Source of the DNA: Patescibacteria group bacterium
GTDB taxonomy: Bacteria; Patescibacteriota; Patescibacteriia; UBA2196
Length of the DNA stretch: 42,946 nucleotides
Assembly (NCBI GenBank): GCA_028748975.1
Contig: JAQTPI010000009.1
Location: 1-42,946 of the forward strand
Direction of reading: 5' to 3'
Shown: in pieces, positions 1 to 42,946 of the stretch
How positions within the stretch are numbered: the first letter of the stretch is position 1
Layout: the number at the start of each line of letters is the position of its first letter
Notes under the pieces: model-generated
Databases searched by the model: none
Told to the model about the DNA's origin: nothing
Seen by the model: only the letters and a program-made list of their open reading frames with translations
Position numbers and translations under genes: made by a program

Positions 1-135
1 TTAAATGAAACGTGATTGATTTTTGAATTGGGCAGTAAGTCGTTTACTCCCCTAAAAGTTATTGCTTGGCAGAGCTTATAAAAGTCAACCAAACAATAAC
101 ATTTTGAGGAGCAAGATAGTAATTTATTCCAAGCG

Positions 136-170
136 ATCCCGAGTACTCGGGAGAGCCGAGGGATCTCTAC
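136..170. repeat. dispersed palindromic repeat, family D
   Basis: Contains the 14-bp palindrome CCCGAGTACTCGGG followed by GAGGGATCTC. The same core recurs near 693, 1720, 9687 and 35100, and variants recur near 6612, 20476, 22913 and 33770. Confidence 0.8.
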
Positions 171-175
171 CGTTT

Positions 176-245
176 GTCATTCCGGCCTCCGAACCGGAAT
201 CCAGGAATTATTTTTCTGGATCCCGGGTCACGGCCCGGGATGACA
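176..245. repeat. dispersed palindromic repeat, family A (70 bp)
   Basis: Two nested palindromes, GTCATTCCGG..CCGGAATCC and GGATCCCGGGTC..CCCGGGATGACA, are joined by an AT-rich middle. Near-identical copies occur inside lspA (11856-11923) and inside uvrA (42168-42237). Confidence 0.9.
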
Positions 246-374
246 AGTTTTGGACCAATTCAGCTCAAATATCCAAAGAGAGTGAAACGGATCAATTATT
301 GTAATTATTTAAATCCGCCATCTCTCTTCTCTTTGGGTATTTAAGCTAAATTTTTATCTTTTCTATATTATGTA

Positions 375-402
375 ATTATAGCAAACCTACAGAACTTGTC
401 AA
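375..402 (-). promoter_or_regulatory. sigma70-type promoter reading leftward
   Basis: On the minus strand TTGACA (402-397) is followed by a 16-nt spacer and TATAAT (380-375), with the extended TGC before the -10. Both hexamers are perfect consensus. It drives the structured region at 1-368. Confidence 0.75.
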
Positions 403-523
403 GTGGATAACTTGCCTTAATTAGGTATTTATTATCTAATTTAGGTGATTTTATCTAATTATACTATGATTTGACAGCTCTGTCAAACAATTACGTAATA
501 AAAAAACATGTCATTTTTAACAC

Positions 524-660
524 TTTTTGGCTAATATAAGCCATTTTTGCCCTTTTCGCCAAAAAAACCAGTTTTTTTTGGCGAAAACAGTGTTTTTGGC
601 TAACCTTAGCCAAAAACACAAAAAAAGTGCCATTTTCCAAAAAAACCAGTTTTCTGTGGT
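524..660. other. AT-rich block of nested palindromes
   Basis: Holds two copies of a TTTGGCTAA/TTAGCCAAA palindrome (524-547 and 592-617), a TTCGCC/GGCGAA hairpin with A and T tracts (556-586) and two direct copies of CCAAAAAAACCAGTTTT. No gene is seen. It lies just upstream of the parS-like and DnaA-box region and could be part of an origin. Confidence 0.5.
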
Positions 661-678
661 ATAAGGTATTTGGCAGTT

Positions 679-733
679 TATCCCGAGCGAGGAGCCCCGA
701 GTACTCGGGACGACGAGCCGAGGGATCTCGAGA
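679..733. repeat. dispersed palindromic repeat, family D
   Basis: Runs from TATCCCGAGCGAGGAG through CCCGAGTACTCGGG to GAGGGATCTCGAG, in inverted orientation relative to the copy at 1700-1745. Confidence 0.8.
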
Positions 734-748
734 GGTTTTGCGCTACAA

Positions 749-764
749 TGTTCCACGTGGAACA
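749..764. promoter_or_regulatory. parS-like centromere site 1
   Basis: The perfect 16-bp palindrome TGTTCCACGTGGAACA matches the ParB/Spo0J site consensus (TGTTNCACGTGNAACA) known from Bacillus and many other bacteria. An identical second copy lies at 1026-1041. ParB-bound parS sites usually lie near the chromosome origin. No parA or parB gene is in the window. Confidence 0.8.
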
Positions 765-771
765 TTTTTGT

Positions 772-900
772 TATCCTCCCCTTTCGAAGGGGAGGTGCCC
801 CGACAGCAGTCGAGGGCGGAGGGGTTGTAATGCTGTTTACCGCAACCACCCCGGCTCGGCCTAAAGGCACTCGCCACCCCTCCTTCGAAAGGAGGGGATA
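772..900. repeat. dispersed palindromic repeat, family C
   Basis: Starts TATCCTCCCCTTTCGAAGG and ends CCTTCGAAAGGAGGGGATA, with a variable centre and CAACCACCCCGGCTCG. Two hairpins face each other. Full or partial copies occur at 18073, 21359, 28361, 32012, 34115 and 41054. Confidence 0.9.
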
Positions 901-939
901 GAACACGAGTTATCCCCCAGAATGGCCCAAAAAGGGGAC

Positions 940-1052
940 TTGTCCACACTTTGTCTACACTGGCGTAGACAAACAAGTTTAGTAACCAATATTTGTCCAG
1001 ACCTGTGTAGACGTTTTTTAATTAATGTTCCACGTGGAACAATTTGTCTATA
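940..1052. other. cluster of DnaA-box-like nonamers between and beside the parS sites (candidate oriC)
   Basis: Nonamers close to the DnaA box occur at 940-948 (TTGTCCACA, identical to the box preferred by actinobacterial DnaA), 951-959 (TTGTCTACA), 964-972 (minus, TTGTCTACG), 993-1001 (TTGTCCAGA), 1004-1012 (minus, GTCTACACA) and 1044-1052 (TTGTCTATA). A very AT-rich stretch follows (1050-1100) and could unwind. Six related sites in 113 bp next to two parS sites suggest a replication origin. dnaA and dnaN are absent from the window, so this is an inference. Confidence 0.5.
1026..1041. promoter_or_regulatory. parS-like centromere site 2
   Basis: Identical 16-bp palindrome to the one at 749-764, 262 bp away. 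Confidence 0.8.
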
Positions 1053-1120
1053 AAAAAATATTATTTTATAAAGCCTTTTTTTTAGCTAATATTAGCCAAA
1101 AAGTAGCAAAACTCAACATA

Positions 1121-1180
1121 CCGGTTTCAAACCCGTATCACCGGTTTCAAACCTGTAATACCGGTTTGCAATCCGTATAA
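1121..1180 (+). repeat. three tandem 20-bp iterons
   Basis: Three head-to-tail copies begin at 1121, 1141 and 1161, each starting CCGGTTT and containing GGTTTCAAACC or a close variant, which is itself palindromic. The exact 20-bp period puts them on nearly the same helix face. The third copy contains the -35 of the promoter at 1166-1194. They could be operators for the small gene downstream or initiator-binding iterons of the origin-like region. Confidence 0.75.
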
Positions 1181-1194
1181 AACTATGCTAAAAT
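1166..1194 (+). promoter_or_regulatory. promoter of the 1309 gene, embedded in iteron 3
   Basis: TTGCAA (1166-1171), a 17-nt spacer with extended TGC, and TAAAAT (1189-1194). A protein bound to the iterons would block RNA polymerase here. Confidence 0.55.
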
Positions 1195-1213
1195 TAATAT
1201 AGACCATCAAAAA

Positions 1214-1300
1214 CGCATGGATTCCGGGTCAAGCCCGGAATGACAAGTGATGAGATCCCCCGGTTCGTCCCGAGTAATCGGGACTTCGCTCGGGATAAAC
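1214..1300. repeat. short family A repeat followed by family D repeat
   Basis: GATTCCGGGTCAAGCCCGGAATGACA is followed by GAGATCCC, the palindrome CCCGAGTAATCGGG and CTCGGGATAAAC. It occupies the 5' leader of the next gene, so an apparent N-terminal extension of that gene is repeat sequence. Confidence 0.75.
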
Positions 1301-1308
1301 TTAAAAAA

Positions 1309-1536
1309 ATGGAAAACCAAAACAAAAACCAAACCAAAACAGAACGCTTTAAAAAACTGGCCGAAGCCCGGACCAATCATGTCTTAAAAGCGCTCAAAAT
1401 TCTCGGCAATTGCGCCAACCGCAGTTTGTATGACTATGAAGACGAAGAAGTTCGCAAGATTTTTCGCGCCATTAATGAAAAAATAGAAGAAACTAAAGGT
1501 AAGTTCAAGTATTCGGAAAAGGAGTTTAGATTATAA
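1309..1536 (+). CDS. small conserved protein of unknown function (75 aa)
   Basis: The start at 1309 (MENQNKNQTKT) is chosen because the in-frame sequence before it is repeat D and A. The protein is basic at the N terminus, then has a helical stretch around RTNHVLKALKILGNCANRS and an acidic, charged C terminus that predicts coiled helices. I recall similar 70-90 aa proteins (RTNxxLxxLRxLGNxSNRSxY) in CPR genomes and on mobile elements, with no known role. It has its own promoter overlapped by three iterons and a hairpin terminator at 1567-1590, so it is probably a single-gene, tightly regulated unit. Confidence 0.75.
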   Translation: MENQNKNQTKTERFKKLAEARTNHVLKALKILGNCANRSLYDYEDEEVRKIFRAINEKIEETKGKFKYSEKEFRL

Positions 1537-1560
1537 TAAAAATTGATAATTGATAATTAA

Positions 1561-1591
1561 AAATTAGGCGGCAACCCCGCCTTTTAATTTT
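1561..1591 (+). terminator. intrinsic terminator of the 1309 gene
   Basis: GGCGG (1567-1571) pairs with CCGCC (1577-1581), followed by TTTTAATTTT. Confidence 0.7.
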
Positions 1592-1617
1592 GGGGAAAAA
1601 AAGGTAGAATAATAAAA

Positions 1618-1693
1618 GAGAAATAAGGAAATAGGGATATAATGAAATAATGAATTGTTTATATATCCTTATATCTTTATATCCTTATTATTT
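1618..1693. repeat. dispersed AT-rich repeat, family F
   Basis: An inverted pair built from AAGGAAATAGGGATATAATG and TATATCCTTATATCTTTATA. Similar pairs occur at 8778, 17797, 26639 and 30972. Confidence 0.7.
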
Positions 1694-1699
1694 AAACAA

Positions 1700-1745
1700 C
1701 GAGATCCCTCGGCTCCCCCGAGTACTCGGGGTCGCTCGGGATAAA
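1700..1745. repeat. dispersed palindromic repeat, family D
   Basis: GAGATCCCTCGGCTC, then CCCGAGTACTCGGG and CGCTCGGGATAAAC. It ends 9 bases before the trxB start codon. Confidence 0.8.
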
Positions 1746-1754
1746 CTAAAAAAT

Positions 1755-2672
1755 ATGAACACCTACGACACCATTATTCTAGGCGGGGGACCCGCCGGCG
1801 TGGCCGCGGGAATCTATGCCGCGCGCAAAAAAGTAAAAACACTTTTGATTTCCGAACATCTGGGCGGACAATCCACCGTTTCCGCTGTGATTGAAAATTG
1901 GATCGGCGACATCAAGTTGTCCGGCTTTGATTTATTGAAAAAATTGGAAAACCATCTGCGGGCGCAAGAGGGGATTGAAATAATTACTGCTGAAAAAATT
2001 ATGGCAGTGAAAAAAGAGGGCAAAAATTTTTCCGTGGCCACTGACAAAAATAATTATCAAACCAAAACTGTCATCGTGGCCACCGGCGCCAAACATCGGC
2101 AACTGGGCGTACCGGGCGAAGACCAATTCGCTGGCAAAGGCGTAGCCTATTGTTCCACCTGCGATGCGCCCATGTTTAAAAATAAAGACGTGGTGGTGGT
2201 GGGCACTGGCAATTCTGGTTTGGAAGCAGTCATAGATCTTTTGCCTTACGCCAATAAAATTTATTTGATGGATGTTTTGGAAAAAATTTTTGGCGAGGAA
2301 ACTTTAGCGGAAAAAATAAAGTCCGAAAAAGTAGAAATGCTACTCGGCACCAAAATTAAATCAATTGAAGGCAGTCAGTTTGTAGAAAAAATTATTTATG
2401 AAAATATAAAGAGCGGGGAAGTGAAAGAAATTCCGGCGCAAGGCATTTTTGTGGAAATTGGCATGACGCCCAATTCCGACTGTGTTAAAGATTTGGTCAA
2501 ATTAAATAAGGCCAAAGAAATTGAAATTGATCATAAAAATATGGCCACCTCCGTGCCGGGAATTTTTGCCGCGGGCGACGTGACCGATGTGTTATTCAAA
2601 CAAAGCAGCGTGGCTTCTGGGGAAGGGGTAAAGGCGGCGTTGGCAGCATGTGGGTACCTAGGTAATAAGTAA
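1755..2672 (+). CDS. trxB: thioredoxin reductase (NADPH), 305 aa
   Basis: A flavoprotein that transfers electrons from NADPH to thioredoxin in the cytosol. The FAD-binding GGGPAG lies at residues 10-15, the redox-active CSTC at 133-136, the NADPH-binding GTGNSG at about 150-155, and the second FAD motif GIFAAGDVTD near 272. The length fits the low-molecular-weight TrxR family (about 310 aa). The start at 1755 is chosen because residues further upstream would come from repeats F and D and because the protein then begins at the typical Rossmann strand. No glutathione genes are nearby, so thioredoxin is the likely partner. Confidence 0.95.
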   Translation: MNTYDTIILGGGPAGVAAGIYAARKKVKTLLISEHLGGQSTVSAVIENWIGDIKLSGFDLLKKLENHLRAQEGIEIITAEKIMAVKKEGKNFSVATDKNNYQTKTVIVATGAKHRQLGVPGEDQFAGKGVAYCSTCDAPMFKNKDVVVVGTGNSGLEAVIDLLPYANKIYLMDVLEKIFGEETLAEKIKSEKVEMLLGTKIKSIEGSQFVEKIIYENIKSGEVKEIPAQGIFVEIGMTPNSDCVKDLVKLNKAKEIEIDHKNMATSVPGIFAAGDVTDVLFKQSSVASGEGVKAALAACGYLGNK

Positions 2673-2683
2673 TTTTGTTGGTT

Positions 2684-2769
2684 GTCATCCTGACGACCCC
2701 GATGAACATCGGGGGAGGAAGGATCTCGTACGAGATTCCTCCGCCACTGTCGCGGCGTTCGGAATGACA
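2684..2769. repeat. dispersed palindromic repeat, family B
   Basis: Begins GTCATCCTGACGACCCCGAT and ends CGGAATGACA, with an internal GATCTCGTACGAGATTCC palindrome. Copies occur at 6552, 16015, 17741, 28527 and 31329. Confidence 0.85.
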
Positions 2770-2799
2770 ACCACAAAAGTTTTGTGATATAATATAGAT

Positions 2800-3402
2800 A
2801 TGAACTTCCGTCACGAACACAAATTATGGAAACAGGGCTACGACCTCATCGTTGGCCTCGACGAAGCCGGCCGCGGTTCTTGGGCCGGGCCCTTGGTGGC
2901 TGGCGCGGTGGTTTGGCCGCGCGGATTTAAAAAAGTTGACGGCCTGAATGATTCCAAAAAACTAACGCCCTCCGCCCGCGAAAAATTATTTCTGCAAATC
3001 GTAAAAAATTGTCTGGGTTGGGCTGTGGGCATCGTGCCCCACACCCACCTTGATGAAGTCGGAGTTTTGGAAGCCAATCGCGAAGTTTTTCGCCGGGCTT
3101 TGGAAAATTTAGGTCTTACCCCGCACTATGTTTTGGTTGATGGCGTGAAAATTTTTGAGCCCGCGGTGCCGCATGAATTTATAATTCGGGGCGATGGCAA
3201 AATTGCGAGCATTGCCGCGGCCTCAATTGTGGCTAAAGTTGTGCGCGACAGAATGCTCGCGCAATTCAGTAAAGATTACCCGGAATATAATTGGCATAAT
3301 AACAAAGGTTATGGCACGGAAGAACACCGCGCCGCTCTTGATCAGTTTGGTTTATCCGAACTTCATCGTTTAAGTTTTTTACCAATGAGAGAGATTTGTT
3401 AA
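2800..3402 (+). CDS. rnhB: ribonuclease HII, 200 aa
   Basis: Cleaves the RNA strand of RNA-DNA hybrids, including single ribonucleotides in DNA. The N-terminal DEAGRG (residues 21-26) gives two metal-binding acidic residues, a third is D114 in LVDG, and ASIVAKVVRDR forms the family helix. The length is normal. A -10-like TGATATAATATA at 2783-2794 lies just upstream, so it may have its own promoter. There is no close operon partner. Confidence 0.95.
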   Translation: MNFRHEHKLWKQGYDLIVGLDEAGRGSWAGPLVAGAVVWPRGFKKVDGLNDSKKLTPSAREKLFLQIVKNCLGWAVGIVPHTHLDEVGVLEANREVFRRALENLGLTPHYVLVDGVKIFEPAVPHEFIIRGDGKIASIAAASIVAKVVRDRMLAQFSKDYPEYNWHNNKGYGTEEHRAALDQFGLSELHRLSFLPMREIC

Positions 3403-3423
3403 GTGATAAAAAATAAAGATAAC

Positions 3424-3452
3424 GACGGGATTCCAACTCGTCTTTTTTGTTT
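3424..3452 (+). terminator. weak terminator after rnhB
   Basis: GACG and CGTC pair around GGATTCCAACT, followed by TTTTTTG. The stem is short. Confidence 0.4.
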
Positions 3453-3516
3453 GAATAAATAAACTGAAGGTGTTAAAATTAAGAAACAGGGAGTTGAAAA
3501 AAATGGATAAAAAATT

Positions 3517-3582
3517 AACGAGAAAGTTTATGAACCTTATGATTTGACGAAGGAAGAGATAAAAATTATTGAGGAAAAATAA
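3517..3582 (+). pseudogene. remnant of a restriction-type DNA methyltransferase C terminus
   Basis: The frame reads NEKVYEPYDLTKEEIKIIEEK and then stops. The pattern VYxLYgLTeeEIkiVE is the usual C terminus of Eco57I-like and related DNA methyltransferases. An in-frame stop lies at about 3508, just upstream, so only this tail survives. It lies at the left edge of the AT-rich accessory pair and suggests loss of a restriction-modification gene. Confidence 0.4.
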
Positions 3583-3594
3583 ACAAATAACAAT

Positions 3595-4458
3595 ATGGAA
3601 AAATGTAAGTGTTATAAAAATGAGAATAAAAAAGATGGTCTGTGTCAAAAATACAAAAGTAAAATTGACGGTTTAAGTGTGCATTGTTCTGGATTCTGGA
3701 CGGAAGATAAAATTAGGCATTTTAAACATTATGCCGAAATGTTTTCTACTGGAATGAAAAATAAGTGGCAGGGGCGCTTATATTATATTGATTTATTTGC
3801 AGGACCGGGAAAGTGCATTATTAGGGAGAACCAAAAGGAAATAGATGGTACTTGTTTAGAGGTTGCATCTTTAAAAGACAAGTTTAAAAAGTATTTTTTT
3901 GTTGATAAAAACATTACTTGTATTGAGGATTTGAAAAAAAGACTTGAGAAACACAACAACATAGAATATTATAATGACGATTGTAATATTGCTATAAAGA
4001 AAATTGTTGAGGAGATTCCTGATAATTCATTGAGTTTGGCCATAGTTGATCCTGATAGTTTACAATTTCATTTTAATTCTTATAAAGAATTAGCTAAAAG
4101 GAAGATTGATTTAATCGTTAATTATCCAATATGCCCCGTTGGAAGAGCTTTTTCTTCCGTTTTAAGTAAAAAGAGTAACTCTGTAATTTTAGATAAATTT
4201 CATCCGGGATGGAGGGATGTAGTTGATGTAAACAAAAAATCTTGGAGAATGGCAATGGGAGATTTAATTAAAGATTATATTAATAAAATAGAGAGGTTAG
4301 GATATTATTCAAATTCAGTAAAGGCCCCTTTCAAAAATGATAAAAACGCTACTATGTATTACTTGCTTATGTTTAGTAAGGATAAAAGAGGTATTGAATT
4401 TTGGGATAAAATAATAAATTCTTTTAAGAAAAAGAAATCACTACAACCCATGTTTTAA
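3595..4458 (+). CDS. tcmP: three-Cys-motif partner protein (TcmP-like), 287 aa
   Basis: Resembles the TcmP family, named for being encoded beside three-Cys-motif proteins; its biochemical role is unknown to me. The fold looks like a class I methyltransferase: IDLFAGPG (D66 to G72) matches a SAM-binding motif I and VDPDS (D152) sits where a motif IV would be. Cysteines 4, 6, 17 and 31 at the N terminus could bind metal. A WTEDKIRHFKHYAEMF segment precedes the Rossmann strand as in the family. Base composition is markedly more AT-rich than trxB or rnhB, which suggests horizontal acquisition. The three-Cys protein starts 43 bp downstream on the same strand. Confidence 0.75.
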   Translation: MEKCKCYKNENKKDGLCQKYKSKIDGLSVHCSGFWTEDKIRHFKHYAEMFSTGMKNKWQGRLYYIDLFAGPGKCIIRENQKEIDGTCLEVASLKDKFKKYFFVDKNITCIEDLKKRLEKHNNIEYYNDDCNIAIKKIVEEIPDNSLSLAIVDPDSLQFHFNSYKELAKRKIDLIVNYPICPVGRAFSSVLSKKSNSVILDKFHPGWRDVVDVNKKSWRMAMGDLIKDYINKIERLGYYSNSVKAPFKNDKNATMYYLLMFSKDKRGIEFWDKIINSFKKKKSLQPMF

Positions 4459-4501
4459 ATTTTGGTATAAAAGTGATATAATTAAGGTATAAATATCCAC
4501 C

Positions 4502-5350
4502 ATGCTTAAAATAACCCGAAAATCGCTATTATACAAAAGTGCTGTGGAATACGCTGATTATTGCATCAATCACGTTGAGGGTTGTTCACACGGCTGTAAA
4601 TTTCCTTGCTACGCCATGAATATGAAAAAGAGATGCGGCGTGATTAAGGATTATCAGGATTGGATTAGGCCAAAAATCGTAGAAAATGCGTTGGAACTTC
4701 TGGACAAAGAAATTCCAAAATTAAAACACAAAATCAAGGTTGTGCATCTTTGCTTTACTACCGACCCCTTCATGTATGGGCAAAAAGAAGTTTGTGATTT
4801 AACCTTAAAAATAATTGAAAAGTTGAATAAAAATGGAATTCGGTGCACGGTTTTAACCAAAGGAATTTACCCGAAGGAATTAACTGACACTAAAAAATAC
4901 AGTGTGGAAAATGAATATGCGATAACTCTGGTTTCATTGGACGAAAAATTTAAAAAGAAATTTGAGCCATACACGGCGCCGTATGAACAAAGAATCGAGG
5001 CATTGAAATATTTACATAGCTATGGTTTAAAAACATGGGTGAGTATGGAACCGTATCCGACGCCAAATTTAGCGCCAGACCAAAAATTAAAAAATATTTT
5101 AGAAAAAGTTAAATTTGTTGATAAGATTATTTTTGGCAAACTGAACTATAATGTAAAAATAACCGAATTTGAAGATAACAAAAATTTTTATGACAATTGC
5201 GCCAAAATAGTGATTGATTTTTGTAATAAAAATAAAATTAAATATCATATTAAATACGGCACGCAGTCTATGGTGGAAGAAAAAGAAACTGAAGATATTT
5301 TTTATAAGCCAAAATTTTATACTAATTTGGTGCCGCAGTTGGGCATTTAG
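4502..5350 (+). CDS. three-Cys-motif radical-SAM-like protein, 282 aa
   Basis: The N terminus carries C28-x3-C32-x3-C36 in the context EGCSHGCKFPCYA. This recalls the SPL-type radical SAM signature (Cx3Cx2C followed by YA) and phage Gp37/Gp68 (DUF5131) proteins, so a [4Fe-4S] cluster is plausible. The rest fits a partial TIM barrel: VVHLCFTTDPF, RCTVLTKG, ITLVSLDE and KTWVSMEPYPTP are alternating strands. The one-residue longer last spacing differs from canonical radical SAM enzymes. The gene follows the TcmP-like gene, the arrangement that gives TcmP its name, so the two probably act together. Substrate is unknown. Confidence 0.75.
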   Translation: MLKITRKSLLYKSAVEYADYCINHVEGCSHGCKFPCYAMNMKKRCGVIKDYQDWIRPKIVENALELLDKEIPKLKHKIKVVHLCFTTDPFMYGQKEVCDLTLKIIEKLNKNGIRCTVLTKGIYPKELTDTKKYSVENEYAITLVSLDEKFKKKFEPYTAPYEQRIEALKYLHSYGLKTWVSMEPYPTPNLAPDQKLKNILEKVKFVDKIIFGKLNYNVKITEFEDNKNFYDNCAKIVIDFCNKNKIKYHIKYGTQSMVEEKETEDIFYKPKFYTNLVPQLGI

Positions 5351-5372
5351 ATTAAAACAGGGGTAAAAATAT

Positions 5373-5936
5373 ATGTTTCATAGTAAAGTTCCGGGCGGGA
5401 ACGAACTTCTTAACCCGGAAAAAATTCTAAAGGACGAACTCGGCTTGACCTCCGGCGCCTATGTCGGTGATTTTGGCTGCGGCGGCGCGGGCTATTTTGC
5501 CATTCAAGCCGGAAAAATCGTTGGCGACAGCGGCCTGGTTTATGCCGTGGACATTTTGCAGCCGGTTTTGAAAAACATTGAAAGCCGCGCCAAAGAATTA
5601 AATTTGAACAATATCAAACTAGTCTGGTCTAATTTGGAAAAATTTGGCGCCTGCAAAATTAATAACGAGAGTTTGGATTTTGGCCTGATTATTAATGTTC
5701 TTTTCCAAAATAAGGACAAAAAAACAATTTTAAAAGAGGTGGCGCGCATGATTAAGCCCTTGGGCAAACTTTTGGTGGTGGATTGGAAAGAGGGCCGCTT
5801 TCCACTTGGCCCGCGCCCGGACGATAAGCTCTCGGCTGAAGCCATTGTTACCTTGACCAATGAATTTGGCCTGAAATTGGCAAAAAAATTTGAAGCCGGG
5901 CAGTACCACTACGGACTTGTATTTGAGAAATTCTAG
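5373..5936 (+). CDS. class I SAM-dependent methyltransferase, 187 aa
   Basis: Motif I is VGDFGCGGAGYFA (about residues 31-43), followed by VYAVDI (acidic residue binding the SAM ribose), a DFGLIINVLF strand and the post-motif LLVVDWKEG. This is the UbiE/Methyltransf_31-like architecture. The substrate cannot be told. It starts 22 bp after the three-Cys gene but returns to a GC-richer codon use, so it may be the native neighbour rather than part of the acquired pair. Confidence 0.85.
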   Translation: MFHSKVPGGNELLNPEKILKDELGLTSGAYVGDFGCGGAGYFAIQAGKIVGDSGLVYAVDILQPVLKNIESRAKELNLNNIKLVWSNLEKFGACKINNESLDFGLIINVLFQNKDKKTILKEVARMIKPLGKLLVVDWKEGRFPLGPRPDDKLSAEAIVTLTNEFGLKLAKKFEAGQYHYGLVFEKF

Positions 5937-6002
5937 GATTAGGTTATCCACTTGCATGGTTTTGTGGAATAGATTAAGATAGTGGTAAATAAAATAATAG
6001 TC

Positions 6003-6111
6003 GTTGGTCGTTATACGGCATCGCGGCCCGGTTCGTCAGTAGTTGATCGTTAGACGGCCGTAAAACCACAACCTATAACGATACGGGTGGCGACGCCGTA
6101 CAACGCCTAAC
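6003..6111. repeat. imperfect inverted repeat in the 5937-6123 spacer
   Basis: Arms at 6003-6026 and 6088-6111 share 18 of 24 positions when one is reverse complemented; both carry a TACGGC/GCCGTA core. The enclosed 60 bp contain GACGGCCGT. It has no poly-T and no ORF. It may be another member of the dispersed palindrome population. Confidence 0.5.
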
Positions 6112-6123
6112 TAAACCATAAAC

Positions 6124-6540
6124 ATGAATCTACTTTTTGAAAATCTCAAAAATCTTTTTACTCTGAAATACTGGTTCACCTTAAACCCCGAGCCGTTTTT
6201 GCCCGTGGTTTTAAATATTTTGTATGTTGTTTTTGGCTTGATGATCATTGCCGGCCTGGCCGCGAAAATCATGAGTAAAAAACACGCCGACTATCCGCCG
6301 ACGAGAAAAATTTTTGAAAAATTTTATTATCTTTTGGCCTCCTTGGGCGTGGCGGGGTTGCTTTTGGTTTTTTTCCGCTCGGTTCGCGCCTACCTTCTTG
6401 GCGCGCCATTTTTGATGCTTTTTTGGCTGATTATTCTTTTGGTCTGGTTGTATTTTGTCTTGCGCTACGTCTTTATCAAAGTGCCGAAATTGAAGGAAGA
6501 GATTGAGATGAAGCGAGAGTTGGAAAAGTATTTGCCGTAA
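6124..6540 (+). CDS. small integral membrane protein, 138 aa
   Basis: Three hydrophobic segments are visible: about residues 26-49 (VVLNILYVVFGLMIIAGLAA), 66-84 (YYLLASLGVAGLLLVFF) and 95-117 (FLMLFWLIILLVWLYFVL). A charged cytoplasmic-type tail ends EIEMKRELEKYLP. No enzyme motif is present. Similar three-helix proteins are common and uncharacterised in CPR genomes. It is flanked by repeats, so it is probably a single-gene unit. Confidence 0.75.
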   Translation: MNLLFENLKNLFTLKYWFTLNPEPFLPVVLNILYVVFGLMIIAGLAAKIMSKKHADYPPTRKIFEKFYYLLASLGVAGLLLVFFRSVRAYLLGAPFLMLFWLIILLVWLYFVLRYVFIKVPKLKEEIEMKRELEKYLP

Positions 6541-6551
6541 TTTTTTTGGTT

Positions 6552-6636
6552 GTCATCCTGACGACTCCGAGGCCTCGGGGGAGGAAGGATCTCGTACGAG
6601 ATCCCTCGTCCCGAGTATTCGGGACTCGGGATGACA
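6552..6636. repeat. dispersed palindromic repeat, family B
   Basis: GTCATCCTGACGACTCCGA through GATCTCGTACGAGATCCC to GGGATGACA, with the CCCGAGTATTCGGG palindrome. It ends 13 bp before the next start codon. Confidence 0.85.
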
Positions 6637-6649
6637 AACACACAACCCC

Positions 6650-8749
6650 ATGCCCTCCAGCCAGGTGAGTAAAATTTATAAAATTATTTCCCTCATCGCC
6701 TGTTCTTTTCTGGCGATTTTTTGTTTTGGAAAAAGTGTCTGGGCAGGTGAGGCAACCACAACTGTTTATATAAATGAAATCTGTCCAAATCCAGAAAATA
6801 GTGATGATGGTAATGAGTGGATAGAAATTTTTAATAGCGGCGATACAAATATAAATTTATCAGGGTGGGAGTTATCATATGGAAAAGACGAAGCAAGCAA
6901 AAAATTTTTTATGTTTGGTGATATTATTCTTAGCCCAAATTCAACATCTTCTTATTATATTCTAAGGGGTATGCCCAGAGGTTTTTTAAATAATAGTGGT
7001 GGCATAGCCGAACTTTATCAACCCGACAGAAAATTACTAATGAATACGGGTTATGATGGCGCTGCATCAGGTAATGAATATTGCTGGGCCCAGGACGCCG
7101 ACAAAACTTTTAAATGGACAAAAAAATGTACGGAAGGTGCTGTAAATGAGATTATTCCAATAACAACACCACCAAATGATGGTAGTACTGGCGGCGGGGG
7201 TGGCGGTGGCGGCAGTAGCTCCAGTTCTTATTCTGGCGACAGCGGCGGTTATGTCGGCTACATCGTTGATCCCAAACCCAATCTCACTTCCGGTTTTGAA
7301 GACCGGGTTTTAATTACGGAAATTTTACCAAATCCTTTGGGCATTGACGACGGCGAGTGGATTGAAATTTATAACACCAGCACCGATGATTTTGTTTTAA
7401 ATAACTGGAAATTGCGCGATAATCAAAACGAATATTTAATAAACAATATTAAATTGCCAGCCAAAACATTTTTACTTTTTCCCAAAAGCGAAACTAAATT
7501 AACTTTAAATAATGGTGGCGATTTCGTGGAATTAATTGATTGGGACAAAAAAGTCGTGGCCCGCGCCGAATATAAAACAGCCGCGCCGGAAAACCAAAGC
7601 TATAATTTGTGTTATGGCAAATGGCTCTGGCTGGAAAATAAAACGCCGGGCGCGAGCACTGTTTGTCCGCCGCCAAATAAGTTACCCGTGGCTTTTTTTG
7701 AACCGACCACCGAAGATTTTTCCATCGGCGGCGAAGTACTTTTGGATGCCAATGAAAGTTTTGATGAAGACGGACAAATTATGAAATACACTTGGCAATT
7801 CGCCAAGGAGGTAGAAGAAATTGATCATTGGCGAAAAGAGAAAATTTTTGAGACAATCATTCCGGCTTTTAAATTTAAATTTTTATCCGGCGGCAAGCAA
7901 AAAATAACCTTAACGATAACCGATGATTTGGGCGGCGAGGATAAATTTTCTTTAGAAGTTTCGGTTGCCGGTGAAGAAGAAAAAACCAGCGAAGCAAATA
8001 AAAACAATCAAACCACTAATAAAAAATCAACCGGATATTTTGCGCCGGTGGATTTGGAAAACGTCCGGGAAATGGAAAAAGGAATTAAAATTTTGGTAAC
8101 TGGCGTGGTGGCGGTGGAGCCGGGAATTTTGGGCGCTGACCAATTCTATTTGGCCGGTTCTGGCATCCAAGTATATTTTTCCAAAAAAGAATTTCCTATT
8201 TTGGCGGTGGGCGACAAAATTCAAGTTGCCGGCACCTTGGCAACCTATTACAATGAAACACGTCTCAAAATTGCCAACCAAAATGATATTAAAATTTTAA
8301 GTCAAAACAATGAAGCTCCTATTCCGCATAAAATTGGGCTGGATGAAGTGGGCGAAGAATATGAAGGGTCGCTCGTGACTGTGGTTGGTGACATTACTGA
8401 AATTAAAGGCAGCTATCTTTGGCTGGATGATGGCTCGGGCGAAGCGCGCGCCTATCTTAAAAAAACCACCAACATTGACTTGAATAAACTGGATTTGAAA
8501 GTCGGTGACCACCTGACTTTAACTGGTATTGTTTCTGAAACCACAGCCGGCTACCGAATTTTGCCGCGCTATGAAAGCGATTTTAGGGTGGGTAAAACTT
8601 TGGGTACGGCCACCAAGCGTGAGGCCAAATCTCGCTGGCCCTATTATGTTTTTCCAGCGCTTCTGGCTGTGGTGCTTGTAATTGGAGGGATTTTGTGGAA
8701 GAATAAGAGAGATAAGCAAAAACATGATGAAGAAATTGTAAAATTTTGA
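6650..8749 (+). CDS. secreted, membrane-anchored lamin-tail-domain protein, 699 aa
   Basis: Signal peptide at about 1-32 (ISLIACSFLAIFCFG, cleavage after VWA). A first lamin-tail domain (LTD) spans about 33-165 (YINEICPNP, NEWIEIFNSG, INLSGWEL). A Gly/Ser linker lies at about 180-200. A second LTD spans about 222-340 (ITEILPNP, GEWIEIYN, FVLNNWKL). A PKD-like domain follows at about 345-445 (DANESFDEDGQIMKYTWQF), then an OB-fold-like region at about 465-645. A C-terminal helix (YYVFPALLAVVLVIGGILW) and basic tail anchor it. It is probably displayed outside the cell for adhesion or nucleic-acid contact. The first LTD is noticeably AT-richer than the second, suggesting domain acquisition. Confidence 0.85.
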   Translation: MPSSQVSKIYKIISLIACSFLAIFCFGKSVWAGEATTTVYINEICPNPENSDDGNEWIEIFNSGDTNINLSGWELSYGKDEASKKFFMFGDIILSPNSTSSYYILRGMPRGFLNNSGGIAELYQPDRKLLMNTGYDGAASGNEYCWAQDADKTFKWTKKCTEGAVNEIIPITTPPNDGSTGGGGGGGGSSSSSYSGDSGGYVGYIVDPKPNLTSGFEDRVLITEILPNPLGIDDGEWIEIYNTSTDDFVLNNWKLRDNQNEYLINNIKLPAKTFLLFPKSETKLTLNNGGDFVELIDWDKKVVARAEYKTAAPENQSYNLCYGKWLWLENKTPGASTVCPPPNKLPVAFFEPTTEDFSIGGEVLLDANESFDEDGQIMKYTWQFAKEVEEIDHWRKEKIFETIIPAFKFKFLSGGKQKITLTITDDLGGEDKFSLEVSVAGEEEKTSEANKNNQTTNKKSTGYFAPVDLENVREMEKGIKILVTGVVAVEPGILGADQFYLAGSGIQVYFSKKEFPILAVGDKIQVAGTLATYYNETRLKIANQNDIKILSQNNEAPIPHKIGLDEVGEEYEGSLVTVVGDITEIKGSYLWLDDGSGEARAYLKKTTNIDLNKLDLKVGDHLTLTGIVSETTAGYRILPRYESDFRVGKTLGTATKREAKSRWPYYVFPALLAVVLVIGGILWKNKRDKQKHDEEIVKF

Positions 8750-8777
8750 TATAAAAGACAGTCTTCTGTTTTTAATC

Positions 8778-8870
8778 AGCAGAATAATAGGGATATAAGG
8801 ATATAGGGATATAATAAAGTTAAGAATAATAAATTTATTTCTTTATATCCTTATTTCCTTATTTCTAAAA
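8778..8870. repeat. dispersed AT-rich repeat, family F
   Basis: AATAGGGATATAAGGATATAG is paired with the inverted TTTATATCCTTATTTCCTTA. It abuts the trmD start. Confidence 0.7.
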
Positions 8871-8874
8871 TTCT

Positions 8875-9573
8875 ATGCGTTTTGATATAATTACCATCTT
8901 TCCAACCCTCTTTGATTCTTTCCTCAACGAGAGTTTAATCAAAAAATCTGTTGATAAAAAAATCAACCGTTTTTTAATTCATGATTTAAGAAAATGGGCC
9001 AAAGGCAAACACCATCAAGTTGACGATCGGCCGTTTGGCGGCGGCGCGGGGATGGTTTTGATGGCGGAGCCGATCATTAAAGCATTAAAGCATATTAGCA
9101 TTAAAGCATTAAAACATAAAAACAAAATAACAAATAACAAACAACAAATAACAAACAACAAAACACTAACCATTTTACTTTCTCCGGCAGGGAAACAGTT
9201 CAACCAAAAAATGGCGGAAAAATTTTCCAAGTATGACCAAATAATTTTTATTTGCGGGCGCTATGAAGGCATTGACGCGCGGGTGGAAAAATTTGTGGAT
9301 GAAAAAATTTCCATCGGCCCCTATGTTTTAAACGGCGGGGAAGTGGCGGCGATGGTCATGATAGAAGCGGTGGCGCGCTTGCAACCTGGCTTTGTCGGAA
9401 ATTGTGAATCATTAAAAGAAGAAAGTTTTAATAATGATAAAAAAGAATATCCGCAATACACTCGCCCGGAAGTTTTAGCAGTCAATAATAAAAAAATGAA
9501 AGTTCCACCGGTACTAATGTCCGGCGATCACAAAAAAATTAAAGAATGGCGGGAGAAGAATTCTAAAAAATAA
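8875..9573 (+). CDS. trmD: tRNA (guanine-N1)-methyltransferase, 232 aa, with repeat-derived insertion
   Basis: Methylates G37 of tRNAs, preventing frameshifts; essential in most bacteria. Visible motifs are MRFDIITIFP at the start, DDRPFGGGAGM (about residues 48-58), TILLSPAGKQFNQ, ICGRYEGIDARV and ISIGPYVLNGGE, which form the trefoil knot SAM site, then YPQYTRPEV. Residues about 69-98 (encoded by 9079-9166) are an Asn/Lys/Thr-rich insertion with no counterpart in the family. It matches the family E repeat plus an AACAAA tract, and it sits between MVLMAEPI and the LLSPAG strand. The C terminus is short compared with the usual 240-250 aa. There is no ribosomal-protein operon (rpsP, rplS) around it. 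Confidence 0.95.
   Translation: MRFDIITIFPTLFDSFLNESLIKKSVDKKINRFLIHDLRKWAKGKHHQVDDRPFGGGAGMVLMAEPIIKALKHISIKALKHKNKITNNKQQITNNKTLTILLSPAGKQFNQKMAEKFSKYDQIIFICGRYEGIDARVEKFVDEKISIGPYVLNGGEVAAMVMIEAVARLQPGFVGNCESLKEESFNNDKKEYPQYTRPEVLAVNNKKMKVPPVLMSGDHKKIKEWREKNSKK
9079..9166 (+). repeat. in-frame family E and AACAAA-tract repeat inside trmD
   Basis: ATTAAAGCATTAAAGCAT units followed by AACAAATAACAAACAACA units. The same ATTAAAGCAT units occur at 17198, 35014, 37170, 40467 and 41000. It adds about 30 codons with no stop. Confidence 0.85.
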
Positions 9574-9579
9574 TTATAT

Positions 9580-9670
9580 GTCATCCCCGCCCCGTATCAA
9601 GTACGGGGTAAACTCCGGCGGGGATCTTACAAAACAATAAAATAAGATTCCCGCTTTCGCGGGAATGACA
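9580..9670. repeat. family A-like double palindrome
   Basis: GTCATCCCCGCCCCGTATC..GATACGGGG-type stem and a second stem ATTCCCGCTTTCGCGGGAAT, ending GGGAATGACA. Confidence 0.75.
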
Positions 9671-9680
9671 CAGAAAAACA

Positions 9681-9707
9681 AAACCCCCGAGTACTCGGGG
9701 GTTTTTT
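9681..9707. terminator. bidirectional terminator between trmD and the HU gene
   Basis: CCCCCGAGTACTCGGGGG (9684-9701) is a perfect palindrome flanked by AAAA and TTTTTT, so it works for both convergent genes. Its core is the family D palindrome, so a repeat core serves as a terminator here. Confidence 0.85.
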
Positions 9708-9728
9708 GATTTTATTTTTTTTCAAAAA

Positions 9729-10004
9729 TTATTTCAACGCATCCTTCAAAGTTTTGCCGGCTTTGAATTTGGGAACTTTTACCGCCGCGATCTGGATTTT
9801 TTCCGAAGGATTGCGCGGATTAACGCCGACGCGCGCCGCTCTTTGTTTGGCCGAAAATGTGCCAAAGCCGGTCAGGGCGACTTCCTCGCCTTTTTTCAGT
9901 TCATTGATGACCGTGCCTTCAAAAAGGTTCATGATTTTTTCCACCAGAGATTTTTCCGCGCCGGCTGCTTCAGCCATGGCACTGACGAGTTCGTGTTTAT
10001 TCAT
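9729..10004 (-). CDS. hup: HU-family nucleoid DNA-binding protein, 91 aa
   Basis: A dimeric, non-specific DNA-bending protein. MNKHELVSAMAEAAG starts the helical dimer body, GFGTFSAKQRAAR is the conserved saddle strand, RNPSEKIQI leads into the DNA-binding arm, and VPKFKAGKTLKDALK closes the fold. Length and order are typical. It is single-gene, with a promoter at 10059-10086 and a perfect 22-bp palindrome in its leader (10016-10037). Confidence 0.97.
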   Translation of the reverse strand: MNKHELVSAMAEAAGAEKSLVEKIMNLFEGTVINELKKGEEVALTGFGTFSAKQRAARVGVNPRNPSEKIQIAAVKVPKFKAGKTLKDALK

Positions 10005-10015
10005 AGTTTTTTACG

Positions 10016-10037
10016 AAGCGCCGATTAATCGGCGCTT
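10016..10037. promoter_or_regulatory. 22-bp perfect palindrome in the HU gene leader
   Basis: AGCGCCGA and TCGGCGCT flank TTAA (with one more A/T pair each side). It lies between the promoter and the start codon, 11 bases before ATG, where a GC-rich hairpin would cover the ribosome-binding region. It may be a translational control hairpin or a protein operator. Confidence 0.6.
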
Positions 10038-10058
10038 AAAATTATTTTTCTTAGTTTA

Positions 10059-10086
10059 AGTATAGCATACTTTTACTAAATTCCAA
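10059..10086 (-). promoter_or_regulatory. promoter of the HU gene
   Basis: Minus-strand TTGGAA (10086-10081), 16-nt spacer with extended TGC, TATACT (10064-10059). Confidence 0.6.
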
Positions 10087-10226
10087 ATAACAAGCACCAA
10101 ATAACAAACAAATCTCAAATTCTAAATTCCAAATAATAAACGGTTGGCGCGGAGCGCCAATCTTTTAGGATTTAGGATTTGGTGCTTGGAATTTGTTTGT
10201 ATTTTGGAATTTGTGGTTTGGTGCTT
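10080..10226. repeat. inverted pair of CCAAATAACAAGCACC-type repeats, family J
   Basis: ATTCCAAATAACAAGCACCA on one side is mirrored by TTGGTGCTTGGAATTTGT on the other, around a GCGCGGAGCGCC centre. No gene is seen. Confidence 0.7.
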
Positions 10227-10324
10227 GGCGTTTAGCCAGTTGTGGATAACTTTTTGGAAAATAACCAATTTTTTTAGAAATCGGCGGTGGATAATTTTTT
10301 TGAAAAACAGAAGATTTGTCTTGT

Positions 10325-10360
10325 GGGCGCGGGCGCGGACAAAGCCCGGCGCCTGCGCCC
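10325..10360. other. GC-rich hairpin without poly-T
   Basis: GGGCGCGGGCGC pairs with GCGCCTGCGCCC with one wobble. It stands out in an AT-rich spacer (10227-10465) that otherwise holds a perfect TTATCCACA nonamer (minus strand, near 10238) and one TTGGCTAAGGTTAGC palindrome. Confidence 0.5.
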
Positions 10361-10465
10361 AAAATTTTATTTGGCTAAGGTTAGCACAAAAAAAATCGTC
10401 AAAAAATAACTGAAAATTTTTCTAAAAATCAGCCCGCCAATTAAGATAAATTCCAAGTTTTTCAT

Positions 10466-10494
10466 TTGACTTGATTTTTAAACCATGCTATAAT
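10466..10494 (+). promoter_or_regulatory. consensus promoter of the 10501 RNA
   Basis: TTGACT (10466-10471), 17-nt spacer, extended TGC and TATAAT (10489-10494). It is among the best promoters in the window and is not followed by a protein gene. Confidence 0.85.
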
Positions 10495-10500
10495 TAAAGT

Positions 10501-10877
10501 GTAGGCAGGAACTATCCACGCATAGCCGCCTATTAATGGTTCTTTCCGCCATCTTTGAGCGGGCAAAACAAAAACAAAGAGAACATCGATGTTTCCTTTT
10601 AGGAAACAAAAAACCTCTTTACTGTTTTAAACGCTGTATCGACACAGCCGCAAAACAAAAAAACAAAAACAAAACTGTAGGTTTTCATTTCGTGCTGCGA
10701 AATGGAGATATTACAATAAAATGGTAAAAAGGGGTTCCGCTAACATGTCGAATAACGGACACACAAAACTTATAGGTAACAAAATGTAGGATTGAGCACA
10801 CCCGCGCATCTATAAAAAATAGATTTGCAGGCGTGCTCAAGCCTGCTGGACCTATAGGCCTGAGCACTATTTTTCTT
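10501..10877 (+). ncRNA. candidate structured noncoding RNA, about 380 nt
   Basis: It lies between a consensus promoter and an intrinsic terminator and has no credible ORF. Hairpins in order: GTTTCC/GGAAAC (10590-10606), GCTGT/ACAGC (near 10631-10650), CATTTCG/CGAAATG (10686-10704), then a 20-nt imperfect stem 10794-10838 capped by ATCTAT/ATAGAT. The hairpins are separated by A-rich linkers made of CAAAA units. CTTATAGGT (10769-10777) can pair with ACCTATAGG (10850-10858) in the terminator loop, a possible pseudoknot. I looked for tmRNA, RNase P, SRP and 6S landmarks and found none. It could be a stand-alone RNA or an attenuator/riboswitch leader for the DksA-like gene downstream. Confidence 0.6.
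10833..10877 (+). terminator. terminator with competing anti-terminator pairing
   Basis: GTGCTCAAGCC (10833-10843) pairs with GGCCTGAGCAC (10857-10867) with one mismatch, followed by TATTTTTCTT. GTGCTC (10833-10838) can instead pair with the upstream GAGCAC (10794-10799), which would dissolve the terminator. Confidence 0.7.
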
Positions 10878-10954
10878 AGTGGGTTACAAATAATTTTTTA
10901 ATTGAATCCATTACAGATGATAGTGCTCTTTTATTTGGAAAAAAATTATCAGCT

Positions 10955-11084
10955 GTTTATTCGGCCTACGCTCCCCAACAACCCTTTAGACGCTCCGGCG
11001 AATAAACTCTTATCTTTTAGAAGATGATAAAAAACAAGAGTTTACCCGCCGGAGTATTAAAAGACCTCCAGGGAACGAAGGCGG
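10955..11084. repeat. inverted pair of family L repeats
   Basis: Copy 1 (10955-11007) has arms GTTTATTCG and CGAATAAAC around TACGCTCC..CGCTCC. Copy 2 (11046-11084) is an inverted relative with arms CCGCC and GGCGG. GCTCCGGCG of copy 1 also pairs with CGCCGGAGT of copy 2. A third copy is inside the nucleotidyltransferase-like gene (34765-34807), with different arms. Confidence 0.65.
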
Positions 11085-11101
11085 GGAAATTAACTACCTA
11101 C

Positions 11102-11130
11102 TTGAAACAAAAAATTAGATAGAGTATAAT
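11102..11130 (+). promoter_or_regulatory. promoter of the DksA-like gene
   Basis: TTGAAA (11102-11107), 17-nt spacer, TATAAT (11125-11130). The leader to the start codon is about 60 nt. Confidence 0.75.
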
Positions 11131-11198
11131 ATATAGGTAAGGAAGATAATTAAATTGAAGGGGCAGGTTTGCTGCTTTCTACAATAAAATGGAGTTTT

Positions 11199-11579
11199 AT
11201 GCCGTTAAATAAAACACAATTAAAAGAATTTGAAGAACTTCTAAAAAAACGCGCGGTGGAAATCCGGGCGGATTTATCGGACTTCAGCCATGAAGATAAA
11301 AAAGCCACGGAAAAAAATTTCGTTTCCAATTTTCCCGATTATGGTTCCAGTGAAGATGAGAATGCCCAAGAGGTTTCGGCCTATGAAGACCGGCTGTCAG
11401 TGGAAGGCACGCTGGAAAGGGAATTGCGCGACATTGATTCCTCTTTGAAAAAAATCAAAGAGGGAACTTATGGCGTCTGCAAATATTGCGGCAAAGACAT
11501 TGGCGAAGCGCGTTTGCGCGTGCGGCCTGCATCTTCCGCCTGCGTGGAATGCAAAAAAAAGTTTAAGGGAGAGAAATAG
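11199..11579 (+). CDS. DksA/TraR family zinc-finger protein, 126 aa
   Basis: Related to DksA/TraR, which bind in the RNA polymerase secondary channel and tune initiation. A coiled-coil-forming N-terminal half (LKEFEELLKKRAVEIRADL) is followed by ERELRDIDSSLKKIKEGTYG and a C4 zinc finger, CKYCG..CVEC, near the C terminus. The start at 11199 is favoured over upstream in-frame ATG codons because GGAG lies just before it and the sequence then begins MPLNKTQLKEFE. The DxxDA tip residues of true DksA are not clear, so function in stringent control is inferred only at family level. Confidence 0.9.
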   Translation: MPLNKTQLKEFEELLKKRAVEIRADLSDFSHEDKKATEKNFVSNFPDYGSSEDENAQEVSAYEDRLSVEGTLERELRDIDSSLKKIKEGTYGVCKYCGKDIGEARLRVRPASSACVECKKKFKGEK

Positions 11580-11623
11580 TATTAATGAATAATGAATAAT
11601 GAATAATGAATAAACTCTTTAAT

Positions 11624-12133
11624 ATGGAGATAAAAAATAAAAATTTATTTTTTGGTGCCGGCCTATTGGGACTGGCATTTTTTATTGCCGACCGGATTCT
11701 AAAAAATCTGGTTTTGGCCGGCCGGATTTTCGGCCTGAAAAATTATGGCCTAGCGCTCTCCATAAATTTTAGCGGAAAAATTTGGGAAATTATTTTTTGG
11801 ATTTTAGCCACCGCGGTGATTTTTTTGTTAGGATATCTTATAATAAAAAATATTTGTCATCCTCGCGAAAGCGGGGATCCAGAAAAAATAATTCCTGGAT
11901 CCCGGGTCAAGCCCGGGATGACAACAACCCTACTTCTTACTTCTTACTTCTTGCTTCTTTTCGGCGCGGCCAGTAATTTATTAGATCGTATCAAATTCGG
12001 CTATGTGATTGATTATCTTAATTTTCATTTCTTCTATAATAATCTCGCGGATATTATGATTTGGGCGGGGATTATAATCTATTTGGTTGGGGTCTGGTAT
12101 AATAGAAATAAGCAAAACACAAAACTCAATTAA
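11624..12133 (+). CDS. lspA: lipoprotein signal peptidase (signal peptidase II), 169 aa, with repeat-derived loop
   Basis: An integral membrane aspartyl protease that removes prolipoprotein signal peptides. Family motifs are visible: NYGLAL, GAASNLLDRIKFGYVIDYLNF with the first catalytic Asp, and NNLADIMI with the second. Four hydrophobic segments are present. Residues about 78-100 (CHPRESGDP..SRVKPGMTTT) come from an in-frame family A repeat (11856-11923) between the second and third membrane helices, normally a short cytoplasmic loop. The start at 11624 avoids an upstream AATGAATA repeat that mimics a start. It may be co-transcribed with the DksA-like gene 45 bp upstream. Confidence 0.93.
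   Translation: MEIKNKNLFFGAGLLGLAFFIADRILKNLVLAGRIFGLKNYGLALSINFSGKIWEIIFWILATAVIFLLGYLIIKNICHPRESGDPEKIIPGSRVKPGMTTTLLLTSYFLLLFGAASNLLDRIKFGYVIDYLNFHFFYNNLADIMIWAGIIIYLVGVWYNRNKQNTKLN
11856..11923. repeat. family A repeat, in frame inside lspA
   Basis: GTCATCCTCGCGAAAGCGG to CAAGCCCGGGATGACA. The middle and right half are nearly identical to the copy in uvrA (42168-42237) and similar to 176-245. Confidence 0.92.
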
Positions 12134-12145
12134 CAAAACTCAAGA

Positions 12146-12232
12146 AAAAGAAAACAGAAATTAGAAATCAGAAAACAGGGAAACCCTGATTACTAATTTC
12201 TGATTTCTGATTACAAACCATGGCCCTTGCTT
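12146..12232. repeat. dispersed repeat of TCAGAAATCAGAAA type, family G
   Basis: AGAAATTAGAAATCAGAAA is inverted in TTACTAATTTCTGATTTC, with CAGGGAAACCCTG at the centre. Related stretches are at 30762, 30940 and inside uvrB (36536-36650). Confidence 0.7.
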
Positions 12233-12263
12233 CTTGTTTATTGTGTTTTGAGTCTTAAGTTTT

Positions 12264-13790
12264 ATGTCTAGTAAAATTCTCTCCGCGGCCACGGTCGGCC
12301 TGGATTCCCAAGTAATTGAAGTGGAAGCGGATTTTGGCGGCGGGCAGGGCGGACTTTTCATTATTGTCGGCCTGCCTGACACGGCCGTGCAGGAATCCAA
12401 AGAACGCGTCTGGTCAGCCATTAAAAATTCCGGCCTAGAGTTCGCGCGCTCAAAAATCGTGATCAATTTGGCGCCGGCTGACCTTAAAAAAGAAGGCCCG
12501 GCCTATGATTTACCCATTGCTTTAAGCATTTTAATGGCCGCGGGCATGCTGGTGGTGGGCGATGACGACAAAAAAGCGCTCTATTTGGGCGAGCTGTCTT
12601 TGGATGGCCACTTACGCCCGATTGCCGGCGTTTTGCCCGTGGCCATTATGGCGCGCGAAAAGGGCATTAAAAGAGTTTTTGTGCCGGAAGCCAACGCCGA
12701 AGAAGCAGCCTTGGTTGATGAAATTGAAGTTTTGCCGGTTTCTTCTCTGACGCAATTGGTTTTGTATTTGCGGGGCGAGGTGTCAATTGAGCCGAAAAAA
12801 ACAATAGAAAACCTGAATAATTATCCGAGCGCGGATTACGGCATTGACATGTCGTTTGTTAAAGGCCAGGAACATGCCAAACGTGCTTTGGAAATCGCCG
12901 CGGCTGGCGGACATAATGTTTTGCTTTCCGGCCCGCCAGGTTCTGGCAAAACCATGCTGGCGCGCGCCTTGCCTACCATTTTGCCGGCCATGACGCGGGC
13001 GGAAGTTTTGGAAGTAAGTAAAATTTATTCCATTGCCGGCAAATTGACCAAAGATAAACCCTTAGTTGTAGAGCGTCCTTTTAGGAGTCCGCATCATACC
13101 TCGAGCGGCGTGGCCTTGGTTGGCGGCGGAACTTTCCCCCGGCCGGGTGAAATTTCTCTGGCGCACCGCGGCATTTTATTTTTGGATGAATTTCCGGAAT
13201 TTACGCGCGCTGTTTTGGAAAATCTGCGGCAACCACTAGAAGACGGCGTGATTACGGTTTCGCGCGCGCAGGGCACTATTACTTTTCCCGCGCGCTTCAC
13301 TTTAATCGCGGCGCAAAATCCCTGCCCCTGCGGCTATTATTCTGATCCGGAACGGCGCTGTATTTGCGCGCCCACGCAAATTATTAAATATCAAAAAAGA
13401 ATTTCCGGGCCGCTTTTGGACAGAATTGATCTACATATTGAAGTGCCGCGGATTAAATTTGAAAAATTAACCAGTGAACTCTCCGGCGAAACTTCGGAGG
13501 AAATTCGCGCTCGGGTGGAAATTGCCCGCGCCAAACAAACTGAACGTTTTAAGAATTTAAATATCAAAACCAACGCGGAAATGGGCGCTAAAGAGATGAA
13601 AGAATTTTGCAAAGTGGATGAGCAGACGCTTTTATTATTAAAAAATGCGGTGCAACAACTGAATTTATCAGCGCGCGCCTATCATCGCGTTTTAAAAACC
13701 AGCCGCACCATCGCGGATTTATGTGGCGCGGAAACAATCGTCCTCGCCCACGTGGCCGAAGCGCTGCAGTATCGCACCAAGATTGAATAA
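12264..13790 (+). CDS. comM: YifB/ComM-family magnesium-chelatase-like ATPase, 508 aa
   Basis: ComM is a hexameric helicase that promotes branch migration during natural transformation. An N-terminal Lon/ChlI-like domain (about 1-165, GLDSQVIEVEAD and LPDTAVQESKERV) is followed by an AAA+ core with Walker A GPPGSGKT (223-230), Walker B ILFLDEF (about 303-309) and the zinc-like cluster CPCGYY..CICAP, then a C-terminal Mg_chelatase_C domain (LSARAYHRVLKTSRTIADL). Full length. It fits a DNA-uptake lifestyle with pilT in this window. Confidence 0.95.
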   Translation: MSSKILSAATVGLDSQVIEVEADFGGGQGGLFIIVGLPDTAVQESKERVWSAIKNSGLEFARSKIVINLAPADLKKEGPAYDLPIALSILMAAGMLVVGDDDKKALYLGELSLDGHLRPIAGVLPVAIMAREKGIKRVFVPEANAEEAALVDEIEVLPVSSLTQLVLYLRGEVSIEPKKTIENLNNYPSADYGIDMSFVKGQEHAKRALEIAAAGGHNVLLSGPPGSGKTMLARALPTILPAMTRAEVLEVSKIYSIAGKLTKDKPLVVERPFRSPHHTSSGVALVGGGTFPRPGEISLAHRGILFLDEFPEFTRAVLENLRQPLEDGVITVSRAQGTITFPARFTLIAAQNPCPCGYYSDPERRCICAPTQIIKYQKRISGPLLDRIDLHIEVPRIKFEKLTSELSGETSEEIRARVEIARAKQTERFKNLNIKTNAEMGAKEMKEFCKVDEQTLLLLKNAVQQLNLSARAYHRVLKTSRTIADLCGAETIVLAHVAEALQYRTKIE

Positions 13791-13828
13791 TTATTCATTA
13801 ACGAATTGTGAATTAACGAATTAAAAAT

Positions 13829-13862
13829 AAAAATCCCGATTTAAAAAATCAGGATTTTTTGT
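13829..13862 (+). terminator. terminator after comM
   Basis: AAATCCCGATTT pairs with AAATCAGGATTT, followed by a T-run. It lies between convergent genes and could also end the minus-strand gene. Confidence 0.75.
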
Positions 13863-13878
13863 TTTAAAATTATACAGT

Positions 13879-14511
13879 TTAATTTAAACTTTTAAAATAA
13901 TCGGAAACAGCCATTAAAAGGTCGCTTGGTTTTTCAACGAGCCTAAACGGTTCTCCTAAAAGCAGCGTTTCTGATTTATGAAAACCCCAAGTAACTCCGA
14001 TTGATTTGACACCGACCTGGGAGGCTTCGCGCACATCACCAAGTGTGTCGGTTATAAAAACACAGTCATTTGGTCCAATGTTGTATTTTTCAAAAACCAT
14101 TCTTATCTTTTCAATCTTACTTTTATGGACATCATTACCTAAAATTTGAGTGAAGTGTTTTGCTAAACCACGTTCCTTTAAAAATTCTTGAATTGGACTT
14201 GTTATCGTTGAAGAAATAATGATTAAAATATAATCTTTTTCAAGTTCGGTGATTACCTCTTTAATTCCAGACACGATTTGTACCTCTTTTTTCATTCTGG
14301 GAATATATTCCGTAAAAAAATCTATATCACGCCGACATTCTTTTGCATGGCCATTTGTTGGATCTTCCCAATCATTAATATTACCTTCAAAAAGTTTTCT
14401 GTAAGTGTTTTCATCTAAAAACGGACATATCATTTTATTAACCTCAAAAGCCACCTGGAAGGAATTCATTATCACGCCATCAAAATCAAAGAGGACAAAA
14501 CGTTTTCTCAT
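13879..14511 (-). CDS. HAD-superfamily hydrolase, phosphoglycolate-phosphatase-like, 210 aa
   Basis: Motif I is DFDGV (D9 nucleophile, D11), motif II is ISSTIT, motif III is the Lys in HKSKIEK, and motif IV is ITDTLGDVREA. The alpha-helical cap lies between motifs I and II. This set defines a Mg-dependent phosphatase of subfamily I, like Gph or pyrophosphatase PpaX. Substrate unknown. Codon use is more AT-rich than its neighbours. Confidence 0.88.
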   Translation of the reverse strand: MRKRFVLFDFDGVIMNSFQVAFEVNKMICPFLDENTYRKLFEGNINDWEDPTNGHAKECRRDIDFFTEYIPRMKKEVQIVSGIKEVITELEKDYILIIISSTITSPIQEFLKERGLAKHFTQILGNDVHKSKIEKIRMVFEKYNIGPNDCVFITDTLGDVREASQVGVKSIGVTWGFHKSETLLLGEPFRLVEKPSDLLMAVSDYFKSLN

Positions 14512-14523
14512 AAATTATAAATT

Positions 14524-14599
14524 TGGTGCCCTGTGAGGGATTCGAACCCCCGACCATATCCTTAAGAGGGATCTGCTCTACCAACTGAGCTAACAGGGC
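14524..14599 (-). tRNA. tRNA-Lys (anticodon CTT), CCA encoded
   Basis: The acceptor arm GCCCTGT/ACAGGGC is perfect. The D arm is GCTCAGTTGGTAGAGC. The anticodon loop CTCTTAA gives CTT. The T arm has loop TTCGAAT. The 3' end ACCA is encoded. The outermost anticodon-stem pair is a mismatch. Confidence 0.93.
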
Positions 14600-14622
14600 A
14601 AGTTTGGAAATATTTTACAAGT

Positions 14623-15654
14623 TTAATTAGAAAGAGGCGTTTTTCTTAGTTGTTTTGCTCTGGCTTTTTTAAGCGATTCCAGATGCAAAACACCGCTTTG
14701 TTTGTCAGTACCCATATTACCAAGAAGCCGAAAGCTTCCTTCACCGAAAGTTTTTTCAACAAGGTGTGCTATGGGTAAAAGTTTCCCGGTAAAATTTGCG
14801 TTCAGAAATATTTTATAAACATCATCAATACTTTGATATTGGTCGGAAAATTGTTTCTGTATTTCACCACAGACATAATTAAGAACATTTCTTTGTCGGG
14901 TATATGAAAATTCTTTCCAGTCGTCTTTTCCTTTTTTGCCAACCCAAACAATGTCATCTTCTGAAATTTCCTTTTCCTTCGCGATTTTTTTTCTCAATTC
15001 TTTGGCTTCGTCTGATGTCAACCATTCTTTTTCTTTTGTCAGTTCCGGCACTTCCAGAAGCTTGGTCAGAAGTCTTTTTTCTGTTTCCGAAACGATCGCT
15101 TCACACAGACCCGCAAAATGTTCATGATATTTTCCACCACAATCATGTTTTTGTGATGCTAGAACCGCTACACCTTCTCGGTATGGTGATTTTATTATTG
15201 TATCGCCCTTTTCCTGAACCTCCACAGAAAAATGTGATTTAAGATGGAGCGTTTCGTGAATGGCGACAGACCCGAAATTTATTGGCTTATCTCGAAAGTA
15301 TTGCGCGTTAAAAAATATTCCCTGTTTTATAGTGGAGGTTACCGCTCTTCCACCACCGCCGCTAGTCACTATTTTGAATAATTCGGGTGGTATTATATGA
15401 TAATTTTTGTAAGGTATATCATACGGTTTTATACCCGCTTCTGTCATTAATTTTGATGTTTCTTTATTAGCGAAATCAATAAGAGCAAGTTCTTTTTCAG
15501 ATTTCGGGTATTCCAATTTTTCGAGCTGTTCTTTTTCTTTTGGTGACAGAGATTCAAAATGATTAAAAAAAGTTTGTTCAACTTCTTTTATAACTTGTTC
15601 TTTTTTTTCGGCGCTGGCGCCGCCGACAATACGAATTTTAGGTCCTTTTTCCAT
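14623..15654 (-). CDS. putative zinc metallopeptidase-like protein, 343 aa
   Basis: Not a recognised named family. It contains AIHETLHLKSH, an HExxH motif at H133-E134..H137 with another His at 141, and a Glu-rich helix downstream. That is the pattern of zincin peptidases. A Gly-rich strand-like TSGGGGRAVTSTIKQGIFFN precedes the motif. The rest is charged and helical (LTSDEAKELRKKIAKEKEIS). No signal peptide is seen, so it is probably cytosolic. The gene is flanked by a tRNA and a broken tRNA. Confidence 0.6.
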   Translation of the reverse strand: MEKGPKIRIVGGASAEKKEQVIKEVEQTFFNHFESLSPKEKEQLEKLEYPKSEKELALIDFANKETSKLMTEAGIKPYDIPYKNYHIIPPELFKIVTSGGGGRAVTSTIKQGIFFNAQYFRDKPINFGSVAIHETLHLKSHFSVEVQEKGDTIIKSPYREGVAVLASQKHDCGGKYHEHFAGLCEAIVSETEKRLLTKLLEVPELTKEKEWLTSDEAKELRKKIAKEKEISEDDIVWVGKKGKDDWKEFSYTRQRNVLNYVCGEIQKQFSDQYQSIDDVYKIFLNANFTGKLLPIAHLVEKTFGEGSFRLLGNMGTDKQSGVLHLESLKKARAKQLRKTPLSN

Positions 15655-15670
15655 ATAAATATTTAATTAT

Positions 15671-15755
15671 GGTGCGTCGTACCCCGCATTTGCGGAGTGA
15701 CCATCAGCTTAAAAGCCCGCCAGCTGGCGGATCTACCAACTGAGCTAACAGGGCA
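15671..15755 (-). pseudogene. broken tRNA-Lys (probable TTT) interrupted by palindromes
   Basis: The 5' 26 nt (minus strand, 15755-15730) match the intact tRNA-Lys at 24 of 26 positions. The D-arm closing strand is then replaced by the palindrome CCGCCAGCTGGCGG. A CTTTTAA anticodon-type loop follows (anticodon TTT). The T arm is replaced by ACTCCGCAAATGCGGGGT, another palindrome, before GCACCA. No acceptor pairing is possible. Confidence 0.6.
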
Positions 15756-15766
15756 TTTTTTAGAAT

Positions 15767-15834
15767 GTCATTCCCGCGAAAGCGGAAATCTTGCCCTATT
15801 CTTTTGTAAGATCCCCGCCTGCGCGGGATTGACA
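15767..15834. repeat. family A-like double palindrome
   Basis: GTCATTCCCGCGAAAGCGG and ATCCCCGCCTGCGCGGGATT, ending GATTGACA. Confidence 0.75.
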
Positions 15835-15863
15835 TAAAATTAAATTTTATTTCCCGCCGAAAA

Positions 15864-15936
15864 TGCGCCCGGCAGGAATTGAACCCACAACCTCTTGGTT
15901 CGAAGCCAAGCGCTCTATCCATTGAGCTACGGGCGC
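15864..15936 (-). tRNA. tRNA-Arg (anticodon TCG), CCA not encoded
   Basis: Acceptor GCGCCCG/CGGGCGC; D arm GCTCAATGGATAGAGC; anticodon stem CTTGG/CCAAG with loop CTTCGAA (TCG); T loop TTCAATT; discriminator A. The sequence after it is TTTTC, so CCA must be added by an enzyme, unlike the neighbouring tRNA-Lys. Confidence 0.95.
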
Positions 15937-16014
15937 ATTTTCCGCGGGACAAATTCCGCCAAGGTGTTTAATATATTTTAGCAAAAAATAAAAGAAAGTC
16001 AATCTCAAACGGTT

Positions 16015-16102
16015 GTCATTCCGAGCGGAGCGAGGAATCTCGTAGCAACATACAACGAGATCCTTCCTCCCCCGACTGTTGTCGTGGGTCGTCAGGATGA
16101 CA
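16015..16102. repeat. dispersed palindromic repeat, family B
   Basis: GTCATTCCGAGCGGAGCGAGG through ACGAGATCCTTCCTCC to GTCGTCAGGATGACA. Confidence 0.85.
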
Positions 16103-16112
16103 AACACCTAAA

Positions 16113-17144
16113 TTACTCCCCATCTTCCAAATATGCTTTGTACACTTCTTTAGTAATTAATTTTTGCGCCAAGAGCTGTTTCAGATATTGGTCGCGGGTA
16201 ATCATGCCTTCCTCGGCTGAAGTTTGAATGACGGATTTAATCTGCGCCACTTTGTTTTCTTTAATGGAATTGGCCACGGCTGGGGTATTGATTAAAATTT
16301 CGCGCACGGCCACGCGGCCGCCGCTGGCTGAGGGAATTAAATGCTGGGAAATTACCGCGCTTAAAGACAGCGAAAGCTGCAGGCGCACCTGTTCTTGCTG
16401 GTGCGGCGGAAAAACGTCAATGATGCGGTCAATGGTTTGGCCGGCGTTGTGGGTGTGCAGCGTGGCCAAAACCAAGTGCCCGGTTTCTGCCATGGTGATG
16501 GTGGTGGCAATGGTATCCAAATCGCGCATCTCGCCCACGAGCAAAATATTGGGATCTTGGCGCAAGGCGTGTTTTAACCCTTCGCCAAAAGAAAGCATGT
16601 CTTGTCCCAATTGTCTTTGAATAATAACTGATTTTTTAGGCGCATAAATAAACTCAATCGGATCTTCCAAGGTAATGATAGATTCCGACCGTTCCTGATT
16701 AACCAAATCAATCATGGCGGCAAGCGAGGTGGATTTGCCGCAGCCGGTCGGGCCAGTCACTAAAATCAAGCCCTGTTTTTGACGGGTCAGTTGGTAGACG
16801 ATTTCCGGCATGCCGATTTCTTCCATGGAAGGGATTTGGGAAGGAATGATGCGGGCCGCGAGGCCGAGATTGCCTTTTTCAAAATAGCAATTGACGCGCA
16901 AGCGCGAACCGTCTTTAATTTGATATGACAAATCCAGCTCTTTTTCTTTTTCCAAGCGTTCTTTTTGGTCCGGCGCCAAAATGCCATAAATCATTGTTTG
17001 CGCGACGCTTGGGGTGATTGTTTCCGCGTCTTTAATTTGGTGCAGTTCGCCGGTGATGCGCAGAATGGGCGGTTCACCCACCACGATGTGTACGTCGGAG
17101 GCTTTTTTTTCCGCCGCAATTTCAAAAATTTGGTCAAGAGTCAT
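16113..17144 (-). CDS. pilT: type IV pilus retraction ATPase PilT, 343 aa
   Basis: A hexameric secretion-type ATPase that depolymerises type IV pili, powering twitching and DNA uptake. An N-terminal PAS-like domain (ASDVHIVVGEPPILRITGEL) is followed by Walker A GPTGCGKST (about 131-139), the Asp box and Walker B region LLVGEMRDLDT, and the His box AETGHLVLATLHT. The C terminus has the AIRE-like AVREILINTPAVANSIKE of PilT rather than PilB. No other pilus genes are in the window. Confidence 0.96.
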   Translation of the reverse strand: MTLDQIFEIAAEKKASDVHIVVGEPPILRITGELHQIKDAETITPSVAQTMIYGILAPDQKERLEKEKELDLSYQIKDGSRLRVNCYFEKGNLGLAARIIPSQIPSMEEIGMPEIVYQLTRQKQGLILVTGPTGCGKSTSLAAMIDLVNQERSESIITLEDPIEFIYAPKKSVIIQRQLGQDMLSFGEGLKHALRQDPNILLVGEMRDLDTIATTITMAETGHLVLATLHTHNAGQTIDRIIDVFPPHQQEQVRLQLSLSLSAVISQHLIPSASGGRVAVREILINTPAVANSIKENKVAQIKSVIQTSAEEGMITRDQYLKQLLAQKLITKEVYKAYLEDGE

Positions 17145-17171
17145 AAAGTTAGGGTTAATGTTGATAATTTA

Positions 17172-17180
17172 ATTATAGCA
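17172..17180 (-). promoter_or_regulatory. extended -10 of the pilT promoter
   Basis: Minus-strand TGCTATAAT lies about 30 bp upstream of the start codon. A convincing -35 is not seen. Confidence 0.5.
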
Positions 17181-17197
17181 TAAATCATTTTAGCGTG

Positions 17198-17242
17198 TTA
17201 GCATATTAGCATTAAAACATTAAAGCATGAAAACATTAAAAC
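17198..17242. repeat. dispersed AT-rich repeat, family E
   Basis: Tandem GCATTAAAACATTAAAGCAT-type units, the same as the insertions in trmD, uvrB and uvrA. Confidence 0.75.
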
Positions 17243-17299
17243 AAAACTCAAAAAACGTTGTGGTTATGTAACTCGTGAATGCGAGCTTAGCGGAGCGTT

Positions 17300-17580
17300 A
17301 GTTAGAAAATCGAGATAAAAAATATCGTTGTGATTGTCGCTTCAAAAAAGGTTCCCTACAAAATCGAGCTAAGTCGGAGCGATTCTCCGCCCGGGGCGGA
17401 GAAAAACCCGCTTCTGTCTGACGAACTCCGATGAGCCACAGCAGTGGCTCCAGCGGAGGAGGAGTTAACGGGTTTAGCGAGGACGCAGCCGATTTTGTGG
17501 AAGCTTTTTTGCTGGCGGCGCTTTTTGGCGCCACCTTTTACTAAAAAAGGTGGCAAAAGAGATTTGTCCAAAGAAAGTGG
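17300..17580. repeat. large composite palindromic repeat block
   Basis: Contains CTCCGCCCGGGGCGGAG, GAGCCACAGCAGTGGCTC, GGCGGCGCTTTTTGGCGCC and GCCACCTTTTACTAAAAAAGGTGGC as consecutive hairpins. Both strands stay open for 70-80 codons, but the products are compositionally repeat-like, so I do not call genes here. Confidence 0.55.
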
Positions 17581-17614
17581 TATAAAAAATGCGACTAAAA
17601 ATTAAAATCCTAAA

Positions 17615-17650
17615 TAAAAACTCGCCCCGAACTTTCGGAGCGAATTTTTA
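17615..17650. terminator. bidirectional terminator
   Basis: CGCCCCGAACTTTCGGAGCG (17623-17642) with AAAAA before and AATTTTT after. On the minus strand it directly follows the small basic ORF. Confidence 0.7.
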
Positions 17651-17728
17651 TTTAAATCTGACAATGCTAATTTTCTTGCCCGCTTTCCGGCGGTGCTTTT
17701 TGGCCGCCATTTTTTTCTTTTTGTACAT
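17648..17728 (-). CDS. possible 26-aa highly basic protein
   Basis: Reads MYKKKKMAAKKHRRKAGK and ends ISIVRFK, with 12 Lys/Arg-type residues, a composition like the smallest ribosome-associated proteins (for example AURKAIP1/COX24-domain or THX-like peptides). It is directly followed by a strong terminator. There is no clear ribosome-binding site and no recognised promoter, and a family B repeat lies immediately upstream. Confidence 0.4.
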   Translation of the reverse strand: MYKKKKMAAKKHRRKAGKKISIVRFK

Positions 17729-17740
17729 GTTTTTGAGATT

Positions 17741-17789
17741 GTCATTCCGAGGACTCCGACATCACGTCGGAGGACGAGGAATCTCGTAG
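17741..17789. repeat. half of a family B repeat
   Basis: GTCATTCCGAGGACTCCGAC with an internal CTCCGACATCACGTCGGAG hairpin. Confidence 0.75.
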
Positions 17790-17796
17790 TTTTATA

Positions 17797-17880
17797 AAAA
17801 AGATATAGGGATATAGAGATATAAAGATATATAAAATTAGCCTGTTATATCCTTATTTCTTTATATCTTTATTATTTATC
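17797..17880. repeat. dispersed AT-rich repeat, family F
   Basis: AAAGATATAGGGATATAGAG inverted as TTATATCCTTATTTCTTTAT. A short GGGATCCTTCGC..CAGGATGACA half of family B follows to 17922. Confidence 0.7.
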
Positions 17881-17941
17881 TCTTCGGCCACGGGATCCTT
17901 CGCTATCGCTCAGGATGACATTACAATTAATTTTTTCTAAA

Positions 17942-18013
17942 AGGCCACAGGCGGATTCGAACCGCCGTATAAGGGTTTTGCAGACCCTCGCCTTACCACT
18001 TGGCTATGTGGCC
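17942..18013 (-). tRNA. tRNA-Cys (anticodon GCA)
   Basis: Acceptor GGCCACA/TGTGGCC; D arm AGCCAAGTGGTAAGGC; anticodon stem GGGT/ACCC with loop CTGCAAA; T arm GGCGGTTCGAATCCGCC; discriminator U as usual for Cys. CCA is not encoded. Confidence 0.95.
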
Positions 18014-18030
18014 AAAAAATGATGGAGGAT

Positions 18031-18065
18031 GGTAGACTCTCGCCTTATCGCTTGGCTACCAGGCC
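18031..18065 (-). pseudogene. 5' half of a tRNA related to tRNA-Cys
   Basis: Minus strand GGCCTGGTAGCCAAGCGATA and onward to GAGAGTCTACC aligns with the 5' half of the intact tRNA-Cys (7 or so differences in 35). The anticodon stem, T arm and acceptor 3' strand are absent. It lies between the intact tRNA-Cys and a family C repeat. Confidence 0.55.
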
Positions 18066-18072
18066 GTGTTGT

Positions 18073-18183
18073 TATCCCCTCCTTTCGAAGGAGGGGTGGT
18101 CCGAAGAGCGAAGCGACATCGGACCGGGGTGGTTGTTGTGTTTTTACAACCCCTCCGCGCCTCCCCTTCGAAAAGGGAGGATA
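18073..18183. repeat. dispersed palindromic repeat, family C
   Basis: TATCCCCTCCTTTCGAAGG to CTCCCCTTCGAAAAGGGAGG, with GGGGTGGTTGTTG in the middle. Confidence 0.85.
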
Positions 18184-18224
18184 AAACTACATTTAGATTA
18201 GCAAATTTTTTGCGTTTTGACAAA

Positions 18225-18254
18225 TCAAAAACCGCCCCGAGCATCGAGGCGGCT
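18225..18254 (-). terminator. terminator of the 3D-domain gene
   Basis: GCCGCCTCGATGCTCGGGGCGG followed by TTTTTGATTT on the minus strand. Confidence 0.8.
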
Positions 18255-18272
18255 TTTATTTTATCAGTAAAT

Positions 18273-18797
18273 TTACTTTAACATCGCCACTTCCGTTTTG
18301 GCGTCATAAATTTCCACCTTAACCCACTTGGCGCCAAATTTAATGGCGGCCTCGCGGGAAGCCATCCAAACGTCAACGCGGTCAGAGAATTTTTTATTCA
18401 TTCTGTCTTCCACTTCAAAGACTTTGTTGCCGAAAATTTCCGGCATTTTGACTTTGGTATGAAAAGTTAAGAAGTTGGCAGCAACGATACCGTCGCGCAC
18501 GTGAGTGTTGTGGGCGGTAATAAAAGGCGTGCTATCGCACTGGTCAACAGTGGAGGAATAGGCGGTCACCAAAACCCAGCGAGTGGATTTGGGTTGAACG
18601 GTCATGTTGTTGGCAAAAGCCAAGGTTTCATTGCCAGGGATGCCGTCAGAAAGAAAGGTTTTGGCCGGGCCAGTGGCAAAGCCATTATTTTCAGCCGCTA
18701 AAAGATGCTGCGGAAAGATAAATTCCGCTAAAAACACGATTAGGGCTAAGATAAGCACTTTTTTGGCTAAATTATGTTGTTTTTGGTATATAATCAT
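18273..18797 (-). CDS. secreted 3D-domain (double-psi barrel) protein, 174 aa
   Basis: An N-terminal hydrophobic segment (KKVLILALIVFLAEFIF, about 12-28) looks like a signal peptide or anchor. The C-terminal half has the 3D-domain pattern seen in MltA, YuiC and YabE: VTAYSSTVDQCDSTPFITA, then RDGIVAANF and VEDRMNKKFSDRVDVWM, in which conserved Asp residues form the active site of lytic transglycosylase-type enzymes. A role in peptidoglycan cleavage is likely. It is a single gene with promoter, leader hairpin and terminator of its own. Confidence 0.85.
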   Translation of the reverse strand: MIIYQKQHNLAKKVLILALIVFLAEFIFPQHLLAAENNGFATGPAKTFLSDGIPGNETLAFANNMTVQPKSTRWVLVTAYSSTVDQCDSTPFITAHNTHVRDGIVAANFLTFHTKVKMPEIFGNKVFEVEDRMNKKFSDRVDVWMASREAAIKFGAKWVKVEIYDAKTEVAMLK

Positions 18798-18858
18798 ATA
18801 TTTTTGGCTAAGGTTAGCGAAAGTTAGTTATTCCACAGACCTTTTGGGGAATTTAAAA

Positions 18859-18877
18859 GACTCCATTATCTGGAGTC
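18859..18877. promoter_or_regulatory. leader hairpin of the 3D-domain gene
   Basis: GACTCCA and TGGAGTC pair around TTATC, with A and T tracts on the two sides. It lies between the promoter and the start codon, so it could act as an attenuator. Confidence 0.5.
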
Positions 18878-18892
18878 CTTTTACCCGCTATA

Positions 18893-18921
18893 AGTATAGC
18901 ATGCTTGACAAAACTTGTCAA
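18893..18921 (-). promoter_or_regulatory. promoter of the 3D-domain gene
   Basis: Minus-strand TTGACA (18921-18916), 17-nt spacer ending TGC, TATACT (18898-18893). CTTGAC and GTCAAG form an inverted repeat over the -35. Confidence 0.8.
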
Positions 18922-18964
18922 GTGTTTTATTGTGGATAAGTTTTTCAAGAAAAAACCGAAGATT

Positions 18965-19513
18965 TTACTCTTCGGCTGTTGAAGCTGGTATAAACCAGGC
19001 TGTTTCGATAATTTTTTTCTCGTGTCTTTGGTATCGTTCAATAATCATTCTTATTGCTCTTTGAATTTCTTTTTTACTGGCCCCGGCCTGTCGGACTAAG
19101 ACCGGTTTGTGCTTATGCCCCTCATTTTTTTTGAAGAAATTTAAAGCTGCTCCATAAGATGATTTGACTTGCAGGGTAATGCAAGTAATTTTTTCTCCCT
19201 CTTTTTCATCTTGTTTTTTTAAACAAAACGGGATATCTTCACCCCGCCAATCAGCCGGTGAATTTTTTGGATTAATTTTTGCGCTTTCCTTATCCACTTC
19301 CGGAAGCTCTAAAATTGCCTCCAAAACACTTTTTTCACCAGTGTCTCCCCGCTGATCGGCAATTTGTTTAAGTAGGTAATTAATGCGCCTACCTTTTCTT
19401 TTGGAAAATATCTCGTAAGGCCGTAGTTTTTTCTTGTGTTTTTTGCGCGAGCCCACCCCCAACCTCCTTCTAGTTGAAAAAACCGTGATTTTATGCGGAA
19501 GTAAATGAACCAC
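18965..19513 (-). CDS. hypothetical protein, possible PD-(D/E)XK-like nuclease fold, 182 aa
   Basis: Not recognised. The first 50 residues are very basic (RRRLGVGSRKKHKKKLRPYE). WRGEDIPFCL, followed about 18 residues later by CITLQVKSSYG, resembles the D...(E/Q)xK core of restriction-endonuclease-like folds, with QVK replacing ExK as in BglII. That is an inference from a short motif. It lies 30 bp downstream of the GT-C-like gene on the same strand, so the two are probably co-transcribed. Confidence 0.6.
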   Translation of the reverse strand: MVHLLPHKITVFSTRRRLGVGSRKKHKKKLRPYEIFSKRKGRRINYLLKQIADQRGDTGEKSVLEAILELPEVDKESAKINPKNSPADWRGEDIPFCLKKQDEKEGEKITCITLQVKSSYGAALNFFKKNEGHKHKPVLVRQAGASKKEIQRAIRMIIERYQRHEKKIIETAWFIPASTAEE

Positions 19514-19543
19514 TTAAATTTTAGCATGAGCTGGAAAATCCTG

Positions 19544-21217
19544 TCAATAGCTTGGTGCCGCTCCAAACATTTCCCGGGGCAAGCCATATTTTTCAATCAA
19601 TTTTTTATTTTGCGCGTTATCTTTCACAAAAATTATATTTTCCTCGTCCACAAAGACCACGCGCCAGTTTAAATCTTTGGCCCGGGTGATGAGAAAGTTT
19701 TGGCCCCAGGGTGTCAAATCCAGACGGTAGAAAAAAATGGCATTAAAATTATATTTTTCATCAAGCTTTTGCCAGCGCGCATCAGATTCCTGCGCGGCAA
19801 TGTAATCATTTTGAAAAAACTCCGCTGGATAGGCCTCGGGCCGATTGTCCACGAAAACTTTTTGTTGCGGATAGAGATAGTAAATTAAATAACCACCAAG
19901 GTCATAATTGTTAAAAATTGGCCCAGTAATTTTTTGTTTCAGAAAAAATTCACCGGCGGCGGCCGCGCCAGGAGACAATTCCAAACCAAATTGGCCGCTG
20001 CCCAAATAATTTGGCGCCCAAAAGAAACAGGCAAAAAGCGCGATTACTAAAAATATTATTCCCCACGCCTCTTTCTTTTTTAAGAATTCATTTAATTTCT
20101 GGCTGGCAACATTGGCGGCGATTAAAACCGGCGCCATTAAACCAAACAGGGCAAAATTGCGCACGGCTTTAATTCCCAAATAACTGACAAAAACGGAAAT
20201 TAAAAACAAAGCCACGGGAAATTTTTCTTGGCGGCGCGCCACCCAAAAAATCCGCCAGAGCCAGCTCAAAATTAAAAGTCCGAATAAAATTTCAAAATAA
20301 ATCGTGGCCGGATAAGCAATTAATTTTTTCAAAAAGAAAAAAGTTTGGTTTTCCAAAACACGATAGCCGTAATTGTTAAAAATCTGAAAAGGATAAAGCA
20401 GGCCTTTTAATCCGGCGGGGTTGAATAAAGTAATCAGGATGGAAATTATGCCAATGAGAGTGAGCTTTCGGAGTTTATCCCGAGTGAGGCCGATCGTAAT
20501 CGGCCGAATCGAGGGATCTCGTGGGGTTTGAGCAGTCTTTTCCAATTTCTGTGGGGATCCCTCGGCTCCCCCGCCAAAATTTTTGCCACAGCAAAAACTT
20601 AGGCGGGTTCGCTCGGGATAGACTATGGTATGGAAAATTTCTTCCACCCAAAACGCCCCCATTAAAAACAAGCCGAAGAAAAAATAGATATGGCAGTTGA
20701 CCCAGATCAGAAAAATCGGCGGCAAAAACCAGAGCCATTTTTGTTGGCCGCTTTCTTTGAATTTAATCAATAAATAAAAAACCAGAGCGGAAAAAAAATA
20801 ACTGATGGCTTCGGGCCGGATTTCCGGTCGGGAAGCCAGAAGCGGAATGGCTGGCAAACAAAATAACAAAAACAATTTCCAATCCGCCAATTTCTGGCCG
20901 GCCAGAAATAAAAAAATAAACGCGCCCAAATTAAGCGCGATGAAAAACAAAGACAAGCCGTTCCAGCCAGCCATTTTTTGTATTAGAAAAAAGATTACGC
21001 CCGTGCCCCAGTGATGATTGAGGAAAGGAAAATCGGGATTGGTATAAGAATAAAAATTACCCTGCGGTACGGTTAAGGTTTGCCAGAAAACCTCGCCGTT
21101 TTTCAGGTGCCTCCCCAAATCCGCCGTGGCCAAATCAATCTTTTTTGCCAAAGCCAAAAAGCAGACGAAAAGAAATAGAATTAAAACTAAAATTAATAAA
21201 ATTTTCTTTTGGTTCAT
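19544..21217 (-). CDS. polytopic membrane protein, GT-C glycosyltransferase-like, 557 aa, with repeat-derived insertion
   Basis: About ten hydrophobic segments are visible from residue 5 onward. ATADLGRHLKNGEVFW at about 30-45 and NHHWGTGVIFF match the first outer loop of GT-C-type or Dpy19-like membrane enzymes, and the C-terminal soluble part (KVFVDNRPEAYPAEFFQNDY) matches the same proteins in CPR. A lipid-linked sugar transferase role is plausible but not shown. Residues about 192-247 (YPERTRLSF to GLTRDKLRK) derive from family D and B repeats inserted between membrane segments. Confidence 0.75.
   Translation of the reverse strand: MNQKKILLILVLILFLFVCFLALAKKIDLATADLGRHLKNGEVFWQTLTVPQGNFYSYTNPDFPFLNHHWGTGVIFFLIQKMAGWNGLSLFFIALNLGAFIFLFLAGQKLADWKLFLLFCLPAIPLLASRPEIRPEAISYFFSALVFYLLIKFKESGQQKWLWFLPPIFLIWVNCHIYFFFGLFLMGAFWVEEIFHTIVYPERTRLSFCCGKNFGGGAEGSPQKLEKTAQTPRDPSIRPITIGLTRDKLRKLTLIGIISILITLFNPAGLKGLLYPFQIFNNYGYRVLENQTFFFLKKLIAYPATIYFEILFGLLILSWLWRIFWVARRQEKFPVALFLISVFVSYLGIKAVRNFALFGLMAPVLIAANVASQKLNEFLKKKEAWGIIFLVIALFACFFWAPNYLGSGQFGLELSPGAAAAGEFFLKQKITGPIFNNYDLGGYLIYYLYPQQKVFVDNRPEAYPAEFFQNDYIAAQESDARWQKLDEKYNFNAIFFYRLDLTPWGQNFLITRAKDLNWRVVFVDEENIIFVKDNAQNKKLIEKYGLPREMFGAAPSY
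20476..20640. repeat. family D and B repeats in frame inside the GT-C-like gene
   Basis: TTTATCCCGAGTGAGG..GAGGGATCTCG and GGATCCCTCGGCTCC..CGCTCGGGATAGAC flank a short spacer. The second shares CCGCCAAAATTTTTGC with the groES leader repeat (28527-28687). Confidence 0.85.
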
Positions 21218-21358
21218 GAATTAATTTTAGCACGAAGGAGAGATAAGTGAATAGGGATTAGAGATTAGTGAAGAGAGAAGAGATGCGATTTAATATTTAT
21301 GATTTAAGAAAATAAGATTATTAAATTGTTAAATGGTTAAATTGGGCAATGTGTAGCT

Positions 21359-21484
21359 ATCCTCCCCTTTCGAAGGGGAGGTGGTCCCGAGTCCTCGGGA
21401 CCGGAGGGGTTGTAATGCGGCAACCACAACCACCCCGGCTCGGCCCTATTGGCCTCGCCACCCCTCCTTCGAAAGGAGGGGATA
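21359..21484. repeat. dispersed palindromic repeat, family C
   Basis: TATCCTCCCCTTTCGAAGG to CCTTCGAAAGGAGGGGATA, nearly matching 772-900. The rest of the 21218-21548 spacer is AT-rich, with TTAAATTGTTAAATGGTTAAA. Confidence 0.9.
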
Positions 21485-21495
21485 ATGGCGGCCAA

Positions 21496-21526
21496 ATAAA
21501 AAACCCGGAAACTTTCGTTTCCGGGT
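21496..21526 (-). terminator. terminator of the Pro/Ala-rich protein gene
   Basis: ACCCGGAAACGAAAGTTTCCGGGT followed by a T-run on the minus strand. Confidence 0.85.
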
Positions 21527-21548
21527 ACGATCTGAGATCGGTTTTGTG

Positions 21549-22220
21549 TTACTTGGTTTTCTTGCCGCCCTTTTTCTTGGGCGCCGGTTCGGGCTGCGTT
21601 TCGGGCGCCGGTTCCGATTTCTCGGCCGACACTTCGGACGGCTTCGCTTCGGAGGCGGGCTGGTTCGCGGGCGCCGGTTCGGGCGCGGGCGCGGCGGGCT
21701 TCGCTTCGGGTCGGGGTTTGTAGACCAAGACCGGAATGTTGGCCGTGCCCTCGGCCACCTTCTCCAGTTCCTCGATGGTTTTCGGGAGCAGGTCGGCCGT
21801 GGTTTTCATGTCCGCTTCGTCGATCCCGGTGAGTTTGTCGGGGAGCGTGATCCCGTGCTTTATTGCCGCGGGAATCGCTCCGTCGTAGAAGCGCTGAACT
21901 GCCACGCCTCTGACCGCGCCGGCGTCCATCCGGGGGCGCAGGCTGTAGGCCTTGTAGGTGTTGGTGCCAGCGTTGCGCACCAGCACGATCATTGGCCTGT
22001 CCACTTTGTACATCTGGAAGATGACCTGGCCGTCTTCTTTCCCCTTGACCAGGGATTTGATCATGTAAAGGGGGAATTTGGAACCCGGTTTGACCAGGCC
22101 CACGATGACCTTTGGCCTGACCTTGATCGATATCATGGCGGCGTCCTTTTCATAACCGACGCTCCAGGATACGTTGTCGATGTCGGGGACCGGCTTCCAC
22201 TCGGGTTTTCTGTTGTCCAT
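21549..22220 (-). CDS. GC-rich orphan protein with Ala/Pro/Glu-rich tail, 223 aa
   Basis: Not recognised. Residues 1-165 look globular (WSVGYEKDAAMISIKVRPK, PMIVLVRNAGTNTYKAYSL, LPDKLTGIDEAD). Residues 170-223 are a low-complexity tail of EPAPA-type repeats ending in KKKGGKKTK. The start is supported by a perfect AGGAGG seven bases upstream. G+C and codon choice (CTG, GTC, GGC) are far above those of all neighbours, which suggests recent transfer or a highly expressed orphan. A leader with three hairpins lies upstream. Confidence 0.7.
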   Translation of the reverse strand: MDNRKPEWKPVPDIDNVSWSVGYEKDAAMISIKVRPKVIVGLVKPGSKFPLYMIKSLVKGKEDGQVIFQMYKVDRPMIVLVRNAGTNTYKAYSLRPRMDAGAVRGVAVQRFYDGAIPAAIKHGITLPDKLTGIDEADMKTTADLLPKTIEELEKVAEGTANIPVLVYKPRPEAKPAAPAPEPAPANQPASEAKPSEVSAEKSEPAPETQPEPAPKKKGGKKTK

Positions 22221-22249
22221 GATACACCTCCTAAATAAGTGAAACGTTT

Positions 22250-22365
22250 ACCCCACAAAATTCAGGTGGGGCGTGTGAGTTAAACCGCCGACGCTTTGTA
22301 GGCGTCGCGAATTGCCTGAACGATTTATAAACCGACTTCAGGCAGGCCGGGGTTTTTTTACTGGA
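22250..22365 (-). promoter_or_regulatory. leader region with three hairpins
   Basis: CCCCAC/GTGGGG (22252-22273), GACGC/GCGTC (about 22290-22312) and GCCTGAA/TTCAGGC (about 22313-22344). The last overlaps the end of the upstream zinc-ribbon gene and is followed on the plus strand by GGTTTTTTT. Confidence 0.5.
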
Positions 22366-22718
22366 ATGCGCAGAGAATTAAACGGGAAATGTTGGGTGCG
22401 TTTTGTATTTATTTTCTCTACAAAAAATATTTCCCGCATCCCTGCCAGGGGTTTTTCCAAAAAAAAGTTTTCATCTTCATCCACGACAAATATTTCAAAA
22501 GGAAGCCGTGGATTTCTTGGAAAAAATATTTTTCGATTTTTTTGGTCAGAGATCTGAAGCGTATCTTGGCGGTAGAAAATAATCAGAGTCCCGTCGCAGT
22601 CATCATCGTAAATGGCAAAAGTCCGATGACACTTCGGGCAGACGCCGTGAACAGTTTCTTCACACCAAGGACAAAACCAGGTATTGTTCCAGTTCTTAAT
22701 ATTTACTTTCTTTTCCAT
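22338..22718 (-). CDS. zinc-ribbon protein of unknown function, 126 aa
   Basis: The start at 22718 (MEKKVNIKNW) is chosen over an upstream ATG because AGAGG precedes it. CPWC and CPKC at about residues 16-19 and 27-30 (WFCPWCEETVHGVCPKCHR) form a likely zinc ribbon. The rest (IYDDDCDGTLIIFYRQD, PFEIFVVDEDENFF) is beta-rich and unfamiliar. It has its own consensus promoter. The last codons lie within a hairpin, so the stop codon and leader hairpin overlap. Confidence 0.7.
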   Translation of the reverse strand: MEKKVNIKNWNNTWFCPWCEETVHGVCPKCHRTFAIYDDDCDGTLIIFYRQDTLQISDQKNRKIFFPRNPRLPFEIFVVDEDENFFLEKPLAGMREIFFVEKINTKRTQHFPFNSLRIPVKKPRPA

Positions 22719-22796
22719 AATAATACCTCTTTTTTTATGGGTAGTTGGATTTTGAAAAGAGATTACCACATAAGCCACCTTTTGGCTTAATAAATA

Positions 22797-22825
22797 AGTA
22801 TAGCATAGCTAAAAAAAGTTGTCAA
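22797..22825 (-). promoter_or_regulatory. promoter of the zinc-ribbon gene
   Basis: Minus-strand TTGACA (22825-22820), 17-nt spacer ending TGC, TATACT (22802-22797). A TAAGCCA/TGGCTTA hairpin follows in the leader. Confidence 0.8.
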
Positions 22826-22897
22826 GTGGATAAGTTTGATTTTTTTCAAAAATAGGCTTAATAATGCCAATTTTTGGCTAAGATTAGCCATTTCCTA

Positions 22898-22939
22898 CGA
22901 ATTTACGAATCCCGAGTACTTGGGACGAATATACGAATA
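22898..22939. repeat. ACGAATTTACGAATCCCGAG-type repeat, family I
   Basis: ACGAATTTACGAATCCCGAG and GGGACGAATATACGAATA. A near copy is at 33758-33800, and related TTCGC/GCGAA stretches are at 25398-25492. Confidence 0.7.
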
Positions 22940-23004
22940 AATTTAAACAAAAAGGGCGGGTTTCAAACCCGCCTCATTTTTCACTTTTCATTTTTCATTA
23001 TTCA

Positions 23005-25389
23005 CTATTTTTTCACCCTCTTCTCCACCGCCTTAATTTTAATCATGGTTTTAATCACCGAATCCGGATTGAGAGAAATTGAGTCAATTCCTTCGCGCAC
23101 CAAAAACTGGGCAAAATCAGGGAAATCCGACGGCGCCTGGCCGCAGATGCCGATTTTTCTTTTGTTTTCTTTGGCTTTCTTGATTATTTCGGAAATCATT
23201 TTTTTCACCGCCGCGTCTTTTTCATTGGCCACATTGGCGATTTTTCCGGAATTTCTGTCCAGCCCCAAAACCAGCATAGTCAAATCATTGGAGCCGATGG
23301 AAAAGCCGTCAAAAATTTTAGAAAATTCATCCGCCAAAATTATATTGGAGGGAATCTCACACATGACGTAAACCTGCAAATTATTCTTGCCGCGGACGAG
23401 TCCCATGCTCTCCATGATTTTTAAAACTTTTCTGCCTTCTTCCGGCGTGCGGCAGAACGGCACCATAATTTTGACATTATCCAAACCCATTTCATCACGC
23501 ACTTTTTTTAGGGCCTTGCATTCCAATTCAAAGGCCGGCTGAAAACCCGGATCATAGTAGCGAGAAGAGCCGCGCCAGCCAATCATCGGGTCGGACTCCA
23601 AGGGTTCAAAATCTTTGCCGCCGATTAAATTGCGATATTCATCGGTTTTAAAATCCGACAGGCGCACAATTACATCTTTGGGATAAAAAGCCGCGGCGAT
23701 GCGCGCGATGCCTTCCGCCAACTCACCAACATAAAAATCTGTTTTGTCAGCATATTCTTTGGTCAGCTTTTCAATTTGTGCTTTAACTTTTTTGTCCGTC
23801 AATTTGTCAAAATTAATCAAAGCCATCGGATGGATTTTGATGTAATTATTAATGATAAATTCTTCGCGCGCCAAGCCCACGCCGTCATTCGGAATGAAAG
23901 AAAATTCAAACGCGCGTTCCGGTTCGCCCACATTCAGCATGATCTTTGTTTTGGGCCGCGCCAGTTTTTTGAGATTGGTTTTTTTAATTCGGTAACCCAC
24001 CAGGCCTTCATAAATTATTCCCGCTTCGCCTTCGGCGCAGTTGACCGTGTATTTTTCTCCATTTTTTAAAACTTCCGTGGCGTTGCCCGTGCCCACGATA
24101 CAAGGCACGCCGAGCTCGCGGCTGACAATCGCCGCGTGGCAGGTGCGGCCGCCGGAGTTGGTGACAATCGCGCCGGCAATTTTCATCACCGGCACCCAAT
24201 CCGGATCAGTCATTTCCGTCACCAAAATTTGGCCAGGCCGAAATTTGCCAATATCTTTAACATCCGTAATCACATGCGCTTCACCCGCGCCAATTTTACT
24301 GCCGATGGATTTGCCGCTGCCAACAATTTTATTTTTAAGTTCTGCCCGATTTTCGGTAATAAGATATTCCTCTAAAACATCATAATTTTTTCGGGAATGG
24401 ACTGTTTCCGGCCGCGCCTGCACCATGAAAAGCTGGCCCGTGCGCCCGTCTTTGGCCCATTCCATATCCATGGGCTTGCCATAATGTTTTTCAATCATGA
24501 CTGCCCACTTGGCCAGCTGGATTACTTCATTATTGGTTAAAGAAAATTTATCCTGGTCTTTGGTTGGCACCGGCACATTTTTAACACTGCCCCCGTCATA
24601 AATCATTTTAATTGCTTTGTCGCCCAAAGTTTTGGAAAGAATGGCATTTTTATTTTTGGCGAGAGTGGGTTTGAAAACATAAAATTCATCCGGATTCACG
24701 CGGCCCTGCACGATGTTTTCACCCAGGCCATAGGTGGCATTAATTAAAACCACGTCTTTAAAACCACTTTCCGTATCAAGTGAAAAGATAATTCCGGAAG
24801 AGGCCAAATCGCTTCGAACCATTTTTTGCACGCCGACCGACAGATAAACTTTAAAATGATTAAAATGATTTTCTTCGCGATAAAAAATGGAGCGGTCGGT
24901 GTACATGGAAGCAAAACATTTTTTAACTGAATCTAAAAGATTTTCCCGGCCGGACACGTTCAAATATGTTTCGCCCATGCCGGCAAAAGAGGCCTCGGGC
25001 AAATCTTCCGCGGTCGCCGAAGTGCGCACCGCCACATCTGGATTTTTGCCCAAGCGGTGATAGGCGGCCAAAATTTTCAATTCCAAATCCGCCGGCATTT
25101 TTCCGCCTTCAATCGCTTCGCGGATATTTCGCGCCCGGCGCGCCAAATCTTTCATGTCATTTTTTTTCAGTCCCTTAAGATTTTGTTTAATTTTGTCTTT
25201 GAGATTGTTTTTTTCAATATAATAGCGGAAAGCCGCGGCCGTGATGGCAAAACCATTGGGCACTTTGATGCCTTTTTGGGTGAGCGTGGAATACATCTCG
25301 CCGAGCGACGAATTTTTGCCGCCGACCAAGGGCGTGTCTTCTTTTCTGATTTCCGAAAACCAGAGGATGTGTTTTTGTTTTAATTTCAT
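23005..25389 (-). CDS. ppsA: phosphoenolpyruvate synthase (pyruvate, water dikinase), 794 aa
   Basis: Converts pyruvate, ATP and water to PEP, AMP and phosphate. An N-terminal ATP-grasp domain (VGGKNSSLGEM, RTSATAEDLPEASFAG, GLGENIVQG) is followed by the phosphohistidine domain GGRTCHAAIVSRELG (His near residue 420) and a C-terminal PEP-binding barrel (GEPERAFEF, MGLDNVKIMVPFCRT, GSNDLTMLVLGLDR, and the catalytic Cys in KIGICGQAPS). Length is normal. The start at 25389 gives MKLKQKHILWF, with the upstream in-frame codons lying in a repeat. Confidence 0.97.
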   Translation of the reverse strand: MKLKQKHILWFSEIRKEDTPLVGGKNSSLGEMYSTLTQKGIKVPNGFAITAAAFRYYIEKNNLKDKIKQNLKGLKKNDMKDLARRARNIREAIEGGKMPADLELKILAAYHRLGKNPDVAVRTSATAEDLPEASFAGMGETYLNVSGRENLLDSVKKCFASMYTDRSIFYREENHFNHFKVYLSVGVQKMVRSDLASSGIIFSLDTESGFKDVVLINATYGLGENIVQGRVNPDEFYVFKPTLAKNKNAILSKTLGDKAIKMIYDGGSVKNVPVPTKDQDKFSLTNNEVIQLAKWAVMIEKHYGKPMDMEWAKDGRTGQLFMVQARPETVHSRKNYDVLEEYLITENRAELKNKIVGSGKSIGSKIGAGEAHVITDVKDIGKFRPGQILVTEMTDPDWVPVMKIAGAIVTNSGGRTCHAAIVSRELGVPCIVGTGNATEVLKNGEKYTVNCAEGEAGIIYEGLVGYRIKKTNLKKLARPKTKIMLNVGEPERAFEFSFIPNDGVGLAREEFIINNYIKIHPMALINFDKLTDKKVKAQIEKLTKEYADKTDFYVGELAEGIARIAAAFYPKDVIVRLSDFKTDEYRNLIGGKDFEPLESDPMIGWRGSSRYYDPGFQPAFELECKALKKVRDEMGLDNVKIMVPFCRTPEEGRKVLKIMESMGLVRGKNNLQVYVMCEIPSNIILADEFSKIFDGFSIGSNDLTMLVLGLDRNSGKIANVANEKDAAVKKMISEIIKKAKENKRKIGICGQAPSDFPDFAQFLVREGIDSISLNPDSVIKTMIKIKAVEKRVKK

Positions 25390-25397
25390 AAAAATAC

Positions 25398-25492
25398 CAA
25401 TGCGAATTATTACCAATTTTGTGCGAATTTTGCGAACATATTATTTGTTTCCATTCGCATAATTCGCAGGTAATTCGCTAATAATTCGCATG
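25398..25492. repeat. AATTCGC-rich repeat
   Basis: At least five GCGAATT or AATTCGC units in both orientations lie between ppsA and the next gene. Confidence 0.6.
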
Positions 25493-25493
25493 A

Positions 25494-25892
25494 TTAAATT
25501 CTTATTTTCTTCGCAAACTTCCCTAAATACGGCATCTCCCACATTTCCCCGCGCAGGGCGTTGATGATGCCGAGAATCATCAGTCCCAAAACAATTAACC
25601 AGCCGAAAAAACCAACGAGCCAGCCGATGACCGGGATGGCGCTGACAATGGAAACTAAAATGGAAAAAATGAAAAGCACCAGGCCCTGCTTGCCGTGATG
25701 AAGGCACAGCGGCTCGTTTTTTTTCCATAAAAGCGGCACCAGAAAAAGAATCCAAAGATAGCCGATGGCGGCGATTGTCTTGGGGTCGCCGGAATCCACT
25801 ACTTCTTTTTTAAATTCATCTTTAGCGCGAGTAAATTCACTTTTAATTTCTTGACCCTCATTTTTTGGGGTTTCTTTTTGTTGTTCAGTCAT
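25494..25892 (-). CDS. small membrane protein, Tic20/DUF4870-like, 132 aa
   Basis: A charged N terminus (MTEQQKETPKNEGQEIKSEF) precedes helices at about 46-62 (IAAIGYLWILFLVPLL), 75-95 (VLFIFSILVSIVSAIPVIGW) and 96-115 (LVGFFGWLIVLGLMILGI). PLCLHHGKQGLVLFI matches the F/Y-H-x-x-Q-G motif of DUF4870/Tic20-like proteins. Function unknown. The start at 25892 avoids 14 codons without a ribosome-binding site. Confidence 0.75.
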   Translation of the reverse strand: MTEQQKETPKNEGQEIKSEFTRAKDEFKKEVVDSGDPKTIAAIGYLWILFLVPLLWKKNEPLCLHHGKQGLVLFIFSILVSIVSAIPVIGWLVGFFGWLIVLGLMILGIINALRGEMWEMPYLGKFAKKIRI

Positions 25893-25897
25893 AAAAA

Positions 25898-26036
25898 TAA
25901 TACAGATTCTCACAGATAGAGCACGGATTTTCACAAATACACAGATTAATTTTCTTTATCATTCCCGCGCAGGCGGGGATCCAGAAATCTGTGTATTTGT
26001 GTCTATCTGTCTGACATCTGTGTCTATCTGTTTTAA
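25898..26036. repeat. ACAGATTTTCACAGAT-type repeat, family H
   Basis: Phased CTGTGT and ACACAG units (GTGTCTATCTGTCTGACATC) enclose a short family A palindrome (TCATTCCCGCGCAGGCGGG). A second array is at 28991-29125. Confidence 0.7.
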
Positions 26037-26575
26037 TTAATTTTCAGCGTCGGCTCCACCCCTTTTTTAAAAGTCAGGAGCTGATAAATTTTGTAAACAA
26101 TATTAACAAGAATTACGACCACCAAAGCGCGGACCAGCCACCAGATTGGTTCCAAGGCTAAATTATATAATGTCCAAACACGATGGTACAAAATTAATTG
26201 GACTATGGCTAAAATTAAACCCGCTAAAAAAGCGCAAAACAACGGCGCCAGAAAAGACCGCTTGACGCTTTTTTCTTTCAAAAATTTGGCGCTTAAAAAA
26301 ATAAAAGCCGTGATTTGCGCCAGTACACTCACTGGCGAGAAAATTTCATTGGCAAAGTTGGCCATGGCCGGGATGGTGGAAAAAACATAAACCAAAAATT
26401 CCAAGACCGCAAGTGTCAGCGCGATCAGGCGAACTTGGTGCCAATAAAATTTAATGCCCTTTTTGGGCGCGGCCAGTCGGTGCTTCATGTCCGCGATTTT
26501 CGGCGCAATAATTTCTTTTTCAACACCCGAAGATAATTCGTTTTCCGGGGTTAAATTTGGTTGTGGAAATTCCAT
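26033..26575 (-). CDS. hypothetical membrane protein, 180 aa
   Basis: A soluble N terminus of about 45 residues is followed by four hydrophobic segments: LIALTLAVLEFLVYVF, VSVLAQITAFIFLSA, LAPLFCAFLAGLILAIVQL and LVRALVVVILVNIVY. No catalytic motif is seen. It probably precedes the 25494 gene in one transcript, although a family H repeat separates them. Confidence 0.7.
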   Translation of the reverse strand: MEFPQPNLTPENELSSGVEKEIIAPKIADMKHRLAAPKKGIKFYWHQVRLIALTLAVLEFLVYVFSTIPAMANFANEIFSPVSVLAQITAFIFLSAKFLKEKSVKRSFLAPLFCAFLAGLILAIVQLILYHRVWTLYNLALEPIWWLVRALVVVILVNIVYKIYQLLTFKKGVEPTLKIN

Positions 26576-26599
26576 AATCTTATTATATCATAAGTGAGG

Positions 26600-26700
26600 G
26601 TAATAAGTAATAAGTAACTGGTAATAAGGGAAACGGAAATAATAATATAAAGATATAAGGATATAAACTATTTATATATTTGTATAATTTTTACATTTAT
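26600..26700. repeat. AT-rich repeats, TAATAAGTAA tract plus family F
   Basis: GTAATAAGTAATAAGTAACTG is followed by ATATAAAGATATAAGGATAT and its inverted partner. Confidence 0.6.
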
Positions 26701-26715
26701 AGGACTCGTCAGACA

Positions 26716-26753
26716 AAATAAAAACCCTCAGAAGTTTTGGACTTCGAGGGTTT
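26716..26753 (-). terminator. terminator of the 26767 gene
   Basis: AAACCCTCGAAG and CTTCTGAGGGTTT pair around TCCAAAA, then TTTATTTT on the minus strand. Confidence 0.8.
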
Positions 26754-26766
26754 GATGGTTTTTATG

Positions 26767-27204
26767 TTATTTTTTTAGACGAACCCAAATACTGTCTTTG
26801 GAAACTAAAAAATAAATATTTTTATATCTTTGTTCGCCCTTATGATCAAAAATAATGGTTTCGTTTATTTCTGACACAAGGCTGCGCAGGACAGGTTTAC
26901 TCGTCGTTGCTTTTGGAAAGGTCGCGGCGAGGTATGATTTTTTATAATCATACGAGAACCATAGTCCATTTTTTCCATACTTTACATCGCGCAGAGCATA
27001 AAATTCGAAATACCCCGGGTATTCGAGGATTTTTCCGAAGAGGGTTTCGGTTTCTGTGGAAGCAGGTAAAAAAGTGTTGGTTTTACAGGGAACATTCACC
27101 ATTTCATATTGAGGATGGCCAAGCGCCGTAACCTTGTGTGATTGAGGATGGCCAAACACCGCAATCGCCAGCACCAACACCACAATGACCGGTGACTTTT
27201 TCAT
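26767..27204 (-). CDS. secreted orphan protein with internal short duplication, 145 aa
   Basis: MKKSPVIVVLVLAIAVFG is a clear signal peptide. Just after it, GHPQSHKVTALGHPQYE is encoded by two copies of a 20-odd-bp unit (TTGAGGATGGCCAA on the plus strand), so the region arose by tandem duplication. The mature part (VPCKTNTFLPAS, GYFEFYALRDVKYGKNGLWF, SEINETIIFDHKGEQ) is not recognised and probably beta-rich. It has its own promoter and terminator. Confidence 0.7.
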   Translation of the reverse strand: MKKSPVIVVLVLAIAVFGHPQSHKVTALGHPQYEMVNVPCKTNTFLPASTETETLFGKILEYPGYFEFYALRDVKYGKNGLWFSYDYKKSYLAATFPKATTSKPVLRSLVSEINETIIFDHKGEQRYKNIYFLVSKDSIWVRLKK

Positions 27205-27263
27205 GCTTCTTCTCCTTTTTTGGTTCTAGTTTTCAAAGACCTCCGGCGTTTCCGGATAAGATT

Positions 27264-27292
27264 ATTGTAGCATACCTAAAAAATTTTGTCAA
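27264..27292 (-). promoter_or_regulatory. promoter of the 26767 gene
   Basis: Minus-strand TTGACA (27292-27287), 17-nt spacer ending TGC, TACAAT (27269-27264). Confidence 0.8.
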
Positions 27293-27330
27293 GTGTTCCA
27301 AATAAAACAAAGGAACTTGCCTTAGGAAAA

Positions 27331-27362
27331 TAAAAAAATCGGCCGCGCTGAGCGTGACCGAT
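27331..27362 (-). terminator. terminator of the 27384 gene
   Basis: ATCGGTCACGCTCAGCGCGGCCGAT-type hairpin (27338-27362), then TTTTTTTA on the minus strand. Confidence 0.75.
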
Positions 27363-27383
27363 ATTTGGTCTCGATAGATTTGT

Positions 27384-28076
27384 TTAGGATGATTTTTTAA
27401 TTTTTTCTTTTTGCGAAGCCAGCGATGCAACATCTTGCGTCGCCGACTGATTTGGTAGAAGAACGGCCAAGTCCTCTGGAACTTCTATTTTCACAAGGCT
27501 GTCCATCAGAAAAGTCGATAATTCGGAGTAGGCAACAGCAGCTTTTTGATAAATTAATTCACATTGAGATTTTCCCTTCGCCACTTCCTTTACCAGCGAT
27601 TGCCCCGGGGATATCTCATGTGTTTGTCTTTCTATTAAAACATTTTTATAAGCCTCAAGACGCCTAAGTTGAAGCTGGTCGAGGATCCTAAGCAAGTTTC
27701 CAACCGTGTTTTTTTTATTTGCCACTGTTTCTGGAAGCTGACAATCTGGGTATTGGTTTGTCGGCCAGCGCTTGCTGATTTTTTTGTTGTCTTTTGGTGG
27801 GCCAGATTGACATGGTCCACAACAACCCAAACCATCACCGAAATAAAAAAGAAAAGCACACTCGTTTTCACCCATACCTTCGCCGCATTTCTTGGTGTCA
27901 AAAATTTCTCTTTTTCTTTCTGGTTCCTGTAGGTGGACTATCTCCACCAAACAACCAGGCGCCCACTCTCCCTCTTTATGGATTATGGCATTAGGCGCTC
28001 CCGGGTAGTAGGCAACGATTGTTCCCAATTTTCCATCTCGATTGTCGATTATCAGCTTTCCTTCAAAAAGTTCCAT
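27384..28076 (-). CDS. cysteine-containing orphan protein, 230 aa
   Basis: The start at 28076 (MELFEGKLIIDN) is preceded by AAGGAGG at a good distance. An SH3-like beginning (DGKLGTIVAYYPGAPN) leads to a cysteine cluster (KKCGEG, GLGCCGPCQSGPP) that may bind a metal. The second half is helical (LLRILDQLQLRRLEAYKNVL, AAVAYSELSTFLMDSL). Not recognised. The upstream membrane peptide gene ends 11 bp before this start, so they form a two-gene operon. Confidence 0.7.
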   Translation of the reverse strand: MELFEGKLIIDNRDGKLGTIVAYYPGAPNAIIHKEGEWAPGCLVEIVHLQEPERKREIFDTKKCGEGMGENECAFLFYFGDGLGCCGPCQSGPPKDNKKISKRWPTNQYPDCQLPETVANKKNTVGNLLRILDQLQLRRLEAYKNVLIERQTHEISPGQSLVKEVAKGKSQCELIYQKAAVAYSELSTFLMDSLVKIEVPEDLAVLLPNQSATQDVASLASQKEKIKKSS

Positions 28077-28087
28077 TTGTTCCTCCT

Positions 28088-28264
28088 TCACCTTTTGATT
28101 TTTTGATTAATTGTGTCCGCCACAACGGCGGTTTTTTTTGTTCCTGTTTTTTCCGGTGGTTTTTCTAAATTACTACCAACAATGAATAAAAAAATAATGA
28201 TCACAATTATTGTCATCGGTATAGTTCCAATCCGGCGCCACAAGGGCAATTCTCGCCAATTCAT
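28088..28264 (-). CDS. single-pass membrane peptide, 58 aa
   Basis: The start at 28264 (MNWRELPLWRR) is preceded by AAGGAGG. One transmembrane helix (IPMTIIVIIIFLFIVGS) is followed by a basic and Thr-rich tail. First gene of the operon with the 27384 gene. Function unknown. Confidence 0.65.
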   Translation of the reverse strand: MNWRELPLWRRIGTIPMTIIVIIIFLFIVGSNLEKPPEKTGTKKTAVVADTINQKIKR

Positions 28265-28325
28265 TTTTGCCTCCTTTTTGGTTTGAGTTTTCAAATGATT
28301 TTTCTGGATTTTCCAGACAAAGTTA

Positions 28326-28353
28326 GTGTAGCAAATAGGGAAAATTTGTCAAA
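28326..28353 (-). promoter_or_regulatory. promoter of the 28264-27384 operon
   Basis: Minus-strand TTGACA (28353-28348), 16-nt spacer ending TGC, TACACT (28331-28326). Confidence 0.75.
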
Positions 28354-28360
28354 CGTTAGC

Positions 28361-28450
28361 TCCCCTCCTTTATAAGGAGGGGAAAGGGGAGGTAAATAAA
28401 AAAATAATAATAAACCCCTCCCAAATCCTCCCCTTAGTAAGGGGAGGAGC
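28361..28450. repeat. variant family C repeat
   Basis: CTCCCCTCCTTTATAAGGAG and CCTCCCCTTAGTAAGGGGAG surround an AT-rich centre. Confidence 0.75.
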
Positions 28451-28458
28451 TTACTTTT

Positions 28459-28485
28459 CTAGCACTCTTGACAGCTAAGTGCTAA
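28459..28485 (+). promoter_or_regulatory. CIRCE operator of groESL
   Basis: CTAGCACTC-N9-AAGTGCTAA matches the HrcA-binding inverted repeat TTAGCACTC-N9-GAGTGCTAA at seven positions in each arm. The -35 hexamer lies in its spacer, so HrcA binding would block initiation. Confidence 0.9.
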
Positions 28486-28497
28486 AGGAGGTAGAAT
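28468..28497 (+). promoter_or_regulatory. groESL promoter
   Basis: TTGACA (28468-28473), 18-nt spacer, TAGAAT (28492-28497). About 200 nt of leader follow, most of it a repeat. Confidence 0.8.
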
Positions 28498-28526
28498 GAA
28501 GGTAGAAATAAAGTTTAATAAAGCCT

Positions 28527-28687
28527 GTCCTGAGGTCCGATAGTCCGCCGGTTGGCGGATCGGACCGAAGGACCCCGTGGCAGAAAGATAAGATTTACAA
28601 AATACTATCTGCCCAGGTTCGCAGGGGATCCTTCCTCCCCGCCAAAATTTTTGCTCCGCAAAAACTTAGGCGGGTCCTCAGGATGAC
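28527..28687. repeat. family B-type repeats in the groES leader
   Basis: GGTCCGATAGTCCGCCGGTT with the palindrome CCGCCGGTTGGCGG, then GGGGATCCTTCCTCCCCGCC with an AAATTTTTGCTCCGCAAAAA hairpin, ending CTCAGGATGACA 11 bases before the groES ATG. Confidence 0.8.
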
Positions 28688-28698
28688 ACTCAAATTAT

Positions 28699-28983
28699 AT
28701 GAACCTCAAACCCTTAACCGACCACTTGCTCGTCAAACCAATTAAAAAAGAAACTGCCAAAGGCGGACTGGTTTTGCCTGCCACCGGCCAGGAAAAACCG
28801 GAAACCGGCGAAGTTGTGGCCGTCGGGCCCGGCCGAATTTTGGATAATGGCACGCGCTTGGAAATGACTTTAAAAGTCGGCGACAAAATTATGTTTAAAA
28901 AATATGCGCCGGATGAAATTAAAGTGGAAGATCAGGAATATCTAATAATTTCAGAATCCGAGGTGCTGGCAATAATTAACTAA
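28699..28983 (+). CDS. groES: co-chaperonin GroES, 94 aa
   Basis: Heptameric lid of the GroEL folding chamber. MNLKPLTDHLLVKPIKKETAKGG is the expected first strand, followed by the mobile loop KGGLVLPATGQEKP, the GEVVAVGPGR turn, VGDKIMFKKYAPDEIK and YLIISESEVLAI. First gene of the CIRCE-controlled operon; groEL follows after a repeat-filled 150-bp spacer. Confidence 0.97.
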   Translation: MNLKPLTDHLLVKPIKKETAKGGLVLPATGQEKPETGEVVAVGPGRILDNGTRLEMTLKVGDKIMFKKYAPDEIKVEDQEYLIISESEVLAIIN

Positions 28984-28990
28984 AAAATAA

Positions 28991-30759
<1,769 letters not shown>

Positions 30760-30761
30760 TA

Positions 30762-30791
30762 GTAATCAGTAATCAGTAATTAGTAATCAGG
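30762..30791. repeat. AGTAATCAGTAATCAG tract, family G
   Basis: Short tandem units just after groEL, related to 12146-12232. Confidence 0.55.
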
Positions 30792-30796
30792 GATAA

Positions 30797-30834
30797 CAAA
30801 AAACAATTCCGATTATTCGGAATTGTTTTTTTTA
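30797..30834. terminator. bidirectional terminator after groEL
   Basis: ACAATTCCGATTATTCGGAATTGT, flanked by AAAAA and TTTTTTTT. The stop codon of the convergent O-antigen ligase-like gene lies inside the hairpin. Confidence 0.85.
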
Positions 30835-32321
30835 ATTAGGATGGGAAGGAAAAAGAGAGGTAAAAAAGCTGAAGGCAAGGTCCACCAGAAGTGGTCGAAA
30901 AATAAAAATATAAAAACACAAGAATATAAAATTAAGCCCAATTTCTGATCTCTGATTTCTGATTTATTTTTTATAAGGAAATAAAGAAATAAGGAAATAA
31001 GGGTAATAATTAAAATAATCCCTAGTTCTGCCAGCGCCAATAAATAGATATTATGAACTGGCTGATAAAACCAGGCGGGTTGGCCCGGATTATTTTTTTG
31101 CAAAGCAATTGTGTAATTTCCTAAACCAACTCCTAAAAGCGGATTTTGTTTAATGATTTGCCAGGCCTGGCTGTAGCCGGTGAGGCGTTCAGTGTTGGAT
31201 TTGAGTTCCAGGCGAGAAGTGGTGGAAGTTCTGGTTTGAATTAGTGGCCAATAAATAAATGATAAACAACAAAAAATTAGTATAATGAATAATGAATAAT
31301 GAAAAATGAATAATGGTTTTTTTCTAACGTCATTCCGAGGCCTGATAGCAATCGGGCCGATGGAATCTTTGGTAAAGATCCCATCGCTTCGCTCGGGATG
31401 ACAGCGACGAGATCCTTCCTTCTCGCCTCGTTGGCGAGTCGTCAGGATGACAATCACCACGAGAAACAGCATCAGCCAGGCGGCGCGGGAGAAGGTGAAG
31501 AATAAACCAGCAGTTAGCAATAAACAATTAGCAATTAGTAAAGCGCCAACAATTGGTAATTGATAATTAAAAATTTTATAATTAATTTTGTTAATTGTTA
31601 ATTGATTTTTGTTAATTATTATTATCCAGAAACATAAAACAATTGCTACAACAATAAACCCCGCTAACACATTCGGGTGTGGCAGGTTGCCATAGGCGCG
31701 CAGGAAGCGGCCGCCAGTGGTTTCCACCACGCTCACGCCCAAGTCGCCGGGATGTTGCGAAGCCATGCCCAGCCACTTGCTCGCGAAAACGTTTTGGGTA
31801 ATAAATTGATAAATTCCCAGCGCGGCGGAAATAGTCATGCTCAAAACAAAAGCCAGCGCGGTTTTAGTTTTGGAAAAATCTATTTTTTTGATTAGCCAAA
31901 TTAATAATAAACCTTCGGCAATGCGGAGATACCAGTAGGTGGATAATAATTTATCGGAAGAGGTGAGAATATTTAAAATACAAAATACAATTAACAAAAA
32001 GCAAAACACGACAACCCCTCTGGTTCGCCGTGAGCGAACCACCTCCCCTTCGAAAGGGGAGGATAGCGACGGCATCCCCTCCTTTCGAAGGAGGGGTGAG
32101 CCGACAGTAGTCGGCTCGAGGTGGTTGTTTAACAATTTAACAATCAAACAATTTAACAATATTAGCACAAAAACCACATCAAAAGCATAAATTGAAATCC
32201 GGCCATACTCAAAAACCCCGCTGGAAATTTGCGCCTCGCGAATAATCCAGCGCGTTTGCCACGGCAGGAGAAAAACGAAAAGATAAAGCAGGTATTCTTG
32301 AATTTTTTTTAAGTTTGACAT
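30813..32321 (-). CDS. O-antigen ligase/polymerase-like membrane protein, 502 aa, with several repeat-derived insertions
   Basis: About ten hydrophobic segments. LPHPNVLAGFIVVAIVL and the loop SNTERLTGYSQAWQIIKQNPLLGVGLGNY, then PVHNIYLLALAELG, match the Wzy_C/RfaL O-antigen ligase domain, which moves glycans onto acceptors at the outer face of the membrane. Residues about 64-103 (SPLLRKEG..RRTRGVVV) are an in-frame family C repeat, and about 290-331 (RCHPERSDG..RPRNDV) a family B repeat. KNQLTINKINYKIFNYQL, FIFHYSLFIILI and KNKSEIRDQKLG also look repeat-derived. All are between membrane segments. Confidence 0.85.
   Translation of the reverse strand: MSNLKKIQEYLLYLFVFLLPWQTRWIIREAQISSGVFEYGRISIYAFDVVFVLILLNCLIVKLLNNHLEPTTVGSPLLRKEGMPSLSSPFEGEVVRSRRTRGVVVFCFLLIVFCILNILTSSDKLLSTYWYLRIAEGLLLIWLIKKIDFSKTKTALAFVLSMTISAALGIYQFITQNVFASKWLGMASQHPGDLGVSVVETTGGRFLRAYGNLPHPNVLAGFIVVAIVLCFWIIIINKNQLTINKINYKIFNYQLPIVGALLIANCLLLTAGLFFTFSRAAWLMLFLVVIVILTTRQRGEKEGSRRCHPERSDGIFTKDSIGPIAIRPRNDVRKKPLFIFHYSLFIILIFCCLSFIYWPLIQTRTSTTSRLELKSNTERLTGYSQAWQIIKQNPLLGVGLGNYTIALQKNNPGQPAWFYQPVHNIYLLALAELGIILIITLISLFLYFLIKNKSEIRDQKLGLILYSCVFIFLFFDHFWWTLPSAFLPLFFLPILIKKNNSE
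30972..31008. repeat. AAGGAAATAAAGAAATAAGG tract, family F, within the O-antigen ligase-like gene
   Basis: Low-complexity units that code for the FLYFLI-type segment near the C terminus. Confidence 0.5.
31329..31452. repeat. family B repeat in frame in the O-antigen ligase-like gene
   Basis: GTCATTCCGAGGCCTGATAG..ATCGGGCC..GATGACA followed by CGAGATCCTTCC..CGTCAGGATGACA. It adds about 41 codons. Confidence 0.85.
32012..32128. repeat. family C repeat in frame in the O-antigen ligase-like gene
   Basis: CAACCCCTCTGGTTCGCC through CCTCCCCTTCGAAAGGGGAGG and ATCCCCTCCTTTCGAAGGAG to GAGGTGGTTG. It adds about 39 codons. Confidence 0.88.
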
Positions 32322-32342
32322 AAAGTTTGGATGTGGTAAGAT
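32315..32342 (+). promoter_or_regulatory. promoter of the 32386 gene
   Basis: TTGACA (32315-32320), 16-nt spacer, TAAGAT (32337-32342). It overlaps the start codon of the divergent O-antigen ligase-like gene. Confidence 0.7.
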
Positions 32343-32385
32343 TTTAATGGAACTTTCAATAATTAATCAAGCAGGAGAAAAAAGC

Positions 32386-33138
32386 ATGGACGCGAAGATT
32401 GAATTGGTGAGAGGAGAAAATTGTTTTACCGTGTTTGATCTTTTGAAAAAAGCCGCTCGATTTGCTCAACTTAAATTGGTTGATAAAAAAAATTCCAAAT
32501 TTTTGACCGAGCCAATCAAGACATACGCGTTAGACAAAAATACGCTTGCTTTTCTGGCTGAAAAGGGAATTAAAGAACAAAAACGCCCCGATTGTAATAA
32601 TGAAATTTTTACTTTGATTGACCAAAACCCGCAAAATCCTAGACCCGGCTTTCAGCCCAGTAATAGTTGGAATTTTAAACAAAGAAAAGACGGCAACGAA
32701 TTTGATTTGGAAATTACTTTGTATGCCAAATTGGTTATGAACCCAAAAAAACGCGGAATTGAGATTTATCCCCAGGTTTTTGGGACATTTCTTTCGGCCA
32801 CCGACCCCTTGCCTGTCAGCCGGATGTTTAAGGCCTTGGTTGATAGTGACAAGGCGGCGCTAATTGTGGCCAAAGAACTGGCCGCCAAAAACAAACTCTT
32901 TGTTACTTGGGCACAATTGGGTTTTGCCGGCATTCGTCTCATCAGCGATCTCTTTGTTGAGCTTTTCGGCAAAAATGAAGCCGTGATGCGACTTAGCCAC
33001 GATCAAAAAATCTTTAAACCCACACCTTTTAATTCAGATGAAAGCAATCTGTACTTGATGGAATCTGAACACTGGAAACTGTTTGAGATTTGGGTAAAAC
33101 AACTTGAGGAATACCGCTTAAGGTTAAAAATTCAATAA
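32386..33138 (+). CDS. orphan protein, 250 aa
   Basis: The start at 32386 (MDAKIELVRGEN) is preceded by CAGGAG; an upstream ATG would sit at the transcription start. Not recognised. A globular mix is seen, with KRGIEIYPQVFGTFLSATDPLP and KNKLFVTWAQLGFAGIRLISDLFVELFG as the most structured parts. No membrane segment or cysteine cluster. It is an independent unit with its own promoter and terminator. Confidence 0.7.
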   Translation: MDAKIELVRGENCFTVFDLLKKAARFAQLKLVDKKNSKFLTEPIKTYALDKNTLAFLAEKGIKEQKRPDCNNEIFTLIDQNPQNPRPGFQPSNSWNFKQRKDGNEFDLEITLYAKLVMNPKKRGIEIYPQVFGTFLSATDPLPVSRMFKALVDSDKAALIVAKELAAKNKLFVTWAQLGFAGIRLISDLFVELFGKNEAVMRLSHDQKIFKPTPFNSDESNLYLMESEHWKLFEIWVKQLEEYRLRLKIQ

Positions 33139-33150
33139 AGATTCAACTGT

Positions 33151-33187
33151 CCCCGTCTCGGTTCAAAACCGCGCGGGGATTTTTTTA
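33151..33187 (+). terminator. terminator of the 32386 gene
   Basis: CCCCGTCTCGGTT pairs with AACCGCGCGGGG, then ATTTTTTTAA. Confidence 0.85.
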
Positions 33188-33190
33188 AGC

Positions 33191-33218
33191 TTGACATAAA
33201 AATTGATTGTGCTAGGAT
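33191..33218 (+). promoter_or_regulatory. promoter of the 33291 gene
   Basis: TTGACA (33191-33196), 16-nt spacer, TAGGAT (33213-33218). The leader has GTTTG/CAAAC and GCCCG/GGGC hairpins. Confidence 0.75.
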
Positions 33219-33290
33219 TATTTCAGGAGGTAATCGTTTGTTTTTACAAACCCGCCCGATAGTGGGCAAAAAATAAAAAGGAGATACACC

Positions 33291-33689
33291 ATGAAGATAA
33301 GGTACACTGGTGCGGCTACTATAATTGTTGCTGAAATGGAAATCGGCGAAATAATCTCAAAACCACTAGGTTATCCGGCAGTGTACATCAACGACAAGGA
33401 CAGCAAATTTTGCTTTAGTTTATCACTGGATGATGCTAAGAAAAATGAAGAAATAACAGATCAATTAAAAGTTGGAGATCGGTTAGTTTTAATGTTTATA
33501 CCAAACGAAACCATGCCGATTGCCGCAAAGATCTTGTTTCTTGCTCGAGTAGAGCTAGACGAACATAAACTTCCGTACCTTAACATCTTAATTAATGATG
33601 ATTCTCCGAGTTATTGTAGTTATTGGGAACGGTTTATTAATTCATACACTCAAATTCACCGAAGAGCTCCGGATTTGGCTAAAGAATAG
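33291..33689 (+). CDS. orphan protein, 132 aa
   Basis: Preceded by AAGGAG eight bases before ATG. Beta-rich first half (MKIRYTGAATIIVAEMEIGE, AVYINDKDSKFCFSLSLDD, VGDRLVLMFIP), then a helical tail (WERFINSYTQIHRRAP). Not recognised. Independent promoter and terminator, like its upstream neighbour. Confidence 0.7.
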   Translation: MKIRYTGAATIIVAEMEIGEIISKPLGYPAVYINDKDSKFCFSLSLDDAKKNEEITDQLKVGDRLVLMFIPNETMPIAAKILFLARVELDEHKLPYLNILINDDSPSYCSYWERFINSYTQIHRRAPDLAKE

Positions 33690-33710
33690 ATGCATCTAAA
33701 CTATCACTTA

Positions 33711-33737
33711 AAGGGTGGCAAAAGCCATCCTTTTTTA
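33711..33737 (+). terminator. terminator of the 33291 gene
   Basis: GGGTGGC pairs with GCCATCC around AAAA, then TTTTTTATTT. Confidence 0.8.
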
Positions 33738-33757
33738 TTTGGTTTGATGACCTACTA

Positions 33758-33869
33758 CGAATGTACGAATCCCGAATACTCGGGACGAATATACGAATAA
33801 TAATACACGCCTATCGGCGAGACAATAATAAACCTCTCCCCTAACCCTCTCCTTCGTAAGGAGAGGGGA
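33758..33869. repeat. family I repeat followed by a variant family C hairpin
   Basis: ACGAATGTACGAATCCCGAA..CGGGACGAATATACGAATA, then CCTCTCCCCTAACCCTCTCC and CCTTCGTAAGGAGAGGGG. Confidence 0.75.
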
Positions 33870-33888
33870 CGCTACCAACAAATTTACA

Positions 33889-34902
33889 TCAATTGCCAAT
33901 AATCTCCATCAGTTTCTTTTGATATTTTTCCGCAAACTCGGCGCGGCGATCTACAAGGTGAAATTTTAAAATCTGATCGCTGATAATGACGCCCTGGGTT
34001 TTGTTGGCCAATTCTTTTAATTGTCTGGGCATAATCCAAAGCTGGATTTTCTGATAAAATTTATCCGGCCAAATGGCGGCGAAGAATTGCCAGACTTTTT
34101 TTAGAAATAATCCAACAACCCCTCCCTCCGACCGCTGTCGGAGACCTCCCCTTCGAAAGGGGAGGATAGCGACGACGGTATCCCCTCCTTTCGAAGGAGG
34201 GGTGGCGAGCGAGAGCGAGCCGGGGTGGTTGTTTGGCAGCCATTTTTCCACCCACTCATTTTCTTTTATAAATTTTTCAAAAATTCCGCCGGCATCATAC
34301 AAAGGAATTAAACCTGTAAACCACCAAGTTAAATAGGGGTCGTCAGCCAGTTTTATTTTTTCCAAATTCAAACCGTCTTCGGCTAAGTAAAATGAAAAAC
34401 AAAATTTGTCTCTAATAGTTTTTTTATTCGGGCGCAAATTCAGGATTTTAAAAAATCCGGTGGCAAACCAGCGGGTGGCCCAAATTCTCTTGGGCGCGGT
34501 AATGATTAAAAAATCAATGTCATCTTCGGCTTTGGCATTTTTATAGCCCAAAACATTACAAACAACCACGGCTTTGATAAAAGGTAAAATTCCTAAAAAT
34601 TTGGCTGCTCGTCTGGCGCGTTTTAATTTTCTTTCCGATTCAATGGCGCGTTCTTTTCGTGTCCCAATAATTTTTTCTCTGCCAGGCAGAAAATAGAAAC
34701 TATTTTGATGAATAATTAAATTTTTACTAAGCAACTTTTCTATCTCTGAAAAAATCAGGAGCCTGTCCGCCGGAGCGTTAATGGGTGGCTGAGGAGCGTA
34801 GGCGGACAAATACCAATTAAAAATTTCCTCTTGGGTTAAGGGATATTCAAATAAATCAAACCAAATGATGGTTTTTAGGATGTTTTTGGCAAGTTCGTCC
34901 AT
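33889..34902 (-). CDS. nucleotidyltransferase-like protein, 337 aa, with two repeat-derived insertions
   Basis: NVLGYKNAKAEDDIDFLIIT carries the D-x-D-like DIDFLIIT of the polymerase-beta nucleotidyltransferase fold. An N-terminal winged-helix-like region (ILKTIIWFDLFEYPLTQEEI) precedes it. Related proteins in CPR are annotated only as hypothetical. Residues about 32-46 (SAYAPQPPINAPADR) are encoded by a family L palindrome, and about 223-262 (NNHPGSLSLATPPSKGG..RQRSEGGVVG) by an in-frame family C repeat. Confidence 0.65.
   Translation of the reverse strand: MDELAKNILKTIIWFDLFEYPLTQEEIFNWYLSAYAPQPPINAPADRLLIFSEIEKLLSKNLIIHQNSFYFLPGREKIIGTRKERAIESERKLKRARRAAKFLGILPFIKAVVVCNVLGYKNAKAEDDIDFLIITAPKRIWATRWFATGFFKILNLRPNKKTIRDKFCFSFYLAEDGLNLEKIKLADDPYLTWWFTGLIPLYDAGGIFEKFIKENEWVEKWLPNNHPGSLSLATPPSKGGDTVVAILPFRRGGLRQRSEGGVVGLFLKKVWQFFAAIWPDKFYQKIQLWIMPRQLKELANKTQGVIISDQILKFHLVDRRAEFAEKYQKKLMEIIGN
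34115..34233. repeat. family C repeat in frame in the nucleotidyltransferase-like gene
   Basis: CAACAACCCCTCCCTCCGAC, CTCCCCTTCGAAAGGGGAGG, TATCCCCTCCTTTCGAAGG and GGGGTGGTTGTTTGG. Confidence 0.88.
34765..34807. repeat. family L repeat in frame in the nucleotidyltransferase-like gene
   Basis: Arms GTCCGCC and GGCGGAC surround GGAGCG..GGAGCG sequences shared with 10955-11007, whose arms are different. Confidence 0.65.
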
Positions 34903-34919
34903 GGATTTATTGTAGCACA

Positions 34920-35245
34920 GGTAACAAAGTAATAAAGCAATAGAGTAATAAAGTAATAATATTAAGCGGGCTTTTTCTTTTCCCGATTTTGTGATAGAGT
35001 GGTAGAATTAAGTCATGTTAGCATAAAGCATTTTAGCATAAGAGCATACGACTTTTCGCCTATTGGCGAAGTGTATAAACCTCACCCTGCTCTCTCTCCC
35101 GAGTACTCGGGATAAGGAGAGGGGGCGCTCAGGATCCCCGCTTTCGCGGGGATGACAGGATATAGTTATTTGTAAATTTGTATATTTGTATTTGATTTGC
35201 CCGCCCGACTGAACGACAGCAGTCGTTCGGGCGGGTAATTTGTAT
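34920..35245. repeat. repeat-filled spacer upstream of uvrB
   Basis: Holds an AAAGTAATAAAGCAATAG tract (to about 34960), family E units (35014-35050), a family C variant with CCCGAGTACTCGGGAT (35079-35127), a family A-like ATCCCCGCTTTCGCGGGGAT (35132-35158) and GCCCGCCCGACTG..CAGTCG..GGGCGGG (35200-35236). No gene is seen. Confidence 0.65.
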
Positions 35246-35250
35246 TAATT

Positions 35251-37380
35251 ATGAAATTCCAAATAAAATCAAAATATAAGCCTGCCGGCGACCAGCCCAA
35301 AGCGATTAAGGAATTAAGCGCTGGCATTGAATGTGGCTTAAAAAAGCAAACACTCCTTGGCGTGACCGGTTCGGGCAAGACTTTTACCGTGGCTAATGTG
35401 ATTGAAAAAATTCAAAAGCCGACTTTGGTAATTTCGCATAATAAAACTTTGGCGGCGCAACTGTGCCAGGAATTTCGCGATTTTTTTCCCGAAAATGCCG
35501 TGGAATATTTTGTTTCCTACTACGACTATTATCAGCCAGAAGCGTATTTGCCGCACACCGACACCTACATTGAAAAAGAAGCGCAGATTAATGAGGAAAT
35601 TGACCGCCTGCGCCATGCTTCCACCCAGGCGCTTTTAAGCCGCAAAGACGTGATCATTGTCGCCTCGGTTTCGGCCATTTATGGTTTGGGTTCGCCCAAG
35701 GAATATGAAAAAATTGTTTTGCATCTGAAGCACGGGCAAAAATTGGCGCGCGAAGAATTAACCAAGCAATTGATTGAAATGCAGTTTGAACGCACCAATT
35801 CTGATTTGCGGCGCGGGCACTTTCGTCTGCGCGGGCAAGTTTTGGAAGTGGCGCCGGTCAATGAGGAAAAAATTTATCGCTTTTATATTGGCGAAAAAAT
35901 TGAAGCGATTGAACAGCTGGATCCGGTAACCAGGAAAATTTTATCAGAACCAAAAGATGTGTTTTTCTTCCCAACCAAACATTATGTGGCGGGTGATAGC
36001 GCGCGGGCAATGGCTTTTAAAACAATCAAAGATGAATTGAAAGACCGGCTGGCGTATTTTAAAAAACACGGCAAATTTTTGGAAGAAGAAAGGTTGAGAC
36101 GGCGCGTGCGCTATGATTTGGAAATGATTAAAAATATCGGCTACTGCAACGGCATTGAAAATTATTCACGTCATTTTGAAGGCCGACAAGCTGGCGAACC
36201 GCCGTTTACGCTTTTGGATTATTTCAAGGTTTGCGCGCCGGATTTTTTGACCATCATTGATGAATCGCATGTGACTTTGCCGCAAATCCGGGGCATGTAT
36301 GAAGGCGACAAGTCGCGCAAAGATGTTTTAATTGAACATGGCTTCCGCTTGCCCTCGGCCAAAGACAATCGTCCGCTTAAAAATTCCGAATTTGCCCAAA
36401 AAGTAAATCAAATAATTTATATGTCAGCCACGCCGGCGGAAGAAGAAATTCGGGAAAGTGAAAAAGTGGTGGAACAGATTGTGCGGCCGACAGGGTTGAT
36501 TGATCCGGAGGTGGTGATTAGACCGATAGTTGGTAAAACCCAAAACTCAATTAACAAAACTCAAGAAAAGAAATCAGAAATCAGAAATCAGAAATCAGGG
36601 CTTACTGATTACGAGTTACAAGTTACGGATTACAAGTTACAAAAACTGTCTCAAGTGGAAGATTTAATTGAAAGAATAAAAGACCGTGTTAAAAAACACG
36701 AGCGAGTTTTGGTAACCACTTTGACCAAACGCATGGCTGAAGATTTGACCGAATATTTAGAGCAACAAAAAATCAAGGTGAAATATCTCCACAGCGACGT
36801 ACAAACTTTGGACAGAATTGAAATTATTATGGGACTGCGTCAGGGGAAAATTGACGTGATCGTGGGCGTGAATTTATTGCGTGAGGGCTTGGATTTGCCG
36901 GAAGTGTCCCTGGTGGCAATTTTGGATGCGGACAAAGAAGGGTTTTTGAGAAACGATACTTCGTTGATTCAAACCATTGGCCGGGCAGCGAGAAACATTA
37001 ATGGCCAGGTGGTAATTTACGCGGATAAAATTACGGAATCAATCAAGCGCGCTGTTTTTGAAACCGACCGCCGTAGGAAAATTCAGATTGCTTACAATAA
37101 AAAACACAACATCACGCCGAAAACGATTGAGAAAAATATTAAAAATATCTTGGAGGAATTTGGAATAACGTCATTAAAACATAAAAGCATTAAAACATTA
37201 AAACAAAGAAGCGAAGTGCTGCGGCTCGATTTGACGGGCGACAAGCGGCCGCTGGAGGAAATTATTAAAGACAAAGAAAATCAGATGCGTCGCGCGGCCA
37301 AGGAATTGGAGTTTGAACTGGCAGCAATACTCCGAGATGAAATTTATCAGTTAAGAAAAGAAATAAGAAATGCAGAGTAA
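35251..37380 (+). CDS. uvrB: excinuclease ABC subunit UvrB, 709 aa, with repeat-derived insertions
   Basis: DNA-damage verification helicase of nucleotide excision repair. Walker A GVTGSGKT (37-44), beta-hairpin region YYDYYQPEAYLP, DESHVTLPQIRGMY (motif II), SATP (motif III), LLREGLDLPEVSLVAILDAD and QTIGRAARN (motifs V and VI), and a C-terminal UVR domain (EFELAAILRDEIYQLR) are all present. Insertions lie at about 428-467 (TQNSINKTQEKKSEIRNQK and onward to YKLQK), matching family G-type text, and at about 640-652 (family E). UvrA follows 3.2 kb away with unrelated genes between. Confidence 0.97.
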   Translation: MKFQIKSKYKPAGDQPKAIKELSAGIECGLKKQTLLGVTGSGKTFTVANVIEKIQKPTLVISHNKTLAAQLCQEFRDFFPENAVEYFVSYYDYYQPEAYLPHTDTYIEKEAQINEEIDRLRHASTQALLSRKDVIIVASVSAIYGLGSPKEYEKIVLHLKHGQKLAREELTKQLIEMQFERTNSDLRRGHFRLRGQVLEVAPVNEEKIYRFYIGEKIEAIEQLDPVTRKILSEPKDVFFFPTKHYVAGDSARAMAFKTIKDELKDRLAYFKKHGKFLEEERLRRRVRYDLEMIKNIGYCNGIENYSRHFEGRQAGEPPFTLLDYFKVCAPDFLTIIDESHVTLPQIRGMYEGDKSRKDVLIEHGFRLPSAKDNRPLKNSEFAQKVNQIIYMSATPAEEEIRESEKVVEQIVRPTGLIDPEVVIRPIVGKTQNSINKTQEKKSEIRNQKSGLTDYELQVTDYKLQKLSQVEDLIERIKDRVKKHERVLVTTLTKRMAEDLTEYLEQQKIKVKYLHSDVQTLDRIEIIMGLRQGKIDVIVGVNLLREGLDLPEVSLVAILDADKEGFLRNDTSLIQTIGRAARNINGQVVIYADKITESIKRAVFETDRRRKIQIAYNKKHNITPKTIEKNIKNILEEFGITSLKHKSIKTLKQRSEVLRLDLTGDKRPLEEIIKDKENQMRRAAKELEFELAAILRDEIYQLRKEIRNAE
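36536..36650 (+). repeat. in-frame family G and related AT-rich repeat inside uvrB
   Basis: CAAAACTCAATTAACAAAAC, AGAAATCAGAAATCAG and GAGTTACAAGTTACGG units. The first two also occur at 12116-12180 outside any gene. Confidence 0.8.
37168..37206 (+). repeat. in-frame family E repeat inside uvrB
   Basis: CATTAAAACATAAAAGCAT and ATTAAAACATTAAAAC add about 13 codons (SLKHKSIKTLKQ). Confidence 0.75.
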
Positions 37381-37409
37381 AAAATAAACCCCGTTTTTTA
37401 AGGCGGGGT
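37380..37409 (-). terminator. terminator of the 37398 gene
   Basis: GACCCCGCCTTAAAAAACGG with CCCCG/CGGGG stem, then TTTATTTTTT on the minus strand. The stop codon of the gene lies in its loop. Confidence 0.75.
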
Positions 37410-37814
37410 CTGTAATGATTTGAGGTGGTTGATTAATGAATGATGAGAAATTATTATTTCGTCTATTAAGGTACAAAATTCCTCTCTCTGTGTTATTAAA
37501 GATCGCATTTCTTCTCGTGGTCTGCGAAAAATAGAATCGGCTAATTTTTCCATTTTAAATAGCAGGTCTACTAAGAGGTTTTTGGAATGCTCATCCGGCA
37601 TTTGCATTAGGAAAGAGCGAAAATGCGTATTTCTATTCACGATAGTACCAGCTGCAAAAGCAATGGTGCTGATGATTAATTCTGGTTTAAGTTTGGGGTC
37701 GGCGATCATAAAAAATTGACTCAGTTCATGTAAAAAACGACTATTATCTTCCAAGAGAATATCGATCGGCCTGGAATCTATCGTTAGTTTATTTTCCGGC
37801 TGTTTTTTATGCAT
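37398..37814 (-). CDS. orphan helical protein, 138 aa
   Basis: The start at 37814 (MHKKQPENKLTID) is preceded by GGGAGG. The protein is predicted to be all-helical (ILLEDNSRFLHELSQFF, LLVDLLFKMEKLADSIFRR, LIDEIIISHHSLINHLK). No known motif. It has a consensus promoter (37862-37890) and lies convergent to uvrB. Confidence 0.68.
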   Translation of the reverse strand: MHKKQPENKLTIDSRPIDILLEDNSRFLHELSQFFMIADPKLKPELIISTIAFAAGTIVNRNTHFRSFLMQMPDEHSKNLLVDLLFKMEKLADSIFRRPREEMRSLITQREEFCTLIDEIIISHHSLINHLKSLQTPP

Positions 37815-37861
37815 TTTTCCTCCCACTATTTAGTTTTTGAATGGGTTTTTAAATTTATTTC

Positions 37862-37890
37862 ATTATATAGCAGTAATTATTTTTTGTCAA
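37862..37890 (-). promoter_or_regulatory. promoter of the 37398 gene
   Basis: Minus-strand TTGACA (37890-37885), 17-nt spacer, TATAAT (37867-37862). Confidence 0.82.
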
Positions 37891-37912
37891 GTTTTATCAA
37901 TTTTTGAAGTTT

Positions 37913-38032
37913 ATGCAAATTCGTGAAATTAAAGCCAAAACAATTATTGCCAAATCCAATTTGTTGGCGACGGATGGTAGGAAATTGGGAAATAAAAAAC
38001 CGCGATCAGGACGCAGTTATTATACAATATAA
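37913..38032 (+). pseudogene. truncated radical-SAM 5' end, copy 1
   Basis: Reads MQIREIKAKTIIAKSNLLAT and then unrelated residues to a stop after 39 codons. The start resembles the N terminus of SPL-family radical SAM proteins (MKIREIxAKSILxKSxLP), just before where their Cx3Cx2C would lie. The same 16 codons recur at 38730 and 40171. Confidence 0.5.
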
Positions 38033-38035
38033 ATA

Positions 38036-38099
38036 GAAAAAAAATTGGGCGTGGGGCTAAGCAAGGTGTTTGTACGCACCGTGTTTAGCTTCCACGCCC
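38036..38099 (-). terminator. long-stem terminator of the lipoprotein gene
   Basis: GGGCGTGG and CCACGCCC close a stem of about 20 pairs (38047-38099), followed on the minus strand by AATTTTTTTTC. Confidence 0.85.
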
Positions 38100-38110
38100 G
38101 TGAAGATGAA

Positions 38111-38563
38111 TTACTCGTCGATTTTGGCGACCCAGAATTTCTGAGTTCGTCTTCCCGCCGACATATGGGAGACTACCCAGATGGAAACGTTTTTTGAAAA
38201 TACCATCTTGTGGGTATAGATTGTTCCTCCGTCTGGGGTGGATTTTTCGTACATGGCGCCACCTTCGGCTTTGCCATGGCCGATGACATTCATTTGGTCA
38301 TAAGTTGCCGACCAGACGAGTATGGGCGAGGAATTTCCGATTCCTTGGTCATCAGTCCAACGGAAAACCTTCAAAGCGACTATGTTTCCGTTCTTTTGTG
38401 TTCCACCAACCTCGTAGGATTCAATTGTGTAGACCGGTTTCCCGTTTTTACCCCCAAACGAACGAGTGGACAGAGGCTTGAGTTCGGTTTTTTCAGCCGC
38501 CGAACAACCACCAATTACCACCACTGCCGCGAGCAACAACAAAGCGAACCATGCCTTCTTCAT
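38111..38563 (-). CDS. small predicted lipoprotein, 150 aa
   Basis: The start at 38563 (MKKAWFALLLLAAVVVIGG) has AAGGAGG upstream. Signal peptide with lipobox VIGGC, so Cys20 would be lipidated and LspA (in this window) would process it. The mature part (KPVYTIESYEVGGTQKNGN, NSSPILVWSATYDQMNVIG, VSIWVVSHMSAGRRTQKF) is beta-rich and not recognised. Codon use is GC-richer than average. Consensus promoter and long terminator. Confidence 0.75.
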   Translation of the reverse strand: MKKAWFALLLLAAVVVIGGCSAAEKTELKPLSTRSFGGKNGKPVYTIESYEVGGTQKNGNIVALKVFRWTDDQGIGNSSPILVWSATYDQMNVIGHGKAEGGAMYEKSTPDGGTIYTHKMVFSKNVSIWVVSHMSAGRRTQKFWVAKIDE

Positions 38564-38638
38564 GACAATCCTCCTTAAAAAGATATGTGCATTTTCCGCT
38601 TTTAATGGGACGGAAATCATCTGTTTGATGATATTACC

Positions 38639-38667
38639 ATTATATATCATTCTAAAAATTTTGTCAA
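38639..38667 (-). promoter_or_regulatory. promoter of the lipoprotein gene
   Basis: Minus-strand TTGACA (38667-38662), 17-nt spacer, TATAAT (38644-38639). Confidence 0.85.
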
Positions 38668-38729
38668 GTGGATAATTTTGAAAAATACCATTAAAATGTC
38701 AAAATTTGGCTAAAATAAGCCAAAATATT

Positions 38730-38777
38730 ATGAAAATCCGTAAAATTAAAGCCAAATCAATTATTGCCAAATCCAAA
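38730..38777 (+). pseudogene. truncated radical-SAM 5' end, copy 2
   Basis: MKIRKIKAKSIIAKSK, same 16-codon core as at 37913, then diverges. Preceded by a TTTGGCTAAAATAAGCCAAA palindrome. Confidence 0.5.
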
Positions 38778-38854
38778 ATTAAATACCTTGTACAGTTAAC
38801 AGGTGTTACCTCTATTTTATCAAAGTGTTATTTCATAGTGTTAACTAAAGGAGT

Positions 38855-38883
38855 TTGACAAAAAAGTTCTAGTTTGCTATAAT
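38855..38883 (+). promoter_or_regulatory. promoter of the 38962 gene
   Basis: TTGACA (38855-38860), 17-nt spacer ending TGC, TATAAT (38878-38883): full consensus. Confidence 0.88.
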
Positions 38884-38961
38884 GATCTATTACCAACTGG
38901 TAATCCCAAAGCGAGGGTTTTTCGCTAAAAACAGACAAATTAATAGAGGAGGAAAAGTACA

Positions 38962-40062
38962 ATGTTGCAATTTGCCATCGGTAACGAAAAACGAGTCCAT
39001 GATGAGGTTGATAGACCGTGGTACGATACCAAAAATGGTATTGCCGAATCACTCAAGTCCCTGGAAGGACTGAACCGTCTTATTAACGAACGGCACACCG
39101 CTGGATATGAACGAAAGGAGCGATTGAATGAATTCCATATTCTCGGTCGCTACGCGCTTGATACCTGCGGAAATTGTTCGAAGGCAAGCGAAGTAATTCC
39201 GAAAGATTTTTTGCCCAATATTCCCGATGTTCTTACTCAGGATGAATCTTGCGCGTACATTCGGAAGCACGCGGGCAAGGGTTTTATGTTATCTTTCACA
39301 ATAAATGGCGGCGATTTACCATTACCTGGTCTGAAGTGTGCGCACTGTGGCACATCGTGGAATATTCAGAATTGTCACGATACCGTGGTCTGGCACACAA
39401 CGGAAGTATTTCCACTCACCGATTTTGTCGGTGAAACGTTGCATAGTGTCAAAGTCGTGAGCAGACACTGGAAGGATGCCATCTACCGGATGCAGTCCGA
39501 TATCCTTATCCGCAACAGCAAACACATTAATCTCTTGCCGAAGTATCCCAAGCCGGAGCATGATTGGCAGAAATCAATTGTCAAGAATGAGCATGGCTGG
39601 TTGGCTGAAAAGGACGGCATCAGCGACGACTATGTGATTCAGCCAGGCGACGAGGGGTACTTCAATATCTGGAGATATTACCACGGCACCTGCAACCGTG
39701 ACCATCTGCGCCGGGAAGAAGAGCGGCAGTTCCGTGAGATTTTCGAAAAAGCGGGCTTCAAGATCACTCAAATGAACGCTTTGTCGAATGAATACTGCTC
39801 GTGTGATCACTGCGCTCCCTGGTTTACTGTCGGCACTGGGTTCGGGTTGATCAAGATCGGCTGGCGCAAGCGCGTCATCAAGATTGACTGGAATGCCATG
39901 GCCGCAACACTGAAGGCGTGCAACAAACTGCCCAAAAAATCCATCATTTCTCTGTTCCAGAACGAGGATGTGACGAAGGGTGAAAATTTCATCCATGCCT
40001 GGGGCTGGGAGAAAGCGGAGGAGTATTTGAGTAGAATCCACGCTTTTCTGTCGGAGAAATAG
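38962..40062 (+). CDS. orphan protein with three cysteine pairs, 366 aa
   Basis: ATG preceded by GAGGAGG. Cysteine clusters CGNCSKA, CAHCGTSW and CSCDHCAPW suggest two or three zinc sites. Other parts (NGGDLPLPGLKCAHCG, DAIYRMQSDILIRNSK, YYHGTCNRDHLRREEERQF) are unfamiliar. No membrane segment. Composition is GC-richer and Lys-poorer than housekeeping neighbours, so it may be acquired. Consensus promoter and strong terminator make it a single-gene unit. Confidence 0.72.
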   Translation: MLQFAIGNEKRVHDEVDRPWYDTKNGIAESLKSLEGLNRLINERHTAGYERKERLNEFHILGRYALDTCGNCSKASEVIPKDFLPNIPDVLTQDESCAYIRKHAGKGFMLSFTINGGDLPLPGLKCAHCGTSWNIQNCHDTVVWHTTEVFPLTDFVGETLHSVKVVSRHWKDAIYRMQSDILIRNSKHINLLPKYPKPEHDWQKSIVKNEHGWLAEKDGISDDYVIQPGDEGYFNIWRYYHGTCNRDHLRREEERQFREIFEKAGFKITQMNALSNEYCSCDHCAPWFTVGTGFGLIKIGWRKRVIKIDWNAMAATLKACNKLPKKSIISLFQNEDVTKGENFIHAWGWEKAEEYLSRIHAFLSEK

Positions 40063-40086
40063 TCATACTCAATCATCAAAAAGAAC

Positions 40087-40120
40087 AGGGGCCTTGCTAG
40101 TCAGGGCCCTTATTTTTTTT
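40087..40120 (+). terminator. terminator of the 38962 gene
   Basis: AGGGGCCT pairs with GGGCCCT (one mismatch) around TGCTAGTC, then TATTTTTTTT. Confidence 0.8.
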
Positions 40121-40170
40121 CGTCATTTAATTAAATTTATGTTAAAATTTTATTGTAAACATCAATTTTT

Positions 40171-40224
40171 ATGAAAATCCGTGAAATTAAGGCCAAAACA
40201 ATCATTGCCAAATATAAAAATTAG
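40171..40224 (+). pseudogene. truncated radical-SAM 5' end, copy 3
   Basis: MKIREIKAKTIIAKYKN and stop: 17 codons. The first 14 codons match copies 1 and 2. It lies between two convergent transcripts. Confidence 0.5.
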
Positions 40225-40229
40225 GAAAT

Positions 40230-40339
40230 AAAAAAACCACCGGCGAGTTCCAGAATAAACTCTTGATAGCGGCGGTTGGTACAAGGCCATTGAAGTGTTC
40301 CTGTGTTTTGGAACACGGCCCCGCTATACCGGTGGTGGT
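40230..40339 (-). ncRNA. candidate 110-nt small RNA
   Basis: A minus-strand consensus promoter (40374-40346) is followed at once by a closed multibranch fold: outer stem ACCACCGG/CCGGTGGT (40236-40243 with 40329-40336), ATAGCGG/CCGCTAT (40266-40272 with 40321-40327), GGCC/GGCC, GTGTTCC/GGAACAC (40295-40301 with 40310-40316) and GAGTT/AACTC (40245-40249 with 40258-40262). The outer stem ends in TTTTTTT on the minus strand, so it also serves as terminator. No ORF. Not recognised as SRP, 6S or a known riboswitch. Confidence 0.65.
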
Positions 40340-40345
40340 AATTTA

Positions 40346-40374
40346 ATTTTAGAAAATATTTTAATAGTTGTCAA
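40346..40374 (-). promoter_or_regulatory. promoter of the small RNA
   Basis: Minus-strand TTGACA (40374-40369), 17-nt spacer, TAAAAT (40351-40346). GTCAATCTTACTTTGAC forms an inverted repeat over the -35. Confidence 0.75.
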
Positions 40375-40466
40375 AGTAAGATTGACTTTTTTCTTTTTCG
40401 GCGCTACACTTAAGATAATTAAATATTTCAGTGACCCCCTAGTGGAACAACCGCGGGGGATTTTGA

Positions 40467-40571
40467 AGTTCATAAAAGCATGAAAGCATTAAAGCACTAG
40501 AGCATTAAAGCAACAAAATAACAACGCGGTTTGTTTTAATGTTTTAATGTTTTAATGATTTCATGTTTTAA
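40467..40571. repeat. inverted array of family E units upstream of uvrA
   Basis: CATAAAAGCATGAAAGCATT units on one side and TTTTAATGTTTTAATG units on the other. Confidence 0.75.
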
Positions 40572-40581
40572 TGTTAATTCT

Positions 40582-42946
40582 ATGGAAAACAAAATCATAA
40601 TCAAAGGCGCGCGGGAACATAATTTGAAAAATATTTCTCTGGAATTGCCGCGCAACCAAATGATTGTTTTTACAGGACTGTCCGGCTCGGGCAAGTCCTC
40701 TTTGGCGTTTGACACGATTTTTGCCGAAGGCCAGCGCAGATATATTGAATCTCTTTCCGCTTACGCCCGGCAGTTTTTGGGCGGAATGCAAAAACCGGAC
40801 GTGGATGAAATTACCGGACTTTCGCCCGCCATTGCCATTGACCAAAAAGCGCATAGCGCCAATCCGCGCTCCACCGTGGCAACCATTACGGAAATTTATG
40901 ATTATCTGCGCGTGCTTTACGCCAGAATCGGCGAACCGCATTGCCCGGTTTGCCATAAAAAACTTTCCAAAATGACAGTGGATGAAATGGCGGGGGGAGT
41001 CATAAAAGCATTAAAGCATTTTAATATAGAGCATAAGAGCAAAAGAACAAATTCTACCTCCCCCAAACCCCCTCCTTATAAAGGAGGGGAGCTTCGAGCT
41101 CTCCCCCTTGATAAGGGGGAGTCCCTCCGATGTAACATCGGAGGGGAGGGGGTCGGCGAGTTAATTATATTATCTCCGGTGGTGCGCGGACGCAAAGGCG
41201 AATATTACCAGATGCTTTATGATTTATATAATTCCGGTTTTGCCGAAGTGCGCCTCGACGGGAAATTTAAATCATTGCGCAACAGAATTGATTTGAAGAA
41301 AAATTTTAAACACACGATTGAGGTGGTGATTGATAAACTTCCAATTATTAATACAAAAAATTTACCAACCACCGAGAAAGAATTTGAAAAACGCCTGACC
41401 GAAGCGATTGAATCGGCAGTGGATTTGTCTAATGGACTTTGTACAATAATTTATCCCAGTGATGAGGAACAAATTTTTTCTTCAGAATATTCTTGCCCAA
41501 CCGACGGTTACAGTTTTCCAGAAATTGAACCGCGTTTGTTTTCTTTTAATTCTCCTTATGGTTATTGTGAAGAGTGCACCGGACTTGGCACTGACGGACT
41601 TTTTAGCGAAGACCCTTGCCCCAAATGCCGCGGCAAGCGTTTGAATGAAAATGCTTTGAGTGTGAAAATTGTGGGCAAAAATATCTGGGAATTTACCAGT
41701 TTGGCCATTGCCGAAGCCAAAGATTTTGTATTAATGGCCGAGAAAAAATTGAATGAGCGGGAAAAAGAAATTTCCGGCGTAGTTTTGAATGAAATTAAAA
41801 ACCGCCTGGATTTTATGCTGGATGTGGGGTTGCATTATCTAACTTTGGACCGGCGCGCCGGCACGCTTTCCGGCGGCGAGGCCCAGCGCATCCGTTTGGC
41901 ATCGCAAGTCGGCACCAAACTGGTGGGCGCGCTTTATGTTTTGGATGAACCAACGATTGGTTTGCACCAAAAAGACAATGAAAAACTGGTTAATACTTTG
42001 CGCAAACTGGCTGACGCCGGCAATACGATTATTGTGGTGGAGCATGATGAAGATACAATTTTAATGAGCGACTGGGCGGTGGATTTTGGGCCAGGCGCGG
42101 GCGTGAATGGCGGGGAGATTGTGTTTTCCGGACCGACTAGCGAACTTTTAAAAAACGTTTCTAGTTTGTCATTCCGGCCCGAGAGCCGGAATCCAGAAAA
42201 AATGATTCCTGGATCCCGGGTCAAGCCCGGGATGACACCCGGCGGTGATTGTGCCATTCTCGGCGACCCCAAAACCTCTCTCACCGGACAATATTTGCGC
42301 GGGGAAAAGAAAATTAGCATGCCAATTAAACGGCGCAAAATTGATTCGTCCACGCCGAAAATTAAAATTACGGGGGCGGAAGAAAATAATTTGAAAAACA
42401 TCAAAGTGGAAATTCCGCTCCGCCGTTTTGTTTGTCTGACCGGCGTATCCGGTTCGGGTAAATCAACTTTGATGGAAAGCATAATTTTCCGTTCCATTAA
42501 TAATCGGCTTAATCATACGCGCGCTATTGAGGGAAAACATAAAACAATCACTGGCACGGAATATATTGATAAAATTATTGAAATTAATCAAAATCCGATC
42601 GGCCGGACTTCGCGCAGCAATCCCGCCACCTACACCAAAGCGTTTGATGAAATTCGCGAAATTTTTGCCGCGACCCCGGAAGCCAGAATGCGCGGTTTTG
42701 GCGCGAGCCGGTTTAGTTTTAATGTGCCTTCTGTCTCGCCGCGCGAAGGCAGTCATCGCTCCGCTGGGGGCAGATGCGAGAAATGCGAAGGCAAAGGAAG
42801 TTTGGAAAGTGAAATGCGCATTTTGCCAAGCGTGCAAATTGTCTGCGATGTCTGCAAAGGCAAAAGATTTACCAAGGAAACCCTGGAAGTTAAATTCAAA
42901 GGGAAAAACATTTCTGATATTTTAAACATGACCATTGCCGAGGCGG
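40582..42946 (+). CDS. uvrA: excinuclease ABC subunit UvrA, 5' 788 codons (runs off the right edge), with repeat-derived insertions
   Basis: Damage-sensing ABC ATPase of nucleotide excision repair. MENKIIIKGAREHNLKN, Walker A1 GLSGSGKSS (32-40), RYIESLSAYARQFLG, CPVC, FSFNSPYGYCEEC..CPKCRGKRL (zinc region), the ABC signature LSGGEAQRIRLA (about 430), VLDEPTIGLH, the second Walker A GVSGSGKST (about 621) and CEKCEGKG..CDVCKGKRF (second zinc module) are all in order. Residues about 139-191 (family E plus a family C-like unit) lie before IILSPVVRGRKG, and about 529-552 (family A) before TSLTGQYLRG. Both keep the frame. Confidence 0.97.
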   Translation, partial: MENKIIIKGAREHNLKNISLELPRNQMIVFTGLSGSGKSSLAFDTIFAEGQRRYIESLSAYARQFLGGMQKPDVDEITGLSPAIAIDQKAHSANPRSTVATITEIYDYLRVLYARIGEPHCPVCHKKLSKMTVDEMAGGVIKALKHFNIEHKSKRTNSTSPKPPPYKGGELRALPLDKGESLRCNIGGEGVGELIILSPVVRGRKGEYYQMLYDLYNSGFAEVRLDGKFKSLRNRIDLKKNFKHTIEVVIDKLPIINTKNLPTTEKEFEKRLTEAIESAVDLSNGLCTIIYPSDEEQIFSSEYSCPTDGYSFPEIEPRLFSFNSPYGYCEECTGLGTDGLFSEDPCPKCRGKRLNENALSVKIVGKNIWEFTSLAIAEAKDFVLMAEKKLNEREKEISGVVLNEIKNRLDFMLDVGLHYLTLDRRAGTLSGGEAQRIRLASQVGTKLVGALYVLDEPTIGLHQKDNEKLVNTLRKLADAGNTIIVVEHDEDTILMSDWAVDFGPGAGVNGGEIVFSGPTSELLKNVSSLSFRPESRNPEKMIPGSRVKPGMTPGGDCAILGDPKTSLTGQYLRGEKKISMPIKRRKIDSSTPKIKITGAEENNLKNIKVEIPLRRFVCLTGVSGSGKSTLMESIIFRSINNRLNHTRAIEGKHKTITGTEYIDKIIEINQNPIGRTSRSNPATYTKAFDEIREIFAATPEARMRGFGASRFSFNVPSVSPREGSHRSAGGRCEKCEGKGSLESEMRILPSVQIVCDVCKGKRFTKETLEVKFKGKNISDILNMTIAEA
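41000..41153. repeat. composite family E plus family C-like repeat in frame in uvrA
   Basis: CATAAAAGCATTAAAGCAT, then CTACCTCCCCCAAACCCCC, CTCCTTATAAAGGAG, CTCCCCCTTGATAAGGGGGAG and CTCCGATGTAACATCGGAG. It adds about 51 codons with no stop. Confidence 0.88.
42168..42237. repeat. family A repeat in frame in uvrA
   Basis: GTCATTCCGGCCCGAGAGCC to CAAGCCCGGGATGACA. Its right 40 bp are nearly identical to the copy in lspA, and both are read in the same frame (PGSRVKPGMT). Confidence 0.92.

Follow-up and report, generated by a model that had tools for sequence, protein, structure and literature searches.

Bacterial intergenic small RNA (sRNA) genes with intrinsic terminators and the candidate gene described here have in common a sigma70-type promoter of their own, a length of about 110 nt, an intergenic position, a structured RNA and a U-tract end. 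The candidate (110 nt) is found in an uncultured, ultra-small Patescibacteria bacterium, where it adjoins the DNA-repair gene uvrA. Unlike in typical intergenic sRNA genes, its 5' and 3' ends appear to be paired and there is no separate terminator hairpin; nor was an Hfq found in the order, or a target or homologue for the RNA. A full-text literature search returned no survey of small RNAs in Patescibacteria, and little seems to be recorded about them. As an sRNA gene with a clean promoter-to-terminator layout, in a small genome where Hfq was not detected, the candidate provides a concrete case for asking how, or whether, Patescibacteria use sRNAs. Taken alone, a singleton sRNA without an identified target is a modest finding.

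Comparison with described RNA classes

No Rfam family reaches its gathering score on the sequence, and relaxing the threshold brought up no credible match. 6S RNA (RF00013) and the candidate share a closing stem that joins the ends and a small hairpin on the 3' side. 6S RNA is about 180 nt long, whereas the candidate has 110 nt and a 5' strand that is continuously paired, leaving no bubble resembling an open promoter. Identity with 6S RNA was rejected for this wrong shape (no long hairpin with a central two-sided bubble) and the missing Rfam match. Similarly, bacterial small SRP RNA (RF00169) has a comparable length and paired ends, but the candidate lacks the GGAA-type loop of helix 8 and the AGCAG motif; it was set aside on these grounds, on the absence of an Rfam match, and because the whole pathway is apparently missing in the order.

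The pathway was searched for by several routes. SRP RNA gave no match in nine genomes of the order (six of them at least 90% complete) while 13 of 14 control genomes were positive, and the SRP54 GTPase (Ffh/FtsY) was not found in the same nine genomes, with all 14 controls positive. An all-frame motif scan of the bacterium's own genome gave no Ffh/FtsY-type P-loop, and 192 genomes of the class yielded only partial SRP54 GTPase matches of at most 29 bits, none full-length. These results fit an apparent loss of the whole pathway in this class. The SRP pathway is, to our knowledge, usually considered universal, and the titles and passages retrieved from the literature contain no statement on its loss in this class. 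RNase P RNA scored above the cut-off in seven of the eight other genomes of the order and was not found in the bacterium's own assembly, where it probably lies in a contig gap.

Promoter, predicted transcript and predicted fold

The candidate lies between a 366-codon plus-strand ORF (38962-40062) and uvrA, with positions given in the window, i.e. the whole 42,946-nt stretch of DNA that was analysed (Table 1). The consensus promoter claimed by the sequence-only reading is near-consensus, since its -10 box is TAAAAT; over 40374-40346 of the minus strand, 11 of 12 positions match. The -10 box is followed by TAAATT and then ACCACCACCGG, and the predicted start at about 40339 falls 7 nt past it and 3 nt ahead of the 9-bp outer stem. 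At the other end, the expected poly-U end was recovered as seven U directly after the outer stem. The claim that the locus contains no ORF holds for the minus strand at a length of at least 60 aa; on that strand a 31-codon frame starting with GTG traverses the terminator, and a plus-strand GTG frame of 62 aa overlaps the locus, neither of them coding-like. A coding origin of the sequence was dropped after a six-frame comparison gave nothing relevant.

Table 1. Features of the candidate sRNA gene and its surroundings (window coordinates)
Feature	Position	Strand	Basis or remark
sRNA -35 box TTGACA	40369-40374	-	sequence
sRNA -10 box TAAAAT, 17-nt spacer	40346-40351	-	sequence
Predicted transcript, about 110 nt, start A 40339, U7 end	40230-40339	-	start placed from promoter; fold; genome-wide rarity
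P1 5' strand ACCACCGGU	40328-40336	-	pairs with GCCGGUGGU; fold prediction
P2 5' strand AUAGCGG	40321-40327	-	pairs with 40272-40266; fold prediction
P3 5' strand GGCC	40317-40320	-	pairs with 40288-40285; fold prediction
P4 hairpin GUGUUCC-AAAACACA-GGAACAC	40295-40316	-	fold prediction
Unpaired 12-nt bulge UUGUACCAACCG, longest exposed stretch	40273-40284	-	fold prediction
P5 side hairpin GAGUUU-AUUCUG-GAACUC, loop-closing pair U-G	40245-40262	-	fold prediction
P1 3' strand GCCGGUGGU, precedes U tract, closes fold	40236-40244	-	pairs with 40336-40328; fold prediction
U7 tract	40230-40236	-	sequence; first U lies within outer stem P1
Alternative local terminator, encloses P5, excludes P1/P2	40235-40277	-	forced-pairing fold
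uvrA promoter TTGACT-17-TACACT, 9/12, divergent	40382-40410	+	position aligned with those of the G003 and G004 uvrA promoters
uvrA (genome has two UvrA paralogues)	40582-42946	+	runs off window
Three direct repeats, 46-56 bp	37906-37961, 38723-38778, 40164-40219		sequence

The five-stem fold proposed earlier was borne out by prediction. The predicted folding energy of the 112-nt sequence is -43.8 kcal/mol, compared with -27.0 +/- 3.2 for shuffled versions (z -5.3; none of 200 as good), and the fold has five helices with pair probabilities of 0.76-1.0 throughout: the outer stem (P1), P2, P3, P4 and a side hairpin (P5). The unpaired bulges of the long arm, of 6 and 12 nt, are on its 3' side only. 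Fold stability alone is not extraordinary, because among 1385 windows of 112 nt with matched GC content from the same genome, 24 are equally stable, placing the candidate in the top 1.7%. The opposite strand of the locus also has a strong fold. The view that the outer stem doubles as the terminator of a single domain corresponds to the best single model, and another model comes close. A two-domain fold with an ordinary local terminator, in which AACCGCCG (40277-40270) pairs with CGGUGGUU (40242-40235), reaches -40.7 kcal/mol; as it is only 3.1 kcal/mol worse, the closed domain is not unique. A GC-rich stem stands directly 5' of the U tract in both folds, and termination is therefore expected in either.

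The arrangement was then placed against the whole of the bacterium's own genome (904,313 bases, 23 contigs), which was scanned for a promoter leading into a closed stem and a T-tract. Promoter matches of at least 11/12 number 203 genome-wide and 14-20 in Markov shuffles, and this roughly tenfold excess suggests that this promoter type is truly used in this genome. Only two of the 203 sites lead into a closed stem and T-tract, the second of which resembles a gene start because it carries a ribosome-binding site and ATG (AAGGAGG...ATG). Three Markov-shuffled genomes contained no such combination, even at 10/12 or more; within the real genome, the candidate is in effect its sole instance. A covariance-model search of the genome found the sequence in single copy, so it is not a repeat element. 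At the sequence level, the earlier claim of a small RNA gene is thus well supported by promoter, start placement, fold, terminator, intergenic site and single copy, and a genuine sRNA gene, intergenic and divergent from uvrA, is the most likely identity of the locus.

Relatives, function and competing explanations

The covariance model was built from one sequence and its predicted fold, so that diverged homologues could be missed; among the nine genomes of the order it found only the candidate itself, and neither the 381 class genomes nor the 380 phylum genomes searched gave a credible copy. A search of nearly all of the genome of a family member (G002) gave no copy, and phage, plasmid and E. 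coli sequences gave no match. Several matches were dismissed. Those in three phylum genomes (G631, G447 and G526) are weak, as expected by chance, and fall in UvrB coding sequence, enolase-like coding sequence, and a gene 3' end with its terminator; 19-mer matches in IMG/VR are also chance, with flanking DNA that misfits the model or reads as coding; a 17-nt match (L069) sits in apparent coding sequence; and nucleotide matches in relatives cover AT-rich flanks only. With no homologue found, there is no covariation to support the structure. Judged by UvrA, the closest lineages that bear names are Kuenenbacteria and Magasanikbacteria, both Patescibacteria.

The sequence itself shows promoter, fold and terminator; transcription, stability and action in trans are inferred. 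The reading that we favour, at a probability of about one in two, is a stand-alone, lineage-specific intergenic sRNA gene whose stable product acts in trans, independently of Hfq, by pairing or protein binding. Housekeeping RNA polymerase would use the minus-strand promoter that stands back to back with the uvrA promoter, begin near 40339 and make an RNA of about 110 nt that stops at the intrinsic terminator (40230). This RNA would fold compactly with its 5' and 3' ends paired and should thus be stable. It would most likely act in trans without Hfq, either by pairing via the exposed 12-nt bulge or the loops or by binding a protein. A regulatory sRNA, one of the two roles offered by the sequence-only reading, is possible and goes unsupported: the best duplex energies between exposed segments and 843 gene starts equal those of shuffled controls, and Hfq, which an Hfq-dependent trans-acting sRNA would need its genome to encode, was found in none of the nine genomes of the order (5 of 14 control genomes were positive).

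The other proposed role, a riboswitch aptamer, fares worse. A riboswitch or leader controlling a downstream gene could account for the compact branched fold and for two near-isoenergetic states with a common 3' strand, yet the terminator stem beside the U tract is kept in both states, no Rfam riboswitch matches, and the transcript ends at its terminator with no co-directional gene directly downstream. The next minus-strand ORF starts at 38650, 1.58 kb away and behind a plus-strand gene, which makes cis regulation unlikely, and we regard a riboswitch as extremely improbable. The same pair of states could instead belong to a new, narrow RNA class that toggles between the closed and two-domain forms (two 5' strands, one 3' strand) and is carried with ORFans in an array of radical-SAM gene starts (copies of about 50 bp), which we consider a long shot.

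The main rival of a trans-acting sRNA is a young transcription unit in a lineage-specific insert, transcribed yet functionless, with no process depending on its RNA. The absence of the sRNA from every relative searched and of any target signal speaks for it, as does its place at the end of an insert of about 3.2 kb that holds ORFans and decayed gene starts where G004 has uvrB and uvrA adjacent. However, the closed stem, the promoter spacing and the position of the start match one another far better than expected by chance, and such a unit is a doubtful though real contender. The strong folds on both strands, the nearby direct repeats and the lineage-specific insert would also suit a DNA element, namely an imperfect palindrome from a mobile element with terminal inverted repeats (ACCACCGG/CCGGTGGT). 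This is improbable given a single-copy sequence that matches no phage or plasmid record and has its promoter and U tract positioned as in an RNA gene. About as improbable is local control of uvrA, in which the divergent sRNA promoter influences uvrA transcription through supercoiling or competition, leaving the RNA as a by-product. The back-to-back -35 boxes (TGTCAA-7 nt-TTGACT) and a uvrA promoter position common to relatives speak for this; against it, relatives have the uvrA promoter without a divergent sRNA, and such control needs no structured, terminated RNA.

The uvrB-uvrA neighbourhood

The sRNA promoter and the uvrA -35 box are 7 bp apart. The counterparts of the uvrA promoter in G003 and G004 are consensus-like, and because its position is common to these genomes, it appears to be the older of the two, with the sRNA promoter added back to back with it. 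By this comparison, the sRNA part would be additional DNA in this lineage, with the uvrA promoter kept separately. uvrB is adjacent to uvrA not only in G004 but also in a GTDB Kuenenbacteria contig; here, the gap of about 3.2 kb between them holds three ORFs and the sRNA. None of the three ORFs has a Pfam, NCBIfam or convincing PHROG match.

Each direct repeat encodes a variant of MKIREIKAKTIIAKS, with which a radical-SAM protein begins, and all three copies are truncated. The radical-SAM assignment was made by eye from NPYxGC and a CxxxCxxC-type motif, and G004, G011 and G118 have the gene at full length. The truncated 5' ends separate an ORFan lipoprotein gene, the ORFan 366-aa gene and the sRNA. 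They represent either a cassette-like array or the remains of tandem genes.

Both uvr genes carry apparent in-frame insertions of intergenic-type repeat sequence, for example IKALKHFNIEHKSKRTNSTSPKPPPYKGGELRALPLDKGESLRCNIGGEGVG in the UvrA frame (window 41000-41170) and KTQEKKSEIRNQKSGLTDYELQVTDYKLQ in the UvrB frame (35251-37380). Between the uvrA promoter and the uvrA start lies a hairpin-like CCCCCT...GGGGG motif (window 40430-40465), and a similar ACCCCCT...GGG(T/C)GGTATTTG is present in G003 and G004. The motif is possibly a conserved leader element of uvrA.
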